Shown here: positions 1 to 41,931 of the stretch, in pieces
Position numbering within the stretch: position 1 is the first letter of the stretch
Layout of the letters: each line of letters opens with the position of its first letter
NCBI GenBank assembly: GCA_003565625.1
Contig: PXBD01000042.1
Span: 1 to 41,931, forward strand
Reading direction: 5' to 3'
DNA length: 41,931 nt
Origin: Gammaproteobacteria bacterium
GTDB taxonomy: Bacteria; Pseudomonadota; Gammaproteobacteria; Xanthomonadales; Wenzhouxiangellaceae
The notes under the pieces: generated by a model
Databases searched by the model: none
What the model saw: only the letters and a program-made list of their open reading frames with translations
What the model was told of the DNA's origin: nothing
Program-made: the position numbers and the translations under genes

Positions 1-735
1 CACCAGCTCGCCAGCGCCATCTCGAACGACGAACCGGTCGGCATCAAGAAACTCGATCGTGTAGGTATCGCGGTCGGCATCGATATAGGCCTGCCGATCA
101 ACGGCGTTCTCGACGGCGATGTAACCGCTGCCGTTGTTGCCATCAGCCTGACTCGCACTGACCACGCCGTTGCCGTCGCGGATGCCCATGAAGACCTTGT
201 CGCCGGTGTCGCCGTCGCGCATGGTGATGCCGGGGCCGATGCTCAGTTCGCGCTGGATGCTGTCGCCCTGATAGGTGATTTCGCCGCCCTGGTTCACAAA
301 CGGCCGGGTGCCGGCCTGGGCGCCGGCGAAGATGTATTCACCATCGCCGTCGCGGGTGTTGGCAATGGCCACCAGCTGGTCGAGGCGCTGGCGCAGCTCG
401 ACGGCGATCTGGCCGCGGTCGCCGTCGCTCAACGGGGCGTTGGAGGCCTGCACGGTGAGTTCGCGCACGCGCTGGATGAGGTCGCCGGCCGACTGGATGG
501 CCGATTCTTCCACCTGCAGGCGTTGCCGGGTGCGGCTGACGTTGCGGTCGTAGACTTCCTGGACCTTGACGCCGCGCTCGAGCTCTTGCAGGCGAGCGGC
601 CCCGACCGGGTCATCGGACGGGCTGTTGATCTTGCGGCCGGTGGACAATTGCAGCTGGGTCTGGTTGAGGCTGCTCTGCTGACGGAGGATGCCGGCCAGC
701 CCCTGCTGAAAGATCTGGGATGTGGAAATACGCAT
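1..735 (-). CDS. flgL: Flagellar hook-associated protein 3 FlgL (3' end outside window)
   Basis: FlgL is the second hook-filament junction protein, sitting between FlgK and the flagellin filament. The N-terminus MRISTSQIFQQGL and the following helix with SLNQTQLQLSTGRKI and SPSDDPVGAARL are the classical flagellin/FlgL D0-D1 region. A variable middle domain with GDGEYIFAGAQ begins near residue 125. The reading frame is open for 245 codons and leaves the window at base 1, so the C-terminal helix is not seen. It starts 6 bases after the flgK stop and is surely co-transcribed with it. Confidence 0.95.
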   Translation of the reverse strand, partial: MRISTSQIFQQGLAGILRQQSSLNQTQLQLSTGRKINSPSDDPVGAARLQELERGVKVQEVYDRNVSRTRQRLQVEESAIQSAGDLIQRVRELTVQASNAPLSDGDRGQIAVELRQRLDQLVAIANTRDGDGEYIFAGAQAGTRPFVNQGGEITYQGDSIQRELSIGPGITMRDGDTGDKVFMGIRDGNGVVSASQADGNNGSGYIAVENAVDRQAYIDADRDTYTIEFLDADRFVVRDGAGELV

Positions 736-741
736 CTTGGC

Positions 742-2670
742 TTACCTCACCGCGTTGATCAGGGACTGAAAGATCGTATCGGCAACCCGGATGACCTGGG
801 CATTGGCCTCAAAGGCCTGCTGGAACTTGACCAGATTGGCCGCTTCTTCTTCCAGGTTGACCCCGCTGACCGAATCGCGCGCCATGCGCGACTGGGCCAC
901 CAGGCCGCGCTGTGCCTCAAGCGCGGTGTTGGCCGAGGCGGTGGCGCTGCCGACCCGCGAGACCAGGCCGTCGATCTGGCCGAACAGGGTGGTTCTGCCG
1001 CCGTCGAGCAGGTTTTCGGAAAACAGCCCGGCCATGCGCAGGGCGTTGCGGTTGTCGCCGGAGCCGCTGGTGTTGGCCTGGACGGTGAACTCATCGTCGG
1101 CGACCGGTTCACCGTCGATCTGGACGGTCCAGCCATTAAAAGCAACCTCACCATCCGAACCCAGAGTGCCGGTGACCGGGTCCCCTGCTCCATCGAGGAT
1201 CGGGGCGCCACTGCCATCGGCCAGGTTGTATTCGGTAGCGCTGGTGAACTGAATCCTCACCGTGTCGCTCAGGTTCGGGTTTTCGATATCCGCCACTTCG
1301 CCAAACGAAATCGTCGCATTGCCGATATTGCCCAGATCGGCGGATGCCCGAACCGGCGCTGCCGCTGCCAGCTTCGCCGGGTCGCGGAACAGCGCGTTGA
1401 TTTCGCTGGCGGCGGTGCGGGTGGGCTGGATCTGGAAGCGGTCGCCGGCGACGAAGTTTGTGACGTCGGCAATCTCGAATAACACGCCGTCCACCACCCG
1501 GCTGACCGGATCGGTTCCGTCCAACTCATCCGGTGTCAGGTCAAAAGTCGACGCTGCACCGGTCGATGTGTTGGTCAGCGTGAAATCCGTGCCGTCAAAA
1601 CTCAGCCGATAGTCATTGCCGGTCAGCTCAGATGGATCACTGATCGAAACCTGCAGGTCACCGGGGACGGCTTGATTGGCCGAAGCACCCAGCACCACGG
1701 GCTCACCAACGGTGAACAGGTTTTCACCCAGCGCTCCGTTCAGATCCAGACCTTCGCCCTGGATGCGGTTGAACTCCTGGGCCAGGGCCACTGCGGTGCG
1801 GCCCAGCTCGTTGCGGGTGGGTTCGAGGATTTCGCGCCGGAAGTCGATCAGGCCGCCCAACTCCCCGCCCCTGAGCTGGTTGGTGACCGGCGTATTGCCG
1901 ATGCGCACTTCCTGGGTCTGCGGGCCAAAGGCACCGTTGCCAACGCTCAGGCGATTGACGCTTTCGCCCAGCACGAGGTTCTGGCCGTTGCCGATGAATA
2001 CATTGACTACGCCGTCGCCCCGATCCACCGTATTGACTTCGATCTTTTCCGATAGCTCGGCAATCAGCTGGTCGCGCTGGTCGAGCAAGTCGTTGGGCCC
2101 GGCACCGCCGGAGGCGCCCTGGGAACGGGCAATGCGTTCGTTGAGCTCGCCGATGGCCGCGGCCAGACCGTTGATGTTCTCCACGGCACCGGCCACGCGA
2201 CCGTCCACTTCGCGGCCGATGGATTCCAGGCGCGAGTCCAGGGTGTTGAAGCGTCGGGCCAGGGATTCGGCCTCGGAGATCGCCACCTGGCGAACCGGGG
2301 TGGAGGACGGGTCATTGGCCAGCCCTTCCAGGCTGGTAAAAAACGACTGCAAGCCGTCGGACAGGCCGCTGGCTTCGCTGCCAATGGCATCCCCGACGCG
2401 CCCGGCCAGGCTGGCAAAAATGCTCAGACGACCCTCGCCGGACAACCCGGAGCGGATCTCGCTGGTCAGAAAGTTATCGAACACCCGGCTGACGCTACTA
2501 ATCTGCACGCCGGTGCCCTGGAAGCTGCCGCCAAGGAATTCCGGCGGCCGCGACGAGAAATTGACGCGCTGGCGGTTGTAGCCCTCGGTCGAGGCGTTGG
2601 CGATGTTGTTCCCGGTGGTCGCCAGCGCCCGTTGGGTGGCCAGCAGCCCCGATGTTCCGATTTTCAACAT
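742..2670 (-). CDS. flgK: Flagellar hook-associated protein 1 FlgK
   Basis: FlgK is the first hook-filament junction protein, exported through the flagellar type III system. The 642-residue product begins MLKIGTSGLLATQRAL. It has the rod/hook motif GNNIANASTEGYNRQRV near residue 20 and the usual C-terminal heptad region NLVKFQQAFEANAQVI. I chose the ATG at 2670 over an upstream in-frame start at 2721 because the FlgK homology begins exactly there and a GCAGGAG ribosome site precedes it. It is separated from flgJ by about 108 bases that contain a sigma-28 type promoter, so flgKL can be switched on late. Confidence 0.97.
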   Translation of the reverse strand: MLKIGTSGLLATQRALATTGNNIANASTEGYNRQRVNFSSRPPEFLGGSFQGTGVQISSVSRVFDNFLTSEIRSGLSGEGRLSIFASLAGRVGDAIGSEASGLSDGLQSFFTSLEGLANDPSSTPVRQVAISEAESLARRFNTLDSRLESIGREVDGRVAGAVENINGLAAAIGELNERIARSQGASGGAGPNDLLDQRDQLIAELSEKIEVNTVDRGDGVVNVFIGNGQNLVLGESVNRLSVGNGAFGPQTQEVRIGNTPVTNQLRGGELGGLIDFRREILEPTRNELGRTAVALAQEFNRIQGEGLDLNGALGENLFTVGEPVVLGASANQAVPGDLQVSISDPSELTGNDYRLSFDGTDFTLTNTSTGAASTFDLTPDELDGTDPVSRVVDGVLFEIADVTNFVAGDRFQIQPTRTAASEINALFRDPAKLAAAAPVRASADLGNIGNATISFGEVADIENPNLSDTVRIQFTSATEYNLADGSGAPILDGAGDPVTGTLGSDGEVAFNGWTVQIDGEPVADDEFTVQANTSGSGDNRNALRMAGLFSENLLDGGRTTLFGQIDGLVSRVGSATASANTALEAQRGLVAQSRMARDSVSGVNLEEEAANLVKFQQAFEANAQVIRVADTIFQSLINAVR

Positions 2671-2686
2671 GATGTGTTCTCTCCTG

Positions 2687-2701
2687 CCGGCACTGTGCCG
2701 G
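2687..2701 (-). promoter_or_regulatory. Hairpin abutting the flgK ribosome binding site
   Basis: In the flgK leader the transcript can fold a 6-bp perfect stem, CCGGCA-CAG-TGCCGG. Its 3' arm ends right against the GCAGGAG ribosome site. The pairing is visible in the sequence. That it modulates flgK translation is inference. Confidence 0.4.
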
Positions 2702-2754
2702 TGTGCAACGGCCCGGGCCATTCCCGGTAGCCCGTTTTGGCCGTCGATGGTCTT

Positions 2755-2781
2755 TTAGCGGCCGCCGGTTGCATTTCTTTA
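2755..2781 (-). promoter_or_regulatory. Sigma-28 (FliA) type promoter for flgKL
   Basis: On the minus strand TAAA at 2781-2778 is followed by 15 bases and then GCCGCTAA at 2762-2755. This matches the enterobacterial FliA consensus TAAA-N15-GCCGATAA with one mismatch. The TAAA box overlaps the flgJ stop codon. Transcription would start near 2746, about 75 bases before the flgK ATG. The same layout with GCCGCTAT precedes flgM in this window, which supports both. Confidence 0.75.
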
Positions 2782-3717
2782 GCCCCGCCCATGACCGCGA
2801 ACAACGTCGAAGATGCGGGTGATCTTGGCGGCATAGTCCGGGTCGGTGGCGTAGCCGGCCCGCTGCAGACCGCGGGCAAAGGCGCTCGCGTCGCTGCCGG
2901 CCTGCAGGGCCTCGGCGTAGCGCGGGCGCGAGGTCAGGAACTGGACATAATCGCGCGCGGCCTCGGCCGGCGAGGCATAGGCGCGGAAGCGGGCGCGCTC
3001 GCGCACGGCCTCGCCATCGATGATTTCCAGGGTGGTGACGCTGACCGTGTCGCCGTCCCAGTCCGAACCGGCCTTGATGCCGAACATCGCCCAGGCCGGG
3101 CTGCCATCGGGCCGCTGCATGACGTGTCGACCCCAGCCGGTCTCGAGTGCCGACTGGGCGACGATGGCCTCGGCCGGCACGCCCAGCCGGGCGCCGGCCT
3201 GGCGGGCCAGCGGCAGCATGCGCTCGATGAAATCCTGCTGGTCGGCAAAGGCCGGCGCACGCTCGGCTGGAATGGAAGAGGTCGCGGCGCCTGGGGCAAT
3301 CGCGGGAGCACTGGGCTGTGCCTCGGGCGCGGGCGCTGGCGCGAGGCGCGGCGGCGGGCGCAGATCCACCCGCGGCGGCACCGGGAAGCCGCCTTCGGGC
3401 ACCGTGGCCGGGCCGGGCGGCGGCTGCATCTGTTCGACCATGACGTCGGCCAGGCCGATGCCGCCGTTGCGCGCCATGTCCAGGGCAATCTGGCGGTCGT
3501 AGAGCTCCATGTAGCGATCCATCTGGCTGGAGTTGAACAACTCGCTCTTGATCCCGGCATCGCGCATGGATTTCAGCATCAGCTGGATGAACAGCGCCTC
3601 GAACTGCTCGGCGGTCTCGCGCGTGGCCTGGGGGTCGTGATTCTGCGCGGCCAGGCGCAGCTCGGCCATGTTGCCGGTATCGGCAAAAAAGGTCGACTGC
3701 GAAGGCGCGATGCTCAT
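2779..3717 (-). CDS. flgJ: Peptidoglycan hydrolase FlgJ (rod cap plus glucosaminidase)
   Basis: FlgJ caps the growing rod and opens the peptidoglycan for it. The 312-residue product has the N-terminal rod-binding domain (about 1-98, with EQFEALFIQLMLKSMRDA). A Pro/Ala-rich linker follows (about 99-155), then a C-terminal beta-N-acetylglucosaminidase domain with the likely catalytic Glu in SALETGWGRHVM near residue 192. It is therefore the dual-domain type found in beta- and gammaproteobacteria. It lies between flgI and flgK in the minus-strand operon. Confidence 0.96.
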   Translation of the reverse strand: MSIAPSQSTFFADTGNMAELRLAAQNHDPQATRETAEQFEALFIQLMLKSMRDAGIKSELFNSSQMDRYMELYDRQIALDMARNGGIGLADVMVEQMQPPPGPATVPEGGFPVPPRVDLRPPPRLAPAPAPEAQPSAPAIAPGAATSSIPAERAPAFADQQDFIERMLPLARQAGARLGVPAEAIVAQSALETGWGRHVMQRPDGSPAWAMFGIKAGSDWDGDTVSVTTLEIIDGEAVRERARFRAYASPAEAARDYVQFLTSRPRYAEALQAGSDASAFARGLQRAGYATDPDYAAKITRIFDVVRGHGRG

Positions 3718-3733
3718 GCCCGGCCGGCCGCGC

Positions 3734-4855
3734 TCAGATGACGATCAGCTCGGCGCGCAGGGCCCCGGCCTGGCGCAGTGCTTCCATGATCGCGACCAGG
3801 TCACCGGGCGCGGCCCCGACCTGGTTGACGGCCTGGACGATATCGTTGAGTTCAACACCGGCATCGAACAGGAACATTCGGGCGTCCTCCTCGACCACCT
3901 CGATATCGGTGCGCGGCGCGACCACGGTTTCGCCTTCGGCAAACGGGCCGGGCTGGGAGACATCGAAACGTTCAGTAATGGTGACCGACAGCGAGCCGTG
4001 GGCTACCGCGGCCGGCATTACCCGCACGTTGGAGCCGATGACCACGGTGCCGGTGCGCGAGTTGACGATGACCCGGGCCGGTGCCGAGCCGGGGTGGACT
4101 TCCAGGTTTTCCAGGGTGGACACATAGGAAATGCGCTGCGATGGATCTGCCGGCGCGCGCACCTCGATCGAGACCGCGTCCAGCGGTCGCGCCGTGCCCG
4201 GACCCATGACCTGGTTGATTGCCTCAACGATACGGTGGGCGGTGGTGAAGTCGGGCGTGTGCATGTTCAGCAGCAGGGTGTCGCTGGCCAGAAAGCTGGT
4301 CGGCACTTCGCGCTCGACCGTGGCACCGTTGGGAATGCGACCGCTGGAGGGCACGTTGACGGTAATGCTCGAGCCATCCTGGCCGGAGACACCAAAGCCG
4401 CTGACGGTGAGGTTGCCCTGGGCGATGGCGTAGATCTCGCCGTCGGCGCCACGCAGCGGCGACATCAGCAGGCTGCCGCCGCGCAGGCTGTTGGCGTTGC
4501 CGATGGAGTTGACGGTGACGTCAATCTTGGTGCCGGGCTTGACGAACGGCGGCAGTTCGGCATGCACGGTGACCGCGGCCACGTTCTGCAACTGCGGGTT
4601 GACGTTGTCGGGCACGGTAATGCCGAACTGCTGGAGCATGTTGTTGATCGACTGGACCGCGTAGGGCACCTGGCTGGTCTGGTCACCGGTGCCGTCGAGG
4701 CCCACCACCAGGCCGTAGCCGACCAGCTGGTTGGAGCGCACCCCCGACACCGAGACCAGGTCCTTGAGACGTTCGCCCTGCCAGGTCTGGGCCGGTACAT
4801 CGCCCATCACGAGCAACGCCAGCAGCGGGATCAACACGATTGGTAGACGTTTCAT
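3734..4855 (-). CDS. flgI: Flagellar P-ring protein FlgI
   Basis: FlgI builds the P-ring around the rod in the peptidoglycan layer after Sec export. The 373-residue product has a cleavable signal peptide ([18 protein letters not shown], cut near PAQ). The conserved start of the mature protein follows, with [20 protein letters not shown] and GTGDQT. The C-terminus [22 protein letters not shown] is typical. Two ATGs lie six bases apart. I chose 4855 because AAGGA is then seven bases upstream, whereas it sits only one base from the ATG at 4861. Confidence 0.96.
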
Positions 4856-4867
4856 GACCATGTCCTT

Positions 4868-5560
4868 TTAAAACGGCATCCAGGGCGACTGGAAGAAGCG
4901 CGACAGCCAGCCTTGGCGGTTGGCGTCGTCGAGCGCACCGGTACCGCGGTAGTCGATGCGCGCGTCGGCCAGCTTGAAGCTGGGGACCGAGTTGTCGGGC
5001 AGGATGTCGGCCGGCCGGACAATGCCGGCGATGCGCAGGAACTCGCGGCCCTGGTTGACCGTGATCCAGCGCTCGCCCTTGACCATCAGGTTGCCGTTGG
5101 GCAGCCGCTCATAGACAGTCACGGTCATGTTGCCTTCCATGCTGTTGGACTGGGTCGAGTTGCCGCTGCCGGAAAACTCGCTGGCCGAGTTCAGCGAGCC
5201 GCCGAACATCGGCAGGCCGCCGGAGTTGTCGCGCCGGGTCGGCGAGCGACCGAACACGGTCGGGTTGGCGATCTCGGCGTTGGTGTCCTTGGAGGTTGAT
5301 GTCGAGGCACTGGTCGTGGCGGTGGTGCGCTCAACCAGGCGCACGGTCAGCGTGTCGCCGACCCGGCGCGCCTTGACATCATTGAACAAGGCCGCGCCCA
5401 CCTGCTGCTGGAAGATCGCGCCATTGGGCGGGCCGAAATCCTCGACCGGCGGCGCCTCGGGAAACGCCGGCTCCCAGTCAGGGATATGCTGCGGCGCGGC
5501 GCAGGCAGCCAGCGTGCCGATCATGATCAGGCCGAAGGCAGTCTGCAGCAAAGTCTTCAT
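4868..5560 (-). CDS. flgH: Flagellar L-ring lipoprotein FlgH
   Basis: FlgH forms the L-ring in the outer membrane. The 230-residue product starts with a lipoprotein signal whose lipobox LAAC puts the lipidated cysteine at residue 20. The region NDVKARRVGDTLTVRLVERTTA is the conserved FlgH core, and the C-terminus has GIVRPADILPDNSVPS. It sits between flgG and flgI in the usual order with gaps of about 10 bases. Confidence 0.96.
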   Translation of the reverse strand: MKTLLQTAFGLIMIGTLAACAAPQHIPDWEPAFPEAPPVEDFGPPNGAIFQQQVGAALFNDVKARRVGDTLTVRLVERTTATTSASTSTSKDTNAEIANPTVFGRSPTRRDNSGGLPMFGGSLNSASEFSGSGNSTQSNSMEGNMTVTVYERLPNGNLMVKGERWITVNQGREFLRIAGIVRPADILPDNSVPSFKLADARIDYRGTGALDDANRQGWLSRFFQSPWMPF

Positions 5561-5568
5561 GAGTTCAC

Positions 5569-6351
5569 CTAGAGGTTGTTGTTGATGTAGCGCAGCATCT
5601 CGTCGGAGCTGGAGATGGCCTTGGAATTCATTTCGTAGGCGCGCTGGGTTTCGATCATGTTGACCAACTCCTCGACCACATTGACGTTGGAGCTTTCCAG
5701 CGAGCCCTGGGCCAGGCCACCGAGACCGTTGATGCCCGGGTTGCCCTCCAGCGCAGGACCGCTGGCGCCGGTTTCGACAAACAGGTTCTCGCCCAGCGGT
5801 TCGAGGCCGGCCGGGTTGATGAAGTCGGCCAACTGCAGCAGCCCCACCTGGACCGGCTCGGCCTGGCCCGGCAGGCGCACGCTGACCGTGCCGTCGCGGC
5901 CGATGGTCACGCTCTGGGCACCCTGCGGAATGTTGATGTTGGGCTGGACCTGGTAGCCGCTGGAAGTGACCAGCTGGCCGTCGGAGTTGATCTGGAACGA
6001 GCCGTCGCGGGTGTAGGACACGGTGCCGTCGGGCAGCTGGATCTGGAAAAATCCGCGCCCCAGGATGGCCACGTCAAACGCGTTTTCGGTTTGCTGCAGG
6101 TTGCCCTGCCCAAACAGCTTTTCGGTGGCGACCACGCGCGCGCCGGTGCCCAGATACAGCCCGGAGGGCATCTCGGCATCCTGGGCCTGCTGGCCGCCGG
6201 CCTGGCGGATGTTCTGGTAGACCAGGTCCTCGAACACCGCCCGGCCCTTTTTGAAGCCGGTGGTGGAGACGTTGGCCAGGTTGTTCGACACCACCGCCAT
6301 GCGGGTCTGCTGGGCGTCGAGTCCGGTCTTGGCAATCCACAGTGCTTTCAT
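5569..6351 (-). CDS. flgG: Distal rod protein FlgG
   Basis: FlgG forms the distal rod that passes through the P- and L-rings. The 260-residue length is the standard one. It has the N-terminal motif [24 protein letters not shown] near residue 20, the central [12 protein letters not shown] region and the C-terminal [27 protein letters not shown]. An AAGGAAA ribosome site precedes the ATG. Unlike most gaps in this operon, the 77 bases upstream hold their own sigma-54 type promoter. Confidence 0.97.
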
Positions 6352-6405
6352 GTTCTATTTCCTTAGAGAAAAAAGACTCTCTTGCTGGAATCTGCCCTTG
6401 ACTAG

Positions 6406-6422
6406 CAGCAAAATGGATGCCA
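6406..6422 (-). promoter_or_regulatory. Sigma-54 (RpoN) type promoter for flgGHIJ
   Basis: The minus strand reads TGGCATCCATTTTGCTG, with GG and GC separated by exactly 10 bases, as the -24/-12 class requires (consensus TGGCAC-N5-TTGCW). Transcription would start near 6396, about 45 bases before the flgG ATG. It closely resembles the elements upstream of flgB and flgA in this window. Confidence 0.75.
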
Positions 6423-6428
6423 GCTGCT

Positions 6429-7169
6429 TCAGGCCAGGCGCATCAACTCGGCCGCGCGCGCGCCGTTGTCGTCGGCGGTGCGCATCATCTTCACGTGCAG
6501 CTCGAACTGGCGCGAGAGCTCGATCATCTCGACCATGGCCTGGGCCATGTTGACGTTGCTGGACTCGAGATGGCCCGAGATCAGGCCGGCAGCGGCATCG
6601 GCCGGCGGAATCTCGCCCTCGCGCGGGCGGAACAGGCCGTCGGTGCTGCGATCAAGATTCTCGACATCGGGTCGAACCAGGCGGATGCGATCGACCACCG
6701 CCTGCACATCAGGCTCCTGCCCCAGCGGGATTACCGAGATGGTGCCGTCCTGGCCGACCGTGATCTTGCTGTTGGGCGGCACCGCAATCGGCCCGCCGTC
6801 GCCCAGCACCGGATGCCCGGCGCCGTTGGTGACCAGGCCGGTGGCGTCAACCTGCAGATCGCCGCGCCGGGTCAGGGCCTCGTCGCCGTCGGCGCCCTGC
6901 ACCACCATCCAGGAATCTCCGCGCAGGGCGATATCGAGGTCGCGTCCGGTGGCCTGGAGGGTGCCGGGGGCGAAATCGACCCGACTGTGATCGGACACCA
7001 CGTTGACCCGCGAGCGCAGCCCCCGGCCCTGGATTTCCTGCCCGACGGCGTCTTCCAGGCTGGCCTTGAAGCCGGTGGTCGAGACGTTGGCAATGTTGTG
7101 GGCGGTGACCGCCTGGCCTTTCATGACCTGGTTGGCGCCGGTCATGCTGACATACAGCAGTCGGTCCAT
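6429..7169 (-). CDS. flgF: Proximal rod protein FlgF
   Basis: FlgF is a proximal rod subunit. The 246-residue product begins MDRLLYVSMTGANQVM and has [19 protein letters not shown] near residue 26. The C-terminal SSNVNMAQAMVEMIELSRQFELHVKMM is shared by rod and hook proteins. It follows flgE after a 62-base gap and has an AGGAGG ribosome site. No properly spaced sigma-54 promoter was found directly upstream, so it is probably read from the flgB promoter. Confidence 0.96.
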   Translation of the reverse strand: MDRLLYVSMTGANQVMKGQAVTAHNIANVSTTGFKASLEDAVGQEIQGRGLRSRVNVVSDHSRVDFAPGTLQATGRDLDIALRGDSWMVVQGADGDEALTRRGDLQVDATGLVTNGAGHPVLGDGGPIAVPPNSKITVGQDGTISVIPLGQEPDVQAVVDRIRLVRPDVENLDRSTDGLFRPREGEIPPADAAAGLISGHLESSNVNMAQAMVEMIELSRQFELHVKMMRTADDNGARAAELMRLA

Positions 7170-7231
7170 GACATTCCTCCTTGCAGGGAAACGCCAGGCG
7201 CCCTAGTGGACGCGCTGGCTATCAGATGGAT

Positions 7232-8458
7232 TCATCGGATGTTGATGATGGTCTGGGTGACCTGGTCGGCGGTCGAGATCATCTGCGCGTTGGCCTGGAA
7301 GGTTCGCTGCGCAGTGATCATGTCGACCAGTTCCTTGGCCAGATCCACGTTGGCGGCCTCCAGGGCACCGGACTGAATCGTCCCCAGGTTGCCCGTTCCA
7401 GCCGTTCCCCGCAGCGCCTGACCCGAATCAAAGGTCTCGGCCCAGCGGGTATCGGAAACGTTTTCTAGGCCTTCGGGGTTCGTGAAGTTGGTGATCGCAA
7501 GCTGGCCTAGCGGTGTGGACTGACCATTGGTGAATCGCGCAAACACAGTGCCCTCGGTAGTGATTTCGATCGACGCCAGCCGGCCACTGGCGAAACCATC
7601 CTGGGTCAGGCTGTTGACGTTGAAAGTGTTGCCGAACTGGGTGACGTTGGAAAAGTCGGTCTCGATGACCTGATCGTCGTTCGCGGGCGTGGCGTCGAAG
7701 GGATCGAACTCGATAACGCCATTGACAGGATCAATCAACTGCCCGCTGGTATCGAATTCAAGCTGCGCGCCTGCCGGTGTCAGGTTTTCGCCGTCAACGA
7801 CCAGGTAAACGTTCCAGGCATTGTCAGCCGCATCTTTGGCGAAGTAATAAGTGGCGGTCCGAGCCGCGCCGAGCGAATCGAATACCGTCACCGAGGTCGT
7901 GTGGTTGTAGGAGTCCGGATCGTCAGGGTCGAAAGCAGCAACTGCGGGCTCTTCGGCATCTGACGGCAGGTTCAGACCAACACTGACTTCGTTGGTCTCC
8001 GAAGGAGATGCGTCAGTGGTGTCCAGCTGTAGATCGATTTCGGTGCCGGTATTGAACGTGTCGGTGCCGGCAATCGGCGGGAATGCCTGCAGGCGCAAGC
8101 CCTGGTCATTGACCACAAAACCGTCTCGGTTAACGCCGAAATTGCCGGCCCGGGTATAGGTCAATTCGCCGCCACCATCCTTGAGCGTAAAGAACCCGCC
8201 ACCAACCAGTGACAGATCGAGGTTGTTGTCGGTAAACTCCAGCGATCCTTGCGAAAACTGCTGCTGAATGGAGGACGGGCGCGCCCCGAGGCCGGTCGCG
8301 TTCTCGGAGACGTTTTGCAGGCCGGTCGCAAACAGCTCGACGAAATTCGCCCGTGAATTCTTGAAACCCGTCGTATTGACGTTGGCGATGTTGTTGGCCG
8401 TGGCGCTCAGGCTGGTGGATGCCGCGTTCAGGCCGGAAAGTGCAATCTGGAAAGGCAT
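7232..8458 (-). CDS. flgE: Flagellar hook protein FlgE
   Basis: FlgE polymerises into the hook. The 408-residue product has the N-terminal D0 region (MPFQIALSGLNAASTSLSATANNIANVNTTGFKNSRANF, seen as two adjacent motifs). Variable hook domains follow, and the C-terminal region has ALEAANVDLAKELVDMITAQRTFQANAQMI. It is preceded by AAGGAG and lies between flgD and flgF in the canonical order. Confidence 0.97.
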   Translation of the reverse strand: MPFQIALSGLNAASTSLSATANNIANVNTTGFKNSRANFVELFATGLQNVSENATGLGARPSSIQQQFSQGSLEFTDNNLDLSLVGGGFFTLKDGGGELTYTRAGNFGVNRDGFVVNDQGLRLQAFPPIAGTDTFNTGTEIDLQLDTTDASPSETNEVSVGLNLPSDAEEPAVAAFDPDDPDSYNHTTSVTVFDSLGAARTATYYFAKDAADNAWNVYLVVDGENLTPAGAQLEFDTSGQLIDPVNGVIEFDPFDATPANDDQVIETDFSNVTQFGNTFNVNSLTQDGFASGRLASIEITTEGTVFARFTNGQSTPLGQLAITNFTNPEGLENVSDTRWAETFDSGQALRGTAGTGNLGTIQSGALEAANVDLAKELVDMITAQRTFQANAQMISTADQVTQTIINIR

Positions 8459-8496
8459 GGTTTTGACTCCTTACACGTCAAATAGCAATAGGTTTG

Positions 8497-9171
8497 TCAG
8501 GAAATTTCCTTGGCCTGGCCAAGTGGCACGGGCCCGATGCCCGCAAGGTTGATCACGATTTCTCCGTTTTTCGAAGAACCCAGGGTGACGCTTTCAATCC
8601 GGCCCCAGACCAGCGTTTCCGCGGCCTGGGACTGGTTCCCGACGCCCACCGAGGCCGAGACCTGGTAGCTGCCGGCCGCGCGCTGGTTGCCCTCGGCATC
8701 GAAACCGTCCCACGAGAAGGTCGCGCGACCATCGGCGCCGACGCTGGCCGGTATCCGCCGCACCAGCGCGCCGGACCCGTCGCGAATGGTGACTTCGGCC
8801 TGCAGCGCGCCCGCGGGCACCTCGATGACCCCGCGGACCGGCGTTTCGCCGTCAAATCCGGCGCTGGCGCTCTTGACCAGCGCCTGGCGGTCTACCATCG
8901 AGGCGGCCTGCAGAGCCTGGCTGCCTTTGAGCGCCTGGGCCGTGGCGTCAAAACTTTCTTTGAGTTCACCGATGCCCGATACGGTCGAGAACTGCGCCAT
9001 CTGGCCGAGGAAGTCGCCGTTTTCCATCGGCTCGAACGGGTCCTGGTTCTGCAGCTGGGTGATCATCAGGCGCAGGAACTCTTCCTGGCCGAGTTCATTG
9101 TTGGGGCTGGTCGGCACTTTCGGGCCATCGTCAAACTGACGAATGCTCGAAATTCCGCTGAAATCCATCAT
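8497..9171 (-). CDS. flgD: Hook-capping scaffold protein FlgD
   Basis: FlgD is the temporary cap that directs hook assembly and is later replaced by FlgK. The 224-residue product has the conserved N-terminal GQEEFLRLMITQLQNQDPFEPM and QMAQFSTVSGI segments. The C-terminal half carries an Ig-like FlgD domain with TFSWDGFDAEGNQRAAGSY. An AAGGAG site lies seven bases before the first of two tandem ATGs at 9171. Confidence 0.96.
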   Translation of the reverse strand: MMDFSGISSIRQFDDGPKVPTSPNNELGQEEFLRLMITQLQNQDPFEPMENGDFLGQMAQFSTVSGIGELKESFDATAQALKGSQALQAASMVDRQALVKSASAGFDGETPVRGVIEVPAGALQAEVTIRDGSGALVRRIPASVGADGRATFSWDGFDAEGNQRAAGSYQVSASVGVGNQSQAAETLVWGRIESVTLGSSKNGEIVINLAGIGPVPLGQAKEIS

Positions 9172-9183
9172 CGTGATACTCCT

Positions 9184-9594
9184 TTACCGGCCGAGATTGA
9201 GGGTGCGCAACATCAGCTCCTTGGAGGTGTTGAGCACTTCGATGTTGTTCTGGAACGAGCGCGAGGCCGAAATCATGTTGGCCATCTCCTCGGCAATGTT
9301 GACGTTGCTTTTGTAGACATAGCCCTGCTCGTCGGCGAGCGGGTTGCCGGGCTCGAACAAGCGCTGCGGGGTGGCGTTGGATTCGACCACGCCGAGCACG
9401 CGCACGCCGGCCGAAGCACCGCCGCGGGCCTGCTCAAGCGCGGTCTGAAACACTGGCTGGCGCGAGCGGTAGGCTTCCTCCTCGGTCGTGCTGACCGAGT
9501 TGGCGTTGGCCAGATTGGAGGCGGTGGTGTTCAGGCGCACCGACTGGGCGCTCATGCCGGAACCTGCAATATCAAAGACTTTGAAAAGACTCAT
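9184..9594 (-). CDS. flgC: Proximal rod protein FlgC
   Basis: FlgC is a proximal rod subunit. The 136-residue product starts MSLFKVFDIAGSGMSAQSVR and has TASNLANANSVSTTEEEAYR, then the C-terminal SNVNIAEEMANMISASRSFQNNIEVL. Its ATG overlaps the flgB stop codon as ATGA, so translation of the two rod proteins is coupled. Confidence 0.97.
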   Translation of the reverse strand: MSLFKVFDIAGSGMSAQSVRLNTTASNLANANSVSTTEEEAYRSRQPVFQTALEQARGGASAGVRVLGVVESNATPQRLFEPGNPLADEQGYVYKSNVNIAEEMANMISASRSFQNNIEVLNTSKELMLRTLNLGR

Positions 9595-9992
9595 TGACTC
9601 TGACCCTTGATGGCGGTGATCAGACCGCGGATGCGGCTGTTGAGAAATTCCAGGCTGGCCTGGTAGCGCACGGCGTTTTCGGCAAAGGCCGCCTGCTCCT
9701 GCTGCACGTCGACGGTGTTGCCGTCCTGGGCCGGCTGGGTTGGCACGCGATACAGCATCGGTGCCTGGCCCGGGGCCGCGCCGTTGGCCAGCATGTGCCG
9801 GGTGTGGGTAACGCGCAGACTGTCGCCGGCCCCCGCGGTCTGGCGCAGGACGGCGTTGAAGTCCAGATCGCGGGCCTTGTAACCCGGCGTATCGGCATTG
9901 GCAATATTGGTCGCCAGCACTTCGTTGCGCTGGCTTCGCAATTGCATGGCCTGGGCATGCACACCAAAATGCTTGTCAATATTCAAGGTCAT
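9591..9992 (-). CDS. flgB: Proximal rod protein FlgB
   Basis: FlgB is a proximal rod subunit next to the MS-ring. The 133-residue product begins MTLNIDKHFGVHAQAMQLR and has VLATNIANADTPGYKARDLDF. The frame continues open upstream to 10244, but the FlgB homology begins at 9992. There a GAAGAGG ribosome site and a sigma-54 promoter with a leader of about 34 bases fit the start. It is the first gene of the minus-strand flagellar operon. Confidence 0.97.
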   Translation of the reverse strand: MTLNIDKHFGVHAQAMQLRSQRNEVLATNIANADTPGYKARDLDFNAVLRQTAGAGDSLRVTHTRHMLANGAAPGQAPMLYRVPTQPAQDGNTVDVQQEQAAFAENAVRYQASLEFLNSRIRGLITAIKGQSQ

Positions 9993-10036
9993 GGACGGCA
10001 CCTCTTCGCTTGCCGCTTGGGTTGTCGGCCAAACTG

Positions 10037-10053
10037 CAGCAAAGTCTGTGCCA
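10037..10053 (-). promoter_or_regulatory. Sigma-54 (RpoN) type promoter for flgBCDEF
   Basis: The minus strand reads TGGCACAGACTTTGCTG, an almost perfect -24/-12 element with GG-N10-GC spacing. The predicted start is near 10026, giving a leader of about 34 bases to the flgB ATG. As with other sigma-54 promoters it should need an enhancer-binding activator such as FleQ/FlrC, encoded outside this window. Confidence 0.85.
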
Positions 10054-10175
10054 GCCCCCTGGTGAGCGCACATTGAGCCGGCGCAGCGGCACTGGCCTGC
10101 CGCAGCGGCTTCGATCACCGGCAAGCATTTGCCGCCTGTCGGCCGACCCCCTCCGGCCCACGGCCGTTGCGGCAC

Positions 10176-10192
10176 TGGCATCGTTTTTGCTT
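10176..10192 (+). promoter_or_regulatory. Candidate sigma-54 type promoter facing flgA
   Basis: The plus strand reads TGGCATCGTTTTTGCTT with exact GG-N10-GC spacing, and it closely matches the flgG element. The predicted start near 10202 is only about three bases before the flgA ATG, leaving no room for a ribosome site. Either flgA is nearly leaderless from this promoter, or the start codon lies elsewhere, or the match is fortuitous. Confidence 0.5.
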
Positions 10193-10204
10193 GCCTGTCC
10201 GGGC

Positions 10205-10948
10205 ATGAAGCCCAATCGCCACAGAACGGACGCAAAACCCTCAACGGGGCGCAATCTTTTTGTTGTGCTGCTGGCCTGCCTGGTGGCGGCCGGCCCGACG
10301 CTGGCCGATGACATCCAGCCGCTGGAGAGCATTCGCGCAGCGGCCGAAGCGTTCGTGCTGGCCGAGATCACAACCGCCAACGGCACCGAGGTCACGGCCG
10401 AGGCCGGGCGCCTGGACCCGCGGCTGCGCCTGAGCCTGTGCGAAGACTCACTGGAGACTTTTCAGGCGGCGGGCAGCAGGCTGCGCGGCAATACCAGCGT
10501 GGGCGTGCGCTGCAACAGCCCGCGGCCGTGGAGCATTTATGTGCCGGTGCGGGTACGCCAGGAGGCCGAAGTGGCCGTGCTGACCCGCAGCCTGGGCCGC
10601 GGCACCCTGGTTGATGCCGACTCGGTCAGCCTGCAGCGGCTGGATACCGGCACGCTGGGCTTTGGCTACTTTGACGACATCGACAACGTGGTGGGCCAGA
10701 CTCTGCGGCGGGCCGCGGCCGCGGGTACGGTGCTGACCCCTGACCTGGTGGCCATCCCGCCCACGATTCGCCGGGGCGAGCAGGTCACCCTGCTGGCCGA
10801 GCGCGGTGGCATTGCCATCCGCGCCTCGGGCCGAGCGCTGGCCGACGCGCGCACCGGTGATACCATACGGGTACGAAACCTATCCTCGGAACGCGTTGTA
10901 GAAGGCATTGTGCGCGGACCGGGCCAGGTGGCGGTGCACTCACCATGA
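10205..10948 (+). CDS. flgA: Flagellar P-ring assembly chaperone FlgA
   Basis: FlgA is the periplasmic chaperone that helps FlgI form the P-ring. The 247-residue product has a signal peptide (NLFVVLLACLVAAGPTLADD). The N-terminal region follows, with ARLDP-like GRLDPRLRLSLCEDSLETF. The C-terminal SAF-type domain has RSLGRGTLVDADSV, RRAAAAGTVLTPDLV and GDTIRVRNLSSERVVEGIV. The frame is open upstream to 10010, but the signal peptide places the start at the ATG at 10205. It is divergent from flgB and followed by flgM. Confidence 0.93.
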   Translation: MKPNRHRTDAKPSTGRNLFVVLLACLVAAGPTLADDIQPLESIRAAAEAFVLAEITTANGTEVTAEAGRLDPRLRLSLCEDSLETFQAAGSRLRGNTSVGVRCNSPRPWSIYVPVRVRQEAEVAVLTRSLGRGTLVDADSVSLQRLDTGTLGFGYFDDIDNVVGQTLRRAAAAGTVLTPDLVAIPPTIRRGEQVTLLAERGGIAIRASGRALADARTGDTIRVRNLSSERVVEGIVRGPGQVAVHSP

Positions 10949-10970
10949 AGGCAAAGCCATCGGATTGGGC

Positions 10971-10997
10971 TAAAGATATCGGCGAGCGGGCCGCTAT
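10971..10997 (+). promoter_or_regulatory. Sigma-28 (FliA) type promoter for flgMN
   Basis: TAAA at 10971-10974 is followed by 15 bases and then GCCGCTAT at 10990-10997, close to the FliA consensus TAAA-N15-GCCGATAA. The predicted start is near 11006, about 30 bases before the flgM ATG. A GGAG ribosome site at 11025-11028 lies in this leader. FliA control of flgM would be the usual autoregulatory loop. Confidence 0.78.
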
Positions 10998-11036
10998 CGT
11001 CTATACTGGAGACACGCTTAACGCGGAGACGGCATC

Positions 11037-11357
11037 ATGGTTGACAGAATCGACGGGCTGATCACGCCCCCCGGAACACAGCCGAATACGCAGACCAGCC
11101 GGCAGGGCAGCCCCGCCAGCGAGGCGCGCCCGGCGCCGTCCGAGCGCCCACCTGCCACACCGGAAACCGATTCAGTGAGTCTGACCGAGTCGGCTCGGCA
11201 GCTCAGCGAATTGGCCAGCGAGGCTTCGTCTGGTGATGCCGTGGACATCGGCCGGGTAGAAGATGTGCGCCAGGCAATCGATGACGGCACCTACCAGATC
11301 AACCCGCAGCAGATCGCGGAACGACTTCTGGCCACGGAAGACAGCATCGGGGAGTAA
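11037..11357 (+). CDS. flgM: Anti-sigma-28 factor FlgM
   Basis: FlgM binds and holds sigma-28 (FliA) inactive until it is exported through the finished hook. The 106-residue product has a disordered Pro/Ser-rich N-terminal half. The conserved C-terminal binding region has DSVSLTESARQLSEL and RVEDVRQAIDDGTYQINPQQIAERLL. The ATG has GGAG eight bases upstream. It has its own FliA-type promoter and is followed after six bases by flgN. Confidence 0.95.
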   Translation: MVDRIDGLITPPGTQPNTQTSRQGSPASEARPAPSERPPATPETDSVSLTESARQLSELASEASSGDAVDIGRVEDVRQAIDDGTYQINPQQIAERLLATEDSIGE

Positions 11358-11363
11358 TCCGGC

Positions 11364-11855
11364 ATGTTGCAGGGTCCGGGCCAGTTCAGGCACTCCATCA
11401 ACAACCTGCTTCGGACACAGGGTGAGTGCGCGGACGAGTTGCTCAGTTCACTGGAGGCCGAGCGCGAGGCGCTGGCAGCCGGTGACGCTGAGCAACTCGA
11501 TGTTGTAACAGCCACGAAATCTTCCCTCTTGCAGCGTCTCGACGAACTCGGCCGCCAACAGGCCGATCTGCTCGACGGGCTGGCGTTCGGCCAGCATCCC
11601 GACGGCATGAGCCAGGCCCTGTCCTGGTGCGATCCGGGTGGTGATCTGGCCCGATTGCAGAACCTGGTGGTTGGGCAGCTCGAACGCTGTCGTCGTCTCA
11701 ACGAACGCAACGGCTTGTCCGTGCAACACCGACTGGGCTACGTGCGCCGGGCGCTGGACGTTCTCTACGGAGCACCCGCCGGCAGTGGCGATGTATACGG
11801 GCCCGACGGGCGCGCCAAAGCTTCTTCTTCGTCACGTCTGCTAGCCTCGGGGTGA
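11364..11855 (+). CDS. flgN: Flagellar export chaperone FlgN
   Basis: FlgN is the cytoplasmic chaperone for FlgK and FlgL. The 163-residue, mostly helical product has the FlgN-like heptads LLSSLEAEREALAAGDAEQLDVVTATK (split here into two motifs) and LQRLDELGRQQADLL. Assignment rests on the size, this pattern and the position just after flgM. Its TGA stop overlaps the GTG start of the next gene, so the two are translationally coupled. Confidence 0.88.
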   Translation: MLQGPGQFRHSINNLLRTQGECADELLSSLEAEREALAAGDAEQLDVVTATKSSLLQRLDELGRQQADLLDGLAFGQHPDGMSQALSWCDPGGDLARLQNLVVGQLERCRRLNERNGLSVQHRLGYVRRALDVLYGAPAGSGDVYGPDGRAKASSSSRLLASG

Positions 11856-12562
11856 GCAGCGCGGAGAGCTCCCGGGAGCCGGAAGCAGTCCGACAGCCCG
11901 AACAGGTCCGTGCGCTGCTCCAGCGCCTGATTTCGGGTCGCTGCATGGCCCATATCTGGCACCCTTCCGGAACGGAAGCCCATCTTTCCACCCTGCTTGG
12001 CCTGAAGCCCGGCCAGGGCGTTTACCTTGATGCTCCGATGGACTCGGTGATTGATCTGTACCGCAAGGGGGATGTACTGGATGTCCATTCCCGCCTCGAC
12101 GGTACAGCGGTGCGCTTTGCGACCAAGCTGCAGTTGTTCAGCCGCTACAACGGCTATCCGGCCCTGCTCTGCGCCTGGCCCGAAGAAGTACATCACTACG
12201 AGCGGCGCACGTCGTTCCGGGTGCGCGTGACCGGATCGACAATGGAGGCCGAGCTGGCGCTGGATGACGACACCCGTGTCCACGAGGCCCGCCTGGTTGA
12301 CCTGTCCGTCGGCGGATTTGGCGCCCTGGTCGATACCGAGGCTCGTCTGGAGCCCGGCGAGGTGCTAGACTGCCAGCTGGATTTGCGTGGGTCAAAACTG
12401 ACGCTGAAAGCGGCCGTGCAGGGCTTCAACGAAGCTCCCGGAACGCGTTTTTGCCGCCTCGGGGCGCGTTTTGTCGAGATTGATCCCGCACAGGAGCGGC
12501 GGTTGAGCAAACTGGTTCTGGAACTGGAACGGCAGGCGATTCAGCACAGCCGCGGTCACTAG
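11852..12562 (+). CDS. PilZ-domain flagellar brake protein, YcgR-like
   Basis: The 236-residue product has an N-terminal YcgR-like domain (about 15-110) and a C-terminal PilZ domain. The c-di-GMP-binding signature is intact: RTSFR at 119-123 (RxxxR) and DLSVGG at 150-155 (DxSxxG). YcgR proteins bind c-di-GMP and then slow or bias the flagellar motor. The GTG start at 11852 overlaps the flgN stop as GTGA, which ties it to the FliA-controlled flgMN transcript. Confidence 0.88.
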   Translation: MSSAESSREPEAVRQPEQVRALLQRLISGRCMAHIWHPSGTEAHLSTLLGLKPGQGVYLDAPMDSVIDLYRKGDVLDVHSRLDGTAVRFATKLQLFSRYNGYPALLCAWPEEVHHYERRTSFRVRVTGSTMEAELALDDDTRVHEARLVDLSVGGFGALVDTEARLEPGEVLDCQLDLRGSKLTLKAAVQGFNEAPGTRFCRLGARFVEIDPAQERRLSKLVLELERQAIQHSRGH

Positions 12563-12629
12563 CAGACTCCGACCGCAAGCACCAACCGCCCAGTCCACGG
12601 CAACCACGATTCGGACGGCCCGATCAGCA

Positions 12630-13910
12630 ATGAGCACAAGATACCCAGCGGCTGCACCACCCGGCGAACCCGCCGACAGGGACGACGGCCCAGACACCAT
12701 GGTGTACCTGGCCCGGCAGCCGATTTTTGACGACGAACAAGGCATTTACGGCTACGAGTTGCTGTTCCGCGACTCCAAGGACAATCGCTCGCACCTGGAC
12801 GAGGCCGACGCTGACCAGGCCACCGCGACCTCCAAGCTCATGCTCAACACCATGATGGAGCTCGACCTCGGGCGCCTGGTTGGCGACAAGCGCGCGTTCT
12901 TCAACCTCGATCACCAGTTCCTGCTGGCCGGCACCGACCTGCCCTTCAGCAGCGAGCATATCGGCATCGAAATCGTCGAAAACGTGCCGGTCAACGACGA
13001 TACGGTGAAGGCGGTCGCCCAACTCGGCATGCTGGGCTACACCATCGCCCTGGACAACTTCACCTGGCGCGAAGGCATCGAGCGTTTCCTCGAGCACGCC
13101 GACTTGGTCAAGATCGACATCCTGACCCATGACGTGATGGCCCAGATCGAGATCATCAAGCGCCTCAAGGGTCACGACGTCACCATGATCGCCAAGTCGG
13201 TCGAGACCCGGGCCCAGTTCGAGCAGTGCCGCCGGCTGGGCTTCAAGTACTTCCAGGGTTTCTTCCTGTGCCGGCCGACCACAATGACGGCCAAGCGGCT
13301 GCCGGAAAGCAAAATGAACGTCATGCGGCTGGTTCGCAAGCTGCAGGACCCGGAAGTCAGCCCCGAAGAACTCGAAGCCATCATCCGCAACGACGTTGCC
13401 CTGCACTACCGCCTACTGCGCACGGTCAACTCGGCCTATTACGGCCTGGCGGTCAAGATCAAGTCCATCCAGCACGCCATTGTGTACCTGGGTATTCCGG
13501 CCATTCGCAGCTGGGCGCGGCTGCAGGTAATGGCCGGCGTGGACGACCGCCCGAGCGAGCTGATGCGCCTGGCCCTGATCCGGGCCCGCATGTGCGAACT
13601 CATGACCGCCCAGATGGCCAAGCAGACCCAGGACACCGCTTTCACCGCCGGGCTGTTCTCCCTGCTGGATGCGTTGATGGACGTACCCATGGACGAGGTC
13701 ATCAGCCTGCTGCCGCTGGATGACGACCTGGTCGACGCCCTGGTCAAGCGCGAGGGGCCGTACGGGCGCCTGCTCCAGACCGTGGTCAGCTACGAACGCG
13801 GCGAGTGGGACGAGATCAACGACGAACTGTTCCCGGTCGAGCGCCTGCGACGCAGCTACCTCGAGGCCGTCTCCTGGGCCACCGACCAGTACCTGGCCCT
13901 GACCGAGTGA
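12630..13910 (+). CDS. EAL-HDOD signalling protein with degenerate EAL domain
   Basis: The 426-residue product joins an EAL-type domain (about 24-225) to a HDOD domain (about 225-415), the YuxH/CdgJ architecture. The EAL motif is reduced to YELLF. The canonical DDFGTG loop is LDNFTW and AEGVE is AKSVE, so several metal-binding acids are gone. Phosphodiesterase activity is therefore unlikely. The HDOD part has IIRNDVALHYRLLRTVNSAYYG and lacks HD catalytic residues. Family members of this shape affect motility and c-di-GMP signalling, which fits the position after a YcgR-like gene. Its stop overlaps the rnd start. Confidence 0.88.
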   Translation: MSTRYPAAAPPGEPADRDDGPDTMVYLARQPIFDDEQGIYGYELLFRDSKDNRSHLDEADADQATATSKLMLNTMMELDLGRLVGDKRAFFNLDHQFLLAGTDLPFSSEHIGIEIVENVPVNDDTVKAVAQLGMLGYTIALDNFTWREGIERFLEHADLVKIDILTHDVMAQIEIIKRLKGHDVTMIAKSVETRAQFEQCRRLGFKYFQGFFLCRPTTMTAKRLPESKMNVMRLVRKLQDPEVSPEELEAIIRNDVALHYRLLRTVNSAYYGLAVKIKSIQHAIVYLGIPAIRSWARLQVMAGVDDRPSELMRLALIRARMCELMTAQMAKQTQDTAFTAGLFSLLDALMDVPMDEVISLLPLDDDLVDALVKREGPYGRLLQTVVSYERGEWDEINDELFPVERLRRSYLEAVSWATDQYLALTE

Positions 13911-15040
13911 ACCCAGGCAACCAAGCCGTGCTGGACGAAACGGAAATCCGACGGGCTGACCAGGCCGTCGCCGAATCGCGCATGGTCTCTGGTGCCGCAG
14001 CACTCAGCGGCCTCGATGAACACTGGGCGGAGCAATCGGCGATCGGGCTGGACACCGAGTTTGTCCGCGAGCGCACGTTTTATCCGCGCCCTGGTCTGGT
14101 CCAGGTCAGCGAAGGCCGGGAGATCTGGTTGCTTGACCCGGTCGCGCTGCCAGAGATACCGGCGCTGGGCAAGCTGCTTGAAAACCCGAACTGCATCAAG
14201 ATCCTCCACAGCGTTGGCGAGGACATGGAGGTGTTTCGGATTCTGACCGGGACGGTGCCCGATCCACTATTTGACACCCAGATTGCCGCGGCCATGCTGG
14301 GCTATCCGCTGCAGTACCGCTACGAGCAGCTGGTGGGCGAAACCCTGGGGGTGGAACTGGCCGGAGGCAAAGCGCGTTCGAACTGGTGCAAGCGCCCGCT
14401 CACCCGCGACCTGCTGACCTATGCCGCCCAGGACGTGATCTGGCTGCCGCGTCTGCAGGCGCTGCTGGCCGAGCGCCTGGAGCAGGCTGGTCGACTGGAC
14501 TGGCTGGAAGAAGACTGTGCCCGCCTGGTCGAGAATGCCCGCAGCGAAAGCAGCGCACCGGCGCTGGGGCGGGTCAAGGGCGCGGGCCGCCTGAGCGACC
14601 CGGCCCTGGCCATCCTGGAGGGCCTGGCCGAATGGCGCGATGAGATGGCCCGCAAGCGCGACCTGCCGCGCAGCTTCGTGATCCGCGATGACGATCTGCT
14701 GCGCCTGGCAGAAAGCGCTACGCGTGGCGATCTGGACCGCGCCCTGCGCGCCCTGCCCGACCCGGTGCGAAGACGCTACCGGGATGCATTTACCGACCGG
14801 ATCGAGGCCGGCGGCAGAACCGACTTTGCGCGGCCGCCCGAACTGACCCAGCTCACGCCCGAGCAGCGCGACCGAATTCGATTGATCCAGCAGGCTGTGG
14901 GCAAGCTTGCCGCCGAACTCGACGTCGAGCCGGCCCTGATCGCCAGCAAACGCGAACTGACCCGCATCATCCGTGGCGAACGCCCGCCCTGGCTGGACGG
15001 CTGGCGCGGCCCACTGGTCTCCAAGCTGCTAGAATCCTGA
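13907..15040 (+). CDS. rnd: Ribonuclease D
   Basis: RNase D is a 3'-5' exoribonuclease that trims tRNA precursors. All DEDDy residues are visible: GLDTEFVRERTFY (Exo I), LHSVGEDMEVF (Exo II) and LTYAAQDVIWL with the YxxxD pattern (Exo III). HRDC-like domains follow, with LEGLAEWRDEMARKRDLPRSF and the conserved end LDGWRGPLVSKLL. I chose the GTG at 13907, which overlaps the preceding stop as GTGA. A GTG at 13928 or the ATG at 13982 is also possible because no good ribosome site marks any of them. A tRNA gene follows immediately. Confidence 0.93.
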   Translation: MNPGNQAVLDETEIRRADQAVAESRMVSGAAALSGLDEHWAEQSAIGLDTEFVRERTFYPRPGLVQVSEGREIWLLDPVALPEIPALGKLLENPNCIKILHSVGEDMEVFRILTGTVPDPLFDTQIAAAMLGYPLQYRYEQLVGETLGVELAGGKARSNWCKRPLTRDLLTYAAQDVIWLPRLQALLAERLEQAGRLDWLEEDCARLVENARSESSAPALGRVKGAGRLSDPALAILEGLAEWRDEMARKRDLPRSFVIRDDDLLRLAESATRGDLDRALRALPDPVRRRYRDAFTDRIEAGGRTDFARPPELTQLTPEQRDRIRLIQQAVGKLAAELDVEPALIASKRELTRIIRGERPPWLDGWRGPLVSKLLES

Positions 15041-15056
15041 GCCTTGCCAACACCTC

Positions 15057-15132
15057 GCCTCGGTAGCTCAGGGGATAGAGCAGCCGCCTCCTAAGCGGCA
15101 GGTCGCAGGTTCGAATCCTGCCCGGGGCACCA
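15057..15132 (+). tRNA. tRNA-Arg(CCU)
   Basis: This is a 76-nt cloverleaf with acceptor GCCTCGG/CCGGGGC, anticodon stem GCCGC/GCGGC and loop CTCCTAA, giving anticodon CCU (codon AGG). The T-loop is TTCGAAT and CCA is encoded. It lies between rnd and fabI. It cannot read AGA, so it does not back up the intron-containing tRNA-Arg(UCU). Confidence 0.97.
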
Positions 15133-15160
15133 ACCAAACAAATCCAGAGGGAGCCTATTT

Positions 15161-15946
15161 ATGCCCATGCTTAGCGGAAAAAAAGCCCTCATCGTCGGCG
15201 TTGCCAGCCCGCGTTCGATCGCCTGGGGCATTGCCGAGGCCATGCATCGGGAGGGGGCTGAACTGGCGTTTACCTACCAGAGCGACAAGCTCAAGTCACG
15301 GGTTGACAAGATCGCCGCCCAGACCGGCTCGGACCTGGTCATGCCGCTGGATGTGTCCAGCGATGAACAAATCGATGCCGTCTTCGCCGAACTTGGCAAG
15401 CACTGGGATGGCCTGGACATTATTGTCCATGCGGTCGGCTTTGCGCCGCGCGAGCAGCTGGAAGGTGAGTTTGCCGACGTGGTTGACCGTGAGGGCTTTC
15501 GCATCGCCCACGATATTTCGGCCTACAGCTTTGCCGCCCTGGCCCGGGCCGGGCGCGCGCTGATGGCCGGACGGCGCGGGGCGCTGTTGACGCTAAGCTA
15601 CCTGGGCGCGGTACGGGCCATGCCCAGCTACAACGTAATGGGCCTGGCCAAGGCCTCGCTGGAAGCCTCGGTACGCTACCTGGCCCATGGCCTGGGGCCG
15701 GCCGGTATTCGCGTCAACGGCATTTCCGCAGGCCCGATCAAGACCCTGGCCGCCGCCGGCATCCCCAGGTTCCGCGCCATGCTTGAGCACGTGGAAACCA
15801 CCGCCCCGCTGCGCCGAAGCGTGAGCATCGAAGATGTCGGTAATGCGGCGGCGTTTCTGTGTTCGGACCTGGCCGGCGGAATCACCGGCGAGATCACCTA
15901 CGTCGATGCCGGCTACAACATTGTCGGCATGGCCGGCCTGGAATAA
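15161..15946 (+). CDS. fabI: Enoyl-[acyl-carrier-protein] reductase (NADH) FabI
   Basis: FabI carries out the last step of fatty acid elongation, reducing trans-2-enoyl-ACP with NADH. The 261-residue product is an SDR with the FabI nucleotide motif [13 protein letters not shown] near residue 13. The active site has Tyr147 in LSYLGA and Tyr157/Lys164 in SYNVMGLAK, matching Tyr146/Tyr156/Lys163 of E. coli. A GAGGGAG ribosome site lies before the ATG. It follows tRNA-Arg(CCU) by 28 bases and converges with ppiD. Confidence 0.97.
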
Positions 15947-15965
15947 GGCCAGCCGGGGCCGGCAT

Positions 15966-17867
15966 TTACAGGCGGTCTTCCACGACCCGGATACGGGTGT
16001 TTTCGCGCAGGTAGGCCAACAGCCCGCCGACCTCTTCGTTGGCCTGCAGGAACCGAATCTGCTGGCGCATCAGGTTGCGTTCCTGCTCGCTGGCCAGGGC
16101 GGGATTGCCGGCCCGCACCGCGTGCAGCCGAACCAGGGCGTAGCCGCCGCGATGCGGCAACACGTGCAGCCCAGGCTCACCGTCGGGCACCGGCAGACGA
16201 AACACCTCGGCCAGCAACTCCGGGCCGTGCTGAAAGTCGAACCGGCCCATGGCCTCGTATTCAGAAAACACCAACACTTCATCGGCTTCGGCGAGTTCCG
16301 CCAGGCTGGATTCGGCCGCCTGGTCTTTCAGTTCCTGGGCCTGCTGGCGCGCCAATTCACGGGCACGGCTGTCGATCAGGCGCTGGCGAATGTCGTCGGC
16401 CACTTCATCCAGCGGGCGTGGCGTGGCCGGGAAGTGCTCTTCGAGTTGAATCACCACCAGCTGGTTGCGATCGAGCTCGATGGGATCGGAGATGCTCCCG
16501 TCGAGCAGAACCAGGTCGGAGAAGGCAGCCTGCACCACGCGCTGACTTGCGGCCACGCCTTCACCGCCGCCGCGCGAGAAGGGTTCGGCCTGGCGAATGT
16601 CCAGGCCCAACTCTGCGGCCAGCGGGTCGAGTGAACTGTCGTCGGCGAACACCAGGTCAACCAGCCGATCGGACAGTTCAATGTAGAGTGTTTCGGCCTC
16701 ACGCTCGCGGAACTCGGCGATGATTTCGGGCCGCGCTTCTTCAAAGCTCATGCCCTCGGGCTCGCGAATCTCCTCAAGCCGGATCACGTGCCACCCGAAC
16801 GGCGAGCGCACCGGTTCGCTGAGCTCGCCGGCAAAGGTCAGGTCGTAGAGGGCGTTTTCGAACTCATCGACCATGTCACCGGGCTCGATCCAGCCCAGTT
16901 CACCGCCGGCATCTGCCGACCCCGGATCATCAGAGAATTCGCGGGCCAGGTCAGCGAACGGCTCGCCGGCCAGCGCCTGCTCGTAGACCTGCTGGGCCAA
17001 TGCCCGAGCTTGATCCTCATTTCTTTCGGGGCCGGTTTCGATCAGGATATGAGATGCCTGCCGGGACTCAGGCGTGAGATAGCGCTGGCTGGCGGCCTGG
17101 TAGCGCTGGCGGAGTTCTTCTTCGCTCAACTCCAGGTCGCGCGTCATCGCCACGGTGTCGAGCTCCACGTAGCGAATGCTGACCTGTTCAGTGGTCAGGA
17201 AGTCGTCCTGGTTGGCCTCGTAGAACTCCGCAATCGCCTCATCATCGACCTCGACCTGGTCAAGAAACAGCGCCACCGGGATCTCGATCAGATCCAGCTG
17301 GCGGGTTTCGTTTTCCAGGCTGAGCATGCGGTCGATCTCGGCTTCGGTCACGATGGTGGAAAACGAGACCGAGGTCGGCAGCATGCGCACCATCAAATCC
17401 TCGCGCAGCTCACGCTCGAAGCCGCGCGGCGTGCGCCCGGATCCGCGCAGGGCCTGGCGATACAGTTCCGGGTCAAAGCGACCGTCGATCTGAAAGGCCG
17501 GTATCTGGGCAATGATGTCGCGCAGCATGGTTGCGCTGATGCTCAGCCCCATGGATTCGGCATGCTGGCGCAGCAGGCGCTCATCGATCATTTCTTCGAG
17601 ATGCTGACGGCGCACCACCGGCTGATTGGTCGCGATCTCGTCGTAGGCATCACCCTGCTCCTGGCGCAATTCCGCCCGAAAGCGGGCAAAGCTGGTCTGG
17701 AACTCGCTGGTGCTGATTTCGTCGTCGCCAACCGTGGCTACGGCGTCCTGCGGCACGCCGCCGCCAATGTAGCTTTCCACTCCGAAAAACAGGAACGGAA
17801 TCGCCAGAAGGCCGAGGATGAAAATGGCGACGACGCCGGTGACGCGTTCGCGAATGGCTTGGAGCAT
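15966..17867 (-). CDS. ppiD: Periplasmic folding chaperone PpiD (parvulin-type SurA/PpiD family)
   Basis: PpiD is an inner-membrane-anchored periplasmic chaperone that meets proteins leaving the Sec translocon. The 633-residue product has one N-terminal membrane anchor (VVAIFILGLLAIPFLFFGV). An SurA_N-like region follows, then one parvulin domain with RQASHILIET, FADLAREFSDDPGSADAGG and SPFGWHVIRLEEI, then a long C-terminal chaperone region. Length and domain order match E. coli PpiD. It lies downstream of the HU gene and two tRNAs, a common arrangement. Confidence 0.95.
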   Translation of the reverse strand: MLQAIRERVTGVVAIFILGLLAIPFLFFGVESYIGGGVPQDAVATVGDDEISTSEFQTSFARFRAELRQEQGDAYDEIATNQPVVRRQHLEEMIDERLLRQHAESMGLSISATMLRDIIAQIPAFQIDGRFDPELYRQALRGSGRTPRGFERELREDLMVRMLPTSVSFSTIVTEAEIDRMLSLENETRQLDLIEIPVALFLDQVEVDDEAIAEFYEANQDDFLTTEQVSIRYVELDTVAMTRDLELSEEELRQRYQAASQRYLTPESRQASHILIETGPERNEDQARALAQQVYEQALAGEPFADLAREFSDDPGSADAGGELGWIEPGDMVDEFENALYDLTFAGELSEPVRSPFGWHVIRLEEIREPEGMSFEEARPEIIAEFREREAETLYIELSDRLVDLVFADDSSLDPLAAELGLDIRQAEPFSRGGGEGVAASQRVVQAAFSDLVLLDGSISDPIELDRNQLVVIQLEEHFPATPRPLDEVADDIRQRLIDSRARELARQQAQELKDQAAESSLAELAEADEVLVFSEYEAMGRFDFQHGPELLAEVFRLPVPDGEPGLHVLPHRGGYALVRLHAVRAGNPALASEQERNLMRQQIRFLQANEEVGGLLAYLRENTRIRVVEDRL

Positions 17868-17900
17868 GTCGTTTTGGAAATCCTGGTGAGCCGGTAGCGT

Positions 17901-17931
17901 AAAAAAACAAGGCGCCTAGAAAGGCGCCCTG
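17901..17931 (-). terminator. Rho-independent terminator after tRNA-Asp
   Basis: On the minus strand CAGGGCGCC and GGCGCCTTG form a 9-bp stem (one G-T pair) with loop TTTCTA. It is followed by seven T residues. It ends the tRNA-Val/tRNA-Asp transcript before ppiD. Confidence 0.9.
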
Positions 17932-17939
17932 TTCGGTGT

Positions 17940-18016
17940 TGGCGGAGTGGACGGGACTCGAACCCGCGACCCCCGGCGTGACAGGCCGGTATTCTAACCA
18001 ACTGAACTACCACTCC
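17940..18016 (-). tRNA. tRNA-Asp(GUC)
   Basis: This is a 77-nt cloverleaf with acceptor GGAGTGG/CCACTCC, anticodon stem CCGGC/GCCGG and loop CTGTCAC, giving anticodon GUC. The discriminator is G and CCA is encoded. It lies 8 bases after tRNA-Val and just before a terminator. Confidence 0.98.
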
Positions 18017-18024
18017 GTGAAACC

Positions 18025-18100
18025 TGGTGGGTGCTGACGGGCTCGAACCGCCGACCCTCGCCTTGTAAGGGCGATGCTCTCCCAGCTGAGCTAAGCACCC
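18025..18100 (-). tRNA. tRNA-Val(UAC)
   Basis: This is a 76-nt cloverleaf with acceptor GGGTGCT/AGCACCC, anticodon stem TCGCC/GGCGA and loop CTTACAA, giving anticodon UAC. The discriminator is A and CCA is encoded. It begins 15 bases after the end of the HU gene, so it may share that transcript. Confidence 0.98.
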
Positions 18101-18115
18101 CGGGCAACAAGCCCT

Positions 18116-18388
18116 CTATTTTATCGCGTCTTTGAAGCCTTTACCAGCCTTGAAAGACGGAGTTTTGGATGCCTTGATCTTGATGGTTTCGCCGGTGGCC
18201 GGATTACGGCCGGTGCGAGCGGCCCGCTTCTTGACAGAGAAAGTGCCGAAACCGATCAACGAAACGGTGTCGCCCTTCTTCAGCGCCTTGGCAATCGACG
18301 TGGTGGTGGCCTCAAGGGCACGCTGCGCATCAGCCTTGCTGAGGCTAGCGCCGTCTGCGATTGCGTCGATCAATTCTGATTTGTTCAT
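18116..18388 (-). CDS. hupB: Nucleoid-associated DNA-binding protein HU (beta type)
   Basis: HU bends and compacts DNA. The 90-residue product has the whole fold: [22 protein letters not shown], then [25 protein letters not shown] and the DNA-binding arm with TGETIKI and [15 protein letters not shown]. The position directly after lon is typical of hupB. A TTTGGAG ribosome site precedes the ATG. Confidence 0.97.
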
Positions 18389-18486
18389 ACGTTTTTAAGC
18401 TCCAAAAGAATTCAACAAAAAACCGCCGATCCGGCTACCCCCCGGCGCCGTTCATGATTCAAGCGGACAACCCTCTTCAGCCGCTC

Positions 18487-18515
18487 ATGTTATCCCAGCG
18501 CGCCCATACCGGCAA
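18487..18515 (-). promoter_or_regulatory. Candidate sigma-70 promoter for the HU gene
   Basis: The 192-base gap between lon and the HU gene contains, on the minus strand, TTGCCG at 18515-18510. After 17 bases comes TAACAT at 18492-18487. Each hexamer matches consensus at four of six positions. The start would lie about 100 bases before the HU ATG. Nothing else clear was seen in the gap apart from weak short hairpins. Confidence 0.4.
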
Positions 18516-18580
18516 GCCGAACTTCCTGCAAAACCGGGATTTCTCTGCCCGATTTGAACAATTTTTACCTACTCGGGCTC

Positions 18581-21007
18581 CTAGTGGGCCCGAATCCCGG
18601 TTTCCTTGCCGTCGGGACCCGCTGCGCGTGCTGCATCACCGGACTCCCCTTCTGCTTCCGGCAGGCGCTCGAGCGCCAGTTCCAGCACTTCATCGATCCA
18701 CTGCACCGGCCGGATATCCAGGCCCTTTTTGATGCGCTGCGGGATCTCGGCCAGGTCTTTTTCGTTTTCGGCCGGAATCAGCACCAGGTTGATACCGCCG
18801 CGCAGGGCCGCCAGCAGCTTTTCTTTCAGACCGCCGATGGGCAGGACCTTGCCGCGCAGGGTGATTTCTCCGGTCATGGCAACATCCGAGCGCACCGCCA
18901 CCCCGGTCAGAACCGATACCAGCGCGGTCACCATGGCAATGCCGGCGCTGGGGCCGTCCTTGGGCGTGGCGCCTTCGGGTACGTGGATGTGAATATCCCG
19001 ATTCTGGTGGAAATCTTCAGCAATTCCCAGCGCCTTGGCGCGCGAGCGAACCACCGACAGCGCCGCCTGGGCAGATTCCTGCATGACGCTGCCGAGCTGG
19101 CCGGTGTGGGTCAGCTTGCCCTTGCCGGCCAGGGCCGCGGCCTCGATCTGGAGCAGCTCGCCGCCGACCTCGGTCCAGGCCAGGCCGGTAACCTGGCCGA
19201 TCTCGTTTTCTTCTTCCGCCCTGCCGTAGCGATGCCGGCGCACGCCAAGATACTTGTCGATGTTGCGCACGGTAACTTGGCGGCTGTCCAGCTTGCGGTC
19301 CAAGCTGAGTTCCTTGACCACCTTGCGACAGATCTTGGCCAGTTCGCGCTCGAGGTTGCGCACCCCGGCTTCGCGCGTGTAATGGCGAATGATGTCGGTA
19401 ATTGCGCCTTCGCTGATGCTGATCTCGGCGTCCTTGAGCCCGTGCTGCTTGATCTGCTTGGGCAACAGGTAGCGCGTGGCGATATTGAGCTTTTCGTCCT
19501 CGGTATAGCCGGGGATGCGGATGACTTCCATCCGGTCCAGCAGCGCCGGCGGAATATTGAGCGAGTTGGCCGTGGCCACGAACATCACTTCCGACAGATC
19601 GAAATCCACCTCCAGGTAGTGGTCACCGAAAGTGTTGTTCTGCTCCGGATCGAGCACTTCGAGCAAGGCCGAGGACGGGTCGCCCCGGAAGTCCATCGAC
19701 ATCTTGTCGAGTTCGTCGAGCATGTAGAGCGGGTTGCGGGTTCCCACCTTGCCCAGGTTCTGCAGCACCCGCCCGGGCATGGAGCCGATGTAGGTGCGCC
19801 GGTGGCCGCGAATTTCGGCCTCATCACGCACGCCGCCCAGGCTCATGCGAACGAACTGGCGTCCGGTAGCACGGGCAATCGAACGGCCCAGCGAGGTCTT
19901 GCCCACACCCGGCGGTCCGACCAGGCATAGGATCGGGCCCTTGAGTTTCTTGACCCGCTGCTGCACGGCCAGGTATTCCAGGATGCGCTCCTTGACCCGT
20001 TCGAGGCCGAAATGATCCGTTTCGAGAATGTCTTCTGCCGCATGGAGGTCGTTGCGGATGCGGCTGCGCTTTTTCCACGGCATCATCAGCATCCAGTCCA
20101 GGTAGTTGCGCACCACCGTCGCTTCGGCTGACATCGGCGACATCATCTTAAGCTTGTTGAACTCGGTCTTGGCCTTTTCCAGCGCCTCGGCCGGCATGCC
20201 GGACTTTTCGATCCTGGCCTCGAGATCGCCGAGATCGTTACCCGATTCATCCAGGTCACCCAGCTCTTTCTGGATGGCCTTCATCTGTTCATTGAGGTAG
20301 TACTCGCGCTGGGACTTCTCCATCTGGGTCTTGACCCGACCGCGGATGCGTTTTTCCAGCTTGAGGACGTCGATCTCGCCCTCGACCAGCGCCATCAGCC
20401 GCTCCATGCGCTTGAGTACCGAGGCGGTTTCGAGAATCTGCTGCTTGTCTTCGATGCGAATACCGAGATGGGCCGCGATGGTATCGGCCAGACGGCTGGG
20501 GTCCTCGATGCCGGAAAGAGTGGTCAGGAGTTCGGGCGGGATCTTGCGGCTGAGCTTGACGTACTGCTCGAACAGCCCGGTCAGGCTGCGAGTAGTGACC
20601 TCCAGAACGCGCTCGTCATCTGCTCCTTCGGCCTCGAGATGGCTCCAGGAGCCGGCCAGGTAGCCCTCGGTTTCCTCCATCTCGTGGATGCGCACCCGCT
20701 CCACGCCTTCGACCAGCACCTTGGTGGTGCCGTCGGGCAGTCGCAGCATCTGCAGGATGGTGGCAATCGTGCCGCAGTCGAACAGGTCTTCGGCTTCAGG
20801 CGACTCGGTTTCGGGATTTTTCTGGGTGACCAGCAGAATCTGCTTGTCAACGTTCATGGTCTCTTCCAGCGCCCGAACCGAGCGCTCGCGACCGACGAAC
20901 AGCGGAATCACCATGTGCGGAAAGACCACCACGTCGCGCAGGCTCAATACCGGCGTCGGCTGGCGGGAGGTCGTATCAGAGGCGCTGCTGGATGCGTGGG
21001 TAGCCAT
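18581..21007 (-). CDS. lon: ATP-dependent Lon protease
   Basis: Lon degrades damaged and regulatory proteins in the cytosol. The 808-residue product has the N-terminal substrate-binding domain ([24 protein letters not shown]). Next is an AAA+ module with Walker A GPPGVGKT and Walker [10 protein letters not shown]. The C-terminal serine-lysine protease domain follows, with Ser in PKDGPSAG and Lys in [10 protein letters not shown]. All catalytic residues are present and the length is usual. It is downstream of clpX and upstream of the HU gene, with a heat-shock-like promoter in the preceding gap. Confidence 0.98.
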
Positions 21008-21046
21008 AAATTCCTGGTTTGGTCTGGAAGAAAGGTGCAGGCTCAG

Positions 21047-21075
21047 ATATTGGCCTTGGCACCGCGGGATTCAAG
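21047..21075 (-). promoter_or_regulatory. Candidate sigma-32 (heat shock) promoter for lon
   Basis: On the minus strand CTTGAA at 21075-21070 is followed by 15 bases and then GCCAATAT at 21054-21047. The -35 box matches the sigma-32 consensus perfectly, and the -10 box matches CCCCATNT at five of seven defined positions. The start would be near 21040, about 33 bases before the lon ATG. Heat-shock control of lon is well established in gammaproteobacteria. Confidence 0.55.
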
Positions 21076-21110
21076 GTACCGGCCGCCTGCAAGGGTGACG
21101 TAAACAGCCT

Positions 21111-21131
21111 GGCCCTGGCCAAGCCAGGGCT
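21111..21131 (-). terminator. Perfect hairpin between clpX and lon
   Basis: GCCCTGGC and GCCAGGGC form an 8-bp perfect stem with a 3-base loop in the 146-base clpX-lon gap. No U-run follows on the minus strand, so it is at best a weak terminator, attenuator or mRNA-stabilising stem. It lies upstream of the lon promoter candidate. Confidence 0.35.
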
Positions 21132-21153
21132 TTGCGGAGGTTGCCGGCGAGCC

Positions 21154-22416
<1,263 letters not shown>

Positions 22417-22445
22417 CCGAACAGTGTACCCGATACGATGAACGC

Positions 22446-23051
22446 TTATGTTGACTGCCGCGCGCTGAGCACTTCGTCGATCAGACCGTATTCGCAGGCC
22501 TGTTCGGCCGACAGGAACTTGTCCCGGTCAGTGTCATTCTGAATGGTTTCAAGGTCTTGCCCGGTGTGGTGCTGCAGGATCCGGTTGAGCGTGTCCTTGA
22601 TCTTGAGGATTTCGCGCGCGTGAATGTCAATGTCCGAGGCCTGGCCCTGGAACCCTCCCAGCGGCTGATGGATCATGACCCGCGAGTGCGGCAGGCAGTA
22701 GCGTTTTCCGGCCGCACCGGCAGCCAACAGCAGCGCACCCATGCTGGCCGCCTGACCGATGCACATGGTGGACACATCCGGCTTGACGAATTGCATGGTG
22801 TCGTAAATGGCCATGCCGGCGGTCACTGACCCGCCTGGAGAATTGATGTAGACGTTGATGTCTTTTTCCGGATTTTCCGACTCCAGAAACAGCAGCTGGG
22901 CGACGATCAGGTTGGCCGAGTAGTCCTCGATCGGTCCGACCACGAAAATCACGCGCTCCTTGAGCAGACGTGAGTAGATGTCGTAGGCACGTTCGCCCCG
23001 GGCCGATTGCTCGACCACCATGGGGACCAGATTGAGGGCTTGTTCGTTCAT
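22446..23051 (-). CDS. clpP: ATP-dependent Clp protease proteolytic subunit ClpP
   Basis: ClpP is the serine peptidase of the ClpXP and ClpAP machines. The 201-residue product has the catalytic Ser103 in GQAASMGA, His128 in MIHQPLGG and a catalytic Asp in the region after residue 170. I chose the ATG at 23051, which shares one base with the tig stop codon (TGATG). The TTG one codon upstream is less likely. Translation is probably coupled to tig. Confidence 0.98.
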
Positions 23052-24334
23052 CAATTCTCCAGCGCTTCCTTGAAAGTCATGGTTTTCTCGGTCACCTTGG
23101 CCTGGTCCAGGACCAGGTCGATGACCTGCTCTTCGAGGACCAGATTCTCCAGTTGTTCCATCAAGCGCGCGTCATTGCGGTAAATCTCCATGATCTGGGC
23201 AGGCTCTTCGTAGGTTTCGGCCACTTCCTCGAGCTTTTGCTGGACCCGCCCGGCATCAATGCTGATGTCGTGCTGGCGAGCCATCTCGCCCATAAGCATC
23301 CCCAGACGCAGGCGGCGCTCGGCCATGGGCAGGAACTGCTGCACGGGCAACTCACCCTCCTGCCCGGTCTGCTGCTGCAGCTGCTGGATCATCTGCCGGG
23401 CTTCCTGCTCGACGCTGGCCCGGGGCAGCTTGATATCGGAATATTTCTCGCCGAGGGCGTCGGTGACCGCGGTCTTGACCCGGTTGGTCACGGCCTGGCG
23501 CAGCTCACGCTCGAGGTTACGGCGCACGTCGGCGCGCAGCTGCTCGACGCCGCCGTCGATTCCGAACGCCTCGGCGAACTCATCATCGACTTCCGGCATG
23601 TCCGAGCCTTGGACCTCAACCACGCTCAGCTCGACCCGCGCGGTCTTGCCGGCCAGGTCCTGGTAGCGGTAGTCGTCGGGAAAGGTCAGTTCCAGCTCTT
23701 TTTCCTCGCCGGCGGCCATGCCCTGCAGTTCCTTTTCCAGCGTCGGGAACGTTTTCATGTTGCCGAGCGTCGGCGCCAGTTCGTGATGACCGACGTCGGG
23801 CACCCGGGTCTCTTCGAGGTGGGCGACGTAAGTCAGGCGCACGCGGTCGTTGTCTTCGGCCGCACGCTCGACCACTTCCCACTGGCGTCGCTGCTGGCGC
23901 AGATTGTCGATCATGTCGTCGACGTCGCTTTCGCCCACTTCGGCGACCGGGCGCTCGAACTCCAGGTCGGCCACTTCAATCGCGGGCATTTCGGGAAAGA
24001 CTTCCATCTCGGCCACGAACTCGAAGTCACCTTCGAAATCCAGGCCGGCCGCCGGCTGCAGGCGCGAAATGCCGGCAACCCGCATCTCTTCCTGGCCAAT
24101 TGCCTCCTGCAGGCGCGACTCCATGACCTGGCCCAGCACCTCTTCGCGAACCTGTTTGCCGTAGCGCTGCCGGATCACGTTGAGGGGGACACGGCCGGGC
24201 CGGAAGCCCTTCAGCCGCACCTGCCGACGCAGTTCGTTGAGGCGCTCGTTGACCTGCGCGGTGATGTCGTCGCCGGGAACCTGGACGGTCATCCGGCGCT
24301 CGAGGTCACCGGTTTTTTCTACGCTTACCTGCAT
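23051..24334 (-). CDS. tig: Trigger factor
   Basis: Trigger factor is the ribosome-bound chaperone and peptidyl-prolyl isomerase. The 427-residue product has the N-terminal ribosome-binding signature [17 protein letters not shown] (the GFRxGxxP loop). A FKBP-type domain follows (about 160-245, with [20 protein letters not shown]), then the helical C-terminal chaperone domain. It heads the tig-clpP-clpX series. The 72 bases between it and tRNA-Lys show no clear terminator, so some tig mRNA may come from the tRNA promoter. Confidence 0.97.
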
Positions 24335-24406
24335 GCTCGATTGTCTCGCGATTACTGAAACTCAAAAGCCGACGCCCTGCATGGCCGCCGGGTGCCGATC
24401 GTGGAT

Positions 24407-24482
<76 letters not shown>

Positions 24483-24487
24483 GGAAG

Positions 24488-24564
24488 TGGGGTGAGCGAC
24501 GGGGATTGAACCCGCGACCTCTGGAGCCACAATCCAGTGCTCTACCAACTGAGCTACGCCCACC
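24488..24564 (-). tRNA. tRNA-His(GUG)
   Basis: The anticodon loop TTGTGGC gives GUG. The acceptor is GTGGGCG/CGCTCAC. The discriminator is C opposite an encoded extra 5' G (position 24564), the hallmark of tRNA-His. CCA is encoded. Confidence 0.97.
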
Positions 24565-24658
24565 ACAGGCAAAATTGTTTATTCAAGCCGGGTATTGTAA
24601 CTCGCCCCGGCCAGTCTGGCGCGCCCGGCAGGACTCGAACCTGCAACCGCCGGCTTAG

Positions 24659-25352
24659 CATACCAGCTACCGCTTTCGCGGCCTCCCACCCATGGCGGGA
24701 GTTTGTGGTCTGGACTCTCTCTTCACCATCTCAGGTGCTGCACATATAGTCTCTACGGAACCCGTCGAAAATCCTTCGCGAGATGCACCCCTCGCGACTG
24801 GAGATTCTTGGTCGCCCTTACCCTCAGACAGGCCGAGTAACCGAACATTTGGGGATCAATGTAGTAACACTCGTCCGTATCAGGGCAGTACACGCAGTAG
24901 ATGTCGACCTCGCTTTTGTCGACTGGCACGCTATGGGTCCCATTTCTATCGGCCCAGGAAGTCCAAAACTTGACTTCCAATTTCCCCGTGCGATCCAGCT
25001 TGCGGTACTTCACCTGTATCCGAACGAAGCGACCTCCCCGATACGCCACTAAGTCAAAAGGGGCGTGTTCAGTCATTGGCAGCAGGATGGAAAACCCCTG
25101 CTCAAACAAATCCACCTGAGCCTTCAGGACTCCCAGGTCACCCTTGTCCTTGGTGAGATGCATGGCAGTCAATCGAATCCACTGCCCACGATCGTACACC
25201 ATCGCACGCGGTAACCGACGGTTTCCACGGGATTGCCATCAGCCGGCTGTTGCCGCTGTTAAGGTTTCCCCGTTACGGTGCAGTCCACCCTGACGGTTCC
25301 GTTTCCCGCCAGGGGCTCCTTTTGTGACACAACCCTAAGGCTGCGCTGCTCA
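24659..25352 (-). ncRNA. Group I self-splicing intron in tRNA-Arg(UCU)
   Basis: The intron is 694 nt and begins after a U (25353) and ends in G (24659), as group I introns do. Pairings I could draw, minus strand: P1 is exon CUU plus UGAG with CUUAGGG (25339-25333), with a U-G pair at the splice site. P10 is 3' exon CUAAG with CUUAG of the same guide. P3 is CUGCAC (25283-25278) with GUGCAG (24743-24738). P4 is ACGGGG (25273-25268) with UCCCGU (25232-25227). P6 is 25226-25216 with 24767-24757 (10 of 11 pairs). P7 is GACU (24751-24748) with AGUC (24716-24713). P8 is CACC/GGUG. P9 is a long stem, followed by a CCGC-GAAA-GCGG tetraloop hairpin. The endonuclease gene loops out of P6. Bacterial tRNA introns known from the literature are mostly subgroup IC3; I infer the same here. 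Confidence 0.92.
24753..25163 (-). CDS. Intron-encoded PD-(D/E)XK homing endonuclease
   Basis: The 136-residue product has the nuclease core pattern KGDLGVLKAQVDLFEQGF, then PFD (Asp37) and RIQVKY (Gln50, Lys52), a PD-(D/E)XK site with Gln at the acidic position. From memory this resembles group I intron-associated endonucleases of the I-Ssp6803I type. Such enzymes cut intronless alleles and so spread the intron. I start at the ATG at 25163 because the family-like sequence begins there (MHLTKDKGDLG). An ATG at 25202 would add 13 residues. No good ribosome site is seen. The last codons form the P6 3' strand, and the TAG stop adjoins the P7 strand. Base composition looks less GC-rich than the neighbouring genes. 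Confidence 0.82.
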   Translation of the reverse strand: MHLTKDKGDLGVLKAQVDLFEQGFSILLPMTEHAPFDLVAYRGGRFVRIQVKYRKLDRTGKLEVKFWTSWADRNGTHSVPVDKSEVDIYCVYCPDTDECYYIDPQMFGYSACLRVRATKNLQSRGVHLAKDFRRVP

Positions 25353-25409
25353 AAGGCCGATGCTCTATCCAGTTGAGCTACGGGCGCCAAGTCAAAAATC
25401 GTTTCAAAC

Positions 25410-25486
25410 TGGTCGGGGCGGCAGGATTTGAACCTGCGACCTACTGCTCCCAAAGCAGTTGCGCTACCAGGCTGCGCTACGCCCCG
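25410..25486 (-). tRNA. tRNA-Pro(UGG)
   Basis: This is a 77-nt cloverleaf with acceptor CGGGGCG/CGCCCCG, anticodon stem ACTGC/GCAGT and loop TTTGGGA, giving anticodon UGG. CCA is encoded. It is the first gene after a strong promoter and precedes the intron-bearing tRNA-Arg. Confidence 0.97.
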
Positions 25487-25501
25487 ATCCTCAGCCGATC
25501 A

Positions 25502-25530
25502 ATTCTAGAGACTCATTCAGGCAAGGTCAA
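25502..25530 (-). promoter_or_regulatory. Sigma-70 promoter for the Pro-Arg-His-Lys tRNA operon
   Basis: The minus strand has TTGACC (25530-25525), exactly 17 bases, then TAGAAT (25507-25502), each five of six to consensus. The start should be near 25495, nine bases before tRNA-Pro. The same TTGACC box with 17-base spacing precedes tRNA-Arg(ACG). Confidence 0.85.
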
Positions 25531-25559
25531 TGAATTTCCTTGCGTTTCAGCCCTGAATT

Positions 25560-26198
25560 TCATGCCCGCAGGCTGAAACTCGATCGCGGCGCCAGCGCCT
25601 GCTCGGTTTCCAGCGGCAAAACCCTGGGCGCGCGCTCCTCGGCCGCCGGCGCATCGGCGGCGAATCTTTCCGACCCTTCCCCGGCCGTGCGCTCTTCGAG
25701 TTGCTCGGCCGCGAGCTCGCGCCGGGCCTCGGCGGCCATCTGCCGCGCCCGCGCCGCCACCCGGTAGTCCTGTGGAGAGGGATCGACCGGCGCCAGCGCA
25801 GCTCGCTCGATGACTTCGGCCTTGGCAAGCGCCTCTTCAGGATCAGCGGGTACGCTGGTATCAATCGAGACTTCACCGCCGACCGCGTAGCGGCGACCGT
25901 CCGGGCCGACCTGGTACTGGTAGTTTGCCGGGCTGGTGACGTATTGACCTCCGGCCGCGACGTGGGCCAGTTCGTGCGCCCGCACCGCCCGGTCGCGCTG
26001 CTGCAGTTGTTGAACCAGCGCCCGTTCGGCTTCGCTCAGATCCAGCGGGCCGCGCTGGCCTTGCGGCGGCCCGGACTCGCCGGCCGGCCCTTGCGCGTCA
26101 GAACCCCGCTGCTCGGTGGCGACCGCGGCATCCGGCCGCGCCCGCGCCGCCGCAGGCGCGGAGACCGGAACGGGAGGAGTAACCGCGGCGATTTGCAT
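25560..26198 (-). CDS. Putative metalloprotease, SprA-related family
   Basis: The 212-residue product has a low-complexity Ala/Pro N-terminus. It then has an HExxH zinc motif, HELAH at 75-79, followed by VAAGGQYVTSPANYQYQVG and DGRRYAVGGEVSID. This is the pattern I recall for the SprA-related (CJM1_0395-like) putative metalloproteases. The C-terminal third is a charged helical region with AARARQMAAEARRELAAEQ. There is no signal peptide. Substrate and role are unknown. It stands alone between two tRNA transcription units. Confidence 0.75.
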   Translation of the reverse strand: MQIAAVTPPVPVSAPAAARARPDAAVATEQRGSDAQGPAGESGPPQGQRGPLDLSEAERALVQQLQQRDRAVRAHELAHVAAGGQYVTSPANYQYQVGPDGRRYAVGGEVSIDTSVPADPEEALAKAEVIERAALAPVDPSPQDYRVAARARQMAAEARRELAAEQLEERTAGEGSERFAADAPAAEERAPRVLPLETEQALAPRSSFSLRA

Positions 26199-26227
26199 AG
26201 GAGTTGTAGTAGCACAAGCCTGCAGCG

Positions 26228-26391
26228 CCGCGCAAGGCGGGGCTTTTCATATCTGGCGCGCCCGGAAGGATTGCTGCGGCTGCGCCGCTCGGTTCGAACC
26301 TGGGGAGGTTCGACTCGGCCTCCGACCACATCAGATATGAAAAACCCCGCGCAAGGCGGGGCTTTTCATATCTGGCGCGCCCGGAAGGATT
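26228..26391 (-). repeat. 45-bp direct repeat duplicating the 3' end of tRNA-Arg(ACG)
   Basis: Bases 26228-26272 and 26347-26391 are identical over 45 bp, offset by 119. Each copy holds half of a terminator stem (GCGGGG, CTTTTCATAT) and the last 19 bases of the tRNA gene including CCA. The second copy is the real tRNA end; the first is an orphan fragment. The 74 bases between contain no gene. This could be the scar of a tRNA-targeted integrative element or a simple tandem duplication. Confidence 0.85.
26332..26374 (-). terminator. Terminator after tRNA-Arg(ACG)
   Basis: The two arms pair over 18 bp with one mismatch around loop GCAAG. The core is GCCCCGC/GCGGGG flanked by A and T runs. The outer part of the stem includes the first bases of the tRNA CCA end. 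It would work in both directions. Confidence 0.88.
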
Positions 26392-26449
26392 CGAACCTCC
26401 GACCGCCTGGTTCGTAGCCAGGTACTCTATCCAGCTGAGCTACGGGCGC
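26373..26449 (-). tRNA. tRNA-Arg(ACG)
   Basis: This is a 77-nt cloverleaf with acceptor GCGCCCG/CGGGCGC, anticodon stem CCTGG/CCAGG and loop CTACGAA, giving anticodon ACG (read as ICG, codons CGU/CGC/CGA). CCA is encoded. It has its own promoter and terminator. Confidence 0.97.
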
Positions 26450-26462
26450 GTGTAAGCCGGTA

Positions 26463-26491
26463 ATTATGGCGCAGGGCTGGAGAGTGGTCAA
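26463..26491 (-). promoter_or_regulatory. Sigma-70 promoter for tRNA-Arg(ACG)
   Basis: On the minus strand TTGACC (26491-26486) is followed by 17 bases and CATAAT (26468-26463), five of six matches each. The predicted start is near 26456, seven bases before the tRNA. Confidence 0.8.
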
Positions 26492-26536
26492 CCGGAATTT
26501 GCGAAAGAATTGGATTTGATGTGGTATTTTCGCGGC

Positions 26537-27493
26537 ATGAAAGAAAAGCCTGCTATCGGATTCGCGGCCACGCTGCCACTGCCGCTGTTTGCATCGGTGA
26601 TGGGCACCTGCGGTCTGGGGCTGGTCTGGCATGCAGCCGAGTCCCGCTGGGGCTTCGAGCCGCTGATATCGGGCTCCCTCACGGTGCTGGCCGGGTTGAT
26701 TTTCGCCGTTCTGCTGCTCGCCTACGGCTGGAAAGTTCTGCATTATCGAGATCGTGTACTGACCGAAATTCACCACCCGGTGCGGATCAATTTCCTGCCG
26801 GCTATTGCCATCAACCTGATATTACTTGGGATTCTGGCGCGGCCCTGGCTGGAGCCCCTGTCAGATTCGCTCTGGATGCTGGGAGCGGCGCTGCAGCTGG
26901 TACTCACCGTGGCGATTGTCACCGTCTGGTTCAACAAAGAGCGCCCGCCCAACAGCCTCAACCCGGCCTGGTTCATCCCCGCCGTGGGTAATGTGCTGGT
27001 ACCGCTGGCCGCGGTGCCGGCCGGATGGGAACTGACTGCCTGGTTCTTTTTCAGCGTGGGGATGTTTTTCTGGGCGATCCTCGGCACGCTCGTGTTTTAT
27101 CGCCTGGTCACCGGCGATGCGCTGGAACCACCGATGCGCCCCACCCTGGCCATTCTGATGGCCCCACCCGCGGTTGCCTTTCTGGCCTGGCTGCAGTTGT
27201 CCGGCGGTGAAACAGGGGCTGGCCTGATGCTGTACTTCGTCGCCCTGCTGACCTTTCTGCTGCTACTCCCGCAGGTACCGGGGTTTCTGAAGCTGCCGTT
27301 TTTCCCCTCGTGGTGGGCGTATACCTTTCCACTGGCCGCCTTCACCGTCGCCTGCTTCCGTTTTGCCGAAACCACCGGCGCGATTGGCAACGGACCGCTG
27401 GTCTTGCTGACCGGCCTGGTCACCGTCGTGATCGTCAGCGTGGCCGCCCGGACCCTCGTCGCCGTCGCCCGAGGCGAACTGGCCGCGCATTGA
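26537..27493 (+). CDS. TehA/SLAC1-type (TDT family) membrane transporter
   Basis: The 318-residue product is almost entirely hydrophobic, with about ten membrane segments. Its motifs fit the tellurite-resistance/dicarboxylate transporter family: LFASVMGTCGLGLVWHAAES at the first helix, HPVRINFLPAIAINLILLG and NPAWFIPAVGNVLVPLA. Members carry anions such as malate, chloride or sulfite; the substrate here cannot be told. The ATG at 26537 gives the best N-terminus (MKEKPAIGF). An ATG at 26519 or a TTG at 26510 would extend it slightly. It is divergent from tRNA-Arg(ACG). Confidence 0.82.
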   Translation: MKEKPAIGFAATLPLPLFASVMGTCGLGLVWHAAESRWGFEPLISGSLTVLAGLIFAVLLLAYGWKVLHYRDRVLTEIHHPVRINFLPAIAINLILLGILARPWLEPLSDSLWMLGAALQLVLTVAIVTVWFNKERPPNSLNPAWFIPAVGNVLVPLAAVPAGWELTAWFFFSVGMFFWAILGTLVFYRLVTGDALEPPMRPTLAILMAPPAVAFLAWLQLSGGETGAGLMLYFVALLTFLLLLPQVPGFLKLPFFPSWWAYTFPLAAFTVACFRFAETTGAIGNGPLVLLTGLVTVVIVSVAARTLVAVARGELAAH

Positions 27494-27570
27494 GCCTTGG
27501 CGAGACGCTGGTATTCCGCTTTGGTAGAGTAGAGTCTGCTTTGCATCCATCAAGCAAGGAGCGTTCCCTG

Positions 27571-27960
27571 ATGAGCAGCAAGATCGACCAAACCGTTGTT
27601 CCCATAGTCAAATTGGCGCTCAATAATGAGGCCTTTCGGGATGAAGTCATTACCGGGAAAGAGTGCCAGCTGGTGCTGATGACGATCCAGCCGGGCGAGG
27701 AAATCGGTGCAGAGGTACACGAAGGTCACGACCAGATCCTGGTATTCGTCGAGGGTAACGGCCAGGCCGTGATCGAAGGCCAGGTGCGCGAGGTCGGCAC
27801 CAACGACCTGGTGTTCGTGCACGCCGGCGCCGAACACAATTTCATCAATACCGGCACCAAGCCACTCAAGCTCTACACCGTCTACGCCCCGCCCGAGCAT
27901 GCAGCCGGCACCCGGCACGAAGACAAGGCCGAGGCGGATGCGGCGGAAGAGGATCATTGA
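27571..27960 (+). CDS. Cupin-domain protein
   Basis: The 129-residue product is a single cupin barrel with motif 1 GEEIGAEVHEGHDQILVFVEG (two metal-ligand His here) and motif 2 FVHAGAEHNFINTG. The C-terminus is charged and acidic. Small one-domain cupins of this kind bind a metal and often lack a known reaction; I cannot name its substrate. The ATG has AAGGAG nine bases upstream. The frame runs open much further upstream within the transporter gene, but the cupin starts here. Confidence 0.85.
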   Translation: MSSKIDQTVVPIVKLALNNEAFRDEVITGKECQLVLMTIQPGEEIGAEVHEGHDQILVFVEGNGQAVIEGQVREVGTNDLVFVHAGAEHNFINTGTKPLKLYTVYAPPEHAAGTRHEDKAEADAAEEDH

Positions 27961-27982
27961 ACGAGAGCGTTTTATTAGAACG

Positions 27983-28010
27983 AAAAACCCCCCGCGATGC
28001 GGGGGGTTTT
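27983..28010. terminator. Bidirectional terminator between the cupin gene and tRNA-Ser
   Basis: CCCCCCGC and GCGGGGGG form a perfect 8-bp stem with loop GAT, flanked by AAAAA and TTTT. It can end both the plus-strand cupin transcript and the minus-strand tRNA-Ser transcript. Confidence 0.92.
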
Positions 28011-28016
28011 CATTTC

Positions 28017-28108
<92 letters not shown>

Positions 28109-28259
28109 GTGAAACCTGAATTGCTCAGATAATCCCTAATTGTAAAGCACCAGACATCGAAAATGCAGCCGGCCTTGCGGGCATTTTGTGACCTTCCGGC
28201 CGGTCTGTTTGCGCGGGCATGTTAGGGTTTTCTGTTAAAAAGCTTACAAAGGACGCGCA

Positions 28260-29489
28260 TTGGACGGGGACGTCATCATCCGCATTGCGGATTTGTACAA
28301 GATATTCGGAGGACAGTCGGCGCAGGCCATCTCCTTGCTGGACGAGGGATTGAGCAAGGATGAAATCTTCGCCCGCACCGGCCAGACCGTTGGTGTGCGC
28401 GATGTTTGCCTGGACATCAGGGAGGGCGAGATCTTTGTCGTCATGGGGCTGTCGGGTTCGGGCAAATCGACCCTGATTCGCCTCATCAACCGCCTGATCG
28501 AACCCAGCCACGGCCGCATCGAGATTCGCGGCCACGACATCGTCGGCATGAACGACCGGGAGTTGATCGACCTGCGGCGCAAGGATCTGGCCATGGTGTT
28601 TCAGTCCTTTGCCCTGATGGGCCACCGCACGGTGCTCGACAACGCCGCCTTTGGCCTGGAAGTAGCCGGCGAGGCACGTGACAAGCGCCGGGCCCGGGCG
28701 CGCGAGGCGCTCGAACAGGTCGGGCTGGCGGCCAACGCCGACAGCTACCCGGATGAGTTATCCGGCGGCATGCAGCAGCGCGTCGGGCTGGCCCGGGCGC
28801 TGTCTACCGACCCTTCGATTCTGCTGATGGACGAAGCCTTCTCCGCGCTCGACCCGCTCATTCGCACCGAGATGCAGGATGAATTACTGGCCCTGCAGCA
28901 CAAAAAGCGCCGCACGGTGATTTTCATCTCGCACGACCTGGATGAGGCCATGCGCATTGGAGATCGCATCGCGATCATGCAGGACGGCGCCGTGATCCAG
29001 GTCGGCACGCCCGAGGAAATCGTCACCGAGCCGGCCAATGACTACGTCAAGGCCTTTTTCTACGGTGTCGATGTCACCCAGGTGTTCTCGGCCGCCGACA
29101 TCATGGACAAGACCCAGGTCACCGTGATCGAGCGCCCGGGCATGGGCCTGCGCGCAGCCCTGGAAGCACTGCGGCGCCACGACCGCCAGCATGCCATCGT
29201 GGTCGATGAAGACCAGCGTTTCGAGGGCGTGGTCTCGGCCGAGAGTCTCGTCGAGGCCATCGATACCGGGGACAAACCGCCGTTCGACCGGGCGTTCGTG
29301 GCCATCGAACCCATTGCACCCGACGACAGCCTGGACTTGCTGATCGGCCGCTGTGCCGGCACGACCGTGCCATTGCCGGTAGTGGATGACCGGGGCATCT
29401 ACCGCGGCACGGTATCGCGCACCCGACTGCTGCGCACGCTGGATCGCGCCGGCGGCAGCAGCCAGCCCGAGGAGGTTGCCCATGGATGA
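28260..29489 (+). CDS. proV: Glycine betaine/proline ABC transporter, ATP-binding protein ProV
   Basis: ProV powers uptake of compatible solutes during osmotic stress. The 409-residue product has the QAT-family N-terminal extension, Walker [10 protein letters not shown] near residue 68 and signature [15 protein letters not shown]. Walker B is [13 protein letters not shown] and the H-loop is [10 protein letters not shown]. Two CBS motifs, thought to sense ionic strength, make up the last 130 residues. The start is a TTG at 28260, supported by AAAGGA six bases upstream; no in-frame ATG fits. The gene overlaps proW by eight bases. Confidence 0.94.
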
Positions 29490-30324
29490 GTGGCTGCAAC
29501 GCCTGCGCCTGCCAATCGGCGACTGGGTCGAGTCACTGGTGGCCTGGGTGCAGGATCACTTCACTCCGCTGCTCGACGGCATCGCCGGGTTCATCGGGCT
29601 GTTTGTGGATTTGTTCCAGAACACGCTGCTGTGGCTGCCGGCCTGGGCTCTGGCCCTGATCCTGATCGGCCTGAGCGCCTGGCGCGTGAGCTGGAAATTT
29701 GGCCTGTTTGCACTGATCGCGCTGGCCACCATCATCGGCATGGGGCTGTGGGTCCAGACCATCCAGACGCTGTCGCTGGTGCTGGCTTCCAGCCTGGTCG
29801 CACTGCTGGTCGGATTGCCCATCGGCGTGGCCATGGCCCGCAGCGATATCGTTGAATCAATCTGCCGGCCGGTGCTGGACTTCATGCAGACCATGCCGCC
29901 GTTTGTCTACCTGATACCCGCGGCGATCTTTTTCGGCCTGGGTACGGTCCCGGGCGCAATTGCCACGGTGGTCTTTTCCATGCCGCCGGTGGTGCGCCTG
30001 ACCAACCTGGGCATTCGTCAGGTCAGCAAGGAGCAGATCGAAGCCGGCCTGGCCTTTGGCTGTACCCGCTTTCAGCTGCTGCGCAAGATCCAGTTGCCGA
30101 TGGCCATGCCGTCGATCATGGCCGGCGTCAACCAGACCATCATGCTGGCCCTGTCGATGGTCGTGATCGCCTCGATGATCGGCGCCGGCGGGCTCGGCAA
30201 TACGGTGCTGACCGGCATTCAGCGCCTCAACGTCGGGCTTGGCTTCGAGGGCGGTCTTGGCGTGGTCATCCTCGCCATTCTGCTCGACCGCATCACCCAG
30301 AGTATTGCGCCCAGGCGCCGGTAA
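29482..30324 (+). CDS. proW: Glycine betaine/proline ABC transporter, permease ProW
   Basis: The 280-residue product is the membrane permease of the importer. It has several hydrophobic segments and the inner-membrane component signature: LVALLVGLPIGVAMARSD, DFMQTMPPFVYLIPA and a coupling helix with GIRQVSKEQIEAGLAFGCT, then MVVIASMIGAGGLGNTV. The ATG at 29482 overlaps the end of proV and has GAGGAGG just upstream. Confidence 0.95.
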   Translation: MDEWLQRLRLPIGDWVESLVAWVQDHFTPLLDGIAGFIGLFVDLFQNTLLWLPAWALALILIGLSAWRVSWKFGLFALIALATIIGMGLWVQTIQTLSLVLASSLVALLVGLPIGVAMARSDIVESICRPVLDFMQTMPPFVYLIPAAIFFGLGTVPGAIATVVFSMPPVVRLTNLGIRQVSKEQIEAGLAFGCTRFQLLRKIQLPMAMPSIMAGVNQTIMLALSMVVIASMIGAGGLGNTVLTGIQRLNVGLGFEGGLGVVILAILLDRITQSIAPRRR

Positions 30325-30413
30325 CCCGGGCGCCAGGGCACATCCGGCGCCGAACTGGCGCCAGCCTGTGTCGAAAGACACCAAAAACACTCGTGAAAAG
30401 TAAGGAGAAAACC

Positions 30414-31283
30414 ATGCAAGGAAAATTGCTGAAGATCCTGTTTGCCCTCATCCTGACCGCCGGCCTGGCGTTGCCGGTGCAGGCCGAAGACCCGATCCGG
30501 ATTGGCTGGACGGCCTGGTCGGATGCCGAGTTCATCACCAAGCTGACCGCACAGGTGATTGAAGATCGCATGGGTCGTGAGGTCGAGTTGATCCAGACCG
30601 ACATCGCGCCGCAGTACCAGGGCCTGGCCTCAGGCGACATCGACATGATGATGATGGCCTGGCTGCCCGGAACCCATGAAGACTACATGGAGGCCGTCGG
30701 AGCCGATATCGTCAGCCTCGGGATCCTCTACGGTTACGCGCGCCTCGGCTGGGCCGTACCCACCTACATCCCGGAAGACCAGTTGTCCTCGATCGAAGAC
30801 CTGAAAGACGATGCCGTGCGCGGCCAGCTCAACGGCACCATCACCGGCATCGACCCCGGCGCCGGACTGACCCGGCTGTCCGAGCAAGCCATTGAGGACT
30901 ACGATCTGGACGGCTACCAGCTGCAGATTTCTTCCGGCGCCGGCATGACCGCAGCGCTGGCCCGCGCGGTACGCCGCGACGAGTGGATTGTGGTCACCGG
31001 CTGGAGCCCGCACTGGAAGTTCGGCGCCCATGAGTTGCGCTACCTGGAAGACCCGCAGGGCACGCTCGGCAGCTTCGAGCGCGTCCACGCCATGTCTCGC
31101 CAGGGCTTCTACCAGGACAACCCGGACGTCGCCTTGATGGTCTCGCGCATTCACCTCGACCTCGAAGAACTCCAGGACGCCATGTTCTACGCCCAGGAAA
31201 ACTCCTATGAAGAGGCAGTTACCCGGTTCATCAACGACCACGGCGAACTGGTCGACTACTGGGTGACCGGCAGCCTCAACTGA
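30414..31283 (+). CDS. proX: Glycine betaine/proline ABC transporter, substrate-binding protein ProX
   Basis: The 289-residue product is the periplasmic binding protein. It has a Sec signal (MQGKLLKILFALILTAGLA, cut near VQAEDP). The OpuAC fold follows, with IGWTAWSDAEF, DIDMMMMAWLPGTHEDY and TGWSPHWKFGAHELRYLEDP. The Trp residues in the last two stretches are those that box the trimethylammonium group in this family. I chose the ATG at 30414, with TAAGGAG upstream, over a GTG 21 bases earlier. A terminator follows, ending the proVWX operon. Confidence 0.94.
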   Translation: MQGKLLKILFALILTAGLALPVQAEDPIRIGWTAWSDAEFITKLTAQVIEDRMGREVELIQTDIAPQYQGLASGDIDMMMMAWLPGTHEDYMEAVGADIVSLGILYGYARLGWAVPTYIPEDQLSSIEDLKDDAVRGQLNGTITGIDPGAGLTRLSEQAIEDYDLDGYQLQISSGAGMTAALARAVRRDEWIVVTGWSPHWKFGAHELRYLEDPQGTLGSFERVHAMSRQGFYQDNPDVALMVSRIHLDLEELQDAMFYAQENSYEEAVTRFINDHGELVDYWVTGSLN

Positions 31284-31309
31284 TTGCTGCCCGGCACCTC
31301 GCTCCACCG

Positions 31310-31335
31310 AAAAGCCCCGCTACGGCGGGGCTTTT
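31310..31335. terminator. Bidirectional terminator between proX and the S41 peptidase gene
   Basis: GCCCCGC and GCGGGGC form a 7-bp stem with loop TACG, flanked by AAAA and TTTT. It lies between convergent genes and can serve both. Confidence 0.93.
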
Positions 31336-31343
31336 CTTTTGCC

Positions 31344-34300
31344 TTACGGACTGCCGGCGTTTTCGCCCCGCGGCGGGATGGGCTGCGGCTCGGGCTGAAG
31401 AACGGGCTCGGCATCCAGTCGTTCCAGCAGTACTTCAACCGCGCGTTCAAGCTGGGCGTCTTCGCCGCGCCAGGTCGCGTGCGGCAGGTTTTCGACCTCG
31501 ATATCGGGCACCACGCCGAAACCTTCGACCAGCCAGCGACCTTGCGCATCGAACTGCGGGCTTTGGGCGGCGCGCATGACGCCGCGGTCGACCAGACGAT
31601 TGGTGTCGCTCAGCCAGACCCCGGCACCAGCGGTGCGCTGGCCAATCAGCGGGCCCAGCCCCAGGGTTTTGACCCCGGCGGCAAAGGTCTCGCCGTCGGA
31701 GTAGGTCAGCGGGTCGACCAGCACGACCAGGTGGCCACGGAAGGTCTGCTGCATGTTCCAGAACGGATCGCCGAACGGACGCTGCCAGAACATCCAGGCC
31801 CGGCGCAGGAGTTTCTCGATGATCCAGCTGTCGATGTTGCCGCCGCGGTTGCGGCGCACGTCGATGATCAAGCCCTCGCGGTCGATGTTGGCGTAGAACT
31901 CGCGGGCAAACGTGGCGATGTCGTTGGGCCCCATGGCGTTCAGGTGCAGGTAGCCGATGCGGCCGCCGGCCTGCTCATCGATGTGCTCGCGCCGGGTCTG
32001 GATCCAGTCCTGGTAGCGCAGGGCCCAGTCGCCGAAGGCGCTGACCGGCTCGACAACGGCGGCCCGGTCTTCGCCGGCGCGAACGTAGTCCAGGCGCACC
32101 TGCTGGCCGGACTGGTGATCGAGGCGGGCGGCCAGGTCGGCCAGGGAGCGCACGGCACGGCCGTTGACCGCGGTGATTACATCCCCCGGCTGCAGGCCCA
32201 CCCCGGGCCGGGCCAGCGGCGAGCGATCGCTCGGCAGTTCCGGGTCGGTCGTGTAGATGCGCACGATGCGCAGGCCCTCATCGACCGCTTCGAACCCCGC
32301 GCCGAGAAACGCCGGCGAGCCCGATTCCGGCTCGCGTTCGTATTCCCCGCCGCGCACCTGCGAGTGCAAGACCCCCAGCTCGGCGACCATCTGGCCGAGC
32401 AGGTCATCGAGCTCACGGCGATCGCCGACCCGTTCGGCCAGCGGCTCGTAGCGGGCGCGGATGGCCTCCCAGTCCTGGCCGCGCAGATTGGGGTCGAACA
32501 GGAAATCGCGCTGCATGCGCCAGGCATCGACAAACATCTGCCGCCATTCCGCGGCCGGGCGCACCGGCAGGCGCCAGTCGCCCAAGCGAACTTGATGCGG
32601 CGACAAATCCCCCGGCGGACGACTCCCGGCATCGACGATGTACATCGGCCCCGAACCACTGCCATAGAGCAGCTTGCGCCGGTCGGCCGACAGCTCGAAG
32701 CGGCTCACGCCGGAGGCGAAAGTCTCCAGGCTGGGCCGGTCAGGACTGAAATCGATGGTCTTGAGGCTGGTGCCGCTGTCGTCGCGATCGAGCAGGTACA
32801 GCCGATCACGCGCCGCGGCCAGCGAGGAATAGTTGCCCGGCGCGACGTCGACCTCGTACAGGCGCCCGGCCAGGCCGACGAACACGATGGCCTGCGGCTC
32901 GTCGTCCGTATCGGCCGGCTCCGTACTCAGCTCGGTGCGCGGAGCCAGCGCGAACACGTTGTCCGGCTGCAGGGCGTAGGCGTAGAGCTGGGTGCGCCGG
33001 TCGAACAGGGGCCCGAGATTGCGATCCCCCCACGGGCTGCCCGGCGTGGCCTGGAAATGGCGGTTGGACAGAAAGTACAGCCAGCGTCCGTCGGGGCTGA
33101 AACTGGGTGAAAAACTCTCGTAGCGATCGCTGCTCAGCACGTGGGTGCGGCCATCGGCCACATCGACCAGCACCAGCTGGCGCCGCTGCAGGGCCGTATC
33201 GGCCCGCGACACGGCCAGAACGCGGCTGTCGGGCGACCAGGTGATATCGCCGTAGCCGGCTCCGTCGGAGTCTTCCAGCAGGCGGTTGCGGCCGCTGTCC
33301 AGGTCCAGTAGCCACAGCCGGCCCGGGCGGTCGTCGTGGGCAATGTAGCGGCCGTCGGGCGAGACCACCAGGCGGTTGCGCTGGGTCTGGCCGTCGTCGG
33401 TCAGGGCTTCGCCGTCACCGCTGCCGTCGGCCGGGAATCGCCAGATCTCGTGCTCGCCGGTGGCATCGACAATAGCGTAGACCCAGTCACCATCCGGTCC
33501 GAGCACGGCCTCACGGGCGCGAGCACCGTCTGGCAGGGCCAACTCGATGCGACGAATGCTGTCGGTTCCGGCCAGGGCGACCTGGCCGCGGGCGGTGATC
33601 GCGACGCGCTCGCCGTCAGGACTCAGGCTGACGCCATCAAGAAAGCGCAACGGCTCGGACAACCAGCGGGTCAGGCCCTGGGCGCGATCGCTGGCCAGTT
33701 CGATGTCCAGCGCTGAATCGCTGGCCGAATCGAGATCGAACACGCGCAGGTCGGCCCCGTGCTGGTAGACGATGCGCCCGGCGGCGAGACTCGGCGAGCG
33801 CACCTCGAACTCGTCGTGGAAGGTCAGCTGGACGATCTCGCCGTTGTCGGGGTCGAAGCGCCACAGGTTGGCTGCACCGCCGTCGGCATCGCTGAGCAGG
33901 TACAGCTGCCCGTCCCACCACATCGGCTGTTCCAGGTTGGCGTCGAAATCGGCCAGCAGGCGCTCGGCTTCGGTGTCGCGCTCGGGGTGAAAGCGCCACA
34001 GCTGGGCCATGGCGCCGCCACGGTACTCGCGCGCGTTGTCGGCGGTCAGGGCCAGGCCGAAGCGGGTGAAGTAGATCGTGCCGTCGTCGCCAAACGCGGC
34101 CTCGCGCGCGTCCATCAGCGGCAGTTCGCGCACCGCCAGAGTGTCGGGGTCAACCGCGCGCAGCAGCGTGAACCAGGCCGGGCCGGGCACTGTGTTGGTG
34201 GCATAGAGTACTTCGCCGTCGGGCGTCCAGCCCTGGACGCGGACCTGGCCGCTCTCGAAGGTCAGACGCTTCGGCTCACCACCGCTGACCGGCATCACGT

Positions 34301-34568
34301 AGACCGCCCGGCCGCCACCATAGCTGCCGCTGAAGGCCAGCCGGCGACCGTCCGGGGAAATCGCCGGTTCGCGCTTGGCCTCGGCGTGGTTGGTCAGGCG
34401 CGCAGCCGTGCCGCCATCCGGGGAGACCGTCCACAAATCACTCTCCGAGACGAACACCACCTGCCCGGCACCGGCGGCCGGCTGGTGGTAGTAGCCGGAT
34501 ACGGCGGCCGGAGCCTGGGCAGCCAGCGCCACAAGCGCAGCGAACACAACGACAGGGAAAAAACGCAT
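31344..34568 (-). CDS. Tricorn-like S41 family peptidase, exported
   Basis: The 1074-residue product has a signal peptide (MRFFPVVVFAALVALAAQA). Two WD/PD40-type beta-propellers follow (about 30-650, with repeated SPDGRRLAFSG, SPDGERVAI and SPDGRWLYF). Then come a C1-like region, a PDZ domain (GLQPGDVITAVNGRAVRSL) and a C-terminal S41 protease domain. The likely nucleophile is Ser in DPLTYSDGETFAAG, with GVLHSQVR carrying the tricorn-type His. The architecture is that of the tricorn protease. The export signal suggests it degrades peptides in the periplasm, unlike the archaeal enzyme. It converges with proX. Confidence 0.9.
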   Translation of the reverse strand: MRFFPVVVFAALVALAAQAPAAVSGYYHQPAAGAGQVVFVSESDLWTVSPDGGTAARLTNHAEAKREPAISPDGRRLAFSGSYGGGRAVYVMPVSGGEPKRLTFESGQVRVQGWTPDGEVLYATNTVPGPAWFTLLRAVDPDTLAVRELPLMDAREAAFGDDGTIYFTRFGLALTADNAREYRGGAMAQLWRFHPERDTEAERLLADFDANLEQPMWWDGQLYLLSDADGGAANLWRFDPDNGEIVQLTFHDEFEVRSPSLAAGRIVYQHGADLRVFDLDSASDSALDIELASDRAQGLTRWLSEPLRFLDGVSLSPDGERVAITARGQVALAGTDSIRRIELALPDGARAREAVLGPDGDWVYAIVDATGEHEIWRFPADGSGDGEALTDDGQTQRNRLVVSPDGRYIAHDDRPGRLWLLDLDSGRNRLLEDSDGAGYGDITWSPDSRVLAVSRADTALQRRQLVLVDVADGRTHVLSSDRYESFSPSFSPDGRWLYFLSNRHFQATPGSPWGDRNLGPLFDRRTQLYAYALQPDNVFALAPRTELSTEPADTDDEPQAIVFVGLAGRLYEVDVAPGNYSSLAAARDRLYLLDRDDSGTSLKTIDFSPDRPSLETFASGVSRFELSADRRKLLYGSGSGPMYIVDAGSRPPGDLSPHQVRLGDWRLPVRPAAEWRQMFVDAWRMQRDFLFDPNLRGQDWEAIRARYEPLAERVGDRRELDDLLGQMVAELGVLHSQVRGGEYEREPESGSPAFLGAGFEAVDEGLRIVRIYTTDPELPSDRSPLARPGVGLQPGDVITAVNGRAVRSLADLAARLDHQSGQQVRLDYVRAGEDRAAVVEPVSAFGDWALRYQDWIQTRREHIDEQAGGRIGYLHLNAMGPNDIATFAREFYANIDREGLIIDVRRNRGGNIDSWIIEKLLRRAWMFWQRPFGDPFWNMQQTFRGHLVVLVDPLTYSDGETFAAGVKTLGLGPLIGQRTAGAGVWLSDTNRLVDRGVMRAAQSPQFDAQGRWLVEGFGVVPDIEVENLPHATWRGEDAQLERAVEVLLERLDAEPVLQPEPQPIPPRGENAGSP

Positions 34569-34671
34569 GCAAACCTCGTGAGATCGGCAAAAGACAGGTA
34601 CTCAAGGATACCCGGGGCATGACAGAAACCGGTCGCGATTTTTTATTCCGCCATTCTCGGATTTTGAGAAA

Positions 34672-34687
34672 CTGTACATTAGTATAG
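34672..34687 (+). promoter_or_regulatory. LexA-like SOS box upstream of imuA
   Basis: CTGTACATTAGTATAG resembles the E. coli-type box CTGT-N8-ACAG, with one mismatch in the right half and an AT-rich centre. It lies 33 bases before the imuA ATG, where an SOS operator is expected. imuA-imuB cassettes are generally LexA-regulated. Confidence 0.6.
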
Positions 34688-34719
34688 TCATCAGGCTTTC
34701 CCGCAGGTACGCACCAACC

Positions 34720-35373
34720 ATGTCAGAACCACGATCCTTGCAGCACCTGCTCGACCAGCGCAGCGACCTGTGGCGGGGACAGCGCCGACCGCCGGCCGCA
34801 GTTGCCGCCAGCGGCCGGGCCGAACTGGATGCCTGGCTGCCCGACGGCGGCTGGCCGCGCGGGCGGCTGGTGGAACTGCTGCCCGAGTACCTGGGCTGCG
34901 GTGAACTGGAACTGCTCCTGCCGCTGCTGGCCGACCAGACCCGGCACGGCCAGCCGGTGTTGCTGATTGCCCCGCCGCTGGTGCCCTGCCCCCAGCGCCT
35001 GCACCGGGCCGGCATCGCCCTGGATCGGCTGGTGGTAGTGCACGGCCCGGATGATGCCCTGTGGGCGGCCGAACAGGCGCTCAAAAGCGGGGTCTGCGGC
35101 AGCATCGTGACCTGGCATCCGCGCGGCCGGGTCGATCCGCGGCCGATTCGTCGTTTGCAGCTGGCCGCGCGCGCCAGCGATGCACCCGCTTTTGTCTGCT
35201 ATCGCGCCGGCCAGAGCCCGGCGCCGTCGCTTTCGGCCCTGCGGCTGGGGCTCGCCCCCGGCCCGCAGCTGAGCCTGTTGCGCGGCGACGGCCCAAGCCG
35301 GACCCTGCACCTGGGCCGCGCCAACGTCATCGAGCTAGCTGCCCGGCGGCGACAGACGGCGCCCTTGTCGTGA
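34720..35373 (+). CDS. imuA: Translesion synthesis-associated protein ImuA
   Basis: The 217-residue product is a RecA-like, Walker-less ImuA. It has an N-terminal region (GRAELDAWLPDGGWPRGRLVELL) and a core with LLPLLADQTRHGQPVLLIAPP and EQALKSGVCGSIVTWHPR. ImuA works with ImuB and the DnaE2 polymerase in damage-induced mutagenesis. It is followed after 13 bases by imuB and preceded by a LexA-like box. Confidence 0.88.
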   Translation: MSEPRSLQHLLDQRSDLWRGQRRPPAAVAASGRAELDAWLPDGGWPRGRLVELLPEYLGCGELELLLPLLADQTRHGQPVLLIAPPLVPCPQRLHRAGIALDRLVVVHGPDDALWAAEQALKSGVCGSIVTWHPRGRVDPRPIRRLQLAARASDAPAFVCYRAGQSPAPSLSALRLGLAPGPQLSLLRGDGPSRTLHLGRANVIELAARRRQTAPLS

Positions 35374-35386
35374 GCGAAACCGGGTC

Positions 35387-36811
35387 ATGAGCAAGACCAG
35401 CCGATCTTCGCTGTGGGCCGGGCTGTACTGCCCGGGTCTGCCCCTGAGCGCGGTCTGGGACCATCAGCCCGGACCCGCGATTGCGGTGCACGAGCACCAG
35501 CGCGGCCAGGCGCGCATCTTCCAGGCCGGACAGCGCGCCCACCAGCACGGCGTACGCCCGGGCATGAGCTTAAGCCAGGCCCTGGCCGTGCTGCCGCAGC
35601 TGCAAAGCCGGCCGCGCAGCGCGGCCATGGAGCAGCGCGCGCTCGAACAGATCGCCCTGGCCGCCTATGGCCACAGCCACCAGGTGGTGCTGGCCCCGCC
35701 CGATAGCGTGCTGCTGGAAATTGCTGGCAGCCGGCGCCTGCGCGGCGGGCTGCGGCCACTGCTCGAAGAACTGGTTGACACATTGAACCAACAAGGCCTG
35801 CGGGTGCGTTGCGGCAGCGCCACGGTGCCGGCCGCCGCCCGCCTGCTGGCGCGCACAAACCAGCATGCCCACTCGCCCGAACACCTGCAACGCAGGCTTG
35901 ATGCCCTGCCCATTGAAGCGCTGGGCCTGCCCACGCGCCAGGCGCAGGCCATCACCGGCTGCGGCCTGCGCCGGCTGGGCGAACTGATCCAGATGAGGGC
36001 GCCGGAACGCGCGCGCCGTTTCGGCAGCGCCCTGAATGCCGAACTCGACCAGCTCTACGGTCGCCGGCCCACTCCGCTGGCCGGCTGGCAGCCGCCGGAA
36101 CGCTATCGCCAGCGCCTGGAACTGCCCGTGCCCAGCGACCGCAGCGAGGCTTTGCTGTTTGCCGCCAATCGTGCGCTTGATCATCTCGGCGGCTGGCTGG
36201 AGGTACGCGACCGCGCCCTGACCGGCCTGCACATCCGCCTGGAGCGCGAAGACAGCGGCAACCCAATCGTCTTGCACCTGAGCCTGGCCCGGCCCGGATT
36301 CGACCGCACCCGGCTGCTGGAGATGCTGGCCCTCAAGCTCGAGCGCATTCGCCTGCCCGCAGCAATTGCCGCGCTGGTACTCAAGGCCGAGACCACGCTT
36401 GAATATCGCCCGCCCCAGGCCGACCTGTGGGACAACCGCAATCGCAGTGATGCCTGGCCGGCCCTGCTCGACCGCCTGCGCGCGCGCCTGGGCGAGGACG
36501 GCATCAACGGCATCGCCGCGCACGCCGACCACCGCCCCGAACGCGCCTGGCGCTGGGTTCCGCCCGGCACCACGACACCGTGCACCGAAACCCGCCCGCG
36601 CCCGACCTGGCTGCTACCCGCCCCGCGCCCGTGCTGCCGCGCCGATTTTCGCCTCGAAGACGGCCCGGAGCGGATCGAGGCCGGCTGGTGGGACGGCCAC
36701 GACTGCAAACGCGACTACTGGGTTGCGCGCGACCGCCACGGTCGCAAGGTGTGGATCTTCCACGAACACCAACCGCGCTCAGGCTGGTTTCTGCATGGCC
36801 TGTTTTCCTGA
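35387..36811 (+). CDS. imuB: Y-family polymerase-like protein ImuB
   Basis: The 474-residue product is a Y-family polymerase relative. It has the finger/palm-like region (GQRAHQHGVRPGMSLSQALAVLPQ), HhH-type DALPIEALGLPTRQAQAITGCGLRRLGEL and the little-finger part. The C-terminal ImuB signature is ERIEAGWWDGHDCKRDYWVA and GWFLHGLF. The catalytic acids of true Y polymerases are not evident, as expected for ImuB, which acts as an adaptor. The usual third partner dnaE2 is not next to it; a transporter gene follows. Confidence 0.92.
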   Translation: MSKTSRSSLWAGLYCPGLPLSAVWDHQPGPAIAVHEHQRGQARIFQAGQRAHQHGVRPGMSLSQALAVLPQLQSRPRSAAMEQRALEQIALAAYGHSHQVVLAPPDSVLLEIAGSRRLRGGLRPLLEELVDTLNQQGLRVRCGSATVPAAARLLARTNQHAHSPEHLQRRLDALPIEALGLPTRQAQAITGCGLRRLGELIQMRAPERARRFGSALNAELDQLYGRRPTPLAGWQPPERYRQRLELPVPSDRSEALLFAANRALDHLGGWLEVRDRALTGLHIRLEREDSGNPIVLHLSLARPGFDRTRLLEMLALKLERIRLPAAIAALVLKAETTLEYRPPQADLWDNRNRSDAWPALLDRLRARLGEDGINGIAAHADHRPERAWRWVPPGTTTPCTETRPRPTWLLPAPRPCCRADFRLEDGPERIEAGWWDGHDCKRDYWVARDRHGRKVWIFHEHQPRSGWFLHGLFS

Positions 36812-36872
36812 ATCAAATGCTCCTGGCTTGTTGGGTATGATGCGCTTCGACCCCGGCTATTCGAGCCCGCCA

Positions 36873-38774
36873 ATGAACCCCGATCAGATCACGATTTTTG
36901 CCATCCTGCTGGTCACTATCGTCCTGTTTGTCTGGGGCCGCTTTCGGCATGACCTGGTCGCGGTGATGGCGCTGCTGGCCTGCGTGATCTTCGGCCTGGT
37001 GCCGGGGATGGACGCCTTCGAGGGCTTCGGCCATCCGGCCGTGATCACGGTAGCAGCCGTGCTGATCCTGAGCCGCGGGCTGCAGACTTCCGGCGCGGTC
37101 GACATCCTGACCGAACGCTTTTTACCCAAAACCGATAACGCCTTCATCGCCAACGCAATGCTGGTCTGCCTGGCCGCGTTTTTGTCGGCGTTCATGAACA
37201 ACGTCGGCGCCCTGGCGCTGCTGATGCCGGTGGCCATCCAGCTGGCCCACAAACACGGGCTTGCCCCCGGACAGATGCTGATGCCGCTGGCCTTCGGCTC
37301 GATCCTTGGCGGCATGATGACCCTGATCGGCACCCCACCCAACCTGATCGTGTCGGGCTTTCGCGCCGATGCCGGGCTGGGCTCGTTCCAGATGTTCGAC
37401 TTCACCCCCGTTGGCGTAGCCGTGACGCTGGCCGGGCTGGCGGTCATCCTCGGGCTGGGGCGGTTCCTGATCCCGGTCCGCGAGCGCTCCGACCTGGAGG
37501 ATTTCGATACCGGCGACTACCTGACCGAAGCGCGCGTGCAGCCAACGTCGGATGCCATCGGCCTGCGCCTGAGCGAGGCCGAAGCCAAAATCGACGAGAC
37601 CGGCTCACAAATCGTCGGCCTGGTCCGCGACGAGCGGCGGATTCGGTCCCCGCACGGCAACTACAAACTGCAGGCCGGCGACATCCTGGTGATCGAAGCC
37701 GAACCCAAGGCGCTGGTCACGGCCCTGAGCAAGCTCGACATCCACCTGGAAGAAGACAAGCGCGAGCCGCAGATTGAAACCCGCCGCAATCACGACGAAA
37801 CCGGGACCAGCCTGAAGGAGCCGGCCAACACATCGAAGGACGTTACCGGCAAGACGAAGACCCAGAGTGACCACGAAGAACCGAAAGACAACAAGAAGAA
37901 CAATTCCGACGAGGCCGAGGAAATCGCGCTGATGGAGGTGGTCGTGATGCCGACCTCGGGCATCATCGGGCGCTCGGCCAGCGCCATGAAGCTTCGAAGC
38001 CACTACGACATCAACCTGCTGGCGGTTTCGCGCCAAGGGCGGCGCACGGTCGCGCGCTTGCGGACGCTGCGCTTCCGCCCCAGCGACGTTCTGCTGCTCC
38101 AGGGCCCGCTCGAAACCGTGCAGGAATTCGCCATCAACAACGGCTGCGTGCCGCTGGCCGAGCGCTCGCTCAGGATCCCCCGCCCCGGCCAAGCGCTGAC
38201 CGCCACTCTGATCATGCTCGGCGCGGTCGCGATTGCCGCCCTGGGCCTGCTGCCGACCGCAGTGGCGTTCGCCTTGGGCGTACTGCTGACCGTGCTGACC
38301 CGCCTGGTCCCGCCGCGCAAGGTCTACGATGCGGTCGACTGGCCGGTGATCGTGCTGCTGGGCGCGCTGATTCCGGTCGCCGGTGCCATGGAGAGCACCG
38401 GTGCAGCCGACCTGCTCACCCGCACCGCGCTGGAACAGCTTGCCGACAGCGGTCCGGTCATCGCCATGGTTCTGGTGATGGTGATCACCATCCTGCTCTC
38501 CAGCGTGATGAACAACGCCGCCACCGCGGCGGTCATGTGCCCGATCGCGATCAGCTCGGCCCGACTGCTGGAGGTCAACCCCGACAGTCTGCTGATGACC
38601 GTGGCCGTGGGCGCATCGTGCGCGTTCCTGACCCCCATTGCCCACCAGAACAACACCCTGATCCTGAGTCCGGGCGGTTTCCGCTTCGGCGACTACTGGC
38701 GGCTGGGGCTGCCGCTGGAGATTGTGGTGGTTGCCGTCGGTGTGCCGATGATCCTGCTGGTCTGGCCGCTATGA
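36873..38774 (+). CDS. SLC13/DASS-type transporter with two RCK_C (TrkA-C) domains
   Basis: The 633-residue product has two hydrophobic halves with the duplicated family motif AFMNNVGALALLMPVA (first half) and SSVMNNAATAAVMCPIAIS (second). The second half ends in TPIAHQNNTLILSPGG. Between them are two TrkA-C-like domains, one with IDETGSQIVGLVRDERR, the other with PTSGIIGRSASAMKLR. They are separated by about 55 very hydrophilic Lys/Glu/Asp/Asn-rich residues (about 295-350). Substrates of this family are sulfate or di/tricarboxylates; the one here is unknown. The ATG at 36873 is the likely start; 36837 is also open. Its stop overlaps the hxpB start as ATGA. Confidence 0.88.
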   Translation: MNPDQITIFAILLVTIVLFVWGRFRHDLVAVMALLACVIFGLVPGMDAFEGFGHPAVITVAAVLILSRGLQTSGAVDILTERFLPKTDNAFIANAMLVCLAAFLSAFMNNVGALALLMPVAIQLAHKHGLAPGQMLMPLAFGSILGGMMTLIGTPPNLIVSGFRADAGLGSFQMFDFTPVGVAVTLAGLAVILGLGRFLIPVRERSDLEDFDTGDYLTEARVQPTSDAIGLRLSEAEAKIDETGSQIVGLVRDERRIRSPHGNYKLQAGDILVIEAEPKALVTALSKLDIHLEEDKREPQIETRRNHDETGTSLKEPANTSKDVTGKTKTQSDHEEPKDNKKNNSDEAEEIALMEVVVMPTSGIIGRSASAMKLRSHYDINLLAVSRQGRRTVARLRTLRFRPSDVLLLQGPLETVQEFAINNGCVPLAERSLRIPRPGQALTATLIMLGAVAIAALGLLPTAVAFALGVLLTVLTRLVPPRKVYDAVDWPVIVLLGALIPVAGAMESTGAADLLTRTALEQLADSGPVIAMVLVMVITILLSSVMNNAATAAVMCPIAISSARLLEVNPDSLLMTVAVGASCAFLTPIAHQNNTLILSPGGFRFGDYWRLGLPLEIVVVAVGVPMILLVWPL

Positions 38775-39424
38775 CTCGTATTGCTGCGGCCATTTTCGAC
38801 ATGGACGGTCTGCTGATCGACTCCGAACCGCTGTGGCAGGATGCCGAGCTGACCTGTTTTCTGCCGCTGGGCGTGCCGGTCACCCGTGAACTTTGCAAGG
38901 AAACCGCTGGCCGGCGCATCGACGAAGTCGTACGCCTGTGGCAGGAGCGCTTCGGCTGGGACGGGCCCGATGCAGACGAGATGGTCCGGCGCGTGCTCGA
39001 CGAGGTCACCCGGCTGATCGTTGAGCGTAGCGAGGCCCTGCCCGGCGTCCACGACACCATGCGCGCCCTCCAAGATCAGGGCATTCCCATGGCGATCGCG
39101 TCGTCGTCGCCGCCGGCGCTGATCGAGGCGGTAGTCGCCAAGCTGGACCTGGCGCCCTACCTGCAGCTGACCCACTCCGGCATCCACGAGCAGTACGGCA
39201 AGCCCGACCCGGCGGTGTTCCTGACCACGGCGCGCAAGCTGGAAGTTGCACCCGAACGCTGCCTGGTGTTCGAAGACGCCCCCGCCGGCGTCACCGCCGC
39301 TGTCCGGGCCGGCATGCAGGTAGTGGCGGTACCCTCGGTGTTTGACCCGAAAGACCCGGCCTTCGCGCAGGCCGATCAGGTGCTGGGGAGTTTGCGGGAA
39401 TTCGAGTTGGCGCGTTGGCTCTGA
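38771..39424 (+). CDS. hxpB: HAD-family sugar-phosphatase, HxpB (YniC)-like
   Basis: The 217-residue product is a HAD subfamily IA phosphatase with motif I FDMDGLLIDSEPLW, motif II IASSSPP, Lys in YGKPDPAVF and motif IV VFEDAPAGVTAA. It closely follows E. coli YniC/HxpB, which removes phosphate from hexitol and 2-deoxyglucose 6-phosphates. The gene overlaps the transporter gene by four bases, so it is translated from the same mRNA. Any link to that transporter's substrate is a guess. Confidence 0.9.
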   Translation: MTRIAAAIFDMDGLLIDSEPLWQDAELTCFLPLGVPVTRELCKETAGRRIDEVVRLWQERFGWDGPDADEMVRRVLDEVTRLIVERSEALPGVHDTMRALQDQGIPMAIASSSPPALIEAVVAKLDLAPYLQLTHSGIHEQYGKPDPAVFLTTARKLEVAPERCLVFEDAPAGVTAAVRAGMQVVAVPSVFDPKDPAFAQADQVLGSLREFELARWL

Positions 39425-39433
39425 ACAGATGTT

Positions 39434-39546
39434 TAACCGCGGATGAACGCAGATAAACGCGGATGTAAAGAATCAAGAACTCCACGAGTTGGAAGTTGTT
39501 TTGATCAAGTCAATCATCTGCGTTCATCCGCGTTCATCTGCGGTTA
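39434..39546. repeat. Imperfect inverted repeat of 10-base GATGAACGC units
   Basis: Two 32-base arms (39434-39465 and 39515-39546) are inverted copies differing at a few G/A positions. They are separated by 49 bases. Each arm is a row of about three 10-base units of the kind CGCGGATGAA / CGCAGATAAA. The pair fills the gap between the convergent hxpB and prolyl oligopeptidase genes and could fold into a long hairpin. I recall similar units scattered between genes in many proteobacteria. Confidence 0.85.
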
Positions 39547-39570
39547 GAAATCTTTTCCAACAACAAGCAA

Positions 39571-41664
39571 TCAGTCGCGGCTCGCCGGATTCAGGCGATC
39601 ATGCAAATAGGCATAGATCAGCGCACTGATATACGCGCTCTGCTTCAGGTTGGCCGCGCCGCCGTGCCCTCCTTCAATGTTTTCGTAGTAGAGCACGTCG
39701 TGGTCCTGTTCGAGCATGCGGGCGACGAACTTGCGCGCATGGCCGGGATGGACGCGATCATCGCGGGTGGAGGGGGTGACGAAGGCCTTGGGATAGTCGG
39801 CGTTTTCGTCGAGGTTCTGGTAGGGCGAGTACTGGCTCATGAAGGCCCAGTCGTCCGGGTCGTCCGGGTTGCCGTACTCGGCCATCCAGCTGGCCCCGGC
39901 CAGCAGCAGGTGATAGCGCTGCATGTCCAGCAGCGGCACCTGGATGATCACGGCGTTGAACAACTCGGGGCGCTGGACCATCACCGCGCCGGTCAGCAGG
40001 CCGCCGTTGGAGCCGCCCTGCATGCCCAGGTGCTCGGCTGAGGTGATGTCGCGCTCGATCAGATCCTCGGCCACGGCAATCAGGTCATCGAACACCCGCT
40101 GGCGGTTTTCACGCAGGCCCGCCTGGTGCCAGCGCGGGCCGAACTCGCCGCCGCCGCGGATGTTGGCCAGCACGTAGACCCCGCCGCGCTCCAGCCAGGA
40201 CGAGCCGATGATGCCGGAGTAAAACGGCGTCCGCGCGACCTCGAAACCACCGTAGGCGGCCAGCAGCGTCGGGTTGGCGCCGTTGGCCTCGAAGCCTTCC
40301 GGCTTGACCACGAAATACGGAATGCGCTCACCGTCGGCCGAAGTGGCAAAAAACTGTTCAACCTCCATGCCGTCGGTGTCGAAGCGGGCCGGCTCGGAGC
40401 GGATCTGGCGGCGCGTGTCGGCCGCGGCATCGGCCTCGTACAGGCGCGAGGGGGTCAGGAAGCCGGTGTAGTTGAAGTAGAAAGCATTCGAACGATCATC
40501 GGTGCTGACCACGGCCAGGCTACCCATGGGCGGCACGTCCAGGGCGTGGCGTTCCCAGCCGTCCTCGGTGCGGGTAAAGCGCAGAAACTGACCGGTGACT
40601 TTATCCAGAATCGAGACAATGACGGTGTTTTCCGTGGTCGAAACACCGTTGACGGCCTGGCGTTCGTTGGGCTGGAACAGGACTTCGAAAGCTGGCTCTC
40701 CGGCCAGCACCGACTCCATGTCGGCGGCCAGCAGCGCGCCCTGGGCGTACGTGGTCTCGCCCACGGTCCAGTCGGATTTCAATTCCACCAGCAGTTGCCC
40801 GCCGATGATGCCGGCCACGTTGGCGTCATCGGGCACGTCGACGCGGATGGTTTCGCCGTCGCGCAGGACGTGGTATTCGCGGGTAAAGAAGCTCGGCAGG
40901 CGCACGATCATGTCCCAGGGAGTATCCCCGTCCCAGAAGCGGCTGCCCCAGACCAGCACGTCATCGCGCTCGGCCTCGAACACCAGTTCGGCCTCGCTGC
41001 GATCAGTCCCGCGCCGCCAGATATAGACCTGGCGCGGATACTCCGAGGTGGTCATCTGCTCGTCCTCGAAAGCGGGGCCGAAGAACACGCTGTCGCGGTC
41101 GCGCCAGCTGATGTAGCTCTTGGACTCCGGCAGCACGAAACCGTCTTCGACAAACTCGCGGGTTTCGAGGTTGAACTCGCGCCGGACGTTGGCGTCGGCA
41201 CCGCCGATGGACAGACCGATGATGCAGCGGTCGTAATCCGGGTAGCGGCAGCTGGCACCGCCCCAGACCCAGTTTTCGTCTTCGGCTTCGGCCAGGGCGT
41301 CGACGTCGATAATGGTGTCCCACTCGGGCCGTTCATCGCGGAAGTTCTCACGACTGGTCATGCGCCAGATACCGCGCACGTGCTCGGCGTCGCGCCAGAA
41401 GTTGTAGATCTGCCCGCCCCTCAGCGACGGGTAGGCAATGCGGTCATCGGCGGTCAGGATGTCGAGGTTGCGCTCGTGGATGGGCGCAAACAGCGGGTGG
41501 GATTCGAGAAACTCCACCGAACGTTCGTTCTGTTCACGCGCCCAGTCCAGCGCCTGCTCGCTCTCGATTTCTTCGAGCCAGAGGAACGGGTCGTTGTCAG
41601 TACTCATGGCAAGGCCCGGCCAGGTCAGAGCTGCAATCAAAGGAAGAACGGATCGTATATTCAT
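39571..41664 (-). CDS. S9A family prolyl oligopeptidase, exported
   Basis: The 697-residue product has a signal peptide (MNIRSVLPLIAALTWPGLA). A beta-propeller follows (about 70-430), then a C-terminal alpha/beta-hydrolase domain. The triad is visible: Ser552 in GGSNGG, Asp in TRDDRVHPGH near 635 and His667 in EGGHGG. Such enzymes cut short peptides after proline. I chose the ATG at 41664 because the signal peptide starts there. A TTG 66 bases upstream would overlap the neighbouring gene. The signal peptide suggests periplasmic action beside the tricorn-like peptidase encoded nearby. Confidence 0.93.
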   Translation of the reverse strand: MNIRSVLPLIAALTWPGLAMSTDNDPFLWLEEIESEQALDWAREQNERSVEFLESHPLFAPIHERNLDILTADDRIAYPSLRGGQIYNFWRDAEHVRGIWRMTSRENFRDERPEWDTIIDVDALAEAEDENWVWGGASCRYPDYDRCIIGLSIGGADANVRREFNLETREFVEDGFVLPESKSYISWRDRDSVFFGPAFEDEQMTTSEYPRQVYIWRRGTDRSEAELVFEAERDDVLVWGSRFWDGDTPWDMIVRLPSFFTREYHVLRDGETIRVDVPDDANVAGIIGGQLLVELKSDWTVGETTYAQGALLAADMESVLAGEPAFEVLFQPNERQAVNGVSTTENTVIVSILDKVTGQFLRFTRTEDGWERHALDVPPMGSLAVVSTDDRSNAFYFNYTGFLTPSRLYEADAAADTRRQIRSEPARFDTDGMEVEQFFATSADGERIPYFVVKPEGFEANGANPTLLAAYGGFEVARTPFYSGIIGSSWLERGGVYVLANIRGGGEFGPRWHQAGLRENRQRVFDDLIAVAEDLIERDITSAEHLGMQGGSNGGLLTGAVMVQRPELFNAVIIQVPLLDMQRYHLLLAGASWMAEYGNPDDPDDWAFMSQYSPYQNLDENADYPKAFVTPSTRDDRVHPGHARKFVARMLEQDHDVLYYENIEGGHGGAANLKQSAYISALIYAYLHDRLNPASRD

Positions 41665-41722
41665 TGTCGTGTGCTTGGTCCAAATCAGGTTTCCAGAAAC
41701 AAAGTGGTTGGTCAGATCACGA

Positions 41723-41931
41723 TCAGTCAAAGCGCAGATGCTTGACCGAGCGACCCTCGTTGGCGATTTCTTTCAGCGAGTCGATACCGATGGCGATCTG
41801 GCTGTCGACGAAACGCTCGGTAATGATGCGGTCGGAGGCGTCGGTTTTCACCCCGTCGGGGACCATGGGCTGGTCCGAGACCAGCAGCAGGGCGCCGGTC
41901 GGAATCGAATTGGCGAAGCCGACGGTGAAGA
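41723..41931 (-). CDS. amn: AMP nucleosidase, C-terminal end (5' part outside window)
   Basis: The last 68 codons are present, reading FTVGFANSIPTGALLLVSDQ at the edge and ending SLKEIANEGRSVKHLRFD before TGA. This matches, from memory, the C-terminus of the short AMP nucleosidase form seen in Bacteroidetes and some gammaproteobacteria, rather than the end of E. coli Amn. The enzyme splits AMP into adenine and ribose 5-phosphate. The prolyl oligopeptidase gene follows 58 bases downstream. Confidence 0.8.
   Translation of the reverse strand, partial: FTVGFANSIPTGALLLVSDQPMVPDGVKTDASDRIITERFVDSQIAIGIDSLKEIANEGRSVKHLRFD

Follow-up and report, generated by a model that had tools for sequence, protein, structure and literature searches.

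Group I introns in bacterial tRNA genes have long been known. The cyanobacterial tRNA-Leu(UAA) intron, a member of subgroup IC3, lies between anticodon positions 34 and 35 after CUU, has a 3-bp P1 (CUU with GAG), and is not known to carry an endonuclease; SegB, an enzyme of T4-like phages, belongs to the GIY-YIG family. The insertion site and P1 of the intron described below presumably resemble those of the tRNA-Leu(UAA) intron, a likeness by description and in another tRNA.

The closest published gene was the tRNA-Arg-TCT of Candidatus Thiomargarita nelsonii Bud S10 and Beggiatoa BOGUAY, reported to contain a putative group I intron whose structure and type were left undetermined by the authors, with MacGregor 2013a cited (PMC4853749). 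This gene and that in the window (the whole stretch of DNA analysed, 41,931 nucleotides) shared the isoacceptor, the placement in Gammaproteobacteria, and a putative group I intron. The Beggiatoaceae intron was presumably ORF-less, since the span given was 324 bases, and the available part of PMC4853749 mentioned neither an endonuclease in the intron nor free-standing relatives, whereas the window intron contained an ORF. The preliminary description of the window correctly reported an intron in tRNA-Arg(UCU) but was unaware of this published case.

The tRNA-fMet intron of Synechocystis PCC 6803 carries a PD-(D/E)XK ORF in P1, with a 61-nt overlap of P1/P2 (PMC3073962, as far as its available part goes). 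Like the window intron, it is of group I, interrupts a tRNA gene, and encodes an endonuclease belonging to that fold family, but the window differed in the tRNA (tRNA-Arg) and in the ORF location (P6a loop, with the stop in the core), and the two proteins showed distant similarity only (phmmer E 5e-4). The different ORF locations, P1 versus P6a, suggested separate entry of the two endonucleases. The tRNAscan-SE 2.0 paper listed, in the part available, 36 genomes with interrupted fMet or Ile2 genes (PMC8450103). SegB was described, in the part of PMC13096335 available, as a free-standing homing endonuclease associated with a region of tRNA genes; it differed from the tRNA-Arg(UCU) endonuclease in being associated with other tRNAs and with no intron. 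Collaborative (trans) homing, in which a free-standing endonuclease and an ORF-less intron share one site, was described in two phage systems (PMC3984707, available in part), and the same paper noted little evidence for bacterial introns moving between species. The open-licence literature yielded no paper on relatives of the present enzyme beside tRNA-Arg(UCU), which does not prove that none exists; what seemed to be new was the endonuclease and its association with tRNA-Arg(UCU), not the interrupted gene itself.

The interrupted tRNA-Arg(UCU) gene and its endonuclease ORF

The tRNA-Arg(UCU) gene was interrupted, with both halves present at 24617-25387 on the reverse strand and 694 nt between them, as the preliminary description had it. 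The gene and its context were composed of the following features:

25410..25486 (-): tRNA-Pro(UGG), upstream context; conserved, adjoining the uninterrupted gene in relatives too
25353..25387 (-): tRNA-Arg(UCU) 5' exon, 35 nt, ending ...CGGCCUU with U34 last
24659..25352 (-): group I intron, 694 nt, starting after U34, last base G
24753..25202 (-): 149-aa predicted PD-(D/E)XK endonuclease ORF (PF11645), in the P6a loop
24617..24658 (-): tRNA-Arg(UCU) 3' exon, 42 nt including CCA, starting C35 U36
24488..24563 (-): tRNA-His(GUG), downstream context; conserved neighbour
24407..24482 (-): tRNA-Lys(CUU), downstream context; frequent neighbour

The joined exons gave a 77-nt tRNA with a 7-bp acceptor stem and the anticodon loop CU-UCU-AA. 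The break lay at anticodon 34/35 as first described, and relatives had these two exons interrupted at an identical position; the expected U before the intron and G as last intron base were found in the window and in 42/42 introns (the U being within the exon string used for matching). The split was not due to chance, because relatives had the same exon break and the pairing of the core was far above column shuffles (see below). The prediction that a gene finder would overlook such a gene was borne out by ARAGORN at default settings, which made no call for it; nor was it recovered from the window with the Rfam tRNA model at the gathering threshold. At homologous loci outside the window, the intron option of ARAGORN gave tRNA-Arg(tct) and a 694-nt intron for L041 but displaced the break at others (for example, L040 was called Ser(gct)).

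A total of 42 introns were gathered via a match to both exons: those of 37 of the best 80 endonuclease loci (see below), the window, L006, L007, L155, and L156. The alignment contained 41 of them, with the ORF region excised and L057 omitted (P6 anchor not found). Core pairing was present in 2020/2144 cells, compared to 1729 in the best of 200 column shuffles; this total included helix P9.0, which was counted with a wrong 3' partner and is disregarded below, and the alignment rows were related, for which neither the shuffles nor the Fisher tests reported below allow. Across the 41 introns, the helices were paired as follows:

P2: 365/368 cells paired; both-side changes at 9/9 pairs
P3: 246/246 cells paired; both-side changes at 5/6 pairs
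P4: 205/205 cells paired; both-side changes at 2/5 pairs
P5: 137/160 cells paired; both-side changes at 3/4 pairs
P6: 153/164 cells paired; both-side changes at 0/4 pairs
P6a: 182/204 cells paired; both-side changes at 5/5 pairs
P7: 204/205 cells paired; both-side changes at 2/5 pairs
P8: 164/164 cells paired; both-side changes at 3/4 pairs
P9: 182/203 cells paired; both-side changes at 5/5 pairs
P9.1: 163/164 cells paired; both-side changes at 4/4 pairs

This covarying core supported a group I intron inside the anticodon of tRNA-Arg(UCU). The "full core" of the preliminary description was confirmed with corrections: P3, P4, P7, and P8 covaried, but P7 of the window itself had one A.G mismatch (see below), and P6 was nearly invariant across the 41 introns, with no covariation and with pairing no better than that of the shuffles. 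For P1, the exon-end CUU could pair with GAG or GGG of GGAGCY or GGGGCC in 42/42 introns, and this pairing placed U34.G at the 5' splice site. The 5-bp P10 (CUUAG/CUAAG) was indeed present in the window but was conserved in just 2/42 introns, and it was dropped as support for a ribozyme.

The Rfam group I model RF00028, proposed earlier as a check, matched neither the window (E up to 1) nor the genome it came from, and it gave no match in the short-intron loci L155, L080, L086, and L007 (E up to 0.1). The ORF-less L156 matched this model over positions 1-253 (34.2 bits, E 1.7e-5; gathering score of 50 not reached); since the ORF interrupts the model and ORF-less L156 matched end to end, the miss in the window, although it was an outcome that the preliminary description had named as refuting, was not taken as refutation, and the group I assignment is based on covariation rather than on RF00028. 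Weak Rfam matches to YrlA and Ms_IGR-2 were rejected as tRNA-like or chance, being far under their gathering scores.

The preliminary description of the intron was accurate in outline but mentioned neither the P7 mismatch nor the 149-aa ORF that filled most of the intron. The ORF matched Pfam PF11645 (PD-(D/E)XK) with E 8.4e-36 and the solved endonuclease 2ost with phmmer E 5e-4, and 2ost is, we assume, I-Ssp6803I, the enzyme of the Synechocystis tRNA-fMet intron. The conserved region began near residue 14 (25163), and the stop codon fell within the ribozyme core sequence CCGUAGAGACUA. D50 and Q63 were kept in 36/36 intronic and 41/41 free copies, K65 was kept in 36/36 intronic and 40/41 free copies, and all three residues, which we take to be catalytic in PD-(D/E)XK endonucleases, aligned with the D and QVK of 2ost; a homing endonuclease is the probable product. 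Comparison with L041 gave dN 0.062 and dS 0.752, evidence in the sequence itself of purifying selection on the ORF. The ORF had 54% G+C, versus 64% in the window, and its nearest named relatives were from Wenzhouxiangella, including strain W. limi C33 228. Several homologous ORFs were broken: L002/L040 by one stop, L006 by three stops, and L007 and G393 by internal deletions. L008 (G049) was rejected as a relative, its 31-residue match at 45% being taken as chance.

The sequence comparison was also applied to 30 genomes of the same genus (including that of the window): the intron was found in eight (G000, G004, G008, G013, G014, G017, G027, and G028), an intact tRNA-Arg(UCU) in 15, and neither in seven. 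In the carriers, the ORF was absent from G013 and G014, deleted in G028, and interrupted by stops in G004 and G027. The 15 intact genes were 96-99% identical to the spliced window tRNA. The best 30 uninterrupted loci (from 101 relatives) all read UCU, and 29/30 were clustered with tRNA-Pro(UGG) and tRNA-His (L148 had no tRNA neighbour). The split between intron-bearing and intact genes at the same tRNA cluster indicated that the intron has been gained and lost at a single position.

Four further loci were irregular: (i) in L159 (G097:C128), the contig stopped within the tRNA-Arg anticodon loop; (ii) in L066:2240-3100 and L075:2240-3100, core and ORF were present and one or both tRNA exons were missing or cut, with the joins near GGTTCGAA-like motifs, reflecting either real decay or assembly error; and (iii) L069, from a MAG labelled Halobacteria archaeon, held the element with a His-Lys-Leu tRNA run of gammaproteobacterial style and was probably mis-binned.

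Relatives of the endonuclease inside, beside, and without the intron

The best 80 of 120 endonuclease relatives found in genome contigs were analysed: 35 were located inside a tRNA-Arg(UCU) intron, 37 were intron-free, two (L080 and L086) lay just outside an ORF-less tRNA-Arg(UCU) intron, and six were not placed (L051, L067, L085, and L069 cut by contig ends; L066 and L075 with damaged exons). Duplicate genomes (L002=L040, L003=L041, L004=L043, L005=L042, L081=L185, L094=L180, L095=L179, L096=L181, L102=L182, and L103=L184) were counted once in the 41-intron alignment, the protein tree, and the count of 41 free-standing loci. The intronic copies were hosted by many gammaproteobacteria and, with one locus each, by Acidobacteriota, Bacteroidota, and Rhodothermota.

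The free-standing set (n=41) was composed of the 37 intron-free loci among the best 80 relatives, two Nocardioides loci, and two phage loci; its hosts were Actinomycetota, one Planctomycetota, one gammaproteobacterium, and the two phages. An intact tRNA-Arg(UCU) lay 12 to 299 nt from the matched stretch in 41/41 loci, being the nearest tRNA in 39/41 and unaccompanied by any other tRNA at the locus in 33/41, and the endonuclease was opposite to it in orientation in 37/41.

Viral contigs gave 41 loci via a broader alignment, a few of them partial matches only. An intact tRNA-Arg(UCU) was found within 400 nt of 33/41 of these relatives (some contigs being near-copies), namely 20/21 at >=55% identity and 13/20 below, and it was the sole tRNA found at several loci, e.g., L257, L274, and L293. 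A scan of viral contigs with narrower patterns detected no relative, probably since these patterns were fitted to intronic copies; 29 phage records matched, five of which were inspected, and a plasmid search recovered no endonuclease relative.

Distant viral relatives were seen beside other tRNAs: (i) tRNA-Ala about 200 nt away in HATV-2; (ii) tRNA-Met(CAU), about 24 nt ahead of a distant PD-(D/E)XK-like gene in a Salmonella kuttervirus (L176:1399-1986), this tRNA resembling the Met tRNA type that holds the Synechocystis intron; and (iii) tRNA-Ser(GCU), at 35 and 12 nt from L285:3001-3393 and L286:3001-3411, respectively, with CU of its anticodon in common with UCU, a possible case of retargeting. 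The distant relative in EFP01 had no annotated tRNA close by.

Free endonucleases might adjoin tRNA-Arg(UCU) simply because tRNA genes are general hot spots of insertion and exchange, with the anticodon not being the target. The richness of phage tRNA clusters (10 other tRNAs in L175 and 24 in all in L284) and the distant relatives by tRNA-Met(CAU), tRNA-Ala, tRNA-Ser(GCU), or no annotated tRNA would fit this explanation, but it is unlikely, given that the UCU gene adjoined every one of the 41 free-standing loci and was commonly their sole tRNA, that it was the only tRNA found in viral loci such as those named above, and that this anticodon is also where the intron of that lineage lies. An endonuclease lineage bound to the tRNA-Arg(UCU) gene, with or without an intron, is accordingly the reading followed below.

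In the family Bacillaceae (193 genomes), eight genomes matched the intron-bearing tRNA over nearly its full length, and the endonuclease was found in five, one of which (G393) had an internally deleted remnant; 5/5 endonuclease genomes also held the intron (Fisher 2.6e-8, descent ignored). In all five, the remnant included, the endonuclease followed the 3' exon on the downstream side of the tRNA, and it was also outside the intron in L086. Possible traces of the endonuclease C-terminus were detected in the Bacillaceae introns L229 (27.3 bits) and L086 (21.2 bits), compared to a best score of 19.6 bits and a 95% point of 17.3 among 360 shuffled introns; L222-L227 scored 17.7-19.2 bits and L228 13.1. 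Because these two traces exceeded the best shuffle, the ORF was probably once inside the intron in at least two Bacillaceae introns. This arrangement resembled collaborative homing in that the endonuclease gene was linked to an ORF-less intron but not inside it; it differed in concerning a chromosomal tRNA gene instead of phages, a PD-(D/E)XK enzyme, a putative shared target, and traces of a lost internal ORF, and the window itself differed in having its ORF inside the intron, not outside. A ninth Bacillaceae genome contained an orphan tRNA-Arg 3' half (L230, G278:C7 near 490235-490300), which was preceded by intron-end-like bases and adjoined unrelated coding sequence.

The endonuclease tree was built from 86 proteins and 135 columns. 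The intronic and free labels needed four changes on it, all four forced by well-supported branches. The free gammaproteobacterial L078 grouped with intronic L071 and L073 (support 97/90), and the intronic acidobacterial L087 was nested in a free group of Actinomycetota and Planctomycetota (96/86), single placements being unsure because columns were few and a number of terminal branches, that of L087 included, were long. Traffic between the intronic and free states in both directions would be the simplest reading. A one-way story, in which a free gene enters the intron, was rejected in view of L078 nested among intronic copies and the two Bacillaceae introns with traces of a lost ORF.

Within Nocardioides, the endonuclease was present in 8/147 genomes and adjoined the UCU tRNA in 8/8; compared to gene-free relatives, the flanks displayed a native syntenic locus with an added gene (both sides in L182 and L184; one side in L185). 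The anticodon stem CGGCCUUCUAA, which was the intron-split site in 39/42 introns, was the commonest stem in endonuclease-free Nocardioides (77/134) and was found in 0/8 carriers (Fisher 0.0015; 142/147 genomes with a pattern match, species not independent, and five distinct carrier stems). It was also absent from the other free or viral carriers compared. Four Nocardioides carriers had GUCAC in common with eight non-carriers, and GAGCC and CGGAU were likewise present in non-carriers; since carrier stems recurred in non-carriers, the stem does not mark the endonuclease gene. The stem ACGCC adjoined the free copy L078, yet it was intron-split in Bacillaceae L218, L219, and L221, and thus it was not plainly unsuited to the intron. 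Free copies may be hidden from their own enzyme by such a changed anticodon stem, less surely than copies hidden by an intron.

Remnants of tRNA genes were sought beside loci with an intact tRNA, and clear ones were found in L091 only. This Planctomycetota locus (L091:1618-2216) contained a complete tRNA-Arg(UCU) plus the endonuclease, then an orphan 3' half starting from (G)UAAUCC at the anticodon, and behind it a second tRNA 3' fragment. Such a layout, seen at a single locus, would be the residue expected of a cut at the intron site that was repaired by a foreign tRNA-plus-gene cassette. Taken jointly, these observations may describe a tRNA-Arg(UCU)-specialist lineage spread over phages and seven bacterial phyla, with more than one switch between the intronic and free states and with self-protection by the intron or by a co-converted non-cognate stem; this joint reading is offered tentatively, its chances of proving wrong being slightly the greater.

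Proposed splicing and homing, and AGA decoding

The window very probably holds a group I intron with a homing endonuclease, whose lineage is tied to the tRNA-Arg(UCU) anticodon whether inside the intron, beside it, or without it. In the proposed mechanism, the transcript would fold, the anticodon stem together with a short P1 (CUU paired to GAG, U.G being the splice-site pair) would keep the exons in place, and guanosine-initiated splicing would restore tRNA-Arg(UCU). The endonuclease would cut intronless tRNA-Arg(UCU) genes at the anticodon, and repair would copy the intron in. Judged from its relatives, the endonuclease lineage would stay bound to this gene with or without the intron; its site would be hidden by the intron where the ORF is inside or just outside it and, less surely, by an altered anticodon stem in the free-standing case.

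The P7 strands of the window were located as follows, by sequence and alignment:

24747..24751 (-): P7 5' strand, GACUA
24713..24717 (-): P7 3' strand, GAGUC

A24747/G24717 formed A.G, the sole unpaired P7 cell among the 41 introns; the other 40 introns paired at the G24717 position (39 A-U and one U-A). Elsewhere, GACUA/UAGUC was changed to GGCCA/UGGUC in L071, L073, and L087 and to GACUU/AAGUC in L115. Since this mismatch was unique, the window copy of the intron may be impaired and may splice poorly.

The genome of the window (2.8 Mb, 95 contigs, 89.5% complete) had other Arg tRNAs reading AGG or CGN, as earlier noted: CCT and ACG in the window and CCG elsewhere in the assembly. The search that had been proposed for a second tRNA-Arg(UCU) found none among the 34 tRNAs detected by RF00005, all of them with anticodons assigned, and so the suggested dependence of AGA decoding on ribozyme splicing is plausible, although a second UCU gene could be missing from an assembly of this completeness. 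The best uninterrupted matches to the spliced tRNA in three intron-bearing genomes of higher completeness, G017 (87%), G027 (87%), and G059 (86%), were CCG, CCG, and CCT tRNAs, respectively. AGA accounted for 6/547 Arg codons in 13 window ORFs, which pointed to a low demand for the AGA tRNA.

The same data bear on a decaying copy, in which splicing would be lost through the P7 mismatch, the tRNA gene would have become a pseudogene, and AGA would either be hardly used or depend on another tRNA absent from the assembly. A mismatch unique among the introns, the rarity of AGA, the incomplete assembly, and the broken state of some homologous ORFs would all accord with decay; this is nevertheless distinctly unlikely, as the tRNA halves were perfect, the ORF was open with dN far under dS, no second UCU tRNA was found among the 34, and P7 may withstand a lone terminal mismatch, which could also be a sequencing error. 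A third possibility, that the ORF no longer promotes homing and is retained to assist splicing or to serve the host in some other way, would be in line with purifying selection and with the overlap of the ORF end and the ribozyme core, but we regard it as very unlikely: the catalytic residues were conserved, the ORF was missing from the otherwise intact-looking introns L155 and L156, and the gene was intron-free in many genomes, with a patchy distribution. The chance that the gene is an assembly artefact or holds an archaeal-type, protein-spliced tRNA intron is negligible, for no supporting point was found, the Halobacteria-labelled L069 had gammaproteobacterial tRNA neighbours and tree position, the group I core covaried, and many separate assemblies, that of W. 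limi C33 228 among them, had this structure.

For a mobile group I intron tied to tRNA-Arg(UCU), the part unexpected to specialists is the lineage-wide tie to this gene, inside and outside introns and in phages. If true, AGA decoding in some gammaproteobacteria, many of them known from MAGs only, would run through a ribozyme that is missed by a standard tRNA finder, and the tRNA inventories of such genomes would be incomplete. The intronic, adjacent, and free forms at one tRNA gene make the association of intron and endonuclease directly testable, and their occurrence in chromosomes and phages suggests phages as carriers. If the specialist reading is true, these loci would be chromosomal, testable intermediates in the formation and breakdown of mobile introns, and a rare-codon tRNA would be a recurrent site of selfish allele replacement.
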